Origin: a virus
Length of the DNA: 43,212 bases
Virus record (IMG/VR): IMGVR_UViG_3300029448_000099
Span: 1-43,212 of that record
Strand: one strand, 5' to 3'
Below are positions 1 to 43,212 of the stretch, one piece after another. Each line of letters begins with the position of its first letter. Position 1 is the stretch's first letter. A program made the position numbers and the translations under genes. Under the pieces are notes generated by a model, which saw nothing but the letters and a program-made list of their open reading frames with translations, had not been told where the DNA came from and did no database searches.

Positions 1-453
1 TTGGCAGATATGATATTGGATGCTGAAGCCGATGATGGAAATATTAAGTATGGGGTTTTGGATAGTTCTCTTTGGCATAAACGTGGGGATACTGGTCCTT
101 CTTTGGCTGAACAGATGATTATGAAAGGCTGTCGTTGGAGACCTTCAGATAGAAGTAGAGGCAGTCGTGTATCAGGAAAGAATGAGATACACAGAAGATT
201 ACAGGTAGATGAGTTTACAGAAAAACCTAGACTAGTTTTCTTTAACACTTGTACACACACAGTAGCACAATTACCTGCATTGCCTTTGGATAAAAAGAAT
301 CCTGAAGATGTAGACACAAGAGCAGAAGACCACTTGTATGATGCACTAAGATATGGTATAATGTCAAGACCACGATTTAGTATATTTGATTACGACCCAA
401 TGGGAAGACCTAGTAACAGCATGCCAATGGCAGACTCTACTTTTGGATATTAA
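1..453 (+). CDS. terL: Terminase large subunit, C-terminal part (partial)
   Basis: This is the C-terminal nuclease portion of the packaging motor protein that cuts and pumps phage DNA into the prohead. The reading frame is open from the first base, so the ATPase domain lies outside the window. The visible 150 residues include a DSS(L)WHKRG segment and near the end the sequence RAEDHLYDALRYG. That D-x(4)-DALRYG pattern is typical of the last catalytic aspartate region of large-terminase RNase H-like nucleases. The portal gene follows 9 bases later, the usual gene order in tailed phages. The TTG at base 1 is probably an internal codon rather than a start. Confidence 0.85.
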   Translation: MADMILDAEADDGNIKYGVLDSSLWHKRGDTGPSLAEQMIMKGCRWRPSDRSRGSRVSGKNEIHRRLQVDEFTEKPRLVFFNTCTHTVAQLPALPLDKKNPEDVDTRAEDHLYDALRYGIMSRPRFSIFDYDPMGRPSNSMPMADSTFGY

Positions 454-462
454 GGATATAAC

Positions 463-2628
463 ATGGCAGAACAAGACGAAATAATATTAGACGATGAATC
501 TATAGCACTTGAAGATGTAGAAGAGTCAGAAGTTAGTGATGTAGATGTAAGTGGTATTGTTCCATTTGTAATGGAAAAATATAAACGTGCCGAAGACTAC
601 CGTTTTAATGATGAAGAACGATGGTTAAGGTCTTATAGAAACTATAGGGGGTTATATGGTAGTGATGTTCAATTCACTGAAGCAGAAAAGTCAAGAGTTT
701 TTATCAAAGTCACTAAAACCAAAACTCTTGCAGCTTACGGACAAATTGTTGATGTGCTATTTGCAGGTAACAAGTTTCCTATTAGCGTTGAACCAACAGT
801 GCTGCCTGAAGGTGTGGCAGCTGATGTTAACTTTGACCCAAAAAAGCCTGAAGAGCTTAAAGGGGATACTGCATTATCTTCACCTTATGGTTTTAAAGGT
901 GACGGCAGAGATTTACCTAAAGGTGCTACAGAAAAAACGTTGGAAGATATGTTGGGTCCTTTACAAGAAAGTTTATCAGAAATTGAAGACTTGGAAGAAG
1001 GGGTAGGAAAAACACCTACAGCTATTACATTTAGTCCTGCTATGGTTGCTGCCAAGAATATGGAAAAGCAAATCATGGACCAACTACAAGAATCAGGTGC
1101 TAGTAAGCAATTAAGAAGTACAGCATTTGAAATGGCTTTGTTTGGTACAGGTGTGATGAAAGGACCTTTTGCTGTCGATAAAGAATATCCTAGTTGGGAT
1201 GATGAAGGGGATTATAGTCCTGTGTATAAAACTGTTCCATCTACTTCACATGTATCGGTTTGGAACTTTTATCCAGACCCTGATGCTGCTAATATGGATG
1301 AAGCACAATTTGTAATTGAAAGACATAAGATGTCAAGAAGTCAATTACGTGGATTAAAAAAGAGACCATACTTCCGTGAAAATGTGATTGATGAAGTGGT
1401 ACAACAAGGTGAATCATATGATAAAAAGTATTGGGAAGATGACTTATCTGATTATACACCTGAACATGGAATAGACAGATTTGAAGTATTAGAATATTGG
1501 GGTATGTGCGATGTAGACATGCTTGAGGAAAATGGTGTAGAAATACCAAAAGAATTAAAACAATTTGATGAGTTACAGGCTAACATTTGGATAAGTAATG
1601 GTAAACTTATAAGAATGGTTCTCAATCCATTTAAACCTGCAACTATACCTTACATGGCAGCTCCTTATGAACTTAATCCATATTCATTTTTTGGTATTGG
1701 TTTAGCTGAAAATATGGATGATACACAGACGTTAATGAATGGGTTTATGAGAATGGCTGTAGACAATGCTGTGTTATCAGGTAACTTACTTATAGAGGTA
1801 GATGAAACTAATCTAGTTCCGGGACAAGACTTATCAGTCTATCCGGGAAAAGTATTCAGAAGACAGGGTGGTGCTCCGGGTCAAGCTATCTTTGGTACAA
1901 AGTTTCCTAATGTATCTAATGAAAACTTACAACTGTTTGACAAAGCAAGAGTACTTGCAGATGAAAGCACAGGCTTTCCATCGTTTGCACATGGACAAAC
2001 AGGTGTTCAAGGTGTAGGTAGAACTGCGTCAGGTATATCAATGCTTATGAACGCAGCTGCAGGTAGTATTAAGACTGTTATTAAAAATGTAGATGATTAT
2101 TTACTAAAACCATTAGGTGAAGGTATGTTTCGTTTTAATATGCAGTTTAATTTTAATAAAGATATAAAGGGTGACTTAGAAGTTGTTGCACGTGGAACAG
2201 AAAGTCTAATGGCTAACGAAGTACGTAGTCAAAGACTTATGGGTTTCTTGCAAGTTGCATCTAATCCTGCACTAGCTCCATTTGCTAAGTTTCCATATAT
2301 TATTAGAGAGATAGCTAAGTCTATGGAATTAGACCCTGAAAAGGTTACTAATAATATGGATGAAGCAGCATTACAAGCAGAGATACTAAAAGGTATGCAG
2401 GGTGAACAACAACAGCCTGAACAAGGACAACCCCAACCACAACAGGCAGGTCAACCACCTGCAGGTGCGAATCCACTAGACCCAACAGGAGCAGGTGGTG
2501 GCAATATAGGTACAGGACAAGCTCCAGTACCGGGAGAACAAGGATTTTCAGGAAATGATGGACAAGCAGGTGCTGCAGCAAATCAAGCCGCTAGTGAACA
2601 ACCTCAAGCTACTGAACAGCTTCAATGA
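463..2628 (+). CDS. Portal protein
   Basis: Portal (head-tail connector) protein of 721 residues, forming the ring through which DNA enters and leaves the capsid. The call rests on its size, its position between terminase and scaffold/capsid, an acidic N-terminus, and a central portal-like region with Tyr/Trp-rich segments (around 320-380) and a GVGRTASGISMLMNAA segment near 515-530. This last pattern recurs in podovirus portals. The C-terminal 90 residues are Gln/Pro/Gly-rich and low in complexity, probably a flexible tail. The start ATG follows a TAAGGATATAAC leader that gives an AAGGA site. It overlaps the next small gene. Confidence 0.85.
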   Translation: MAEQDEIILDDESIALEDVEESEVSDVDVSGIVPFVMEKYKRAEDYRFNDEERWLRSYRNYRGLYGSDVQFTEAEKSRVFIKVTKTKTLAAYGQIVDVLFAGNKFPISVEPTVLPEGVAADVNFDPKKPEELKGDTALSSPYGFKGDGRDLPKGATEKTLEDMLGPLQESLSEIEDLEEGVGKTPTAITFSPAMVAAKNMEKQIMDQLQESGASKQLRSTAFEMALFGTGVMKGPFAVDKEYPSWDDEGDYSPVYKTVPSTSHVSVWNFYPDPDAANMDEAQFVIERHKMSRSQLRGLKKRPYFRENVIDEVVQQGESYDKKYWEDDLSDYTPEHGIDRFEVLEYWGMCDVDMLEENGVEIPKELKQFDELQANIWISNGKLIRMVLNPFKPATIPYMAAPYELNPYSFFGIGLAENMDDTQTLMNGFMRMAVDNAVLSGNLLIEVDETNLVPGQDLSVYPGKVFRRQGGAPGQAIFGTKFPNVSNENLQLFDKARVLADESTGFPSFAHGQTGVQGVGRTASGISMLMNAAAGSIKTVIKNVDDYLLKPLGEGMFRFNMQFNFNKDIKGDLEVVARGTESLMANEVRSQRLMGFLQVASNPALAPFAKFPYIIREIAKSMELDPEKVTNNMDEAALQAEILKGMQGEQQQPEQGQPQPQQAGQPPAGANPLDPTGAGGGNIGTGQAPVPGEQGFSGNDGQAGAAANQAASEQPQATEQLQ

Positions 2629-2770
2629 TTATATTGACTTACAAATAAGTAAGCAACATAAGATACTAGAACAGTCTAATGACACAATAACACTACACAG
2701 GTCTCAAGGAGCAATAGCAACTTTGAACAAACTTAAATTATTAAGGGATGAAGTAAATGGCATTACGTGA
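2555..2770 (+). CDS. Small conserved head-region protein, unknown function
   Basis: This frame overlaps the 3' end of the portal gene by 74 bases and runs into the start of the next gene. The ATG at 2555 has an AAGGA about 10 bases upstream (2540-2544). No ATG exists further downstream in frame, so the long overlap is the best start. The product is 71 residues, highly charged and helical. Its second half (LHRSQGAIATLNKLKLLRDEVNG) matches my recollection of a small protein found just after the portal in many phages, with an 'AQGAI..L..LL.LRDEVNG' pattern. No enzymatic motif is seen; a role in head assembly is inferred from position only. Confidence 0.6.
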   Translation: MMDKQVLQQIKPLVNNLKLLNSFNDYIDLQISKQHKILEQSNDTITLHRSQGAIATLNKLKLLRDEVNGIT

Positions 2771-4292
2771 ACAAATGGAAATGTTTGAAGATGGTGGTCT
2801 CAAAGACGAAGGTGGCATGGTTGATGAAGTGTCAGGCAATGATGTACCTACAGGTTCTACACGAGAAGAAGTAAGAGATGACATACCTGCACAGTTAAGT
2901 GAAGGGGAGTTTGTATTTCCTGCCGATGTTGTTAGATACATAGGTCTTGAAAAATTAATGCAGTTACGACAACAAGCTAAACAAGGACTCAAACAAATGG
3001 AAGCTATGGGTCAGATGGGTAATGCTGACGAAGCGACAATGCCTGATGATTTACCATTTAATGAAACTGATTTAGATACTGACGATAATGATTTACCATT
3101 TGATGAAACAGACCTTGACATAGAAGATGATTTAGAGTATAATACAGGTGGAGTTATTGAAGGACAGCAAGAAGTTTATGCACCGGGAAATTTTGATAAC
3201 TTAGTTAACTCAACTCCTACAGGAGCACCTAAGACACAAAGCGTTAGATATTATAACGAACAAACAAAACAAGTTCGTATGATACCACATCTTCTAAATG
3301 CAGATGGTTCACTAGGTAATACTATATATCCTGTACCTAAAGGATTTGTGCCTCAAGAAGCACCTGAAGAAAAGCCTGTTGCACAAGGACAGCAATCAGG
3401 GGGTGGTAGACAAAAACCACAAGAAGATAATAATAATGATGATGACCCAACTGGAGATTTAGGTGGTGCTAGAACTACCATAGGTGATGTTGAATATGCT
3501 ATTCAATATAATTTTGATGGAACAGTAGGACTGCAGAGTTTAGATAATTATAAAGCAACAGGACAGAGAAATTTTCAACCTGCTACTAAAGAAATTGCTG
3601 AAGCTATTAAAACACAAACAACAGGTCAATTAGCTCAGTTAGGTAAAGTAAAAGGTTTACAAGCTACTGTTATTGCTGAATTAGGCAAGAAAATGGGAAT
3701 AGAAACACCTAGGTATGATAAACTCGGAATAGCAATAAACAAAGCTAAGGATGCAACTACTTTTTTAAAGAACCAAAAACAACAAAATATATTTGACTTA
3801 GATAAAGCATTAAAAGATGGAACAGTTAAAGACCCTGTAGCTGCAAGAGTTGATGATTTATCGAGAGCACAGGTTATAAGTTTAGATGAAGGTATTAGAA
3901 CAGGTACATCAAAAGAGAATAGACAATTAGGTCTAAAGGCAAGCGACATTGCTAAACAAGCCGAACAAGATAGACTAGACAAAGAAAAGAAAGAAGAAGA
4001 AAAGAAACAACGTCAGATTAGTCTGGCATTTGCAGAACAAAAAAGAGCTAGACAAAGAATAGCTAAAAATAAAGCAGCACAAGAAAAAGCTGAAAGAGAA
4101 GGTAGAATAACAGGTAGAGAAGCAGGTCAATCTATGGGTGGCAGTGATGATGGTGGATATAGTAAAAGCGATGACTTTGATTCTAATACAGGCTTCGGCA
4201 GTGATATATCTACAGCAGTCGGTGGTTTAATACCCAAGAAGAAAAAGAATACTAAGAAGATGAAGCGAGGTGGATTAGCTTCTAAAAAGTAA
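2757..4292 (+). CDS. Conserved marine-phage virion-module protein, unknown function
   Basis: Protein of 511 residues between portal and scaffold genes. Residues about 37-80 contain DDIPAQLSEGEFVFPADVVR followed by a helical LEKLMQLRQQAKQGLKQM stretch. I recall this module from many marine phage proteins of unknown role. The middle is low-complexity (acidic DDLPF repeats near 95-125, then Gln/Pro/Asn-rich). Residues about 385-455 form a very charged helix rich in K, E and Q, likely coiled coil. The C-terminus is basic and ends in RGGLASKK. The N-terminus also has GGLKDEGG. These GGL elements recur in other virion-module proteins here. The ATG at 2757 overlaps the end of the preceding small gene. 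A scaffold-associated or internal head role is plausible but unproven. Confidence 0.7.
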   Translation: MALREQMEMFEDGGLKDEGGMVDEVSGNDVPTGSTREEVRDDIPAQLSEGEFVFPADVVRYIGLEKLMQLRQQAKQGLKQMEAMGQMGNADEATMPDDLPFNETDLDTDDNDLPFDETDLDIEDDLEYNTGGVIEGQQEVYAPGNFDNLVNSTPTGAPKTQSVRYYNEQTKQVRMIPHLLNADGSLGNTIYPVPKGFVPQEAPEEKPVAQGQQSGGGRQKPQEDNNNDDDPTGDLGGARTTIGDVEYAIQYNFDGTVGLQSLDNYKATGQRNFQPATKEIAEAIKTQTTGQLAQLGKVKGLQATVIAELGKKMGIETPRYDKLGIAINKAKDATTFLKNQKQQNIFDLDKALKDGTVKDPVAARVDDLSRAQVISLDEGIRTGTSKENRQLGLKASDIAKQAEQDRLDKEKKEEEKKQRQISLAFAEQKRARQRIAKNKAAQEKAEREGRITGREAGQSMGGSDDGGYSKSDDFDSNTGFGSDISTAVGGLIPKKKKNTKKMKRGGLASKK

Positions 4293-4360
4293 TCCACAAT
4301 AATAGGCTACTTATCCCCCAACAATAAATGGCTACGATAACCCCAAAAGGAGAATACAAA

Positions 4361-5245
4361 ATGGCTGAAGAAGCTACAAAAGAAATGGTGGAAGAAAACA
4401 CACCTAAAAAAGCAATGTTTATGAATAGACCTTATTCTCAAGAGGAAAGAATAAAGCGAGATGAAGAAGAACTTGCAAGGCTCGTTGAGGAGCAAAAAGG
4501 TGAAAGCGAGACTAGCGAAGAGGAAACTCCTAGTGAAAAAGAACCGACTTCGGCTGAAGAGAAAACTTTTAAGAAGAGATATGGCGATTTAAGAAGACAT
4601 ACTCAGGAGAAAGAAAAGCAGTTTCAAAAACAGCTAGATGACATGAAAGAGCAACTAGCTAAAGCAACTAAAAAAGAAATGAAGTTGCCTAAGTCTGATG
4701 AAGACATAGAAGCATGGGCAACAGAGTACCCAGACGTAGCTAAGATTGTTGAAACTATTGCTATGAAGAAAGCAAGAGAGCAATCACTTGAGCTAGAAAG
4801 TAGAATACAGAAGATAGATGAAATGTCTATTGAGGCTCAGAAAGATAAAGCTGAAGCAGAACTATTGAGATTACATCCTGACTTTACTGATATTAGAGAC
4901 AGTGATGAGTTTCACGATTGGGCAGATGAACAGCCAAAATGGGTACAGGATGCACTATATGAAAACAACAATGATGCTAGGTCAGCAGCAAGAGCTATTG
5001 ACTTATACAAAGCCGATACAGGAATCGGTAAGGAAACTAAGACAAAGAGTAATAAGAGTGCAGCAATGGAAGTTGGCACGAAAACTACGAAGACTAAAGT
5101 TGACACTACAGAGTCAGGTAAAAAAATACTGGAGTCTCAGGTTCAAAAGATGTCCACTGCACAGTATGAGAAACAAGCTGACACAATAATGGAAGCTATT
5201 AGGTCAGGCAACTTTGTATATGACATATCAGGTTCAGCTAGATAA
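4361..5245 (+). CDS. Scaffolding protein (predicted)
   Basis: Protein of 294 residues placed directly before the major capsid gene, where scaffold proteins lie. The start was set at 4361 because an AAAGGAGA (4346-4353) sits 7 bases upstream. An in-frame ATG at 4328 would add 11 residues but has no such site. The product is very charged and almost entirely helical, with a long K/E/Q-rich coiled coil (roughly 85-170) and no catalytic motif, as expected of a scaffold. Residues about 115-150 carry a DEDIEAWATEYPDVAKIVET segment and residues about 185-220 a 'LHPDFTDI..SDEFHDW' block. I remember both from scaffold genes of other podoviruses. Confidence 0.75.
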   Translation: MAEEATKEMVEENTPKKAMFMNRPYSQEERIKRDEEELARLVEEQKGESETSEEETPSEKEPTSAEEKTFKKRYGDLRRHTQEKEKQFQKQLDDMKEQLAKATKKEMKLPKSDEDIEAWATEYPDVAKIVETIAMKKAREQSLELESRIQKIDEMSIEAQKDKAEAELLRLHPDFTDIRDSDEFHDWADEQPKWVQDALYENNNDARSAARAIDLYKADTGIGKETKTKSNKSAAMEVGTKTTKTKVDTTESGKKILESQVQKMSTAQYEKQADTIMEAIRSGNFVYDISGSAR

Positions 5246-5258
5246 TATAAAAATATAG

Positions 5259-5286
5259 TTGACAAACAAAAATTTATGTATATAAC
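5259..5286 (+). promoter_or_regulatory. Sigma-70-like promoter before the capsid gene
   Basis: A perfect TTGACA (-35, 5259-5264) is followed after 16 bases by TATAAC (-10, 5281-5286), in a region with no gene just after the scaffold stop codon. Spacing is slightly short of the 17-base optimum. It would start transcription near 5293, giving an untranslated leader of about 200 bases ahead of the major capsid gene. This fits the need for very high capsid expression. Prediction by eye only. Confidence 0.6.
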
Positions 5287-5494
5287 TATACATAACTAGA
5301 AGTGTATTATAACCCCTTTTTAGGATACTTATGCTACACCAATACTAAACTTTAAAGATTACCCAGTTATGTGAGCCTATAAGAGATTAGCTATCTCATG
5401 TACAACCTCAACGCATGAATGGTCCTTATAAAGTAAAATGACTAAAAGCAACACGTATTTTACGTGTATTATAAATGTTTAAGGAGATTTTAAA
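5287..5494 (+). other. Long non-coding leader of the capsid gene with hairpins
   Basis: This is the longest plus-strand stretch without a gene. Apart from the promoter it holds a possible small stem GAGAT/ATCTC (5383-5387 with 5393-5397) and, near its 3' end, a perfect 7-base hairpin at 5451-5467. A strong AAGGAG (5480-5485) precedes the capsid ATG. The only ATG-initiated frames in the interior are a few codons long. The sequence is less AT-skewed than a simple spacer and looks like a transcribed, possibly structured leader. I do not recognise a known riboswitch class. Confidence 0.4.
5451..5467 (+). promoter_or_regulatory. Perfect hairpin upstream of the capsid ribosome-binding site
   Basis: ACACGTA, a TTT loop, then TACGTGT: a 7-base-pair perfect inverted repeat ending 12 bases before the AAGGAG of the capsid gene. 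It is not followed by a T tract, so it is unlikely to be a terminator. It could mark an RNase processing site or stabilise the 5' end of the capsid message. Confidence 0.45.
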
Positions 5495-6592
5495 ATGGCA
5501 TTTACAGCAGCAGCTGGACATGGTAATCTTCCTAACGGTAATTTTAGTCCTATTATTTACAGCAAACAGGTTCAACTTGCTTTTCGCAAGGGGTCTGTAG
5601 TCGATTCAATCACTAATAATGATTATTTCGGTGAGATTGCTAATATGGGCGATTCCGTTAAGGTTATCAAAGAACCAGAAATAACTGTTAAGGCATACGA
5701 GAGAGGAACTACTATTACTCCTCAAGACCTTGACGATGAAGAATTTTCACTTAATATCGACAAAGCTAATTACTTTGCATTTAAAGTGGATGATATTGAG
5801 GAAGCTCATTCGCATATCAACTTTCAACAGTTGGCATCTGATAGAGCAGCCCATAGACTAGCCGACCAATTTGACCAAGACGTACTTGGTTATATGGCAG
5901 GTTTTAAGCAGTCAGCTATACATGGTGCTCCAAATACTGTTAACACAACTGTTAATGGTGCTAAAGCAGTAAGTACAGCTTCCGATGGTGCTAACTTAGT
6001 TGGTGCAGAATTATTAGCTTCAATGTCACTTGATGCTTCTGATTTTACGCAGACAAATGGCACAGCAGGTTCAGCAAATAATGCGATTGGTTTAGAGCCA
6101 AGAGCAGGTGGTGCAACTGCTGCAAAAAGTGGAACAACAGGTAATGCATTTCCATTACAAGTTATTGCACGTATGTCTAGATTACTAGACCAGCAAAATG
6201 TAGACACTAATGGCAGATGGTTAGTTCTTGACCCAGTATTCATCGAATTGTTAAAAGATGAAGACTCAAGACTACTAAATTCTGATTTTGGTGGTTCTGG
6301 ATTACAGAATGGTCTTGTTATGAATAACTTACATGGTTTTAAGATATATACATCTAATAACCTTCCTTCAGTTGGAACAGGTTCGTCTACCACAGGTGGT
6401 CAGAACACTTCTAACTATGGTGTTATTGTAGCAGGTCACTCTTCATCAGTAGCTACTGCCGAGCAAATCAACAAGACAGAGACTTATAGAGACCCTGATT
6501 CTTTTGCTGATATTGTTCGTGGTATGCATTTATATGGCAGAAAGATACTTCGACCTGAAGCTATCGTTACTGCTGCATACTGTTTAGCATAG
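5495..6592 (+). CDS. Major capsid protein
   Basis: Protein of 365 residues expected to form the icosahedral shell. The evidence is its position after the scaffold, the strongest ribosome-binding site of the arm (AAGGAGATTTTAAA then ATG), and capsid-like sequence. An N-terminal arm contains 'FSPIIYSKQVQLAFRKGSVV' and 'GDSVKVIKEPEITVKAYERG'. A helical 'SHINFQQLASDRAAHRLADQ' block follows near 105-125. The C-terminal half has an alternation of strands including GRWLVLDPVFIELLKDE and ends in 'YGRKILRPEAIVTAAYCLA'. Overall this suggests a coat protein of the HK97 fold, although the fold itself cannot be proven by reading. Residues 140-210 are Ala/Thr/Gly-rich and may form a surface loop. Confidence 0.88.
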   Translation: MAFTAAAGHGNLPNGNFSPIIYSKQVQLAFRKGSVVDSITNNDYFGEIANMGDSVKVIKEPEITVKAYERGTTITPQDLDDEEFSLNIDKANYFAFKVDDIEEAHSHINFQQLASDRAAHRLADQFDQDVLGYMAGFKQSAIHGAPNTVNTTVNGAKAVSTASDGANLVGAELLASMSLDASDFTQTNGTAGSANNAIGLEPRAGGATAAKSGTTGNAFPLQVIARMSRLLDQQNVDTNGRWLVLDPVFIELLKDEDSRLLNSDFGGSGLQNGLVMNNLHGFKIYTSNNLPSVGTGSSTTGGQNTSNYGVIVAGHSSSVATAEQINKTETYRDPDSFADIVRGMHLYGRKILRPEAIVTAAYCLA

Positions 6593-6604
6593 GGAGAATA
6601 GATT

Positions 6605-7087
6605 ATGGCGAATATTACTGCTGTTCTTAAAGCCGCTTCTGGCAACTCCCAGAGAGGCAGAAACGTATACTATATGGATAATGTTATTGACTTAACTGCT
6701 AATAGCATTAATCCAAACGGTGATACTATTCAAGCTATCACAGTTCCAGCTAATACTCTTATCGTAGCTGCAGGTCTTCAGGTTGTAGAAAGTGCAACTC
6801 AGAATACTGGCACAGATGCAACTGCATCACTTGGTTTCACAGGTGGTGACGTTGATGAGTTTGTTGCAACTTTTGATATTGATGGTGCTGCCGATGGTGC
6901 TTATGCTCCTCAGATTGCAATCACAGGTTTGACTGCTTCTACTTCTGCTGACACTATTGATGTGTTATTAGCAGGTGGTGGTGCATCATTTACTGCTGGT
7001 AAGATACGTGTGTATGCAATGATGATGGATATAAGTGACCAAGGTGATATGTCTGCTGACGAAGTTGACAGAGACCAATTAGCTTAA
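6605..7087 (+). CDS. Small virion protein, possible capsid decoration protein
   Basis: A 160-residue protein 12 bases after the capsid gene and preceded by a GGGAGAATAG leader. It is Ala/Thr/Gly/Asp-rich, predicted mostly beta, with no charged helix and no enzyme motif. Its pattern ('ITVPANTLIVAAGLQVVES', 'ATASLGFTGGDVDEF') is shared, as I remember, with a family of small proteins found right after the capsid gene in marine phages. A decoration or cement protein is a reasonable guess from location and composition, but not established. Confidence 0.6.
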   Translation: MANITAVLKAASGNSQRGRNVYYMDNVIDLTANSINPNGDTIQAITVPANTLIVAAGLQVVESATQNTGTDATASLGFTGGDVDEFVATFDIDGAADGAYAPQIAITGLTASTSADTIDVLLAGGGASFTAGKIRVYAMMMDISDQGDMSADEVDRDQLA

Positions 7088-7100
7088 ACTTAATATAAGT

Positions 7101-7126
7101 TAAGGGCAGCTTTAAGGTTGCCCTTA
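7101..7126 (+). terminator. Strong stem-loop between capsid-module and tail-module genes
   Basis: TAAGGGCA at 7101-7108 pairs with TGCCCTTA at 7119-7126. Three inner pairs (two of them G-U) leave a TTAA loop, giving an 11-pair stem. It lies 13 bases after the stop codon of the preceding gene. No T tract follows, so it may act as a partial terminator or as an RNA-processing or 3'-protection structure, limiting read-through from the highly expressed capsid genes. Confidence 0.5.
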
Positions 7127-7155
7127 CTTCATGTGATATTAAAAGGAGATTTTAA

Positions 7156-7593
7156 ATGGCTATCACGACTGCAATGTGCAAAAGTTTTAAGTCTGAATTA
7201 TTAGGTGGTATTCACGACCTTGATACTCATTCACTTAAACTAGCACTTATCAAAGCATCCCCATCAGGTACATATAATAACGCTACAGCTAACTACTCTG
7301 ACGTAACAGGTAACTCTGACGAAGCAAGTGGTACAAATTATTCTGCAGGTGGTCAGGTTTTAGACAGTGCGTCTATATCTCTTTCTGGAACAACTGCAAT
7401 TGTAGACTTTGCTGACGAGGTATTTTCAAACGTAACAACATCTGCTGATGGTTGTATTATTTATAACGCAAGTGCATCTAATAAAGCAATTGCTGTTATT
7501 GACTTTGGTGGTACAGTATCTGCGACTGCAGGTGACTTAACTATTCAGTTCCCAACGGCTGACGCTTCTAACGCTGTAATACGTATAGCTTAG
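7156..7593 (+). CDS. Conserved small virion protein, unknown function
   Basis: A 145-residue protein with a strong AAAAGGAGATTTTAA ribosome-binding leader, almost the same as that of the capsid gene. The N-terminus 'TTAMCKSFKSELLGGIHDL' is followed by a beta-rich body with 'SLKLALIKA' and 'AIAVIDFGGT', ending in a 'GDLTIQFPTAD' strand. I recall this layout from a widespread family of short phage proteins located between capsid and tail genes. Function is unknown; a virion component is likely from context. Confidence 0.6.
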   Translation: MAITTAMCKSFKSELLGGIHDLDTHSLKLALIKASPSGTYNNATANYSDVTGNSDEASGTNYSAGGQVLDSASISLSGTTAIVDFADEVFSNVTTSADGCIIYNASASNKAIAVIDFGGTVSATAGDLTIQFPTADASNAVIRIA

Positions 7594-7603
7594 GGGGTAG
7601 GAC

Positions 7604-8470
7604 ATGTCGTTCTACGGTGCTAATGATGCTATATATGGTTCAGGACAATACGGTGCTGCTTCTTTCGGTGTCGTAACTCCTATCATAGTTTTAGGGTCTG
7701 TTAGTGCTACAGGACACGTAACTGCTACCAATACTACTATTAGTGTAACACTGTCAGGTGTTAGTGCTACAGGACTAAGTGGAACTGTTACTGCTGTTAA
7801 TGATTCGAGCTTAACACTAGGCTCTGTTGTTGCAACAGGATTCGTTAATACACTATCTGAAAATCCATCAGAGGCAATTACAGGTGTATCAGCTACAGGT
7901 TCTATAGGAACTGTTTTTGCTCAAGCATTCTTTGGTGCTAATGATGCTATATACGGAACTGGTCGTTATGGCACAGCTACATATGGTAGTACTTCACCTA
8001 CAATAAATGCTCCGAGTAGTCTAGCTACAGGTGCAGTCGCATCAGTTGGAGTTGGTGCAAGTGAAAATTTAGCAAGTGTTTCAGCTACAGTAACACTTGG
8101 TTTAGTTAGAACTATACCATTTATACTTCAGTCTGTTTCAACTACAGGTGCAGTAGGAACTGTATTCTTAGTAACAAGTGCAGGTGTGACAGGTGTATCA
8201 GCTACAGGTGCTATAGAACAAGTACAGGTAGATGGTTTTGAGATAGATGTTCAAGAAAGACTTCAGTCTGTTTCGGCTACAGGTGTTATAAATGGTACAA
8301 TAACACATAGCAATACACATCGTATAACTTCAGCAATAGGAACATCTACTGCAGGGATTATAACAGCAACAGGAGTTACTTTTAATTTTATTGCGAATGA
8401 CTACGACAGAAAAAGAGTTGTATATGTACCAAGACAAGATACCGCTGCTGAACGTAGAGCAGCTGCATAG
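7604..8470 (+). CDS. Repeat-containing virion protein
   Basis: A 288-residue protein built from two kinds of repeat. A YGANDAIYGxGxYG unit occurs at residues 4-22 and again at 110-128. A short (S)VSATG element (GVSATG, SVSATG and variants) recurs at least ten times between residues 31 and 258, spaced about 15-20 residues apart. This suggests a regular beta-stranded, possibly solenoid or fibrous structure. The C-terminus changes to a charged tail (DYDRKRVVYVPRQ). The gene lies 10 bases after the previous gene and directly before the fibre-tail adaptor and tail genes. A tail or head-surface fibre role is inferred; no enzyme motif is seen. Confidence 0.6.
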   Translation: MSFYGANDAIYGSGQYGAASFGVVTPIIVLGSVSATGHVTATNTTISVTLSGVSATGLSGTVTAVNDSSLTLGSVVATGFVNTLSENPSEAITGVSATGSIGTVFAQAFFGANDAIYGTGRYGTATYGSTSPTINAPSSLATGAVASVGVGASENLASVSATVTLGLVRTIPFILQSVSTTGAVGTVFLVTSAGVTGVSATGAIEQVQVDGFEIDVQERLQSVSATGVINGTITHSNTHRITSAIGTSTAGIITATGVTFNFIANDYDRKRVVYVPRQDTAAERRAAA

Positions 8471-8479
8471 GAGAATTAA

Positions 8480-8824
8480 ATGTCTTTTCGTTGGACACCA
8501 AAAGACCCAGATGAAAGTTTAGATTATAGTATAGATTGGTCACGTTTCCTTAATACAGCTACCATCTCTTCTGTTACATGGTCTGTTAAAACACCTGAAA
8601 TAAGTAAGACAACGTTAGCCGCAGGACAAACTCTAACAACTGCATCATCTAACGCTGTAACTGACAATATACAGAATATAGCTCAAACAAATACAGACAC
8701 TGTAGCCACTATAAATATAGCTGGTGGAGTGTTAAATCGTGAGTATATTTTTACTTGTAGCATAATTGATAGCACAGCAAGTCAAGCTGAAAGAACTGTA
8801 AAAATGCGAATAAGGGAAAATTAA
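8480..8824 (+). CDS. Fibre-tail adaptor-like small protein
   Basis: A 114-residue protein starting with WTPKDPDESLDYSIDWSRFL, the pattern of a small phage protein family that databases commonly name 'fiber-tail adaptor'. The rest is beta-rich, Thr/Ser/Ala-rich and ends in a basic KMRIREN. That is consistent with an Ig-like domain. AGGAGAATTAA precedes the ATG. Its stop codon overlaps the next ATG (TAATG), so translation is probably coupled to the tail adaptor gene. The name follows the family pattern; the role itself is inferred. Confidence 0.55.
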   Translation: MSFRWTPKDPDESLDYSIDWSRFLNTATISSVTWSVKTPEISKTTLAAGQTLTTASSNAVTDNIQNIAQTNTDTVATINIAGGVLNREYIFTCSIIDSTASQAERTVKMRIREN

Positions 8825-9552
8825 TGGCTTATAATTATTTAGAACTTGTCAACCAAGTAAATCGCAGATTAAATGAAGTAGAACTTACTTCAAGTAATTT
8901 TCCTACTGCTACAGGTTTTTATGCTCAAGCAAAAGATGCAATAAATGCATCTATACGTGACATAAACCAACATGAATTTAATTGGCCCTTTAATCACGTA
9001 GAACAAGAAGATATAGTATCTGCAAACGTTACAAGATACTCATTTCCTCAAGATGCAAAGTTAGTTAATTTTGATAGCTTTCGTATAAAAGCTGATACAA
9101 CTTTAGGAAATTCAACAATAAAACTAGGCAACATAGCGTATGAAGAATATCTTGAAAAATATGTAGACCAAGAATATAATACAGGTAGTAGAAAGGGTGT
9201 GCCTCAAAGAGTTGCACAAGGACCTGCTTTAGAATACTTACTTACTCCTCAACCTGATAAAGCCTATACAGTTGTATATGAGTATTATCGTTTTCCTGTA
9301 GATTTAATTTTGTTTGATGATGTTCCTGTTATTCCTGAAAGGTTTAAACATATTATTGTTGATGGTGCAATGCACTATGCTTACCTATTTCGTGGTAATT
9401 CACAAGATGCGATGGTAGCTAAACAAAAGTTTGATGAAGGCATAAAAAATATGCGTATTGTTTTAATCAATAGAACATACTACTTACGTTCTACAATGAT
9501 ATCACAAAATACAGGTGGTGGTGGTACAGGATTTTCTAGGTCTGTTATCTAA
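8824..9552 (+). CDS. Tail tubular protein A-like adaptor
   Basis: A 242-residue protein resembling T7 gp11-type adaptors that ring the portal and connect it to the tail. The N-terminal helix LELVNQVNRRLNEVEL is followed by paired helices (AKDAINASIRDINQ) and a central beta region with 'YEYYRFPVDLILFDDVPVIP'. A C-terminal helical hairpin (HIIVDGAMHYAYLF) completes it. This order is characteristic of podovirus adaptor proteins. It overlaps both neighbours by one base (TAATG), and the nozzle-like gene follows, which is the usual pairing. Confidence 0.78.
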   Translation: MAYNYLELVNQVNRRLNEVELTSSNFPTATGFYAQAKDAINASIRDINQHEFNWPFNHVEQEDIVSANVTRYSFPQDAKLVNFDSFRIKADTTLGNSTIKLGNIAYEEYLEKYVDQEYNTGSRKGVPQRVAQGPALEYLLTPQPDKAYTVVYEYYRFPVDLILFDDVPVIPERFKHIIVDGAMHYAYLFRGNSQDAMVAKQKFDEGIKNMRIVLINRTYYLRSTMISQNTGGGGTGFSRSVI

Positions 9553-11078
9553 TGGCAGACGCATTGCAAACCCACTCATTTGAATTTAAAGGTGGCTTGA
9601 TAACAAACCTTTCTCCCTATCAGCAAGGATTTCAAGCACCCGGTTCAGCACGTATATTACGTAACTTTGAGCCTTCTATGTTTGGTGGATACAGAAGAGT
9701 AGAAGGGTATGACAAGTTTGATTCGGCTGTTGTGCCAAATACAGGTGTCATAAGAGGTATACACAGTTATAGTAGTCAAGTATATGCTGTGAGAGGTAAT
9801 GACTTATTTAGGTCTAGTGGTTCAGGATGGACACAAATAAGTGACAACGCAACATACAATAGTGCAGGTGTCACAATTGGTGGTGCAACTAAAGTAAGGT
9901 TTTTAAAGTATGATTTTGATGGTACAGAAAAACTTATGCTTGTTGACAGCACAGGTAAACCATATAGATTTAATGGAACTACGTTTGAACAATTAAGTTC
10001 TTTACCATCTGATGTATCAGGTTCAAGTTTTGTAGTAAACTTTAAAAATCATATATTCTTTGGTAATGGAAAAAAATTAATTTTTTCTGCACCTTATAAA
10101 GATAATGATGTTAGCATTGCTAATGGTGGTGGTGTAATTAATATAGCAGATACAATTACAGGTTTAATTGTATTTCGTGACCAACTAATAATATTTAGCG
10201 AAAATAGCATAAATATACTTAATGGTAATAGTGTAGCAGACTTTCAATTAAAACCTGTTTCTCGTGATTTAGGTTGTGTCGCAGAAGATACGATACAAGA
10301 AATAGGTGGAGATATTATATTCTTAGGACCTGATGGACTTCGTTTATTTTCAGCCACTGAGAAGATAGGTGACTTTAATCTTGCAACTGTATCAAAAACA
10401 ATACAGGCTGAAATCTTAGATTTAGTAAATAGTAGTCCTAATGGTTTTAGTAGCACAATTATTCGTGAGAAAAGTCAGTATAGAATATTTGGATATAATT
10501 CAGGATTCACAAATGATGCGGCTAAAGGAATTGCTGCAACTCAATTAGAAGAAGGAATATCTTTTAATGACTTACGTGGTTTTAATGCCTTTGTAACATT
10601 TAGTGAATATCTTGGTCGTACTGAAACTATATACTTTGCTGCCGCTGATGGGTATGTATACAGAATGGAACAGGGAAATACCTTAGATGGAAGAAACATA
10701 CCTGCAACATTTGCTACACCTTTTATACCTCTAGGAGACCCAAAGGTTCGTAAAACAATACATAAGAGTACAACGTATTTAGATGTTAACGGTCAGTTTG
10801 GACTTAAAAAATCACTTAAATTTGATTTTGACCAAATAAACTCCATTCAACCTAATGTAATAGAGTTTTCAAGTGATGCTTCAGGTAACTTTACATACGG
10901 TTCAGGAACTTTTGGAACATCTACATTTGGTGGTAAACAACAAACATACTATGAAATGCAGACAATAGGTTCAGGTTTTTCTGCATCACTTCTATACGAA
11001 ACTAACGAAGAAAATGTAAGTACTACATTTACCATAGACGCTGCTACCCTGCAGTATATTACTAACGCTAGGAGATAA
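9552..11078 (+). CDS. Tail nozzle / tail tubular protein B-like protein
   Basis: A 508-residue protein directly after the tail adaptor, at the place of the T7 gp12 or P22 gp10 type nozzle that forms the distal tail tube. The N-terminus (FKGGLITNLSPYQQGFQAPG, then 'LRNFEPSMFGGYRRVEGYDKF') is typical of this group, in which the phage replaces cellular sequence signatures with a beta-propeller body. Multiple strands spaced along the chain, with repeated 'G..V.FLKYDFDGTEKLMLVDSTGKPYRF' and 'IIFLGPDGLRLFSATEKIGDF' segments, support a propeller. No enzyme motif is seen. Confidence 0.75.
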   Translation: MADALQTHSFEFKGGLITNLSPYQQGFQAPGSARILRNFEPSMFGGYRRVEGYDKFDSAVVPNTGVIRGIHSYSSQVYAVRGNDLFRSSGSGWTQISDNATYNSAGVTIGGATKVRFLKYDFDGTEKLMLVDSTGKPYRFNGTTFEQLSSLPSDVSGSSFVVNFKNHIFFGNGKKLIFSAPYKDNDVSIANGGGVINIADTITGLIVFRDQLIIFSENSINILNGNSVADFQLKPVSRDLGCVAEDTIQEIGGDIIFLGPDGLRLFSATEKIGDFNLATVSKTIQAEILDLVNSSPNGFSSTIIREKSQYRIFGYNSGFTNDAAKGIAATQLEEGISFNDLRGFNAFVTFSEYLGRTETIYFAAADGYVYRMEQGNTLDGRNIPATFATPFIPLGDPKVRKTIHKSTTYLDVNGQFGLKKSLKFDFDQINSIQPNVIEFSSDASGNFTYGSGTFGTSTFGGKQQTYYEMQTIGSGFSASLLYETNEENVSTTFTIDAATLQYITNARR

Positions 11079-11082
11079 AAAA

Positions 11083-12990
11083 ATGGGAACAGGATATACT
11101 CGTAACGATGCATCAAACAATATAGCTGATGGTAACGTTATTAACGCATCAGACCTTGATGGTGAGTTTGACGCAGTTCAATCTGCCTTCAATGGTAGTA
11201 GTGGACACTCACATGATGGAACAACAGGCGAAGGACCACTAATTGCCGCAGGAGGTATAGCAAGTAATGCTGTGACAACTGCAAAAATATTAGATGCCAA
11301 CGTCACTACAGCTAAAATAGCAGATGCTAATATTACTGTAGCTAAGATGGCTGACAACTCTATAAACAGCGACCAATATGTAGATGGTTCAATTGATAGG
11401 GAACACTTAGCCGCTGACATTGTTGATGGTACAAAGATAGCTGATGACTCAATTAATTCAGAACATTATGTAGATGGGTCAATTGATACTGCTCATATTG
11501 CAGATGCACAGGTTACGTTAGCGAAGATAGCAGACCAAGGTGCAAATTCAGTATTAGTTAGAGATGCTAATAGTTCAGGTGTTGTTTCTGCAAAAGCAGT
11601 TGGAGACACACAATTACTTATAGGTGATGGAACAGGTTTTACAGCGGCGGCATTATCAGGCGATGTAACAATGGCAAATACTGGAGCAGTTACAATTGGT
11701 GCTCAAAAAGTCTTAAACTCTATGTTAGCAGACGATGCAGTAGGAGCAGATGAATTAGCTGCTAATGCTGTGGTAACTGCTTCTATTGTAGATGCAAATG
11801 TCACAACTGCCAAAATAGCAGATGCAAATGTTACAACTGCAAAAATAGCAGGTGATGCTATCACAGGAGCTAAGATTGCAGATGATGCAGTTGCTTCCGA
11901 ACATATAGCCGATAATGCTGTGGCTTTAACAACACAGACAACAGGTAACTATGTAGCAACAATTACTGCAGGAACAGGTATATCAGGCTCATCGTCTAGT
12001 GAAGGTGGTACACCTACGATTGCTCTTGCCGCAGCAGGTGCAGGTGCAGCTACTTATGGCTCAACAGATGATGGAACAAAGATAGATACAATCACCTTAA
12101 ATGCTTATGGACAAGTTACAGCAGTAGCTACTGGTGCTACGATGGATACGTGGATTCTTGAAGATGGTGATGGTACAGAAGTTGCAATTACAAATGATAA
12201 GGAAGTAAAGTTTGTTGAAGGTGGTGGTATTGACATTAACTGGACTGATACAGATAACGGTACTGATGGTGACCCTTACGACTTAACATTTACAATAAAC
12301 ACGGATGTTACTGCAGGTAATGGATTAACAGGTGGTGGTACATTAAGTTCATCAAGAACACTTGCTGTAGGTGCAGGAACAGGTATTGATGTTGCGGCTG
12401 ATGCTATCTCTGTCGATGTGTCAGATTTTATGACTAATGGTAGTAATAATAGAGTTGTAACAGCAACAGGTGCAGATGCTATGAATGCAGAAGCTAATAT
12501 GACTTTTGATGGTTCAACTCTAAACGTTAGTGGTGCAGTGTATGCAACTGGTAATATAGGTCTAGATTCAACAGACTACATTTCATTCAGTAATAACAGC
12601 CATATGAATATTCATATAAACAACAGTAATGAATTTAGATTTGAATCAGATGGTGACTTTCATGCAGATGGTGACGTAATTGCTTATTCAACAACTGTAT
12701 CAGATGAAAGACTTAAAACAGACATTGAAAAGATTGAAAATGCTACAGACAAGATAAGTCAACTTAATGGTTATACATTTACATACAAAGCAGATGGTGT
12801 AAAATCAGCAGGTGTTATTGCACAAGAAGTAGAAAAGGTTCTACCAAGTGCAGTAAGTGAGAAAGTATTGCCATTGAAGACAGACGATGGTGTAGCATAT
12901 AAGACAGTTCAGTATGACCAAATCATAGGTCTGCTAATTGAGTCAATCAAAGAACTTAAGCAAGAAATAAATGAATTAAAAGGAGTTTAG
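11083..12990 (+). CDS. Tail fibre with C-terminal S74 intramolecular chaperone
   Basis: A 635-residue receptor-binding fibre. The N-terminus (VINASDLDGEFDAVQSAFN, then GHSHDGTTGEG) is the usual virion-attachment segment. Residues about 65-290 are made of imperfect repeats of TTAKIADAN and of NSEHYVDGSID, consistent with a long trimeric fibrous shaft. A beta-rich region follows. The last 100 residues form an endosialidase-type intramolecular chaperone of the Peptidase S74 family. Its signature SDERLK starts at Ser540-Asp541, and it ends in GVIAQEVEKVLPSAV and a helical tail. In this family the trimeric chaperone cleaves itself off just before the serine after folding the fibre. The gene starts after GGAGATAAAAAA. 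Confidence 0.82.
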   Translation: MGTGYTRNDASNNIADGNVINASDLDGEFDAVQSAFNGSSGHSHDGTTGEGPLIAAGGIASNAVTTAKILDANVTTAKIADANITVAKMADNSINSDQYVDGSIDREHLAADIVDGTKIADDSINSEHYVDGSIDTAHIADAQVTLAKIADQGANSVLVRDANSSGVVSAKAVGDTQLLIGDGTGFTAAALSGDVTMANTGAVTIGAQKVLNSMLADDAVGADELAANAVVTASIVDANVTTAKIADANVTTAKIAGDAITGAKIADDAVASEHIADNAVALTTQTTGNYVATITAGTGISGSSSSEGGTPTIALAAAGAGAATYGSTDDGTKIDTITLNAYGQVTAVATGATMDTWILEDGDGTEVAITNDKEVKFVEGGGIDINWTDTDNGTDGDPYDLTFTINTDVTAGNGLTGGGTLSSSRTLAVGAGTGIDVAADAISVDVSDFMTNGSNNRVVTATGADAMNAEANMTFDGSTLNVSGAVYATGNIGLDSTDYISFSNNSHMNIHINNSNEFRFESDGDFHADGDVIAYSTTVSDERLKTDIEKIENATDKISQLNGYTFTYKADGVKSAGVIAQEVEKVLPSAVSEKVLPLKTDDGVAYKTVQYDQIIGLLIESIKELKQEINELKGV

Positions 12991-12993
12991 TAA

Positions 12994-13827
12994 ATGCCAC
13001 TTCCTAGTTCTGGTCAAATTAGTTTAGCGAACATTGCATCTGAGTTTGGTGGGTCTGCTCCCCATGCTCTATCTGAGTATTATAGCAAGCATAATGCTCC
13101 AGCTTCAGGTGAGATACAGATAGCAGCTGATTTTTATGGTGCTGATAATACTCCCCCATCTCCTCAAACATTCAGTGGTGCTGGTACAAGTACTCTAACT
13201 ATCGCAGATAATGTTCTGGCTATTGGTGTTCAAGTCGTTGGTGCAGGAGGCGGAGGCGGTGGTGCTGGTGGTCAAGGTAATGGAGGCTCTGGTGGTGGAG
13301 GTGCTGGTGGTAACATCATTGCTTACTTCAATGTTAGTGCTGGACAAACTGTAACAGCAACTCGTGGGTCAGGTGGTTCTGGAGGAATGTTAATTCCAAA
13401 TCCAAATAGAAGTGGACCTGGATCAAGTGGTCAAAGTAGTTCGGTTACAGTTGGTAGTACAACTATAGCTACTGGTAATGGTGGAGGTGGTGGAAAAACT
13501 TCTCAAGGGTCACCTGCAGGTGGTGGAGGTGCTGGTGGAGGCACAAGTAATAATGGAAGTGCTTACAATGTAACTGCAAACACTGGTAATGCTGGTGCTA
13601 ATGGTCAAGCATTTTTTGGGTTTAATGGTGGTGCTGGTGGTTCATCTCCAGTAGGGTCAGGAGGATCAGCAGGCAACAATGCGACAGGTGGTAGTGGAGG
13701 AATTGGTGCTGGTGGTGGTGGTTCTGGTTCTAACATGGGTATCAGAAGTGGTGCTGGTGGTGGTGGAGGATACGTAAAAGTTACCTTTTACACTTCACAA
13801 AATCCAACACCTGACCTAAGTTTTTAG
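12994..13827 (+). CDS. Glycine-rich tail adhesin-like protein
   Basis: A 277-residue protein just behind the tail fibre. The N-terminal 45 residues (SSGQISLANIASEFGGSAPH, then 'LSEYY') form a module common at the start of marine phage tail proteins. From about residue 80 to the end the chain is extremely rich in glycine, with runs such as GAGGGGGGAGG, GGGGAGG and GGSGGIGAGGGGSG separated by short beta strands. This resembles distal fibre adhesins in which polyglycine II helices form a sandwich (as in T-even-like gp38). A receptor-binding tip is therefore a good guess. AAAAGGAG precedes the ATG. The dioxygenase cassette begins 400 bases later. Confidence 0.6.
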   Translation: MPLPSSGQISLANIASEFGGSAPHALSEYYSKHNAPASGEIQIAADFYGADNTPPSPQTFSGAGTSTLTIADNVLAIGVQVVGAGGGGGGAGGQGNGGSGGGGAGGNIIAYFNVSAGQTVTATRGSGGSGGMLIPNPNRSGPGSSGQSSSVTVGSTTIATGNGGGGGKTSQGSPAGGGGAGGGTSNNGSAYNVTANTGNAGANGQAFFGFNGGAGGSSPVGSGGSAGNNATGGSGGIGAGGGGSGSNMGIRSGAGGGGGYVKVTFYTSQNPTPDLSF

Positions 13828-13857
13828 GTAAAATAGAAACTAGAGGAGTTTTTCAAA

Positions 13858-14151
13858 ATGGCAGATTTTGTTTTACAAGAAATTCATAGAAATAAGTTGG
13901 TCAATGATGCTGATTTTAGGCAACAATGTTATACAGGTATGCAAATGTATGCTTCAGCAGTGCAAGAAATAATAAGTGGTAGTTCCATAACTATTCCTCA
14001 ATCAGACCTTGACAATCTTTCCAATGATTTCAAGCGTGAAATTGTTAATAATCATGTGTCTTATTTATCAGAAATGGTTAATCAAGATTTTTGGACAAGT
14101 GAAGATATGACAGCAGTAAATAATGCGATTACAAATGGTAATGCTTATTAA
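13858..14151 (+). CDS. Hypothetical protein at the end of the tail operon
   Basis: A 97-residue protein with a good GAGGAG site 10 bases before its ATG. It is soluble, helical and mildly acidic, with no cysteine cluster or recognisable domain. It closes the tail-fibre gene series and is followed by a new promoter. It may be a fibre assembly or attachment factor, but nothing in the sequence shows this. Confidence 0.5.
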   Translation: MADFVLQEIHRNKLVNDADFRQQCYTGMQMYASAVQEIISGSSITIPQSDLDNLSNDFKREIVNNHVSYLSEMVNQDFWTSEDMTAVNNAITNGNAY

Positions 14152-14167
14152 AAACCTATTTTATGTG

Positions 14168-14196
14168 TTGACTTTCAGATATAAAAATGTTATAAT
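14168..14196 (+). promoter_or_regulatory. Near-consensus sigma-70 promoter of the dioxygenase cassette
   Basis: TTGACT (14168-14173), a 17-base spacer, then a perfect TATAAT (14191-14196) with an upstream TGT giving an extended -10. It sits in the only gap between the tail genes and the first dioxygenase gene, and its start site would lie about 20 bases before that gene's AAGGGAG site. This is the best promoter I can find in the window and suggests that the cassette is transcribed independently by host RNA polymerase. Confidence 0.75.
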
Positions 14197-14225
14197 CTTA
14201 TGATATTTTATAAAGGGAGAAAACT

Positions 14226-14822
14226 ATGGACAATGTTCCTACAACAGGGGATTCAGTTTGGTTTGGTACATTAATTAGAGAACTACAATTAAACATCAAT
14301 ACAAATAATTTACTTAGATTTGTTTACAATGAACAAAAGAAATTACCACATTCAAATTTGGGAACAGTTGCAAACGGTTGGCAAAGTCCTAATTTAAAAG
14401 ATGATGTAGTTTTTAAACCTTTAACAAATGAAATTTTTAAAAATTTAAATGGTCTGAGTGATTTATTTTTAATTAGAAAAGATAAAAAACTTGTAATCAG
14501 TGCTATGTGGGCAAATATTAACCCATCAGGAGGTTCAAACATACCACACACACACCCTAATTCAATATTGTCTGGAGTTTTTTATTTAAAATGTAATGAT
14601 AAATCTGGAAATATATGTTTTACACACCCTGCTATGAATCACAATTATCATTTTGATACATTTTCTGTATCAAACTATAATAATATAAATGCAGGTTCTA
14701 GACAAATTAAACCAAATGTAGGTAAAATGTTAATATTTCCATCATATCAATATCATTATGTACAAACTAATTTGTCAAATGAAGACCGAGTTACTTTAGC
14801 ATTTAACACATGTCTTATATAA
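14226..14822 (+). CDS. Fe(II)/2-oxoglutarate dioxygenase, TIGR02466-like
   Basis: A 198-residue putative dioxygenase and first gene of a four-gene oxygenase cassette. It matches the pattern of the TIGR02466 / 2OG-FeII_Oxy_5 group. 'SAMWANINPSGGSNIPHTHP' places candidate iron ligands at H108/H110. The strand 'SGVFYLKC' follows, then 'GKMLIFPSYQYHYV' with the distal ligand H177, and finally 'DRVTLAFN' with R188 for the 2-oxoglutarate carboxylate. Length fits the family. These enzymes hydroxylate or otherwise oxidise a substrate using O2 and 2-oxoglutarate; the substrate is unknown. It is the only cassette gene with a normal Shine-Dalgarno site (AAGGGAG). Coding sequence is very AT-rich, about 20% G+C in parts. 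Confidence 0.75.
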   Translation: MDNVPTTGDSVWFGTLIRELQLNINTNNLLRFVYNEQKKLPHSNLGTVANGWQSPNLKDDVVFKPLTNEIFKNLNGLSDLFLIRKDKKLVISAMWANINPSGGSNIPHTHPNSILSGVFYLKCNDKSGNICFTHPAMNHNYHFDTFSVSNYNNINAGSRQIKPNVGKMLIFPSYQYHYVQTNLSNEDRVTLAFNTCLI

Positions 14823-14830
14823 ATTAAATT

Positions 14831-15478
14831 ATGAACACAGTATCACAAAATTGGAAAGTAAAAGTTGTAAAAAAAGGCAAAACACCACATGTTATTTTTG
14901 ATAATTGGTATACACCTAATGAAGAAAAAAACATTTGGAAAGAATTAGATTGGTATTCGTCTCAAGAAAGTATAGAAAGAGCAGAGAATACATTTGTTGC
15001 AACATATGATGATGGCATATCAAAGTCTAAAGCGTCTCGTTTTCACATTCAAAACTATTTTACAACAGAAGGGATGCAAAGAAGTCATGTTTTTAATTAT
15101 ATGTATAAACAAAGGTTAACTGAATTTCATAATATTGTAGGACAAATAAAACCTTATTGTAATAGTTTCTTTTCTACAAATGCTGATGGTACACTTATTT
15201 CATATTACGAAAACAATGAATATTATGATGCACATTGGGATGATTATGCATGGACTATGTGCATATGGTTTGTAAGAGAGCCAAGATTATTTGATGGTGG
15301 CGATTTTGACTTTCCAGATTCTAAACAAAAAATACAATTAAAACACAATAGGGCAGTGTTCTTTCCTTCTATGTTTGAACATAGGGTAACTCCAGTCAAA
15401 ATGAAAATAGAGACAAAAGAAATAGGATATGGTAGATACACAATAACACATTTTTATATTTCTGTGCCTAGAGGTTAA
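14831..15478 (+). CDS. Fe(II)/2-oxoglutarate dioxygenase, prolyl-hydroxylase-like
   Basis: A 215-residue putative dioxygenase with a clear double-stranded beta-helix signature. H135-W-D137 is the iron-binding HxD. FDGGDFDFPD follows, then 'AVFFPSMFEHRVTPV' gives the distal H184, and 'GRYTITHFYI' gives R202 as the 2-oxoglutarate anchor. This is the layout of the prolyl 4-hydroxylase alpha-like superfamily. It follows the first dioxygenase by 8 bases, in an AT-rich leader without any visible Shine-Dalgarno sequence. The sequence is not a recent duplicate of its neighbours. Substrate unknown; protein side chains are typical of this superfamily. Confidence 0.78.
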   Translation: MNTVSQNWKVKVVKKGKTPHVIFDNWYTPNEEKNIWKELDWYSSQESIERAENTFVATYDDGISKSKASRFHIQNYFTTEGMQRSHVFNYMYKQRLTEFHNIVGQIKPYCNSFFSTNADGTLISYYENNEYYDAHWDDYAWTMCIWFVREPRLFDGGDFDFPDSKQKIQLKHNRAVFFPSMFEHRVTPVKMKIETKEIGYGRYTITHFYISVPRG

Positions 15479-15490
15479 AAATTATAAACT

Positions 15491-16066
15491 GTGCAAAATG
15501 CAATACACACATATTGGGTTTTTAAAAATGCTATTAATAAAGAAACATGTCAAAAAATAATAGATTTAGGTAAAAATAAATGGGCACAAGCTAAAATACA
15601 AGTTAATTTGCAAAACAAAGGGCAACTTGATACAAAAGCTAGAACTTCAGATATAGCTTGGTCTAATGATGATTGGCTTTACAACGTTTGTTGGGATTAC
15701 CTTAATAATGCAAACAAAAACGCAAATTGGAATTTTGAAATTAGTGCTTGTGAACCTATGCAGATAACTAGATATAAAAAACATGGACACTACGATTTTC
15801 ATTTTGATGGTAATGGTTTCACTAGATTTAATTCGTCAGAAAATAAACTTTTACATGGAACAGTAAGAAAATTATCAATGACAATCGTACTTAATGAAGA
15901 TTATGAAGGTGGAGAGTTTGAATTTTTTGATGATATAAATTTAGTTAAAGAAAAAATAGGCACTGTTATTGTGTTTCCATCATATTTGGTACATAGGGTC
16001 AGACCAGTAACAAAAGGTATTAGATACTCATTAGTTTCATGGTTTGTTGGACAACCTTTTTTTTAA
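15491..16066 (+). CDS. Fe(II)/2-oxoglutarate dioxygenase, PKHD/P4Hc-like
   Basis: A 191-residue putative prolyl-hydroxylase-type dioxygenase. All expected residues are present: HFD with H104 and D106, 'EDYEGGEFEFFDD', then 'GTVIVFPSYLVHRVRPV' with H168, and GIRYSLVSWFVG with R178. This spacing is that of the P4Hc/PKHD hydroxylase family. The best start is a GTG at 15491; no ATG in frame gives a complete domain and no Shine-Dalgarno site is visible, which suggests weak or coupled translation. It lies 12 bases after the second dioxygenase gene. Confidence 0.78.
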   Translation: MQNAIHTYWVFKNAINKETCQKIIDLGKNKWAQAKIQVNLQNKGQLDTKARTSDIAWSNDDWLYNVCWDYLNNANKNANWNFEISACEPMQITRYKKHGHYDFHFDGNGFTRFNSSENKLLHGTVRKLSMTIVLNEDYEGGEFEFFDDINLVKEKIGTVIVFPSYLVHRVRPVTKGIRYSLVSWFVGQPFF

Positions 16067-16075
16067 ATATATAAT
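16048..16075 (+). promoter_or_regulatory. Possible internal promoter before the fourth dioxygenase
   Basis: TGGACA (16048-16053, one mismatch to the -35 consensus), a 16-base spacer and a perfect TATAAT (16070-16075) lie across the end of the third dioxygenase gene. A start near 16083 would give a very short leader to the next ATG at 16094. In such AT-rich DNA a chance match is possible. Confidence 0.35.
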
Positions 16076-16093
16076 ATAGGTTAGTTAAAAAGG

Positions 16094-16783
16094 ATGAAAA
16101 AAAATTATGCACAACAGTTACAAGAAAACAACTATGTTCTTGTAAAAAATTTTATAACAAAAGATATGGCTCAATATTTATATGATTATACTTTATTAAA
16201 AAGCAAAGCCATAAAGACAATGATTTTGCGAGGATTTTTGCCTTGGGATAATTTTCTAGGTAATTTTCATAACGTAGGAAGGGATGGACAAGCACAAGTA
16301 CCTGATAGTTTTGGTATGTATGGTGATTTTGCGATGGAAACATTATTAAATAATAGCACTAAAAAAATGGAACAAATAACTGGTTTAAGTTTATGTCCAA
16401 CTTCTTCTATGCAAAGAATTTATGAATATGGTCAAGAATTACTTAGACATAAAGATAGAGAAAGTTGTGAAATATCAGCTACAGTATGCCTAGGTTATGA
16501 CCATAGCAATGCACCTAATGGCTATGATTGGGGTTTGTACGTAGAAAAATCAGGTGAAGAAGGATTAGAAGGTAAACAAATATGTTTGGCTCAAGGTGAT
16601 GCAATTGTTTATCGTGGATATGATATTGAACACTGGAGAGAGCCATTCAAAGGGAATATACAATCGCAAGTTTTTTTATTTTATAACGATATAAATGGGA
16701 AATATGCTAAAAACAATAAGTATGACAGAAGACCTTTTTTGGGTCTACCAGCACAATTTATTAGAGAATCTCAGGAGACTTAG
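16094..16783 (+). CDS. Putative Fe(II)/2-oxoglutarate dioxygenase, divergent
   Basis: A 229-residue protein, fourth of the series and the most divergent. RIYEYGQELLRHKDRESCEI supplies an HxD at H119-K-D121. A middle block has 'ISATVCLGYD' and 'WGLYVEKSG'. 'CLAQGDAIVYRGYDIEHWRE' supplies the distal H180, and a Q-rich strand (IQSQVFLFYNDI) follows where the 2-oxoglutarate-binding residue would sit. I recall similar proteins in cyanophages. Its AAAAAGG site directly abuts the ATG, an unusually short spacing, so initiation may be leaderless-like or weak. Substrate unknown. Confidence 0.65.
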   Translation: MKKNYAQQLQENNYVLVKNFITKDMAQYLYDYTLLKSKAIKTMILRGFLPWDNFLGNFHNVGRDGQAQVPDSFGMYGDFAMETLLNNSTKKMEQITGLSLCPTSSMQRIYEYGQELLRHKDRESCEISATVCLGYDHSNAPNGYDWGLYVEKSGEEGLEGKQICLAQGDAIVYRGYDIEHWREPFKGNIQSQVFLFYNDINGKYAKNNKYDRRPFLGLPAQFIRESQET

Positions 16784-16978
16784 ATGAAACAACAAATGCA
16801 GCCTGAACTAAAAGTACAAATGGAACTAGATGCACATGAAAAAGAATGTGCCATTAGATATCAAGCAGTCAATGAAAAACTATCTGCTCTAGACAAAAGA
16901 ATGTGGCGAATAGAAGCTATGTCTATGGTGGGTACACTTGGGGTGGTAGCTTTGATTGTAGCAATAGTGATGAAGTAA
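16784..16978 (+). CDS. Small single-span membrane protein, holin-like (XhlA-type architecture)
   Basis: A 64-residue protein that starts directly after the stop codon of the fourth dioxygenase. The N-terminal 40 residues form a charged amphipathic helix (likely coiled coil, 'KECAIRYQAVNEKLSALDKRM'). The C-terminus is one strongly hydrophobic span (MVGTLGVVALIVAIVM) followed by a lysine. This architecture resembles XhlA-type holins and similar phage membrane proteins. It would act in the inner membrane at lysis. No endolysin gene is recognised next to it, so the role remains inferred. Confidence 0.5.
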   Translation: MKQQMQPELKVQMELDAHEKECAIRYQAVNEKLSALDKRMWRIEAMSMVGTLGVVALIVAIVMK

Positions 16979-16987
16979 GGATGAAGT

Positions 16988-19066
16988 ATGGCAATGTTTA
17001 AAGGCTTTAAGCCACAAGGATTACAAAAGATAGCTAACCGTATGGGTTATACAGGTAGCTTAGAAGGCTTTGACAGTTACTTACAACAAAATCCTGATAA
17101 ACAAAACATGATGAATATGTACAATCAACGTGCTGTTCAAATGGCACAAGGGGGTGCAGTACGTAGAATGCGTGAAGGTGGCACACCCGGGAATCCTGCT
17201 AGAGTTGAACAAAATCCGGGTATTGGTAATAGAAACGACAATGCTCTAATTGGTCAATTACCTCAAGCACCTAATCCTTCTGGTCAAAGACCAACATCAA
17301 CACAAGCTCAAAAACAGGCTACTGTACCTACACTAGGAACAGGTGCAGGACAGGTTGATGCTTATGGAGATGTTACTTATACAACAACAGATGAAGATGG
17401 TAATGCTGTACAGAAAACTAGACCTGCAAATGTTACAGACGTTACTGCTAAGATGGCACAAACAGGTGCAATACCTGAAGGTGCTGTCACAAAAGTTGAG
17501 AAAATACAAAAAGATTCAGACCAAGAAATAGCCACAGGAACAGGCGAAGTTGGCACACAGACAGATGCAACAGTAAGTAAGGCAGACACCACAAAGGCAG
17601 ACGATGCACAACAAGTAACTGCTGAAACATATGATGCTACAAAATCTACAGACGAAGTAAGGACAGCACTAGAAGCTAACTTACCTGCTCAGACAGACCC
17701 TGATGACCCAAGAGCTAAAGTAGTAGCTGCTCAACAAACAAAGTCTGCTGTATCCGATTTAGAGGCTGCACAAGGCAATGCCTATATAATGGAGAATCCT
17801 GTACAACGTGAGATACAGGATGGTGAATTAATTAGTGGTGTTGCAGACGCAGAAAAAGCATCTAAGTTTACAGAGCAGGTTCAAGCCGCCACAGCTACCC
17901 CATCAGAAAAAGCTACTGTACAAGGACAGTTAGCAAGTTTAACTGAAAACTTTGATGCGAATAATCCACCTGCGTGGGCAGCAGGAACTCTACGTGCTGT
18001 ACAAGGTCAGTTGGCATCTAGGGGTTTAGGTGCATCTTCACTAGCAGGTCAAGCACTTATACAAGGTGCTTTAGAATCTGCCCTACCAATAGCACAAGCT
18101 GATGCAAATACACAGGCACAGTTTGAGACACAAAACTTATCCAATAGACAGCAAAGAGCTATGCTTGCTGCACAACAACGTGCAACATTTTTAGGTCAAG
18201 AGTTTGACCAAGCGTTTCAGGCTAGAGTTCAAAATTCATCTAGAATAGGTGATATAGCTAATATGAATTTTACTGCTGAACAAAACATAGCTATGGAAAA
18301 TTCTCGTGCTGTAAACACCATGAATCTACAAAACTTATCTAACAAGCAAGCTATGGTTATGGCTGAAGCTGCCGCATTGTCACAACTAGATATGGCTAAC
18401 TTAAGTAACAATCAACAGGCTGCCGTACAGAATGCACAAAACTTTTTACAGCAGGAAATGGCTAACTTGAGTAATGAACAACAGACAGCCATGTTTAATG
18501 CACAGGCAATTAACCAATCTATTTTAACAGACCAAGCTGCTGACAATGCATCTAAACAATTCAATGCCACATCTGAAAATCAAACCAAACAATTTATGGC
18601 AAACCTAGCCAACAACGTATCTCAATTTAATGCAACACAGGCAAATGCACAGGCACAATTTAATGCAGGTGAAGAGAATACTATAGAACGTTTTAATGCA
18701 GAAGTAAGAAATCAACGTGACCAATTTAATGCTACAAATCAATTAGCTATTGCTCAAAGTAATGCAGTATGGAGAAGAGAGATAGCTACAGCAGATACTG
18801 CCGCCATTAATCGTGCTAACGAACTAAATGCGAAAGCAGTCTTAGATGTGTCAAATACTGCGTATAATAATATGTGGTCTTTTTATTCTGATACTGTTGA
18901 GTGGGCATGGAAGAGTGCTGAAAGTGAGTTAGATAGAATTAATGCAATTGCCATTGCTGAAATTAGTAAAGAGGCACAGGAATATGCTTCTAATGCTACC
19001 AAATCTGCGGCAGGTAAGAAAGCATTAGGTAGTATTATTGGTAGTATATTCTCATCTTTTGGATAG
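16988..19066 (+). CDS. Large Gln/Ala-rich virion protein with NLSN/FNA repeats
   Basis: A 692-residue protein, probably a virion-internal component. The first 70 residues include 'QGLQKIANRMGYTGSLEGF', with AQGGAVRRMREGG near 53-66. Residues about 80-300 are low-complexity and rich in T, A, Q, D and E. From about 380 to 600 it is a long helical region with recurring (A)NLSN.QQ and QFNA.....Q units, an evident repeat structure like a rod or coiled coil. A conserved C-terminal part (WRREI... NNMWSFYSDTVEWAWKSAES) ends in small residues. I recall the same repeat style in marine cyanophage and pelagiphage structural proteins near ejection-protein genes. AAGGATGAAGT precedes the ATG. Confidence 0.6.
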   Translation: MAMFKGFKPQGLQKIANRMGYTGSLEGFDSYLQQNPDKQNMMNMYNQRAVQMAQGGAVRRMREGGTPGNPARVEQNPGIGNRNDNALIGQLPQAPNPSGQRPTSTQAQKQATVPTLGTGAGQVDAYGDVTYTTTDEDGNAVQKTRPANVTDVTAKMAQTGAIPEGAVTKVEKIQKDSDQEIATGTGEVGTQTDATVSKADTTKADDAQQVTAETYDATKSTDEVRTALEANLPAQTDPDDPRAKVVAAQQTKSAVSDLEAAQGNAYIMENPVQREIQDGELISGVADAEKASKFTEQVQAATATPSEKATVQGQLASLTENFDANNPPAWAAGTLRAVQGQLASRGLGASSLAGQALIQGALESALPIAQADANTQAQFETQNLSNRQQRAMLAAQQRATFLGQEFDQAFQARVQNSSRIGDIANMNFTAEQNIAMENSRAVNTMNLQNLSNKQAMVMAEAAALSQLDMANLSNNQQAAVQNAQNFLQQEMANLSNEQQTAMFNAQAINQSILTDQAADNASKQFNATSENQTKQFMANLANNVSQFNATQANAQAQFNAGEENTIERFNAEVRNQRDQFNATNQLAIAQSNAVWRREIATADTAAINRANELNAKAVLDVSNTAYNNMWSFYSDTVEWAWKSAESELDRINAIAIAEISKEAQEYASNATKSAAGKKALGSIIGSIFSSFG

Positions 19067-19079
19067 TAAGGAAATTTAA

Positions 19080-19334
19080 ATGACACAAATGATAAATAAT
19101 GCGGCTAAAGCAACATATCTTAAGTTTGATGCACTAGCAAAAACTATGCAAGTAGCAGGTAAGTCTCCTACTAAAACTAAAAAAGCTAGTGATGTTAAAG
19201 GTTTGCTGAAAAGAATAAAACAAAAGAATGAAGACACTGAAGATAAAGGCAAAGAACAAGAACCTATAGAAGTGGCTTTAGATTACTTCATAGCTATTAG
19301 AAAACAAAGAAATATGTTAAAGCAGAAGGTATAA
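19080..19334 (+). CDS. Hypothetical basic protein
   Basis: An 84-residue, lysine-rich, helical protein with AAGGAAATTTAA before its ATG. It has no recognised domain. It belongs to the internal-virion operon, between the repeat protein and the next small conserved protein, with 4 bases to the next gene. Confidence 0.55.
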   Translation: MTQMINNAAKATYLKFDALAKTMQVAGKSPTKTKKASDVKGLLKRIKQKNEDTEDKGKEQEPIEVALDYFIAIRKQRNMLKQKV

Positions 19335-19338
19335 TATT

Positions 19339-19848
19339 ATGTATGAAAATAGACAAGAACCTACATTTGATTTACCTGTACCCGGAATGGGTATGACACA
19401 TGAGGTAGGTGCTAGACCATGGCAACAACCTGCTCAATATACAAAGATAGATGATGTTGCACAATACTACATCTCAAAAATGCAAGATGATGCTTTTGCT
19501 ACTAATGTATTAAATTTACTAGAAACAAAAATGCCTGTTACTATGATTGCTAATGCAATGCAGACAGTTAACATGATGAATGGTGTACATAGTCTTGACG
19601 TTGGTATGTTGTCATTACCTATTATTATGGAAATGTTAATGTTTATAGCTGACAGTGAAGGCATCGAGTATGTAACAGGAGTAGAAAGAAACATAGAAGC
19701 TGAACTAGAAGATACTACTATTGAGTTAGCTGTCGATAGTGCAACTAATGATACTAGCTTAATGACTCCTGAAGAAGAAATGACAAAAGAAGATACACCT
19801 ATGGCTGAAGAGACTATGCCTACAGGTTTAATGGCTAGGAGAGGTTAA
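19339..19848 (+). CDS. Conserved small virion-module protein, unknown function
   Basis: A 169-residue protein. The N-terminus has PVPGMGMTHEVGARPWQQP, a proline/glycine motif of the kind 'P.PG..LT...G..PW.QPPQ' that I recall from many marine phage proteins. A helical core follows, including 'SKMQDDAFATNVLNLLETKMP' and a hydrophobic 'DVGMLSLPIIMEMLMFIAD' segment. The C-terminus is acidic and ends in TGLMARRG, the same kind of ending as the last protein of this arm. Its stop overlaps the next ATG (TAATG). Function unknown; probably part of the ejected or internal virion proteins. Confidence 0.6.
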   Translation: MYENRQEPTFDLPVPGMGMTHEVGARPWQQPAQYTKIDDVAQYYISKMQDDAFATNVLNLLETKMPVTMIANAMQTVNMMNGVHSLDVGMLSLPIIMEMLMFIADSEGIEYVTGVERNIEAELEDTTIELAVDSATNDTSLMTPEEEMTKEDTPMAEETMPTGLMARRG

Positions 19849-21125
19849 TGGCAGACGAAGTAAAAACAGAAGAAGAAGACAACAATACTTTTGGTTTTTT
19901 TGACAATAAATATGTTAGAGGTGGTGTTGCTGCTGTTGTTGCCGCATACGCTGCTAAAAATGATCCATACCTTCTTGAAGGCTTTGCAGAAAAGATAGAT
20001 GAACTTGAGGTAGCAGATAGAGCAAGAAGAGAAAAGTTTATTGAATCTGCAACAGAATCAGCAACAAAAGAGATAGCTAGAAATAAGTTAAGGAGATTAG
20101 AAAGACGAGAAACTATTGCACCTAAAATTAAACAGGCAGTTGCGAATGGTATAAATGCTGTTGTTGCAGGTCGAGCTTACAAAGCTGGACATCTTCCTAC
20201 TCTTATGAAGTTAAAAATGGCTAATTCAGATTTAGACATAAATGGTTTATATCAAATAAGTGAAGAGAACATGCAAAAAATAAGTGGTTTTTCTGATATT
20301 GATGTTATAGAAGCCTTAGCTGGACCTACTTTAAAACTACAAAAAACATTTGATAGTCTAAAAGCTCCACGAACAATAAATCCTTTAAGAAACTTTTTAG
20401 GTGGGGGTGATGATGGAAGTGCTCAAAAAGAGATACAAGAAAGAGTAGATGCTGAAACTACATCAGATGTAGACATTAAGGATATAAACTATGATTTAGT
20501 AGAAGGTTTATCTGAAAAAGGAAGAAGAGCATTTGCTTCTACGCAGAAGGTAAGAAATATTACCACTGAACAAATTAAATCAAGTTTTACTGCAAATTTA
20601 AGTAATGCTTTAGGAGTAAAATCTAATATTACCTCTGGTGGTTTATATGTATTTGATAGCGATGATGATATAAACGAAGCATATGCTATGAAAATAGCTG
20701 ACCAGATGACTTTGGAAGCAGAAGATTTAATAACAAAAGATTTTCTGTCACCTGCTAATGCTAGATCACAAGTATATAATAAGTACTTTAAAAACGTTAA
20801 AGACAAAGGAGTACAAATAAATATGGATGTTGTAGGTCCTAAGGGATTAAAAATACTACCTGCAGGATGGACACCTGCTAAGTCTTTGGGTGGTAATACA
20901 GGCAGTAGCACAGGTGGTGGCACAGGTGGTAGTAAGACAGGTAAAGTAACATTACAGTCTTTAAAAGCACAATGGCTAAAAAAGAAAGATGACCTTTTAA
21001 AACAATATGGGAATAATAAGTTTAATTTAAAGTATAAAGCACAGATAGCATCTCAAGGTGCTGCAGTTCAAAAACAATATCAAGTATTAGGTGGTAATCC
21101 ATCTGACATAGATTTAACTCCGTAG
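19848..21125 (+). CDS. Putative internal virion protein, unknown
   Basis: A 425-residue protein translationally coupled to the preceding gene. Residues about 20-40 form a small hydrophobic Ala/Val segment (YVRGGVAAVVAAYAAK). The middle is charged and helical ('EKIDELEVADRARREKF', 'RRLERRETIAPKIKQA'). A Gly/Ser/Thr-rich linker (about 350-370) precedes a basic C-terminal helix. No enzyme motif is seen. Its position directly before the two very large terminal proteins suggests an ejection or internal core protein, as in T7 gp14-gp16 style modules. Confidence 0.5.
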   Translation: MADEVKTEEEDNNTFGFFDNKYVRGGVAAVVAAYAAKNDPYLLEGFAEKIDELEVADRARREKFIESATESATKEIARNKLRRLERRETIAPKIKQAVANGINAVVAGRAYKAGHLPTLMKLKMANSDLDINGLYQISEENMQKISGFSDIDVIEALAGPTLKLQKTFDSLKAPRTINPLRNFLGGGDDGSAQKEIQERVDAETTSDVDIKDINYDLVEGLSEKGRRAFASTQKVRNITTEQIKSSFTANLSNALGVKSNITSGGLYVFDSDDDINEAYAMKIADQMTLEAEDLITKDFLSPANARSQVYNKYFKNVKDKGVQINMDVVGPKGLKILPAGWTPAKSLGGNTGSSTGGGTGGSKTGKVTLQSLKAQWLKKKDDLLKQYGNNKFNLKYKAQIASQGAAVQKQYQVLGGNPSDIDLTP

Positions 21126-21136
21126 GTTTATAGTAC

Positions 21137-24100
21137 ATGTTAGATGCTATACAAAAACGTACTTATAATTACTTAAACGAAGAAGATAAAGTCAAAGAAA
21201 ATATCATAGAAAATGATGACTTTATTGCAGATGCTCGTGGGTTTTTAGAAAAACGTGAAGGCTATACAAAAGAAGAGTTAGCTGATAAAAACGATGTATA
21301 TGATGCATATATGGAACATTTTCGTTATCAAAACGTTAATGAAGTTACTGCTATACGTGACTTAGAATACGCACAAAATGCTAATCAGCAAGAGAAAGAA
21401 CAGTTTGCTAGACTAATAGACTTATTTGAGACACAGAAGAATGAAGGTTTTTTTGATGCTGCAGGTGACTACTTTCAAGGTATAGCATCTGCACCATCTA
21501 CATATGCAGGAATAGCAACAGGGGGTGCAGGTAAACTTGCAGCTCTTGGTGGTGTTAATTTAGCAAAAATAGGTATCAAAAAACTACTAGGAGAAGGCAT
21601 AAAGAAAAGTGCTATTCGAGCAGGTTTAACTGAAGGTGCTATAGGCACTGTACAAGGTACTGCTCAAGAAATGACTAAAGAAGAAACAGGGTATCAAGAT
21701 GATATTGATTATGGTAATATAGCATTAACAGGTGGTATCTCAGGTATTACAGGTGGTGTTATTGGAGGTGGAGCAGGAATACTCCAAACAAGACAAGCAC
21801 TTAAAGCTAAAAGCAAATTAGATGTATCACAAGCAGCAGAAAAAGCTATAGCCACAAAAGCAAATGCTAAAGCTAAAGCAACACTGAAAAAAGTAGCAAA
21901 CAACAATGAAGCAAAACGAACATATAAATATGTAAATGATAATTTAAAAGCATTAGACCCTGAGAAAGTTTTTCTTGGTCAAGGTTTGATGCGAGATATT
22001 GCTGATGCTAAAGAGTTGGGTACGTTAACAGGTAAATTGCCTACTGAGTTAGTTGAAAATATTAATGCCGCAGCTTTAGATGTATTTAAAAAAGGTAAGA
22101 TAAAAAGAAAAAAAGGACAAAGAATTACTTCAGTTCTTCAAAGAGCTATATCTGATGGAGATATAACTAGTCCAGAAATTCAAAACATATTTAAAGAATA
22201 TAATATTACAGCAGACCAATTCTCTCTAATATATAAGGCTGAATTATCTGAAGCAGGTCGAACATTAGGTGCTAGTGGAAATCTAAAACAAGCTATTACT
22301 AGTTTATCCGATGACTTAAAACTTTTAGAAAACTCAGGTGTATCTACTTTAACTGCTCGTGAAGGAAAAGAGATAGCTGAACAAGCTAAAAGTGGAACAT
22401 TTTGGAAAGACTTAGATAGAGTAAGATTAGGTGCTATGACATCTCAACCTGCTACTACAATGCGTAACAATATAAACGCAGGACTTAGAGTAGCAGTTGA
22501 TATGGGTGTAAGAGTAGCTGATAACATCTTAAACATTAGAAACCCTTTAGATGGTGTAACTGATGTAGCTAGGTTTTTATTTAATCCATATGAAGCAAAC
22601 GTTACTAGGCAATTACTAGAAAAAAATATGCCTGATACAGCACGTAAATTATTTAGAGATGCTGCAGATTTAGCATCAACCACAGGAGCAGAATCTGGTC
22701 TAGCTTCTGTCGGAACTAAATTAAATTGGCTTAACACATTATCAGATAACTTTTTTAAACAGGCTGTGTTTACAGCTTCTCTAAGAAGAAGAATTAAAGA
22801 TGCTAATCTAAAAGGATTAGGCAACGACTTTGACGAAATAATTGCAACAGGAAGATTTAATCAGATTCCTGATGATATAGTTAATAAATCAATAAAAGAC
22901 TCATTAGAATTTGTGTATCAGTCATCTTTTGAAGGTGCAGATAAAGGGATTATAGCTAGAGGAACTAGACAGTTCTTAAAGGCTCACAGAGATATGCCTT
23001 TCGTTATATCTTCTTTCATGCCTTTTCCTAGATTCATAGCTAACCAAATGAAATTTTTATATGATCATGCTCCTCTAATAGGATATTTGGGTTTAGAGAA
23101 TATAGGAAAAAAAGCAGGATTTAAGAAAGCTACGTTAGCTGGTTTTCAAGATAGTAAACTTGTCAAAGAAAAAGCTGCTAAACAGATGGCAGGTACAGCT
23201 ATGTTTATGACTGCTTTAGCATGGAGAGAACAACAGGGTGATGAGACATCATGGTTTGAGTTTAAGGATGATAAGGGTGATATAATTGATGGTAAAGCTC
23301 TGTATGGTCCTTTCGCACCTTTCATGTTGGCAGCAGATATATACTATAGATGGAGTAAATCTGATGTAGGTGGTGAAACAGATATAGGTGAAATAGCACC
23401 CACAAAAGAAAACTATGTTAGGGAAACACTACAAGCTCTTACAGGTTCACAGTTTAGAACTGGCTATGGTTTCTATGCCTTAGACAATATGATGGATGCT
23501 GCATTTGGTGAAGGTGACTTAGATGTCAAAGGAGAAAAAATACTAGGTGAGTTTATTGGAAATGTGGTTAATACATTTACCATACCATTATCTACTTTTA
23601 AAGACTTATATAGTCAATTTGATAAAGAATCACGATTTGTTCCTGAAACTAGATTAGGTGAACGAGGAGATAATAGTCTAGTAAATATTTTAGACATGGT
23701 AGCAAAAAGAGGATTTCGTGCTTTACCTGATATAGGTCCTGAATATGATCCAGCTTTAGCTGATCCAACTAAAACAGGTAGAGTAATTGCGATAAATCCA
23801 CTAGAGAAACAACTGTTTGGTTTTACTAGAAGACCTGCGAAAAATACTTTACAGGCAGAAATGGCTAAATTAAATCTTCAATATTATAATATATATAGAA
23901 GAGATAGTAGCGACTTAATTGATTTATATACAAGACATAATTTAGCTGCAGGTGGCACACAAACTAATTTAAGTGAACGAATGAAAACAGTCATTGAGTC
24001 TAAAGAGTATCAGAGAAGACCTACCCTTCAGGAGAAAAGAGATTACTTATTATCCAAAGCTAGAGAGGTAACAAATCTAGCCAAGGATAAGGCAAAAACA

Positions 24101-24370
24101 GAGTTAGAAGAAGATAGTAAAGGAACAGGAAAGATAAGTGTTGTAAAAGCACAAATTTGGAATAAAATATCAGAAAGCGACAGAAAGACATTAAACACCA
24201 TATATAAAAGATTAATGAGAGAAAACAAACTAGCTTTTGCTGATGAAGGTTCTCAAGAAATAAAAGATATAAAGTCTAACTTAAATAGAATGGTATTAAG
24301 ACCAAATGGAGAAGTTCTACCTTTATATCAATGGTCACTAGAAGTTTTAAAGAGGAGACTCGTAGACTAA
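21137..24370 (+). CDS. Large internal virion / DNA-ejection protein (predicted)
   Basis: A 1077-residue protein, the largest in the window. After a charged helical N-terminus it has glycine-rich, hydrophobic stretches near 120-150 (STYAGIATGGAGKLAALGG) and 193-216 (GNIALTGGISGITGGVIGGG). These are of the type seen in phage proteins that insert into the cell envelope on infection. The remainder is charged and helical, with a hydrophobic, aromatic block around 615-660 (FVISSFMPFPRFIANQMKFLYDH). No lytic transglycosylase or other enzyme motif was recognised. Size, position near the end of the virion arm and membrane-active segments fit a core ejection protein. Its stop overlaps the next ATG (TAATG). 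Confidence 0.6.
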   Translation: MLDAIQKRTYNYLNEEDKVKENIIENDDFIADARGFLEKREGYTKEELADKNDVYDAYMEHFRYQNVNEVTAIRDLEYAQNANQQEKEQFARLIDLFETQKNEGFFDAAGDYFQGIASAPSTYAGIATGGAGKLAALGGVNLAKIGIKKLLGEGIKKSAIRAGLTEGAIGTVQGTAQEMTKEETGYQDDIDYGNIALTGGISGITGGVIGGGAGILQTRQALKAKSKLDVSQAAEKAIATKANAKAKATLKKVANNNEAKRTYKYVNDNLKALDPEKVFLGQGLMRDIADAKELGTLTGKLPTELVENINAAALDVFKKGKIKRKKGQRITSVLQRAISDGDITSPEIQNIFKEYNITADQFSLIYKAELSEAGRTLGASGNLKQAITSLSDDLKLLENSGVSTLTAREGKEIAEQAKSGTFWKDLDRVRLGAMTSQPATTMRNNINAGLRVAVDMGVRVADNILNIRNPLDGVTDVARFLFNPYEANVTRQLLEKNMPDTARKLFRDAADLASTTGAESGLASVGTKLNWLNTLSDNFFKQAVFTASLRRRIKDANLKGLGNDFDEIIATGRFNQIPDDIVNKSIKDSLEFVYQSSFEGADKGIIARGTRQFLKAHRDMPFVISSFMPFPRFIANQMKFLYDHAPLIGYLGLENIGKKAGFKKATLAGFQDSKLVKEKAAKQMAGTAMFMTALAWREQQGDETSWFEFKDDKGDIIDGKALYGPFAPFMLAADIYYRWSKSDVGGETDIGEIAPTKENYVRETLQALTGSQFRTGYGFYALDNMMDAAFGEGDLDVKGEKILGEFIGNVVNTFTIPLSTFKDLYSQFDKESRFVPETRLGERGDNSLVNILDMVAKRGFRALPDIGPEYDPALADPTKTGRVIAINPLEKQLFGFTRRPAKNTLQAEMAKLNLQYYNIYRRDSSDLIDLYTRHNLAAGGTQTNLSERMKTVIESKEYQRRPTLQEKRDYLLSKAREVTNLAKDKAKTELEEDSKGTGKISVVKAQIWNKISESDRKTLNTIYKRLMRENKLAFADEGSQEIKDIKSNLNRMVLRPNGEVLPLYQWSLEVLKRRLVD

Positions 24371-26955
24371 TGCGTGGATTTGAATTAGGAACTGAAACAG
24401 ATAGAATGTTTGCTGATGCCGAACAGAAACGTGCAGAACGTGAAGTAGGCAAAACTCAGTTTCAAGAAGTTGTTGATGCAAGTGGTGTAAAGCCAATGAC
24501 TGCTGAAGAGTTGGCATATACAGGTGCATCTATTGCACCAATTACAGGTGACATCATTGCATATAAAGAAGCACCTGAAGATTTTGAACGTGCCTATGAA
24601 CTTTTACGAAAGGGTTACAAAGAAAAAGACTTAGTTAATCTAGGACTAGGAGCTGCTTTTGCAGGTTTAGTAACATTAGGACTAATACCCGGAGTAGGTT
24701 TTGTATCTAGAATAGGTAAAAATGCTGCTAAAGATAAAGTAAAAGATTTACTTCAAGAAGGAAACTTAGCTGAAGCTGCTGATATTATGGTTAAGTCAAG
24801 TAAAACATTTCAAGATAAAGCATTAATAAATAAACAATCGGAAGCACAACTTAAAAAGTTAGCAAAGGCTAGAATTGAACTAAAAGGTTTAAGTTATAGA
24901 GAAAAGAAAAAAGCTATAAAAAGGTTAAACAGACCTGATGACATTACTGTATATCATGGTTCTAAAGGTATGCAGGATAAGGTTGGTCCTTTGACAGGGG
25001 ATGCTCAACAAATAAAGAGTAAAAGCGATTTTCTAGATGATGAAGATGATTACACTAGTATAGTAGATAATAGACGTACTAGAAAAGATGATATAATAAC
25101 GCAAGGGTTTAGACCTTATTCAGGGGATGGAGTATTTAGGGAGAATCCTTTAGGTAATCCCCTTAATAAAAAGAGGCAAGGCTCAACTTTAAAAATAGAT
25201 AATCCTGCAGGTAAAGATGCTCTTACAGGTGAGACTTATGTAGAAAAAAAGATAAGGCAGAATAATGAATATCTAGCAACTAATCCAAATGCAGGTCCTG
25301 TAGGTTTGTATTCTGGTATAACAGGTTATGCAAAAGATATTAAGTTCGACCCAAACGAACTAAAAGGTATAAAAGGGGAAATGGGAGAAGATGCCTTTAG
25401 GATGTCAGGTGATGCTAAACTAAAGAATCCTGATGGAACATTTAGGGGTGCATTTAATAAACTAAGAGCATTAGAAAAATCAATCAACGAACAAGGTTAT
25501 AAACCCACAAACATAAAAATAACTGTTACAGAAGATGGTACACCATACATAACAGAAGGTAATCACAGGTTAGCTGAGGCTCTAAATTCAAAAAGACCTG
25601 AGATAGTAGCCGATGTAAACTACTTACGTGGTGGAGAGAATGCAGATGGTATACTCAACCCAAATCAAATAGGAATAGGAAAAGATACTCCAACTAATTT
25701 CTCAAGTCGTGAACCATTTACTGAAGCTAGAGGTCTTATGTCTAATGAGACTACAGGCTTTCATGGTGAAATAGAAGGTGTTAAATTATTATCTACGTCA
25801 CGTGATCCTAATATTTCTATGTCTCCATCTTTTACAAATCCAGACGATCTACGTAACGTTCCATCTGATATACCTGTATTAGAAAATTTAATTTATGCTG
25901 AAATCCCATATGAGTCTATGGGAAACATGAGACCTGAAACATATACAGAATTAGTAAAAGGCTTGGCAAATGATAGAGACTCTCAACAGTACTTACTTAA
26001 AAAGTATTTTAGTGACAAAACAGATGAGTTTGGAGCTGCTATGTTACCTAAGTCAGGTCACGTAGAAGCAGAATTAGCTGTGGCATTTCCTGAATACTTT
26101 AATCCTAAAGCAATATTAGATAGAGACCCAACAAAACAGAATTACAACAGAGGTGAAACACTAGTTCTTAATCCTAAGACACAGGATTATGACAGTGCTG
26201 CAATGTTACTTGAATCAAAAGATATTGGTAAAATGACTACACCTCAAAAAGTTCAGGCTGCTAAGTTAGCATACCAAAAGGCTGATACATATTTTGAAAG
26301 AATGGCTAATATAGAAGATGAAATAAAAGTTTTTAACACAATGGGTGATAAGAAGGCACTAAATAGAGCTTATGATAATGTTAAAAATACGTTAAACAGT
26401 ATGGCAGATTTAGCTAAATTTACTAGCGAATATGGTGCAAGGGGATCATACGATAAGTTTTTGATGAGAATAGGTTCTTTTGGATATGACTTTGATAAAT
26501 TAGCTAATTATTTTCCAAAAAATTCAGAGAAACGAGCTAATCTAAAACTATTATCAGTGTTGGCTAACACAGGCATGTATGGTGATGCAGAAGCAATGAA
26601 CCTTGTGCGTAAGGGATTTACACCTAAGAAAAGTGTTGATAAGGTACTTGAAACATATAGAAAAGGTTCACTGCCCGGTAGCTATCAAGGTTCTGATGAT
26701 AAGGCATTGATGAGAGCATTTTTAGAAACTGATGCAGAAGTAACTACAAAAAAAGGTGTAACTAGTAAAATGATACAAGACAGGATGGATGCACCTATTG
26801 AAGCATATCCTCAGAAAGAAGACACGATTAAACAATTAAAAAGTGCTAGAAAAAAGATTACCCCACGAGAAGCGAAAGCAATGTTATTAGAATTAACTAG
26901 TCGCTTCAATCGTGGTGGTTTAGTTAAACAAAAAGGTTTAATGGCACGTAACTAA
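24370..26955 (+). CDS. Large multidomain virion-module protein with possible ADP-ribosyltransferase and ParB/Srx-like elements
   Basis: The start is set at 24370 because the ATG overlaps the upstream stop (TAATG) behind an AGAGGAG at 24351-24357; a longer frame from 24331 lacks a site. The product is 861 residues. Residues 90-115 are hydrophobic and Gly-rich (GAAFAGLVTLGLIPGVG). Residues 192-198 read ITVYHGS, a first-motif style of ADP-ribosyltransferases. Residues 387-405 (TEDGTPYITEGNHRLAEAL) resemble a ParB/sulfiredoxin-type nucleotide-binding loop. Residues 473-479 read LLSTSRD and 564-569 HVEAEL, which would fit the STS and ExE motifs of an R-S-E-type transferase. The C-terminus is FNRGGLVKQKGLMARN. 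Such mosaics occur in phage 'polyvalent' ejected proteins. Domain calls are tentative. Confidence 0.5.
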   Translation: MRGFELGTETDRMFADAEQKRAEREVGKTQFQEVVDASGVKPMTAEELAYTGASIAPITGDIIAYKEAPEDFERAYELLRKGYKEKDLVNLGLGAAFAGLVTLGLIPGVGFVSRIGKNAAKDKVKDLLQEGNLAEAADIMVKSSKTFQDKALINKQSEAQLKKLAKARIELKGLSYREKKKAIKRLNRPDDITVYHGSKGMQDKVGPLTGDAQQIKSKSDFLDDEDDYTSIVDNRRTRKDDIITQGFRPYSGDGVFRENPLGNPLNKKRQGSTLKIDNPAGKDALTGETYVEKKIRQNNEYLATNPNAGPVGLYSGITGYAKDIKFDPNELKGIKGEMGEDAFRMSGDAKLKNPDGTFRGAFNKLRALEKSINEQGYKPTNIKITVTEDGTPYITEGNHRLAEALNSKRPEIVADVNYLRGGENADGILNPNQIGIGKDTPTNFSSREPFTEARGLMSNETTGFHGEIEGVKLLSTSRDPNISMSPSFTNPDDLRNVPSDIPVLENLIYAEIPYESMGNMRPETYTELVKGLANDRDSQQYLLKKYFSDKTDEFGAAMLPKSGHVEAELAVAFPEYFNPKAILDRDPTKQNYNRGETLVLNPKTQDYDSAAMLLESKDIGKMTTPQKVQAAKLAYQKADTYFERMANIEDEIKVFNTMGDKKALNRAYDNVKNTLNSMADLAKFTSEYGARGSYDKFLMRIGSFGYDFDKLANYFPKNSEKRANLKLLSVLANTGMYGDAEAMNLVRKGFTPKKSVDKVLETYRKGSLPGSYQGSDDKALMRAFLETDAEVTTKKGVTSKMIQDRMDAPIEAYPQKEDTIKQLKSARKKITPREAKAMLLELTSRFNRGGLVKQKGLMARN

Positions 26956-27341
26956 CGATTATCGCCTGACCCATGTAGTGTTCCACGTTCTTTCCTACTA
27001 TGTAACTTCTTCAAGTTCTCTTTCATAATATCATTTAGTGGTACACCAACTTCCTTTGCCATCATAGCACAATACCAAATTACGTCACCTATCTCTGATG
27101 CTATGGCAATCTTCTTCATCTCAAAGCCTTCCACATCTTCCCCATCACGTATAAGTTTCTTTACCTTGCCTGCTACTTCCCCTGCTTCACTTGTCAGACC
27201 TAATGCTAGGTATTCTAATGCTTTTTCTTTAGGGAAGATAGCAGTCTGACCTGCTAACTCTTCGTATTTGTCAGGAGTTAGTAATTCATTTATAAATAAC
27301 TTATCCTTCATGTACTTCCTCGCTTCTTCTTCTATACTCAT
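26952..27341 (-). CDS. mazG: MazG-like nucleotide pyrophosphohydrolase
   Basis: A 129-residue all-helical NTP pyrophosphohydrolase of the MazG family, which hydrolyses nucleoside triphosphates to monophosphates. Phage versions are thought to alter nucleotide pools or host stress alarmones. The metal-binding EExxE/ExxD pattern is clear: E52 and E55 in SEAGEVAG, and E83 and D86 in SEIGDVIWY. Length suits a single-domain phage MazG. It is the last gene of the minus arm, and its stop codon overlaps the stop of the convergent virion-arm gene. The N-terminus overlaps the previous gene by 41 bases. Confidence 0.85.
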   Translation of the reverse strand: MSIEEEARKYMKDKLFINELLTPDKYEELAGQTAIFPKEKALEYLALGLTSEAGEVAGKVKKLIRDGEDVEGFEMKKIAIASEIGDVIWYCAMMAKEVGVPLNDIMKENLKKLHSRKERGTLHGSGDNR

Positions 27342-27549
27342 CTCTCTTCACCTTTTCTAGTTTATTAAAATACGCAGCATTATAACCACGTTCCCATTCC
27401 TTTTGTTCTAAGGTATTGGATTTTTTTGGTGGTGTAGCGATGATAACTCGTGCACCACGTACATTTCTCGTGTATGGTTTGCCTGTGAACGATGCATAAC
27501 CCCTATCAAACATATGTTTAATAATATGTTGAGGCTTTTTATTTCTCAT
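27301..27549 (-). CDS. Small basic hypothetical protein
   Basis: An 82-residue, Lys/Arg-rich protein. The start was set at 27549, where AGGAG lies 7 bases upstream, rather than at a 7-codon longer start. It contains 'HIIKHMFDRGYASFTGKPY' and a C-terminal charged helix ending in a run of R, E and K. A basic nucleic-acid-binding role is possible, but no motif is recognised. It overlaps the neighbours on both sides. Confidence 0.55.
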   Translation of the reverse strand: MRNKKPQHIIKHMFDRGYASFTGKPYTRNVRGARVIIATPPKKSNTLEQKEWERGYNAAYFNKLEKVKRDEYRRRSEEVHEG

Positions 27550-28060
27550 TCTTTTTCTCCTGCTTATCAAAGATTTCTTTCAGTTCATCTAATTCTTCTA
27601 CGTAAAACCATTCACCCTTTCTACTATAATTATATTTAACAAGTAATTTATGTATTGTTCTTTCAGCTACATGTCGATTATCAGCTTTGTAGGACATAAG
27701 TAACTCATAGTTTCTAAATGGACTACCTGTTTGATAAGCGTTCAATCTATCTTTAGCGTTGACTGCCTTACCAATCTTATACCAATTAATCCAAGCTGTA
27801 TTTGTTATAGCGTATATTTCTCCTTCCTTTGTTTGTTCTATCTTTTGATGTGACCATGCATCATCTAATGATTTGTATCTACCTGCTTTATGTAGAGGAT
27901 GTGATGTTGGTATGTACACACCATTAACATACATACGTTTTGTATTTTTACGTAGATAAGAACCTAATCTCTCTCGTCTACCTGTTGGTCTTACATACCA
28001 CAACTCTCCATCTATTTTAGATACATCGGCTGTATTTATACTGTCTGTGCTTAAGGTCAT
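27539..28060 (-). CDS. GIY-YIG-like nuclease-domain protein (T5orf172/MUG113 type)
   Basis: A 173-residue protein. The C-terminal half (from about residue 80) reads EGEIYAITNTAWINWYKIGK, then DRLNAYQTGSPF, followed by 'HVAERTIHKLL' and 'KGEWFYV'. This is the order of the T5orf172/MUG113 branch of the GIY-YIG nuclease superfamily: IYAI, YKIGK, RL..YQTGSP, E.TIH, EWF. The N-terminal 75 residues have a 'GELWYVRPTGRRERLG' and 'HPLHKAGRYKSLDDAW' module, perhaps DNA-binding. It could act as a homing-type or recombination endonuclease; no intron is visible next to it. Its start overlaps the stop of the small membrane gene upstream. Confidence 0.72.
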   Translation of the reverse strand: MTLSTDSINTADVSKIDGELWYVRPTGRRERLGSYLRKNTKRMYVNGVYIPTSHPLHKAGRYKSLDDAWSHQKIEQTKEGEIYAITNTAWINWYKIGKAVNAKDRLNAYQTGSPFRNYELLMSYKADNRHVAERTIHKLLVKYNYSRKGEWFYVEELDELKEIFDKQEKKNEK

Positions 28061-28218
28061 TGCTTATCCTTTCTCTTAGATTTAGGTTTTAGATGTAAAA
28101 ATTCTCTAATGTGTAGCTTCCTACCTTTAAAGAATACTATTAAGTTTATTGTAGTATTGATGGAAATGGCGATTAATAACCACCACTGCCACCATAATAG
28201 TTCTGCAGATTCTAACAT
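28057..28218 (-). CDS. Small single-span membrane protein
   Basis: A 53-residue frame filling the gap between the reductase and GIY-YIG genes. Its ATG overlaps the reductase stop codon (TAATG) and its stop overlaps the next ATG (ATGA), so it is surely translated by coupling. The N-terminus has the Trp-rich LLWWQWWLLIAI, followed by a hydrophobic span to about residue 30, then a very basic tail (KPKSKRKDKQ). This gives a predicted N-out/C-in inner-membrane peptide. Function unknown; it resembles small phage membrane effectors or holin accessory peptides in layout only. Confidence 0.6.
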   Translation of the reverse strand: MLESAELLWWQWWLLIAISINTTINLIVFFKGRKLHIREFLHLKPKSKRKDKQ

Positions 28219-30149
28219 TAACTAGCCTGTATGTCAACCATCTCACACGCATCTGCTGTGCAAGCTAGTTCCCTTCCACCACTAGTTGAATCTTCTTTTT
28301 CAAAGTGTTGCAATTTAGACCAATCAATAGAATCAGGCATCTCATGTGACAATGCATAATACTTTGCTTCATCTATGTCTTGATAAGGTGCTTGAGCATA
28401 TGTATGGTCACTGAAGGGTAGGAATGATATTCCTGATACTTCATCAAAGTTATCATATACCCATGCTCCCACTTTCATCCACTCATCTTCCTTAACAGAC
28501 ACAGTAACAGAAGGCTTATGCTCACACCAATGTCTTTGGAATATGAGCCAATACTCTAGCTGTTCAATAGCTGTCATATCAGTTCTTGTGGTAGCACCTG
28601 ATGGTGACTTCATAGGAAAGCTGAACACAGTTGTACTGTCAGGCTTCATAACGTCAGGCTCACTTGGTATGCCACTTTCTTTCATAAACTGTGTGATAGG
28701 GTCTTTATTATCCCCACGAACAGTTCTGATGTAATAGTCATTGTGTCTAGCATGAATACCTGAAGCACTGTCAACTAATTGACTAACTGTACCACTAGGT
28801 TTGACACAAGTTATAGCAGTTGATTGTGTTATGTCTAAATCTTTAGCAATCTTCTTATTAGTTTCAACTGCTACATGTCTTAGTTGTTCTAGTACACTTT
28901 CTAATTCAGGATTATCAACCATTAATAGTGGACAGTCAAGTATACCTGTTAGGGAAACTCCTAATAGTCTTTCTTCTTCTGTATTATCTTTCCATATCTT
29001 ACGTAGATACTTAAAATTAGTAAGAGTTGATTGGAATGTACCCAAGATTGTAGCTATACGTACTTTTTCTTTCAAGGATTCTAAGTCATCTGTAACTCTA
29101 CACACTACCTCTGTAAGATTACAGAACTGATAAGGTCTAAGTATAATCTCACTACATGGATTGCAACCAAAGTAGTGGTCAGTTTCTCGTCTACCATTCT
29201 CAGATGCCTTCACTTTAGCAGCCTGTCTATTAAATATACCACGTTCTCCTGACTTAGATTCATATAGGGATGTCCATTCTCGCATAAATGTACCCATCTC
29301 AGGCTTACCTTTAAATGCTACAGAGTTATTAGCTAATGCTCTCTGACCTTCATTCTCCCACCATTGACCTGACTTGGCATGACGCATTTGGTCATCACCT
29401 AAGTTGGATAAGGATATAAGTGCAGACCTACGTACACCACCAACAACTACAACTTCACCTATCTTGCACATAATATCATGGCACTCAATAGGAAATAATC
29501 GTCTGCCTTTAGCACCCTTAAACTTTTGTATGCAAAAGTGAAACAACTCAATTAATGGAGCAGGTCCTGATGCTCTACCACCAAATGTTTTTAACCTAGC
29601 ACCTGCAGGTCTTACCTGTGACGTATCCCATGTAGGTACTTGCCCTACATAGAGCATAGCAATAAGTTCTCTTAATGCCTTTGCCCATCCGGGTCTGCTG
29701 TCACCTACAGTGATGATAGTAGTGCTGTCCTCAAAGTGTTCATTGACTATAGGTAGCTTGTCTACATTCTCACGTTCTACAGAGAACCCTACACCTGTGC
29801 CACACATAAGTATGTACATACATTCGTCAAATGAACGTGGACTATCCACAGGTATATAACTACAGTTATAACCACCTACATGGCATCTATCTAACGCAGG
29901 TCCTGCTGTCATTAAGGCTCTCATGCTAGGCATTACACCTAAGTTCATTATCTGTGATGACATCTTTTCTTTCAAGGATTTGGAAATAGTATAGTTGTGA
30001 TTCTTAGACAGATGATTAGTCATGTAGTCAAAGTATCTGTCCACAGTTTCTCCCCAATTCTCTCTTCTTTGTTCATCGTCTTTCCATCTTGCATAGCGAG
30101 ACAAGGCTATGAAGTTCTGATAGTCCGTTGGTAAATAGTTACTTAGCAT
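28218..30149 (-). CDS. nrdJ: Adenosylcobalamin-dependent (class II) ribonucleoside-triphosphate reductase
   Basis: A 643-residue monomeric ribonucleotide reductase that makes deoxynucleotides for phage DNA synthesis using coenzyme B12 rather than an iron or glycyl radical. The family pattern matches the Lactobacillus leichmannii enzyme. C96 lies in GGYNCSYIPVD, and NPCSE supplies the thiyl radical C332 with E334. C343 lies exactly 11 residues further on as the second redox cysteine. A C-terminal pair C630 and C635 (ACTADACE) fits the shuttle pair. These spacings equal those of C119, C408/E410, C419 and C731/C736 of that enzyme. A GGAG site lies 8 bases before the ATG. Confidence 0.9.
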   Translation of the reverse strand: MLSNYLPTDYQNFIALSRYARWKDDEQRRENWGETVDRYFDYMTNHLSKNHNYTISKSLKEKMSSQIMNLGVMPSMRALMTAGPALDRCHVGGYNCSYIPVDSPRSFDECMYILMCGTGVGFSVERENVDKLPIVNEHFEDSTTIITVGDSRPGWAKALRELIAMLYVGQVPTWDTSQVRPAGARLKTFGGRASGPAPLIELFHFCIQKFKGAKGRRLFPIECHDIMCKIGEVVVVGGVRRSALISLSNLGDDQMRHAKSGQWWENEGQRALANNSVAFKGKPEMGTFMREWTSLYESKSGERGIFNRQAAKVKASENGRRETDHYFGCNPCSEIILRPYQFCNLTEVVCRVTDDLESLKEKVRIATILGTFQSTLTNFKYLRKIWKDNTEEERLLGVSLTGILDCPLLMVDNPELESVLEQLRHVAVETNKKIAKDLDITQSTAITCVKPSGTVSQLVDSASGIHARHNDYYIRTVRGDNKDPITQFMKESGIPSEPDVMKPDSTTVFSFPMKSPSGATTRTDMTAIEQLEYWLIFQRHWCEHKPSVTVSVKEDEWMKVGAWVYDNFDEVSGISFLPFSDHTYAQAPYQDIDEAKYYALSHEMPDSIDWSKLQHFEKEDSTSGGRELACTADACEMVDIQAS

Positions 30150-30153
30150 TTTC

Positions 30154-30315
30154 TTACTCCATTAATACTTTCATGTTTTTAACTTTAACACCTTCTAAAT
30201 CGTGAAACAGTTCATTCATATAATCTTCAAAGTCTTCAGTAACATCCCCATCTGAAGGTATGGGATAATCTTCAGGGTCTACTTCTAGTAGTAGCATGAT
30301 TTTAACTTTTATCAT
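30154..30315 (-). CDS. Small acidic hypothetical protein
   Basis: A 53-residue frame between the DUF3310 and reductase genes, too short to stand out on its own. Start at 30315 with an AGAGG site about 6 bases upstream; the start overlaps the end of the upstream gene by 14 bases. An internal ATG at 30297 is an alternative. It contains LLLEVDPEDYPIPSDGDVTE followed by an acidic helix. The pattern 'VDPEDYP.P.DGDVTE' is, to my recollection, present in small proteins of related phages, which supports it being real. Confidence 0.55.
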   Translation of the reverse strand: MIKVKIMLLLEVDPEDYPIPSDGDVTEDFEDYMNELFHDLEGVKVKNMKVLME

Positions 30316-30589
30316 TGTATACCTCTATAAGTTTATTGAGATACCATTGTGCTTTTTCTAAATCCTCAACACCATTTTTATATTCATATCTCCATATGTA
30401 TTTAAGTATGTTACCTTGTAGATAATACTTAAACCCTTCATTGGTTGCTGCACCAATAGCATCAATAGTTTCTATTCCTGCTTTGTTATAGTGAACAGGG
30501 TGATTAACCATATCTTGCATTTCAATATTATCAGATTGTGCGTCTGCCTGTTTCTGTCTCATCTTCATATACTCCATGTGTCTTAACAT
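30302..30589 (-). CDS. DUF3310-family protein
   Basis: A 95-residue protein containing the DUF3310 block: VNHPVHYNKAGIETIDAI at residues about 28-45, then 'YLQGNILKYIWRYEYKNG' and VEDLEKAQWYLNKLI. This family is very common in phage replication or nucleotide modules, often described as a nucleotide kinase-like partner, but its function is not settled. Its ATG overlaps the previous stop codon (TAATG). It lies just before the reductase region, which is consistent with nucleotide metabolism. Confidence 0.8.
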   Translation of the reverse strand: MLRHMEYMKMRQKQADAQSDNIEMQDMVNHPVHYNKAGIETIDAIGAATNEGFKYYLQGNILKYIWRYEYKNGVEDLEKAQWYLNKLIEVYNDKS

Positions 30590-30939
30590 TATGCATTACC
30601 ATCAGTGTCTGCGTCAAAAGACAATACCACAACATTGTCATGTTTGTCAACTACTTTTCCCTTTTTCTTTTCAGGTGCAGAAGCTCCTTCATCCCATTCA
30701 TCAGCTTTATCTTCTAGCTTCCTTCTTACATACTCATCTTCTTCCATGACAGGAACTGAAGAGCAGACTACCTTACAAAAAGAAAGTACTCCATAGTAAT
30801 CATCATCAGTAAGAGGATTGTCTACAGATGTAATAATGGACAAATCTACTTCTCCTGTCCAATCACTTTTGCTATCCAATCTAGGTCTTATGTTTATTAT
30901 GAAGTCTTCGTTTTTTATTTGCTTTATTACATTCTTCAC
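30589..30939 (-). CDS. Hypothetical acidic protein
   Basis: A 116-residue acidic protein. The first half is mixed alpha/beta. The second half is very charged, with EEDEYVRRKLEDKADEWDEG followed by a lysine patch. I do not recognise it. It starts within the stop codon of the endonuclease gene (ATGA) and ends overlapping the DUF3310 start. Confidence 0.5.
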   Translation of the reverse strand: MKNVIKQIKNEDFIINIRPRLDSKSDWTGEVDLSIITSVDNPLTDDDYYGVLSFCKVVCSSVPVMEEDEYVRRKLEDKADEWDEGASAPEKKKGKVVDKHDNVVVLSFDADTDGNA

Positions 30940-31394
30940 GTTGTTCTCCTCACTTTTTTACCTTTAAATTTTATAAATAAAGGATGTTTGTTTTTACCCT
31001 TTTCTTTTAGCCAATCTTCAGGTATTATCCTGTCATAGTAGCGGAATCCGTGTTTAATACACCACTCTGCGTATGTAGATTTCGCACCTTTGCTTAACTT
31101 ACTTCGACTGTTTGTAAATACAAATCTAATATCTAGCTTAGGATGTTGCTTCTTAATGCACAAGTGTTTTCTTCTGTCTGTTGTTAAAAATCTTCCCTTT
31201 GTTTCTATTATTATACCATTATTTAATATAAAGTCAGGGGTATAGGTGCGATAGGCTAAGTCTTCCCACTCTATCTTAATACTTTCATAATCATAGTTAT
31301 ACTTTATAGTATCAAGAACCATAGAAATCTTGTGCTCTAACCCACTCCTATACCCATACTTTATGGCTTCTCGTCTTACTTTATGAGGAGACAC
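30936..31394 (-). CDS. T7-type endonuclease I (Holliday-junction resolvase)
   Basis: A 152-residue PD-(D/E)xK nuclease of the T7 gp3 family, which cuts branched DNA during phage recombination and packaging. Catalytic residues align well: E20 in GYRSGLEHK, D54 in TYTPDFIL, and E64 and K66 in IIIETKGRF. The following DRRKHLCIKKQHPKLDIRFV is also typical of the family, as is 'YAEWCIKHGFRY...PEDWL' at the end. The start is a GTG at 31394, directly after the preceding stop. It belongs to the replication/recombination cluster. Confidence 0.88.
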   Translation of the reverse strand: MSPHKVRREAIKYGYRSGLEHKISMVLDTIKYNYDYESIKIEWEDLAYRTYTPDFILNNGIIIETKGRFLTTDRRKHLCIKKQHPKLDIRFVFTNSRSKLSKGAKSTYAEWCIKHGFRYYDRIIPEDWLKEKGKNKHPLFIKFKGKKVRRTT

Positions 31395-31613
31395 TTAGAA
31401 GTTTCGCCACGTTATTCCTGTGAAAGGACTATAAGAAGTTTGATAACCTAAGTTTTTCAACTCTTCCTTTACAGCTTCTTCAGCTACCTTCCTAGCTTCC
31501 ATAGCATCACGCAAACCTGCTGTACGCATATCACGATACTGCTTCTTTGCTTCTGCTAATTGCTTCTCCATCTCTTCGATGTCAGATTTTAATTCATCTA
31601 ATGATTTACTCAT
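31395..31613 (-). CDS. Small coiled-coil protein, unknown
   Basis: A 72-residue protein. Residues 1-55 form a charged helix with heptad-like spacing (LDELKSDIEEMEKQLAEAKK), likely coiled coil. The C-terminal 17 residues are aromatic and polar (YQTSYSPFTGITWRNF) and differ in character. It lies between the Cas4-like and endonuclease I genes with almost no spacing, so it is in the recombination operon. It could be an accessory factor, but nothing specific is visible. Confidence 0.5.
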   Translation of the reverse strand: MSKSLDELKSDIEEMEKQLAEAKKQYRDMRTAGLRDAMEARKVAEEAVKEELKNLGYQTSYSPFTGITWRNF

Positions 31614-31614
31614 A

Positions 31615-32466
31615 CTACTCTCCTTTGAGTTTTATATACTGAACCATCTTAGGTTCTTTAGCTTGAGACATTTGTGCAGGTAATTCTTTTAGTGTCTCCC
31701 AACAAGACTGTCTATAAGAACAGAAAGTACAATTCTTATTCAGTACCATATTTCCTGTAGGCTTACCTCTAAATGTTTCAGGCTCAGGTTCAAAACATCT
31801 GACTAGTTTCTTTGATTCAGTTGCTTTGATATTCTCCTTTATCTTATTGAGTTCTTTATCCATATCTATGTTAGCAGGAACATATTTGAATTGACCATTA
31901 GCTTTGTTAACAACCCACCAACCACCTGCTTTGTAGCCTGATGCTTTTGCATAACCTGCAAGTTGTCCTACATAACCAAAGCTATCACCTGAAGCTAACG
32001 ATTCATAAGAGTCAAACTTGTACTTGTAAGACCAATCAGATGCAGACTTAATATCATCAACTGCTCCATCAACTACTAAGTCATAAGAGCCTGATATAGT
32101 ATTCTTGTCATCAATTTTAAGTTCTACAGTATCACTATCTTTGTATTCTATATTAGCTTCTGTAAGCAATCCTTTAAACACCGACTCAACTATATCGCCA
32201 ATCATCATCATCATAACAAACGTAGTAGGTTTAGGTAACGCAGTCTCAGGTTTATTCTTTTCAAACCATAGCTGACATGAAGGTCTGCCTATATTAGACA
32301 TACGTAACCTAAACTTATCTCGTTTATTACCACCTGCAAACTGACGTTTGAGTGACTCCTTTATTTCTTCGCCTACACGATTAATAGTCTTATCACTCAT
32401 AGATGTCAAACCCTTAGAAGCATTTTCTAAGTACTGACTAATTGCCAATTCACCACGGTGTTGCAT
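31615..32466 (-). CDS. Cas4/RecB-like PD-(D/E)xK nuclease with predicted Fe-S cluster
   Basis: A 283-residue exonuclease-type protein. The nuclease core shows D129 in ISGSYDLVV, D138 and K140 in VDDIKSAS, and Q168 with Y172 in GQLAGYAK. This is the D, (D/E)xK, QxxxY order of the RecB/Cas4 superfamily. Cysteines C64, C246, C249 and C255 (PSC... CTFCSYRQSC) have the one-plus-three spacing of Cas4-like 4Fe-4S nucleases. In podovirus replication modules this slot is taken by the gp6-like exonuclease that recycles host DNA and handles recombination ends. The short methionine run (MMMM) near 85 is notable. Its stop abuts the next gene. Confidence 0.82.
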   Translation of the reverse strand: MQHRGELAISQYLENASKGLTSMSDKTINRVGEEIKESLKRQFAGGNKRDKFRLRMSNIGRPSCQLWFEKNKPETALPKPTTFVMMMMIGDIVESVFKGLLTEANIEYKDSDTVELKIDDKNTISGSYDLVVDGAVDDIKSASDWSYKYKFDSYESLASGDSFGYVGQLAGYAKASGYKAGGWWVVNKANGQFKYVPANIDMDKELNKIKENIKATESKKLVRCFEPEPETFRGKPTGNMVLNKNCTFCSYRQSCWETLKELPAQMSQAKEPKMVQYIKLKGE

Positions 32467-33368
32467 TAGGCTACCTCTTCTTCAATATCTATGAAGTCAC
32501 CAACAACACTATTATCTTCTTCATCGTGATGATTCGCCTTAGAATCCCATTCACTGATGATATAGCTATTGTAGTTTTCTACCCAAGCTAGGAAGTTAGC
32601 AAATGTTTCTTGGTCTGCACTAGATAAATCAATAGTCTTAGACATATCTAAACTTGCAGTAGGAAGATAAAAACAATTACCATTTGGTAACTTTCTTTCT
32701 TCTGTACCAAGTGTCACATTATGCTGAACAGGTAGTCTCTTCATTTGAGATAGCTTAGTAAAAGGCATAGCCATTATCTTGAAGGCATCCCTATTATCAA
32801 TCTCCCATATAAATGGTTGACTGTCTATCTCAACTGCATTACCTTTTTGGTCTACAGGACTAATTAAATCAACTAGACCAAACACAACACGAACCCTTTT
32901 TATCTGCTTAATAAGTTCCTGTGTCTTCTCAGGTAACGATTTGAAGTCTTGAATATACCCTGATGGCTTACCACAATTAAAGCCACCCTGATTGTCTTTC
33001 AAATCTATATTAAGATTATCTGCCATAAGAGTTTTATGATATGTACCCATTGGCTCACCTGCCTTTGCGTTCATATTCTTAATGAATCTCTTATACATAA
33101 ATCTCTGTATGAAAGGTCTTATGGTAGCTGAAGTTGCATACACAGCCTTATCGTCAGGTATGTCCAACTTATATGTGCCACCTTGCACAACTTCTACATT
33201 CATAGACTTGCCTTGTACTTCTGCTTCACCCATGATAGGTGAATGGTTTATCTTTAACCTTGGCAGAGTATTAGCCTTCTTATCTGTAGAAGTGTTCTCT
33301 CCTGCTATGCCCATAGCCTTTGCCATTGCAGCATAATTCGCAGTATCTATAGTTACTAAATCACTCAT
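32466..33368 (-). CDS. Putative single-stranded DNA-binding protein
   Basis: A 300-residue protein lying between the DNA polymerase and the Cas4-like nuclease, the place taken by single-strand binding proteins in T7-like modules. The body is mixed beta/alpha with no enzyme motif. The last 20 residues are strongly acidic (DEEDNSVVGDFIDIEEEVA), like the acidic tails by which gp2.5/SSB-type proteins contact replication partners. Good AAAGGAG before the ATG. Sequence similarity to any known binding protein is not recognisable by reading, so the call depends on tail and position. A different recombination mediator would also fit. Confidence 0.45.
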   Translation of the reverse strand: MSDLVTIDTANYAAMAKAMGIAGENTSTDKKANTLPRLKINHSPIMGEAEVQGKSMNVEVVQGGTYKLDIPDDKAVYATSATIRPFIQRFMYKRFIKNMNAKAGEPMGTYHKTLMADNLNIDLKDNQGGFNCGKPSGYIQDFKSLPEKTQELIKQIKRVRVVFGLVDLISPVDQKGNAVEIDSQPFIWEIDNRDAFKIMAMPFTKLSQMKRLPVQHNVTLGTEERKLPNGNCFYLPTASLDMSKTIDLSSADQETFANFLAWVENYNSYIISEWDSKANHHDEEDNSVVGDFIDIEEEVA

Positions 33369-33405
33369 ATGTATTTTCTCCTTTATTGAAAGTTTTATTG
33401 TTATA

Positions 33406-35457
33406 TCATATTATGTCTTTGGTGTCAAGCCAATTATTACCTATTTTTGCTTCTAGTAATAATGGCACATTAAAATCTATATTAAACTTACGATTTATAA
33501 TGTTTAGTAGTTGGTCATTTGCTGACTTTAATACAGATAATACTTGTTGTTCCTCGTTAGGATGTATATCTATGACAATTGAATCATGTACACTATTAAC
33601 AACACAGGACTGCAAAGTATGCAGTAGTTTATCAATATGCATAAGTACAAGAGGAACTATATCAGCAGTAGCAAAACTTTGTACAGGATAATTCTTAACC
33701 TGCGTGAAGTGAGTTATCTTGCCACTTGCATATCTTTTAGCATCAGGAAAAGAAAACTCTCGACCTGAAGGTATCTTTATCTTACCTGTAGTCATAACTT
33801 CCTTAGCCAACTTGGTGTGCCAAAGTGCGATTCCTTTGTACTTGTCTGTGAAGTGTTTATAATATGTAGCCTGAGAAGGTGTCCTTCCAAATCCTGTTGC
33901 TCCGTAGAGTGGTGCAAAGGTGTGTGCTTTGGCTTCTTGCCTAGAAGTCTTTTCCCCAGCATCGCTAATAACACGAGCAGTATAACTGTGAACATCAAAT
34001 CCATCTTCTATCTCCTTCATAGCAGTTTGGTCTTGTGATAAAAATGCAGCAGCTCGAAACTCTAACTGTGCAAAGTCAGCCTCAAGTATCTTACCACCCT
34101 TCCAACGTGATACGAATACCTTCTTAACAGGAAACGTACCACCTCTAGGCATGTTCTGCATGTTAGGGTCAGCACCACTAAATCTACCTGTCGCTGTTCT
34201 ATGCTGTAGTAGTCGTACATGCAACTTGCCATCAGGCTTTATATGTGTCTGTATACCTTCGACAAAGGAAGATAGGTATGTATCTAATGCTGACAGTCTC
34301 TGTAAGTCAGACAAAAAGTTCATGGCATTAGTCATATTCTTATGTTTAGCCATTGCATACAATGTACCTAGATTAGTCTTGTTGACACTGAAACCATTAG
34401 CACTGACCCACTTAGCATTAGGTGCATTAAACTTTAGTCCACCTACCACATGTTTATCAGGTAAAAATAAGTAGCCACTGCCATCACAAGTACTGCACTT
34501 GGTAGGTCTAGCAAAAGGAGTTCCATCTTTCCTCACCTTTCTAATATGTCCTGAACCTGAGCAGATATTACACTGCTCTGCTTTTGTCTTATACACAATA
34601 GTAGACTTAGTAGCTACCATTTGTTTGTAGTCAGTAGTATCCATATAGGGTGTGAAGTTATTTGCCCATAGGGATTTATCTAATGGTTTTCTACTATATA
34701 TAACCCATGACATCTGTTCAGGACTGTTTAAGTTTATAGGTGTATCACCCATTAGTTCTTTTACTTGCTTGTTTAGTCTGCTCTCTATATCTTGTTTCTC
34801 TTGTTCAAACTCTACACGTACTGCGTCTAGAGCATCTATGTCAACAGTAAATCCACGTTGATATATCTTAGCAAGAGTTGTCGCTACTTGATTAGTAAAT
34901 ATCACAGTCTCCATAAGATTAGCATTCTCTACTGTGTTTAGTCTTCTGTATATAGAATCACTTAATTGCTGTGTAGCTTTCAAGTCAGCAGATAAATAGT
35001 CTGACAATTCCTGTCGAGGAATCTCATCAACAGATACATTGTTCTTAAAGTATTCCTTCATAGTATCTTGTTTCTTCGTATCTAGGTCATGCCTAATTGC
35101 ACATGCTTCTAGTGACAGCGGTTCTTTCTGCCCACGTTGTAGTATGTACTCACCCAACATGGTGTCAAACACTGCACCATCATACTTGAATCCACATTCC
35201 CATAGCCACAGTAAATCGTGGACTATGTTATGTCCTATGAGTATAGTCGCTTGGTCTAGTAACTCTTGTATATTAGAACGTACTCTTGTAATGCTGTATA
35301 AGTTATCATCTAAATCATCCATGTGAAATAGATGCTCTTCACCTTTGTCTGTTAAACATCCCACCATTACTAGCTTGTTGTTCTCTTCAAATGGGTCAAG
35401 GTGTAACTTACCACCCCTATGAGTAACAGTATTCTCTACGTCAAGTGTTAGCTTCAT
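33406..35457 (-). CDS. polA: Family A DNA polymerase with inserted DnaJ-type zinc-finger segment
   Basis: A 683-residue replicative polymerase. The exonuclease domain has D6-x-E8, D81 (GHNIVHDLL) and Y154/D158 (DYLSADLK). Residues 290-331 hold CNICSGSG (C296, C299) and CSTCDGSG (C321, C324), half of a DnaJ zinc-finger domain. The polymerase follows: motif A 'ILEADFAQLEFRAA' with D461 and E466; motif B R506, K510, F514 and Y518 (RQEAKAHTFAPLYG); and motif C VHDS with H624 and D625. F514 corresponds to Phe762 of E. coli Pol I. A polymerase with a partial DnaJ central domain is, from memory, characteristic of the HMO-2011 marine phage group. The start overlaps the helicase stop (ATGA). Confidence 0.93.
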   Translation of the reverse strand: MKLTLDVENTVTHRGGKLHLDPFEENNKLVMVGCLTDKGEEHLFHMDDLDDNLYSITRVRSNIQELLDQATILIGHNIVHDLLWLWECGFKYDGAVFDTMLGEYILQRGQKEPLSLEACAIRHDLDTKKQDTMKEYFKNNVSVDEIPRQELSDYLSADLKATQQLSDSIYRRLNTVENANLMETVIFTNQVATTLAKIYQRGFTVDIDALDAVRVEFEQEKQDIESRLNKQVKELMGDTPINLNSPEQMSWVIYSRKPLDKSLWANNFTPYMDTTDYKQMVATKSTIVYKTKAEQCNICSGSGHIRKVRKDGTPFARPTKCSTCDGSGYLFLPDKHVVGGLKFNAPNAKWVSANGFSVNKTNLGTLYAMAKHKNMTNAMNFLSDLQRLSALDTYLSSFVEGIQTHIKPDGKLHVRLLQHRTATGRFSGADPNMQNMPRGGTFPVKKVFVSRWKGGKILEADFAQLEFRAAAFLSQDQTAMKEIEDGFDVHSYTARVISDAGEKTSRQEAKAHTFAPLYGATGFGRTPSQATYYKHFTDKYKGIALWHTKLAKEVMTTGKIKIPSGREFSFPDAKRYASGKITHFTQVKNYPVQSFATADIVPLVLMHIDKLLHTLQSCVVNSVHDSIVIDIHPNEEQQVLSVLKSANDQLLNIINRKFNIDFNVPLLLEAKIGNNWLDTKDII

Positions 35458-36677
35458 GCTGTATACCTCGCTGTCTTATAATCAAGTTCGCAATGAATTG
35501 AGCCATGCCAACCTGATAACTTATTCTTAACTACATTAATATGTCTCTGTATATCTTCTTCCTCTTGCCCTTCTACTTGTGGATTCTTTGCTATCAATAG
35601 CATCAAGTCAGCTTCAGCAGCTTTACCTGTACGTGAGCCTTCCATCATAGACTGATTTAATATAATCTTACCTTCAGCTTCAGCAGATAACTGCGACATA
35701 TAAAGAACTGCACAGTTGTATGATTTAGCTATCTGTCTAGCATGTATTGCATTAGCCTTGAGTGCTTCATCCTGTCTAGCAAACCCACCTGTTCTAGCAA
35801 ACTTGTCTCCCATGTCTAGTACAAGTATGTCAGGTTGATATGCCTTACACACACTCTCGACCCATGCCATGTCTCTGTCTGATGCATCACGTATCTTGAT
35901 GTTATCAAACACAGGCTTGTAACGTGTCTGTGCTTCGCTAGGATTTTTCTTAACATCGTGAACAGTCATGCCTGTGGCCGCCGTCAAGTATCTTGCACCT
36001 ACCCTATGATAACCTTCTTCGTTACATAAGATAACACACTTAGCACCTTGATGAGCAAATCCATTTGGACTCGCAATCAATGATGCATGGAAGGATGTCT
36101 TACCTGTATTAGGTCTAGCACCTATCTCAATTAAGTGACCTGCATTAATACCATCTACCTTACGTGTTAGACTAGGTATATTGAATGTCCACCTAGCTTC
36201 CAAGTCATTCTTAGCTAGTAGTGTCTCAATCGAAATGTCATCCCACTCTATATTGAGATTGGGTGTAAAATCATCTCCATACATCTCAAGAAGATTTCTT
36301 AAGGGTTCAAGAGAAGACTTAGCACCATTCACATAATCAAAACCTAAGTTAGCGATGTCTTCGCCAACAACTTGCTGAAACAGTTTTGACAACACTTCCT
36401 GTGCAATGTCTGTTCCAAGTGGTTGCTCTCGCTTGATGTTAGCAAAGAGAGAAGAGTATGCTTGCTTCTGTGCAGTAGTCATAGATGGATTGTTAGACAT
36501 AAACAATGCTTCAATCTCATCAGGTGTTACTGTTCTCTCATACGTATGCATAGCTTTGTCGAGAGATTGTTTAATCTTACGAACATCCTTACTGAATAAC
36601 CTGTCAGGGCACTTTGCTCCTCTGTGGTCATCGTAGAATGTTTTATCCATAAGACTTCGTATTAATGATAATTCCAT
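35454..36677 (-). CDS. DnaB-like replicative helicase
   Basis: A 407-residue helicase expected to unwind DNA ahead of the polymerase. The Walker A loop is GARPNTGKTS (186-195, K193 and T194) and Walker B is DILVLDMGD with D288. RecA-fold motifs are seen further on: CAVLYMSQLSAEAEGK, and 'GSRTGKAAEADLMLLI' toward the end. It is shorter than a full DnaB and lacks the primase portion, which is encoded by the next gene in the cluster. A GGAG site lies 7 bases before the ATG. The stop overlaps the polymerase start, so helicase and polymerase are translationally coupled. Confidence 0.88.
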   Translation of the reverse strand: MELSLIRSLMDKTFYDDHRGAKCPDRLFSKDVRKIKQSLDKAMHTYERTVTPDEIEALFMSNNPSMTTAQKQAYSSLFANIKREQPLGTDIAQEVLSKLFQQVVGEDIANLGFDYVNGAKSSLEPLRNLLEMYGDDFTPNLNIEWDDISIETLLAKNDLEARWTFNIPSLTRKVDGINAGHLIEIGARPNTGKTSFHASLIASPNGFAHQGAKCVILCNEEGYHRVGARYLTAATGMTVHDVKKNPSEAQTRYKPVFDNIKIRDASDRDMAWVESVCKAYQPDILVLDMGDKFARTGGFARQDEALKANAIHARQIAKSYNCAVLYMSQLSAEAEGKIILNQSMMEGSRTGKAAEADLMLLIAKNPQVEGQEEEDIQRHINVVKNKLSGWHGSIHCELDYKTARYTA

Positions 36678-36681
36678 GTTG

Positions 36682-37455
36682 TTACTCCTTTGGGGTTAAG
36701 GTCATTAAGTTTTCGATATCGACAGGTGTACGATATTTTAAGTCATCTGTCAATCTAATTATTTTTATATCTTTTACGTAGGCTCTTAGTTCTTTTGCAA
36801 ATGCCAATGTCTTAGGTAAGGCATCAGGGTCAAGTGCTATAATCGCTGTTGAGAATCGTGAGAGATACTTCTTGTGTGACTCTGCCAATGACGTACCCAA
36901 CACAGCTACCCCAACTAATACATCACTACCTACCACAGATGCACTAACACAATCCTCAACAACAACTGCTACCCTACCACATCCATGAACAAAAGGCAAG
37001 TTACTTTTTCCGTATCGTTTCCATTTAGGCAATAACTTTGTTACTGACCTACCTACTGCATCGACAATGTAATCGTTATGCTCGACAGGAAATACAACTC
37101 GCTTGTCCTTGACATCATAGTGTAGATTCAATTTGTCACAATCTAAATCCCACAGTTCACAAAAGTCCATGACTTCTCTCCTGTAGTTATGTGACACCAC
37201 GTACTCAGGCATTACAAATTCTTCTCTATCAAAATCTAGAACGTCACCTGTGATTGCATCACGTATGTCATCTACGGATAGATGCACACGTTTTGAGCCT
37301 GAAATTTGACAAGTAGATTTATAACAATTCCATAACAATCTACCCATGTTATTGGTAGCAGTAAAAGTTTTATAGCCATTACAACTAGGACAAGTAAGTC
37401 TTTTACTTTCTCCTACACTTAGTTGTAAATCATTTACATAGTTATATATATTCAT
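36682..37455 (-). CDS. DNA primase with zinc ribbon and TOPRIM domain
   Basis: A 257-residue primase. The start is placed at ATG 37455; a GTG four codons upstream is possible. The N-terminal zinc ribbon has C22/C25 and C44/C49 (CPSC... CYKSTC). The TOPRIM catalytic core shows 'VAVVVEDCVSA' with E167 and then IALDPDA with D209 and D211, followed by K215. It makes primers for replication. In T7 these domains are fused to the helicase as gp4, but here the helicase is a separate gene starting 4 bases downstream. That gives a two-protein primosome with adjacent genes. Confidence 0.87.
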   Translation of the reverse strand: MNIYNYVNDLQLSVGESKRLTCPSCNGYKTFTATNNMGRLLWNCYKSTCQISGSKRVHLSVDDIRDAITGDVLDFDREEFVMPEYVVSHNYRREVMDFCELWDLDCDKLNLHYDVKDKRVVFPVEHNDYIVDAVGRSVTKLLPKWKRYGKSNLPFVHGCGRVAVVVEDCVSASVVGSDVLVGVAVLGTSLAESHKKYLSRFSTAIIALDPDALPKTLAFAKELRAYVKDIKIIRLTDDLKYRTPVDIENLMTLTPKE

Positions 37456-37500
37456 TGTATATCTCACTTATATGTTATATAATATTCTTTTGTTCGGCAC

Positions 37501-38406
37501 TTACCCTGTGCTTATAGCATACTTTTTTCTAGTTGTCAATGCATTTTCAGCAGAGGCATAAGTATTTTTCATGTAAGGTTTCACACTATTGGGGTTAGCA
37601 TGACCTGTAACAGACATTATTTGACCCATAGATACACCTGCTTCGACCATCTCAGTAGTGCCTGTTCGTCTTAAATCAGCTATTCTTAGCTCATCAGGCA
37701 GTCCACAGAGCTTCATTACCCTTCTCGCTACCTTTGATAGCCTATGAAGAGAGTATGGCTCGTACAATCCTTTCATCGCTGTTGGGTAGGGTGCGACATA
37801 AGACTGAAAACCATACTCTTCCTTCTGTTGATTAAGCATTTCTAATAAGTCAAGAGAAATTGGTAGATGAACTACACTTCTTCTCTTAGACTGTTGCAAA
37901 TTTAACACACTTTTATCAAAATCTATGCTAGAAAACTCTAATGTTCTCATATCTCCAACTCTTTGACACCATTCGTATGCCATTTGTACAATCAGTCCTA
38001 TGTTTCTGTACTTAAAATCACTGTAAGAGTAGTCAAGAAATTGACAGACCTGTTCTTTTGTCCACACAACTTTCCTAACGTGGGTAGCTTTTCTTCTGAA
38101 TGTAGCAAAAGGATTTGTCTCGGCATACCCCATCTCCATAGCAAATGAAAATAGTTTCCTTGCTACAGAGCATATATGATTAGCCATAGAAATGCCACGT
38201 TTTAACCACACTTCATATGCTCGTCTACATTTAGCACCTGACATCTTTGGTAATTGTGTGCTTGACAATTTCTTACCATCGACAGATGTACCAAGCATCA
38301 CACTTAAAAAGTATTGATAATCTGATTTAGTTTTATCTGCTAACATACTGAAATCACTAGATAAATAGTACTCGTCTATTAGTTTTTTAACTGTTAATAT
38401 TGTCAT
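37501..38406 (-). CDS. int: Tyrosine recombinase / integrase, with altered box II
   Basis: A 301-residue integrase with the usual N-terminal core-binding domain and C-terminal catalytic domain. Catalytic candidates are R149 (WCQRVGDM), K174 (QQSKRRSV), R246 in IADLRRTG, H269 (VTGHANPN) and the nucleophile Y278 (KPYMKN), with H-to-Y spacing of nine as in XerC/D and phage integrases. The residue that is normally histidine in the HxxR box is Ala243 (ADLR rather than HDLR). This may slow or alter activity. It suggests a temperate past or present. It lies between the primase and small genes; no clear attachment site was seen. AGGGAT precedes the ATG. Confidence 0.85.
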   Translation of the reverse strand: MTILTVKKLIDEYYLSSDFSMLADKTKSDYQYFLSVMLGTSVDGKKLSSTQLPKMSGAKCRRAYEVWLKRGISMANHICSVARKLFSFAMEMGYAETNPFATFRRKATHVRKVVWTKEQVCQFLDYSYSDFKYRNIGLIVQMAYEWCQRVGDMRTLEFSSIDFDKSVLNLQQSKRRSVVHLPISLDLLEMLNQQKEEYGFQSYVAPYPTAMKGLYEPYSLHRLSKVARRVMKLCGLPDELRIADLRRTGTTEMVEAGVSMGQIMSVTGHANPNSVKPYMKNTYASAENALTTRKKYAISTG

Positions 38407-38408
38407 AA

Positions 38409-38834
38409 TTAATCCCTATGTCCATATGGTTCTACATCACCACCCATGCGAATAACACAGCCATTTGGTGCTAAGTCACAGTTAGGATAACTGAAACAAG
38501 CTATGTGTGAATCCTCAAACTTGTGTGCTATTTGTGTAGGTGTGTCAGCATGAAGATAATTAGTGACAAAATCTTCTATGCCCTTACTATGTTCATGTCT
38601 TGTATAAAAATTTATATGAGGTTGCCTTACACACCATCTTCCTGTAGTCCAATAATATAGATATTGTATATTTGCTATGTTAGCTATGTAAACAAAACTT
38701 GCTGACATACATACTTTATATTGCAACTCTTGCTTTTTTAGGTAATCTAAAACAAACTCTAAGGATTCATTTGTATCTCGTCTATATATTTTTTTACCCT
38801 TTGAGTTAGTTCTGACATATTTCCACTCACTCAT
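38409..38834 (-). CDS. Hypothetical protein
   Basis: A 141-residue protein. The start was chosen at 38834, where GGAG lies 7 bases upstream; a longer frame would extend far into the upstream gene. It has a C-terminal region rich in Cys, His and Tyr ('HIACFSYPNCDLAPNGC') and an aromatic middle ('IQYLYYWTTGRWCVRQPH'). The cysteines do not form an obvious zinc motif. Its stop lies 2 bases before the integrase start, and it overlaps the ADP-ribosylglycohydrolase gene by 8 bases. Confidence 0.5.
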   Translation of the reverse strand: MSEWKYVRTNSKGKKIYRRDTNESLEFVLDYLKKQELQYKVCMSASFVYIANIANIQYLYYWTTGRWCVRQPHINFYTRHEHSKGIEDFVTNYLHADTPTQIAHKFEDSHIACFSYPNCDLAPNGCVIRMGGDVEPYGHRD

Positions 38835-39699
38835 CTTTATACTCCATCTTTGATAAATCGAAAGCAGCTTTATACAACTCATCATGCCACAACAATTTAT
38901 CCTTGAAGTGTGAAGGGATATTACTGTGTCCATAATATCTACCTGCAATCATTCCTGCTACTGCACCTACTGTATCTGCATCATGTCCTCTGTTGACTGC
39001 CTTGATAATACAATCCTCAAATCTATTTGTTGTTTGGAATGCCCACCATGCACATTGATATGTTTCTTTTACATACCCACCTGACATAACTTCTTCTCTA
39101 GGTATATCTAATGGTAGCTTATGTTTTTGATATCTTATTATATCGTATCCATGATACAATTCTTCAGCCAACATTACAGAGTAATCAACGCAAGTATTAC
39201 TTCCATGTGTTAGTAGTGTCTGCTGTACTGCTAATTGGATTGCATGATATCTGTCTTTAGCAATAATAATCACAGGTGCAAGTCTCATCAATGCTCCATT
39301 GCCTGATGTATCTTTTGAAGTTCTACCTCGATAGGGTTGTAGTATATATTCATCCTTTACCACTTCCTCTAAGTAGCTACTCAATGCAATAGCAGTAGTG
39401 CCACCTATGTCAAAGCATTTTCCTCTTGGACTATATTCTCCACCCTTGTACCATTTAAGGAACTTGGACATGATATCGTTTGCATCAAAGCATTTCTTCT
39501 CTAGTAATGACTTACTCATTGCTAATGCCATACTTGTATCGTCTGTCCATTCTCCAAGAGATACGTTATGTTCTCCACCTCTAGTATATTTAGTTAGGTA
39601 GTTACTTGGCTCACGTGCATCTTGAAACTCAAGTGGTGCACCTAGAGCATCTCCTATTGCTAGTCCAACTAGCATTCCTGTTGCTTTGTCTGTGTTCAT
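38827..39699 (-). CDS. ADP-ribosylglycohydrolase (ARH/DraG family)
   Basis: A 290-residue hydrolase that would remove ADP-ribose from modified proteins or nucleic acids. All family motifs are present: GLAIGDALGAPLEF near the N-terminus, WTDDTSMALA with D53/D54, 'GNGALMRLAPV' near 133-143, and NRGHDADTVGAVAGMIAG with D240 and D242 binding the magnesium pair. Length is normal for the family. The start is ATG 39699 (TGATG overlap with the small gene upstream); ATG 39702 is the alternative. In a phage it may reverse host ADP-ribosylation defence or act on the phage's own transferase products. Confidence 0.87.
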   Translation of the reverse strand: MNTDKATGMLVGLAIGDALGAPLEFQDAREPSNYLTKYTRGGEHNVSLGEWTDDTSMALAMSKSLLEKKCFDANDIMSKFLKWYKGGEYSPRGKCFDIGGTTAIALSSYLEEVVKDEYILQPYRGRTSKDTSGNGALMRLAPVIIIAKDRYHAIQLAVQQTLLTHGSNTCVDYSVMLAEELYHGYDIIRYQKHKLPLDIPREEVMSGGYVKETYQCAWWAFQTTNRFEDCIIKAVNRGHDADTVGAVAGMIAGRYYGHSNIPSHFKDKLLWHDELYKAAFDLSKMEYKDE

Positions 39700-39830
39700 C
39701 ATACCTCCAATGCTATGTAAATACATAATGCTATAATTAAAAGTTTACCATAATCAAGGTCAAACTTTGTACCTTCTCCATACTTTTTATTGAAATCTTT
39801 ATCAAAGAAATCTACTAATCTACCCCACAT
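39699..39830 (-). CDS. Small membrane protein
   Basis: A 43-residue frame with a strong AAAGGAG 6-7 bases before its ATG and a stop that overlaps the ADP-ribosylglycohydrolase start (TGATG). Residues 1-28 are charged (FFDKDFNKKYGEGTKFDLDY); the C-terminus is a hydrophobic span LLIIALCIYIALEV. Good translation signals and coupling support it as a real gene. Function unknown; possibly a tail-anchored membrane peptide. Confidence 0.6.
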   Translation of the reverse strand: MWGRLVDFFDKDFNKKYGEGTKFDLDYGKLLIIALCIYIALEV

Positions 39831-39847
39831 ATTATTCTCCTTTTCTG

Positions 39848-39952
39848 TTATAAACAATTACAAAATGTATTGATGATAGCCATTGCCATGACGTATGAGA
39901 TATATAATAATATAACACCACCAAAACAAATTGTAAACAATTTACTTAGCAT
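39848..39952 (-). CDS. Very small hydrophobic peptide
   Basis: A 34-residue frame beginning inside the last codons of the preceding gene (11-base overlap). It is hydrophobic throughout, with GGVILLYISYVMAMAII as a single likely membrane span, and ends in FCNCL. It lacks an obvious ribosome-binding site, so translation would depend on coupling to the gene upstream. Treated as a possible gene because it fills an otherwise empty gap in a dense operon. Confidence 0.4.
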   Translation of the reverse strand: MLSKLFTICFGGVILLYISYVMAMAIINTFCNCL

Positions 39953-40580
39953 CAATATATATTCTTAAATGAGTGGATTCATCCCTAGTCTGACCCCAAT
40001 AGGTAGCACCTGTGCCTTTGAGTTCAGGCTTAATGTGTTGTCCACGTACTCTCATCTTATATGACTTTTTATTAAGATGCTTTTTCATAGTGTCAACAAA
40101 CTCTTGACCATCTGTATCGTTAGGTATCTCGCTGAACACATAGCCACACCCTTTAGGTTGACTGTTGTAGCATGTGTTTTTCCAAAACTCTGTTTTAATA
40201 GTTTGTCTATCTAACAACTCATCTTTCTCTTCAATGATAGCCTTCATGTTTTCAATCTTGCTCGTAAGATATAGTAAGTTATCTTCTTGCTTCTGCAAGT
40301 TCTTCTTATATATCTTGTCATTGTTTTCAACAACATCATCATAAAACTTAGCTTGGTCTTTTACTCTACCCATATGCTCTGACCTGTCAAGCATATCCTC
40401 TTGCTCACACATCTTCACAAATGCTCTAACCATATGTTGAAAGTCCATGTGTGATATAGGTATGTGTCTACCTTCTGCTTCTGAATAGTAATCCTTGTGA
40501 CCCAAGTTATACATATCATCTGCTAATTTACCTGTGCTAGTTGTTGCTCCTAGCATTTGTATTACTCTATGTATTTTCAT
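39942..40580 (-). CDS. Hypothetical coiled-coil protein
   Basis: A 212-residue protein with GGAGAAAC just before its ATG. The middle (about 70-130) is a strongly charged coiled coil ('KIYKKNLQKQEDNLLYL', IEEKDELLDRQTIK). The C-terminus contains two cysteines (NTCYNSQPKGCGYVF) and a mixed beta region ending in HLRIYIDAK. The N-terminus ('RVIQMLGATTSTGKLADDMYN') is conserved-looking but unrecognised. It may be a DNA- or protein-binding early gene product; no function can be assigned. Confidence 0.55.
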   Translation of the reverse strand: MKIHRVIQMLGATTSTGKLADDMYNLGHKDYYSEAEGRHIPISHMDFQHMVRAFVKMCEQEDMLDRSEHMGRVKDQAKFYDDVVENNDKIYKKNLQKQEDNLLYLTSKIENMKAIIEEKDELLDRQTIKTEFWKNTCYNSQPKGCGYVFSEIPNDTDGQEFVDTMKKHLNKKSYKMRVRGQHIKPELKGTGATYWGQTRDESTHLRIYIDAK

Positions 40581-40607
40581 AATGTTTCTCCTTTCTATGT
40601 AAATCGT

Positions 40608-40739
40608 TTAATCGTATAACTGCTCCCAATGAAAATCGCACTCATCATTTTGAATCATGTCAATTAGTTTCTTCTTCGCTTCTTGTTTAGCTTTAGCATC
40701 AAAGACTACATACCCTTTTATATGTACCCCTGTCACCAT
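40608..40739 (-). CDS. Small hypothetical protein
   Basis: A 43-residue frame with a GGAGAAGG site 5 bases before its ATG, overlapping the end of the upstream gene by 41 bases. It is helical and charged ('FDAKAKQEAKKKLIDMIQND') with a C-terminal 'FHWEQLYD'. The well-placed ribosome site and the small gap it fills support it. Function unknown. Confidence 0.5.
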   Translation of the reverse strand: MVTGVHIKGYVVFDAKAKQEAKKKLIDMIQNDECDFHWEQLYD

Positions 40740-40890
40740 AGTTACCTTCTCCATCTGCACTTACTTCCACAAGTACATCTGCATACTTAGGCTTGGTTAG
40801 TTTGAATTGTGGAAAGCCTTCTTCACTTTCTCCTAAGTAACTATTTATTCTAAAACCTTCAAGTTGTTTATAGTAATTATCTACATCCAT
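40699..40890 (-). CDS. Small hypothetical protein
   Basis: A 63-residue protein with AAAAAGGAGAA before its ATG, overlapping the upstream stop codon (ATG at 40890 within TAATG). It is beta-rich with 'GFPQFKLTKPKYADVLVEV' and a Gly/Asp-rich tail ('DGEGNYGDRG'). No family recognised. It sits in a run of small early genes between the methyltransferase and the coiled-coil gene. Confidence 0.5.
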   Translation of the reverse strand: MDVDNYYKQLEGFRINSYLGESEEGFPQFKLTKPKYADVLVEVSADGEGNYGDRGTYKRVCSL

Positions 40891-41132
40891 TATACATTCT
40901 CCTTTTTAAATACTGTGTTCCAAGTCTCTTCAATCTCATCATCAAGATTACCATCACGAATAAATTCTAGTTGGTCTTTGACATATTGTATACGACATTG
41001 TTCTAGTGTCCATTTGTCTGTAGCTTCTTCATCAAAGAATAATGCAGGTTGCAGTTCTTCCTTGCTCATATTTATTGCTTGGTAATATAATATATTAACC
41101 AATGCCAACATATATCTACTTTCGTTTGTCAT
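40890..41132 (-). CDS. Small acidic hypothetical protein
   Basis: An 80-residue acidic, helical protein. Its ATG overlaps the methyltransferase stop (ATGA), so it is translationally coupled to it. It has an N-terminal hydrophobic helix ('YMLALVNILYYQAI') and an acidic remainder. No catalytic motif seen. It could be a partner or inhibitor protein but this is speculation. Confidence 0.5.
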   Translation of the reverse strand: MTNESRYMLALVNILYYQAINMSKEELQPALFFDEEATDKWTLEQCRIQYVKDQLEFIRDGNLDDEIEETWNTVFKKENV

Positions 41133-42340
41133 ACTAACTCCTTGTTTTTGTTATACATTTTATGCCACGTTACTAAATCCTCATTGTCGTGATTGATTGT
41201 ATACCACTCCATACCCTTGAGTATATGTGCAATCACATCAACTGTCCACCCATTTCCAATCATCTTGTATCTCTGACTATTGGATACATGGTTGGTGTAG
41301 TTGTCAGGTAATGTCTGCAATCTCTCACACTCTAAGGGTGTTAGCTTTCGCCACATATCTTTTGATACTACCACATTATCTTTCTGCACAGTAGTAAGAC
41401 AGTTAGACTTTTCATCAGCACGTACCTCTATTTGTCGTGTGTAGGGTAGTTCAAGTTGGTCATCTTTACGAGTACCATGCTCATCTAATCTACGATTAAC
41501 AATCCTACCTACTGCAACTTTTGGTTCTCTATGTCCACCTTGCATGGTAGTAAGGGTAGGTGCTTTGCCTTCTTGTGCATATACTCGCTTGATTGAGTCA
41601 TGCCCTTTGAGGTCAGCAGTACCAACTCTAATCAATCCATCTTTAGATACAGTAGGATTATCTTTCAGTACCATAGTACGTTGCTTACGTTCAATACTAT
41701 TCCACCATACTGCACCATTGTATCTAGCAGTAAGACAATGCGACTTGCCATCTTGACTAGTCATCTCATCTGTAGCATAGCCATCTTCTAATACGTCTTG
41801 CATAGTAATCTTCTTGTCAATCATATCATCAATAGGCATCTGCTTATATGTACCATCAGCTTGTATCTTACCAAACCAATATAGTCTGTACCTATTCTGA
41901 CCACTAAGCCACTTAGAGTTTCTAGCTTGTGGCTCAAATCCCATGTACTCTGATATCACATCTTGTGATTTCTTAGCCATACGTACATTCTCTAAGAGTA
42001 CATACTTAGGCTTGACTACCTTGAGTATATCCACAAAGTTGAAGAACAACTTACTGCGTGGGTCATCAAAGTTCAACTGATGTCCTGCAAAAGAAAATCC
42101 CTGACAAGGCGAACCCCCCATCATCAAATCTATATCCCAACATGATATCTCATATGGGTCTAGGTCTGTGACATCTCCTAGCTGAATGGTGTTAGGAAAG
42201 TTAGCTTGTGTAACTTGGATTGCATACTTATCAATCTCACTTGCATAGTAGGCACTACCCTTGCCATCAAAGGTAATACCTAGCTTTTGTAGGGCAACTT
42301 GACCACCACTACAACCATCAAATAAACTTAGTACATTCAT
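41129..42340 (-). CDS. DNA (cytosine-5)-methyltransferase
   Basis: A 403-residue C5 methyltransferase that would modify phage or host DNA. Motif I is LSLFDGCSGG (residues 4-13). Motif IV is SPCQGFS with catalytic C79, and motif VI is ENVRMAK (117-123). Motif VIII is QNRYRLYWF near 150, and motifs IX and X are LTPLECERLQTLPDNYT and GNGWTVDVIAHIL. Between VIII and IX the target-recognition region has three short repeated -LT- elements (HCLTARY, PTLTTMQ, NCLTTVQ). This layout is common in solitary phage Dcm-type enzymes; no restriction enzyme gene is beside it. It likely protects phage DNA from host restriction. Confidence 0.9.
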   Translation of the reverse strand: MNVLSLFDGCSGGQVALQKLGITFDGKGSAYYASEIDKYAIQVTQANFPNTIQLGDVTDLDPYEISCWDIDLMMGGSPCQGFSFAGHQLNFDDPRSKLFFNFVDILKVVKPKYVLLENVRMAKKSQDVISEYMGFEPQARNSKWLSGQNRYRLYWFGKIQADGTYKQMPIDDMIDKKITMQDVLEDGYATDEMTSQDGKSHCLTARYNGAVWWNSIERKQRTMVLKDNPTVSKDGLIRVGTADLKGHDSIKRVYAQEGKAPTLTTMQGGHREPKVAVGRIVNRRLDEHGTRKDDQLELPYTRQIEVRADEKSNCLTTVQKDNVVVSKDMWRKLTPLECERLQTLPDNYTNHVSNSQRYKMIGNGWTVDVIAHILKGMEWYTINHDNEDLVTWHKMYNKNKELV

Positions 42341-42516
42341 TCGCTTATCTCCTCTAGTAAATCCATGTCCATATCTTCTGTAAGGTATTCCAATGCTTTA
42401 AATCGTCTATCCCTTTTTAGCTGATACAATTGTATATGCTTTTTGTCTTTTGTCAACACTTCATTTCCATCATCATCTACTACATAGAATTTGATATCTG
42501 CTACTAATATATTCAT
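42337..42516 (-). CDS. Small acidic hypothetical protein
   Basis: A 59-residue frame that fills the gap before the methyltransferase. It has AAGGAG 5 bases ahead of the ATG, an ATGA overlap with the upstream gene, and a stop codon that ends just after the methyltransferase start has begun. The second half is acidic (TEDMDMDLLEEISE). The clean spacing on both sides supports translation. Function unknown. Confidence 0.55.
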   Translation of the reverse strand: MNILVADIKFYVVDDDGNEVLTKDKKHIQLYQLKRDRRFKALEYLTEDMDMDLLEEISE

Positions 42517-42935
42517 ACCATCTCCTTTTTCTTGTATAATCCTACATAAACTTTAGGGTTATAATTTTCTGTTGATTCCATGTAAATAGTTCCTGTGAAA
42601 TCCCTGTCAACATAATCCCATTCTTTAGGTTTATATTGATTATCACTGCAACCTTGTCCTTTGAAGTAATTATCAGTATAGGGATTATATTTTATTCTCC
42701 AATACTTTGGAAATTGTATTTCTGATTCTTGATTATCAGCAAGGTAGCCTACTGCAAAGGCATGAACATTTTTCTTTCCTTCTTTTCGTACTCTATCTTG
42801 ACCACCTTTTCTGACTACAAATTTAGCAATCTCTAAGACTACCTTATCTTTATGGTCAACTACTAGACCACTTTTGCAGTCTTGTATGCTCCAAGTCTTT
42901 TTGTGTAAGTTCCAATATACTCTAACCTTTTTCAT
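42513..42935 (-). CDS. Conserved phage hypothetical protein
   Basis: A 140-residue protein. The N-terminal block KKVRVYWNLHKKTWSIQD, then 'FVVRKGGQDRVRKEGKKNVHAFAVGYL', is a family I recall from many unrelated phages, with a pattern like 'RVY.N...K..SI.D...G.V..H...V.L....F.VR..GR.RV....KNVHAF..G'. Function is unknown. A middle region rich in Tyr and Asn follows. It lies at the start of the visible early operon. Confidence 0.65.
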   Translation of the reverse strand: MKKVRVYWNLHKKTWSIQDCKSGLVVDHKDKVVLEIAKFVVRKGGQDRVRKEGKKNVHAFAVGYLADNQESEIQFPKYWRIKYNPYTDNYFKGQGCSDNQYKPKEWDYVDRDFTGTIYMESTENYNPKVYVGLYKKKEMV

Positions 42936-42937
42936 TA

Positions 42938-43039
42938 CTATTCTCCATATAAAGTTGGTATTTCTTCGCTAGGTAAATAATCTTCTTCATCTTCTCTAAG
43001 GGTTTCCTCAAATAGATTATACAGTTCTTCCTCTTCCAT
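42938..43039 (-). CDS. Very small acidic protein
   Basis: A 33-residue frame with a good GGAGG about 9 bases before its ATG. It is extremely acidic, with a Glu/Asp run in the first two thirds (MEEEELYNLFEETLREDEED). It overlaps the upstream membrane gene by 23 bases and ends just before the next gene's ATG. Strongly acidic small phage proteins are often DNA mimics or inhibitors, but that is only a possibility here. Confidence 0.5.
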   Translation of the reverse strand: MEEEELYNLFEETLREDEEDYLPSEEIPTLYGE

Positions 43040-43212
43040 TTGTTGAATCCTCCACTTTTGTTAGTATCCTAATGCCTACACATAGCATTATGATTGAGAT
43101 TGTGTATGATAGTATATATACTGCACCTACTTCATACATTAATTCGTTTAACCCATTGATAAACATAGCAGTTCCCATCATTAGGCATATCATTAATATA
43201 AGTTTACTAGTT
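43017..43212 (-). CDS. Small two-span membrane protein (partial or uncertain start)
   Basis: Frame open to the window edge; a possible start is the ATG at 43193, which gives 58 residues. Two hydrophobic spans are predicted, LILMICLMMGTAMFI and VYILSYTISIIMLCVGI, separated by a short polar loop. It then has a charged tail rich in Arg, Lys and Thr. No ribosome-binding site is visible before 43193, so the true start may lie outside the window. Function unknown. Confidence 0.45.
   Translation of the reverse strand, partial: TSKLILMICLMMGTAMFINGLNELMYEVGAVYILSYTISIIMLCVGIRILTKVEDSTNGRGRTV

Follow-up and report, generated by a model that had tools for sequence, protein, structure and literature searches.

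Clusters of genes for 2-oxoglutarate (2OG) oxygenases are common in abundant marine phages, where they have gone unexplained and have been read as metabolic, partly through a 'ferrochelatase' label carried by one of their members. In pelagiphages, eight 2OG genes that are not orthologous to one another, and that frequently lie beside a 'ferrochelatase' gene, were described by Wittmers et al. (2022; PMC9599517), who proposed an iron/haem role for them; the label was taken at face value there, and was discussed together with haem iron insertion and iron regulation in Pelagibacter. It was also taken at face value where the gene was counted among auxiliary metabolic genes, with seasonal metabolism as the proposed functional context (PMC11561400), and nitrogen/2OG signalling and DNA repair have been proposed as functions of these phage 2OG genes (PMC3037559). 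Iron and host metabolism, rather than a tail adhesin, are what earlier authors connected with the pelagiphage genes, and the literature searches made for this analysis found no paper that ties these oxygenases to the adhesin. A viral prolyl-4-hydroxylase (P4H) and collagen-like tail fibres are mentioned in general terms (PMC9301287). The P4H of PBCV-1 (Eriksson 1999, as cited in PMC9301287) is virus-encoded, and its likely substrates are structural proteins of repetitive sequence; it differs from the locus described here in coming from an algal virus and in not being part of a set of four enzymes linked to the adhesin of a phage.

The locus considered here lies in a 43,212-base virus record of the HMO-2011 type, the whole of which is referred to as the window. 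Its gp25-like and gp26-like proteins are 53% and 65% identical to those of Puniceispirillum phage HMO-2011, and the phage is a marine, HMO-2011-type phage. Pelagiphage Mosig EXVC030M carries counterparts of all four oxygenase genes of the window, g1 (34%), g2 (48%), g3 (32%) and g4 (44%), in one block that follows tail-fibre and glycine-rich genes, as in the window, and related oxygenase sets occur in HTVC008M, HTVC023P, HTVC033P, Syn9 and S-SM1. An initial sequence-only reading, to which no phage system made up in this way was known, is not supported on that point: Mosig has counterparts of all four genes, Wittmers et al. describe such sets, and the composition of the cassette is already known, though previously unexplained. 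The pelagiphage clusters draw on the same families, and their pairing of a 'ferrochelatase' gene with an adjoining 2OG gene recurs in g3-g4. The window differs from them in its gene order A-B-C-D (A to D being the families of g1 to g4), in its HMO-2011-type phage and in its own promoter-like site.

Enzyme families of the cassette

The four genes are tandem plus-strand open reading frames of 198, 215, 191 and 229 codons' worth of amino acids, spanning 14226-16783, and are preceded by an S74-domain tail fibre, a glycine-rich tail protein and a 97-aa ORF for which family searches (Pfam, PHROG) gave no match (Table 1). The four tandem dioxygenase genes of the sequence-only reading are real, in that the ORFs are confirmed and the family or fold of all four is 2OG-oxygenase-like. 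That reading had counted two or more genes without a dioxygenase profile match as evidence against itself; when the searches were run, three of the four matched Pfam 2OG families and one, g4, did not, which falls short of that mark.

Table 1. Features of the tail-tip region and oxygenase cassette, in window coordinates
Feature	Coordinates	Strand	Evidence	Remark
S74-domain tail fibre	11083..12990	+	PF13884 2e-18, tail-fibre PHROGs	likely tail-tip part; upstream context of the putative module
Glycine-rich tail protein, proposed substrate	12994..13827	+	29% Gly; PF21722 1.5e-5, PHROG 863 tail 3e-17	
97-aa ORF between adhesin and oxygenases	13858..14151	+	58% identical counterpart kept in L008	
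Promoter-like TTGACT-17-TATAAT, extended -10	14168..14196	+	comparable sites precede related clusters	
g1, family A, 2OG-FeII_Oxy_5 / TIGR02466, HxH...H site	14226..14822	+	PF13759 1e-23; TIGR02466 92 bits	
g2, family B, 2OG-FeII_Oxy_3, HxD...H...R	14831..15478	+	PF13640 1e-8; 48% to Mosig	
g3 (GTG start), family C, 2OG oxygenase resembling PKHD-type and prolyl hydroxylases	15491..16066	+	PF13640 2e-14; PDB 3dkq 4e-12, P4H 4e-9	
g4, family D, PHROG 2954 'ferrochelatase', predicted prolyl-hydroxylase-like dioxygenase fold	16094..16783	+	AF2 pLDDT 92.8; Foldseek P4H 9e-10	
gp26-like small membrane gene, backbone, 3' border of cassette	16784..16978	+	65% to HMO-2011 gp26	

The matches of g1 (PF13759), g2 and g3 (both PF13640) lie above the Pfam gathering cut-offs for 2OG oxygenases, and g1 also passes the curated TIGR02466 subfamily cut-off (92.4 against 62.5 bits), bearing out its description as a TIGR02466-like variant. 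Its family matches PDB structures 3bvc and 2rg4, both of them uncharacterised proteins. HxH replaces HxD in g1, which lacks the HxD/E...H metal triad and has the HxH...H site common to its own subfamily, with the three histidines invariant in 13/13 aligned family members and R188 as the basic 2OG residue. A pattern of HxD...H...R/K runs across the small family of g2 (basic residue R202), HxD...H...R is invariant in 13 aligned sequences of g3 (R178), and the HxD...H metal triad is invariant in each family alignment of g2, g3 and g4. The claim of a full HxD/H/R signature in three genes holds for g2 and g3 but is too strong for g4, in which no basic residue is evident at the usual place.

The nearest solved relatives of g3 are PKHD-type hydroxylases (3dkq, 4e-12) and prolyl-4-hydroxylases (5c5t, 4e-9). 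PKHD-type hydroxylases (YbiX/PiuC) and bacterial prolyl-4-hydroxylases are sequence neighbours of the g3 family and are resembled by the g4 model; unlike them, g3 and g4 belong to phage-specific families, and g3 scores 56 bits against the YbiX/PiuC NCBIfam equivalogs, below the 143-bit cut-off. Recent duplication of g1-g4 was rejected, as every gene has its own closest relatives; the earlier view that the genes are too dissimilar for simple duplication stands in this respect but overlooks a weak homology of g2 and g3 (25%, E 1e-6). Judged by sequence for g1-g3 and by a structural model for g4, all four look like 2OG/Fe(II) oxygenases.

For g4, Pfam and NCBIfam searches gave no match, and its superfamily was assigned by fold instead. 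AlphaFold2 modelled it with high confidence (pLDDT 92.8, pTM 0.90), and the model has a predicted double-stranded beta-helix dioxygenase fold that resembles Pseudomonas putida P4H and PHD2. Its best solved matches by Foldseek are the P. putida prolyl-4-hydroxylase (9e-10), HIF prolyl hydroxylases and PKHD-type proteins, and the best 50 of 645 PDB matches at E<=0.001 are all oxygenases. Residues H119, D121 and H180 are invariant in an alignment of 62 family members; g4 also has an invariant R182 and Q192 but shows no basic residue at H+10. The protein is a member of PHROG 2954, named ferrochelatase. Identity as a ferrochelatase (HemH) was rejected: there is no ferrochelatase profile match and no PDB sequence match, and the predicted fold is that of a dioxygenase. 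Since the best solved matches of the model are oxygenases, the phage label 'ferrochelatase' for PHROG 2954 looks like an inherited misannotation.

This bears on the published reading of such clusters as auxiliary metabolic genes (PMC3037559, PMC9599517, PMC11561400), which would oxidise small molecules or, while the phage infects, change the host's balance of iron, nitrogen or 2OG, as has been put forward for marine phages at large. Many 2OG oxygenases do act on metabolites; the iron/haem argument, however, rests on a 'ferrochelatase' with a predicted dioxygenase fold, and metabolic genes have no need to sit behind glycine-rich adhesins or to track their proline content, as these do (see below). 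A metabolic role is considered distinctly improbable. The g4 model also brings host macromolecules into view as targets: its nearest structural match, the P. putida P4H, was solved with EF-Tu, a known partner of that enzyme, and the several families per phage suggest several targets. Candidates would include proteins or lipids of the cell surface, nucleic acids, and translation factors, EF-Tu among them, with superinfection exclusion or host takeover as the outcome. Action on the host does not predict the adhesin linkage, gene order or proline effect described below, and the genes lie in the tail region, in the same direction and with their own promoter-like site; this explanation is held to be very unlikely.

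A fixed site with variable content

The TTGACT-17-TATAAT site that the sequence-only reading placed ahead of the block is among the three best of 38 promoter-like sites, and is the only one of those three with an extended -10 (TG). Sites of the same form occur before related clusters, with 17 matches against 2.7 expected, or 10, not 17, once duplicate contigs were removed by eye. Shine-Dalgarno sequences are good in g1 only and weak in g2-g4, in agreement with the earlier remark that three of the four genes lack a normal one. The low G+C of the cassette is likewise real (29% against 36.5% overall), but the import that had been suggested from it was rejected: GC3 of g1-g4 is 14-19%, against 15-19% in the S74 fibre, the glycine-rich protein and the 97-aa ORF, and because GC3 matches these adjacent tail genes the contrast stems from amino-acid composition. 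The block had also been said to end with a holin-like gene. Profile searches with this gene found no holin match, only matches below cut-off to DUF2721 and the GTA rcc01685 family plus the match to HMO-2011 gp26, and the holin assignment was rejected; the gene is part of the conserved HMO-2011 backbone, outside the cassette, and in HMO-2011 itself gp26 holds the same position without any cassette.

Relatives from IMG/VR with the same backbone were compared over the interval before gp26/gp25, with oxygenase families detected by profiles built in this analysis and with E and F denoting further families in these clusters. The interval contains A-B-C-D in the window, B-C-D in L008 and L009, C-A in L010, C-F-A in L020, D-C-E-F in L011 and L012, C-E in L013 and L015, F alone in L018, D alone in L082, and none in L019, L061 and L067. 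Family E corresponds to a PHROG group that bears the name 'DNA endonuclease V'; its proteins have sub-threshold 2OG-oxygenase matches or none. The oxygenase site is constant in close relatives and the oxygenases are swapped; such mixing and matching at one site supports the earlier impression that the genes were assembled.

Linkage to the glycine-rich adhesin

A wider survey was made with a family alignment, as g4 alone retrieved only three loci. The loci are mostly contig fragments, and absence of an oxygenase means absence within 3-5 kb or within the fragment. Among the matches listed, 72/80 family D genes in loci retrieved by family D adjoin another oxygenase, C precedes D by 110:6 in loci retrieved by C or D, and 23/31 non-redundant loci have a protein of >=20% glycine within the 5 kb that precede their first C/D gene, against 2/49 with such a protein downstream. 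The gene order and the linkage to the adhesin are conserved across unrelated phages. In the control set, proteins were retrieved, regardless of oxygenases, by the N-terminal domain that they have in common with the glycine-rich protein of the window (when adhesin N-termini were aligned widely, the alignment varied too much to serve as a search query). Among those listed, near-duplicates removed, an oxygenase follows within 4 kb 16/29 glycine-rich C-termini and 0/20 others (p=2.5e-5), or 15/27 and 0/16 with stricter duplicate removal. The co-occurrence with glycine-rich adhesins for which the sequence-only reading had proposed a survey is therefore found, as counted before phylogenetic correction, and its four divergent dioxygenases are linked to tail fibre and adhesin rather than scattered independently of the tail genes. 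Family members away from tail genes do occur (L182, L184), and in many cyanophages they overlap uvsW.

In the clade to which the window belongs, 7/7 slots whose fibre has glycine repeats (poly-Gly in five, GPT collagen-like in two, L010 and L020) contain family C, against 0/5 slots without such a fibre (Fisher p about 0.001, for a comparison chosen after the data were seen). Over all HMO-2011-type slots, the association of glycine-rich adhesin with oxygenase is not significant (p=0.12).

These data are open to an explanation by passive linkage, in which the tail tip is a recombination hotspot, one host group (e.g., SAR11 phages) is where both oxygenases and glycine-rich adhesins with much proline abound, and the enzymes, not being related to the adhesins as enzyme to substrate, act on something else. 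The swapping of slot content among close relatives is in line with it, and joint inheritance of adhesin lineages or host groups could lie behind the correlation. C/D-positive loci are lower in G+C (0.37 against 0.46), so host or lineage differ, and tree-corrected tests are weak in the smaller N-terminal-domain set, with 4 against 0 informative pairs in the expected direction in one (p=0.125) and 5/7 pairs in another (p=0.45), each a trend only. Passive linkage is the rival hardest to exclude by sequence alone, and the composition of the adhesins is the evidence that speaks against it.

Adhesin proline content and a proposed modification of the tail tip

In the first set of loci, the proline content of glycine-rich proteins was 6.1% where an oxygenase lay beside them and 1.5% otherwise. 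As this difference was first seen post hoc, further samples, for which a C-terminal motif of glycine-rich tail proteins was the sole means of retrieval, were used to test it again. The first such sample gave 6.9% against 2.3% (30 and 31 proteins, p=5e-11); an enlarged sample, which includes the first and has overlapping loci, gave 6.4% for proteins with g3-family enzymes against 2.4% for those without oxygenases (106 and 112 proteins, p=2e-30). A first tree contained few changes and only three pairs, all in the expected direction. With the enlarged sample and a tree built with prolines masked, proline was higher in 21/22 path-independent pairs (binomial p=1.1e-5). No other residue showed a comparable effect in the enlarged sample, the next being serine, which is lower (p=0.003), and the remaining proteins encoded at these loci have like amounts of proline in both groups (3.9 and 4.1%).

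The enrichment is family-specific. By regression it goes with family C (t=13.4) and weakly with family A (t=5.1), and does not come from D, E, F or G+C, B being too rare to judge; the signal bears on family C and says nothing about g2 and g4. Since C/D-positive loci are lower in G+C, codon bias works against the effect. That independent pairs agree, that proline alone is affected, that it follows C rather than D, and that other proteins stay the same all tell against passive linkage, which is judged unlikely. The idea that the enzymes act on tail proteins gains support from a proline signal that survives phylogenetic correction. In the window's own adhesin, proline makes up 4.4% of the glycine-rich region; the AF2 model of this protein is too poor (pLDDT 57) to place the prolines.

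The unusually proline-rich tip proteins beside these clusters suggest a chemical modification of the host-gripping tip by one or more of the enzymes. What we infer further, as to catalysis, substrate, hydroxylation, timing and an effect on host binding, would run as follows. The oxygenases would be made with the late tail genes and would oxidise the newly made tail-tip protein or proteins. The PKHD/prolyl-hydroxylase-like g3 would act as a hydroxylase on prolines in the product of the glycine-rich adhesin gene immediately before the cassette, g3-family enzymes acting before or during tail assembly, and g1, g2 and g4 might add further oxidations on the same adhesin or on the fibre, the set varying with the adhesin at the fixed site before gp26. 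That the cassette serves in this way as a module for modifying receptor-binding proteins, with g3 acting on adhesin prolines and the other three on the tip, appears to us an evenly balanced proposition. The broader proposal, that exchangeable multi-enzyme sets oxidatively tailor the receptor-binding tip, g3-family enzymes marking adhesin prolines and others adding further marks so that each adhesin comes with its own enzymes, is offered more tentatively.

With a predicted dioxygenase fold for g4 and adhesin proline content that tracks one enzyme family, an open question is reduced to one mass-spectrometry experiment on existing isolates. If true, the proposal would add a post-translational layer to the chemistry of host recognition in tailed phages.

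Oxygenase clusters and their neighbours

The 'ferrochelatase' group of the fourth cassette gene may not be the only oxygenase family to carry a misleading name. Proteins similar to PHROG 274 and annotated as 'DNA endonuclease V' lie inside oxygenase clusters of related loci, and against 2OG-FeII_Oxy_3 they score only below threshold (E 3e-4 to 2e-3 for two of the three), which suggests a second misannotated oxygenase family. The cassette of one relative (L011) also includes, lying between its oxygenases, a DUF6445 protein and a QueC/PP-loop-like protein, and in pelagiphage Mosig (L001) genes annotated as a putative haem oxygenase and a phycocyanobilin:ferredoxin oxidoreductase directly follow the oxygenase block.

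Glycine-rich and collagen-like proteins

Glycine-rich proteins encoded beside family C (g3) or D (g4) oxygenases are also higher in cysteine (1.1% vs 0.3%; loci L320 and above), as seen in 15 of the 19 pairs that differ. In two close relatives, a tail fibre ending in collagen-like GPT/GPA repeats replaces the separate poly-glycine adhesin, and family C and A (g1) oxygenases still come after it.

Other genes of the window

The small membrane gene 3' of the cassette resembles HMO-2011 gp26 and, below the cut-off (E 7e-5), the GTA head-formation family RCAP_rcc01685. Elsewhere the window encodes a ribonucleotide reductase, a DNA methyltransferase and an integrase-like protein; the last of these hints that the phage could integrate.

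Features in the window and related loci
Feature	Position	Strand	PHROG match
'DNA endonuclease V'	L001:8681-9193		274-like
'DNA endonuclease V'	L013:5865-6380		274-like
'DNA endonuclease V'	L005:7411-7995		274-like
GPT/GPA-repeat fibre	L010:6388-8007		
GPT/GPA-repeat fibre	L020:6046-7653		
DUF6445 and QueC/PP-loop-like proteins	L011:6538-7212 and 8455-9153		
Putative haem oxygenase and oxidoreductase genes	L001:11002-12238		
Small membrane gene	window 16784-16978		
Ribonucleotide reductase	window 28218-30149	minus	367, 1e-185
Integrase-like protein	window 37501-38406		1, 6e-34
DNA methyltransferase	window 41129-42340	minus	116, 2e-71
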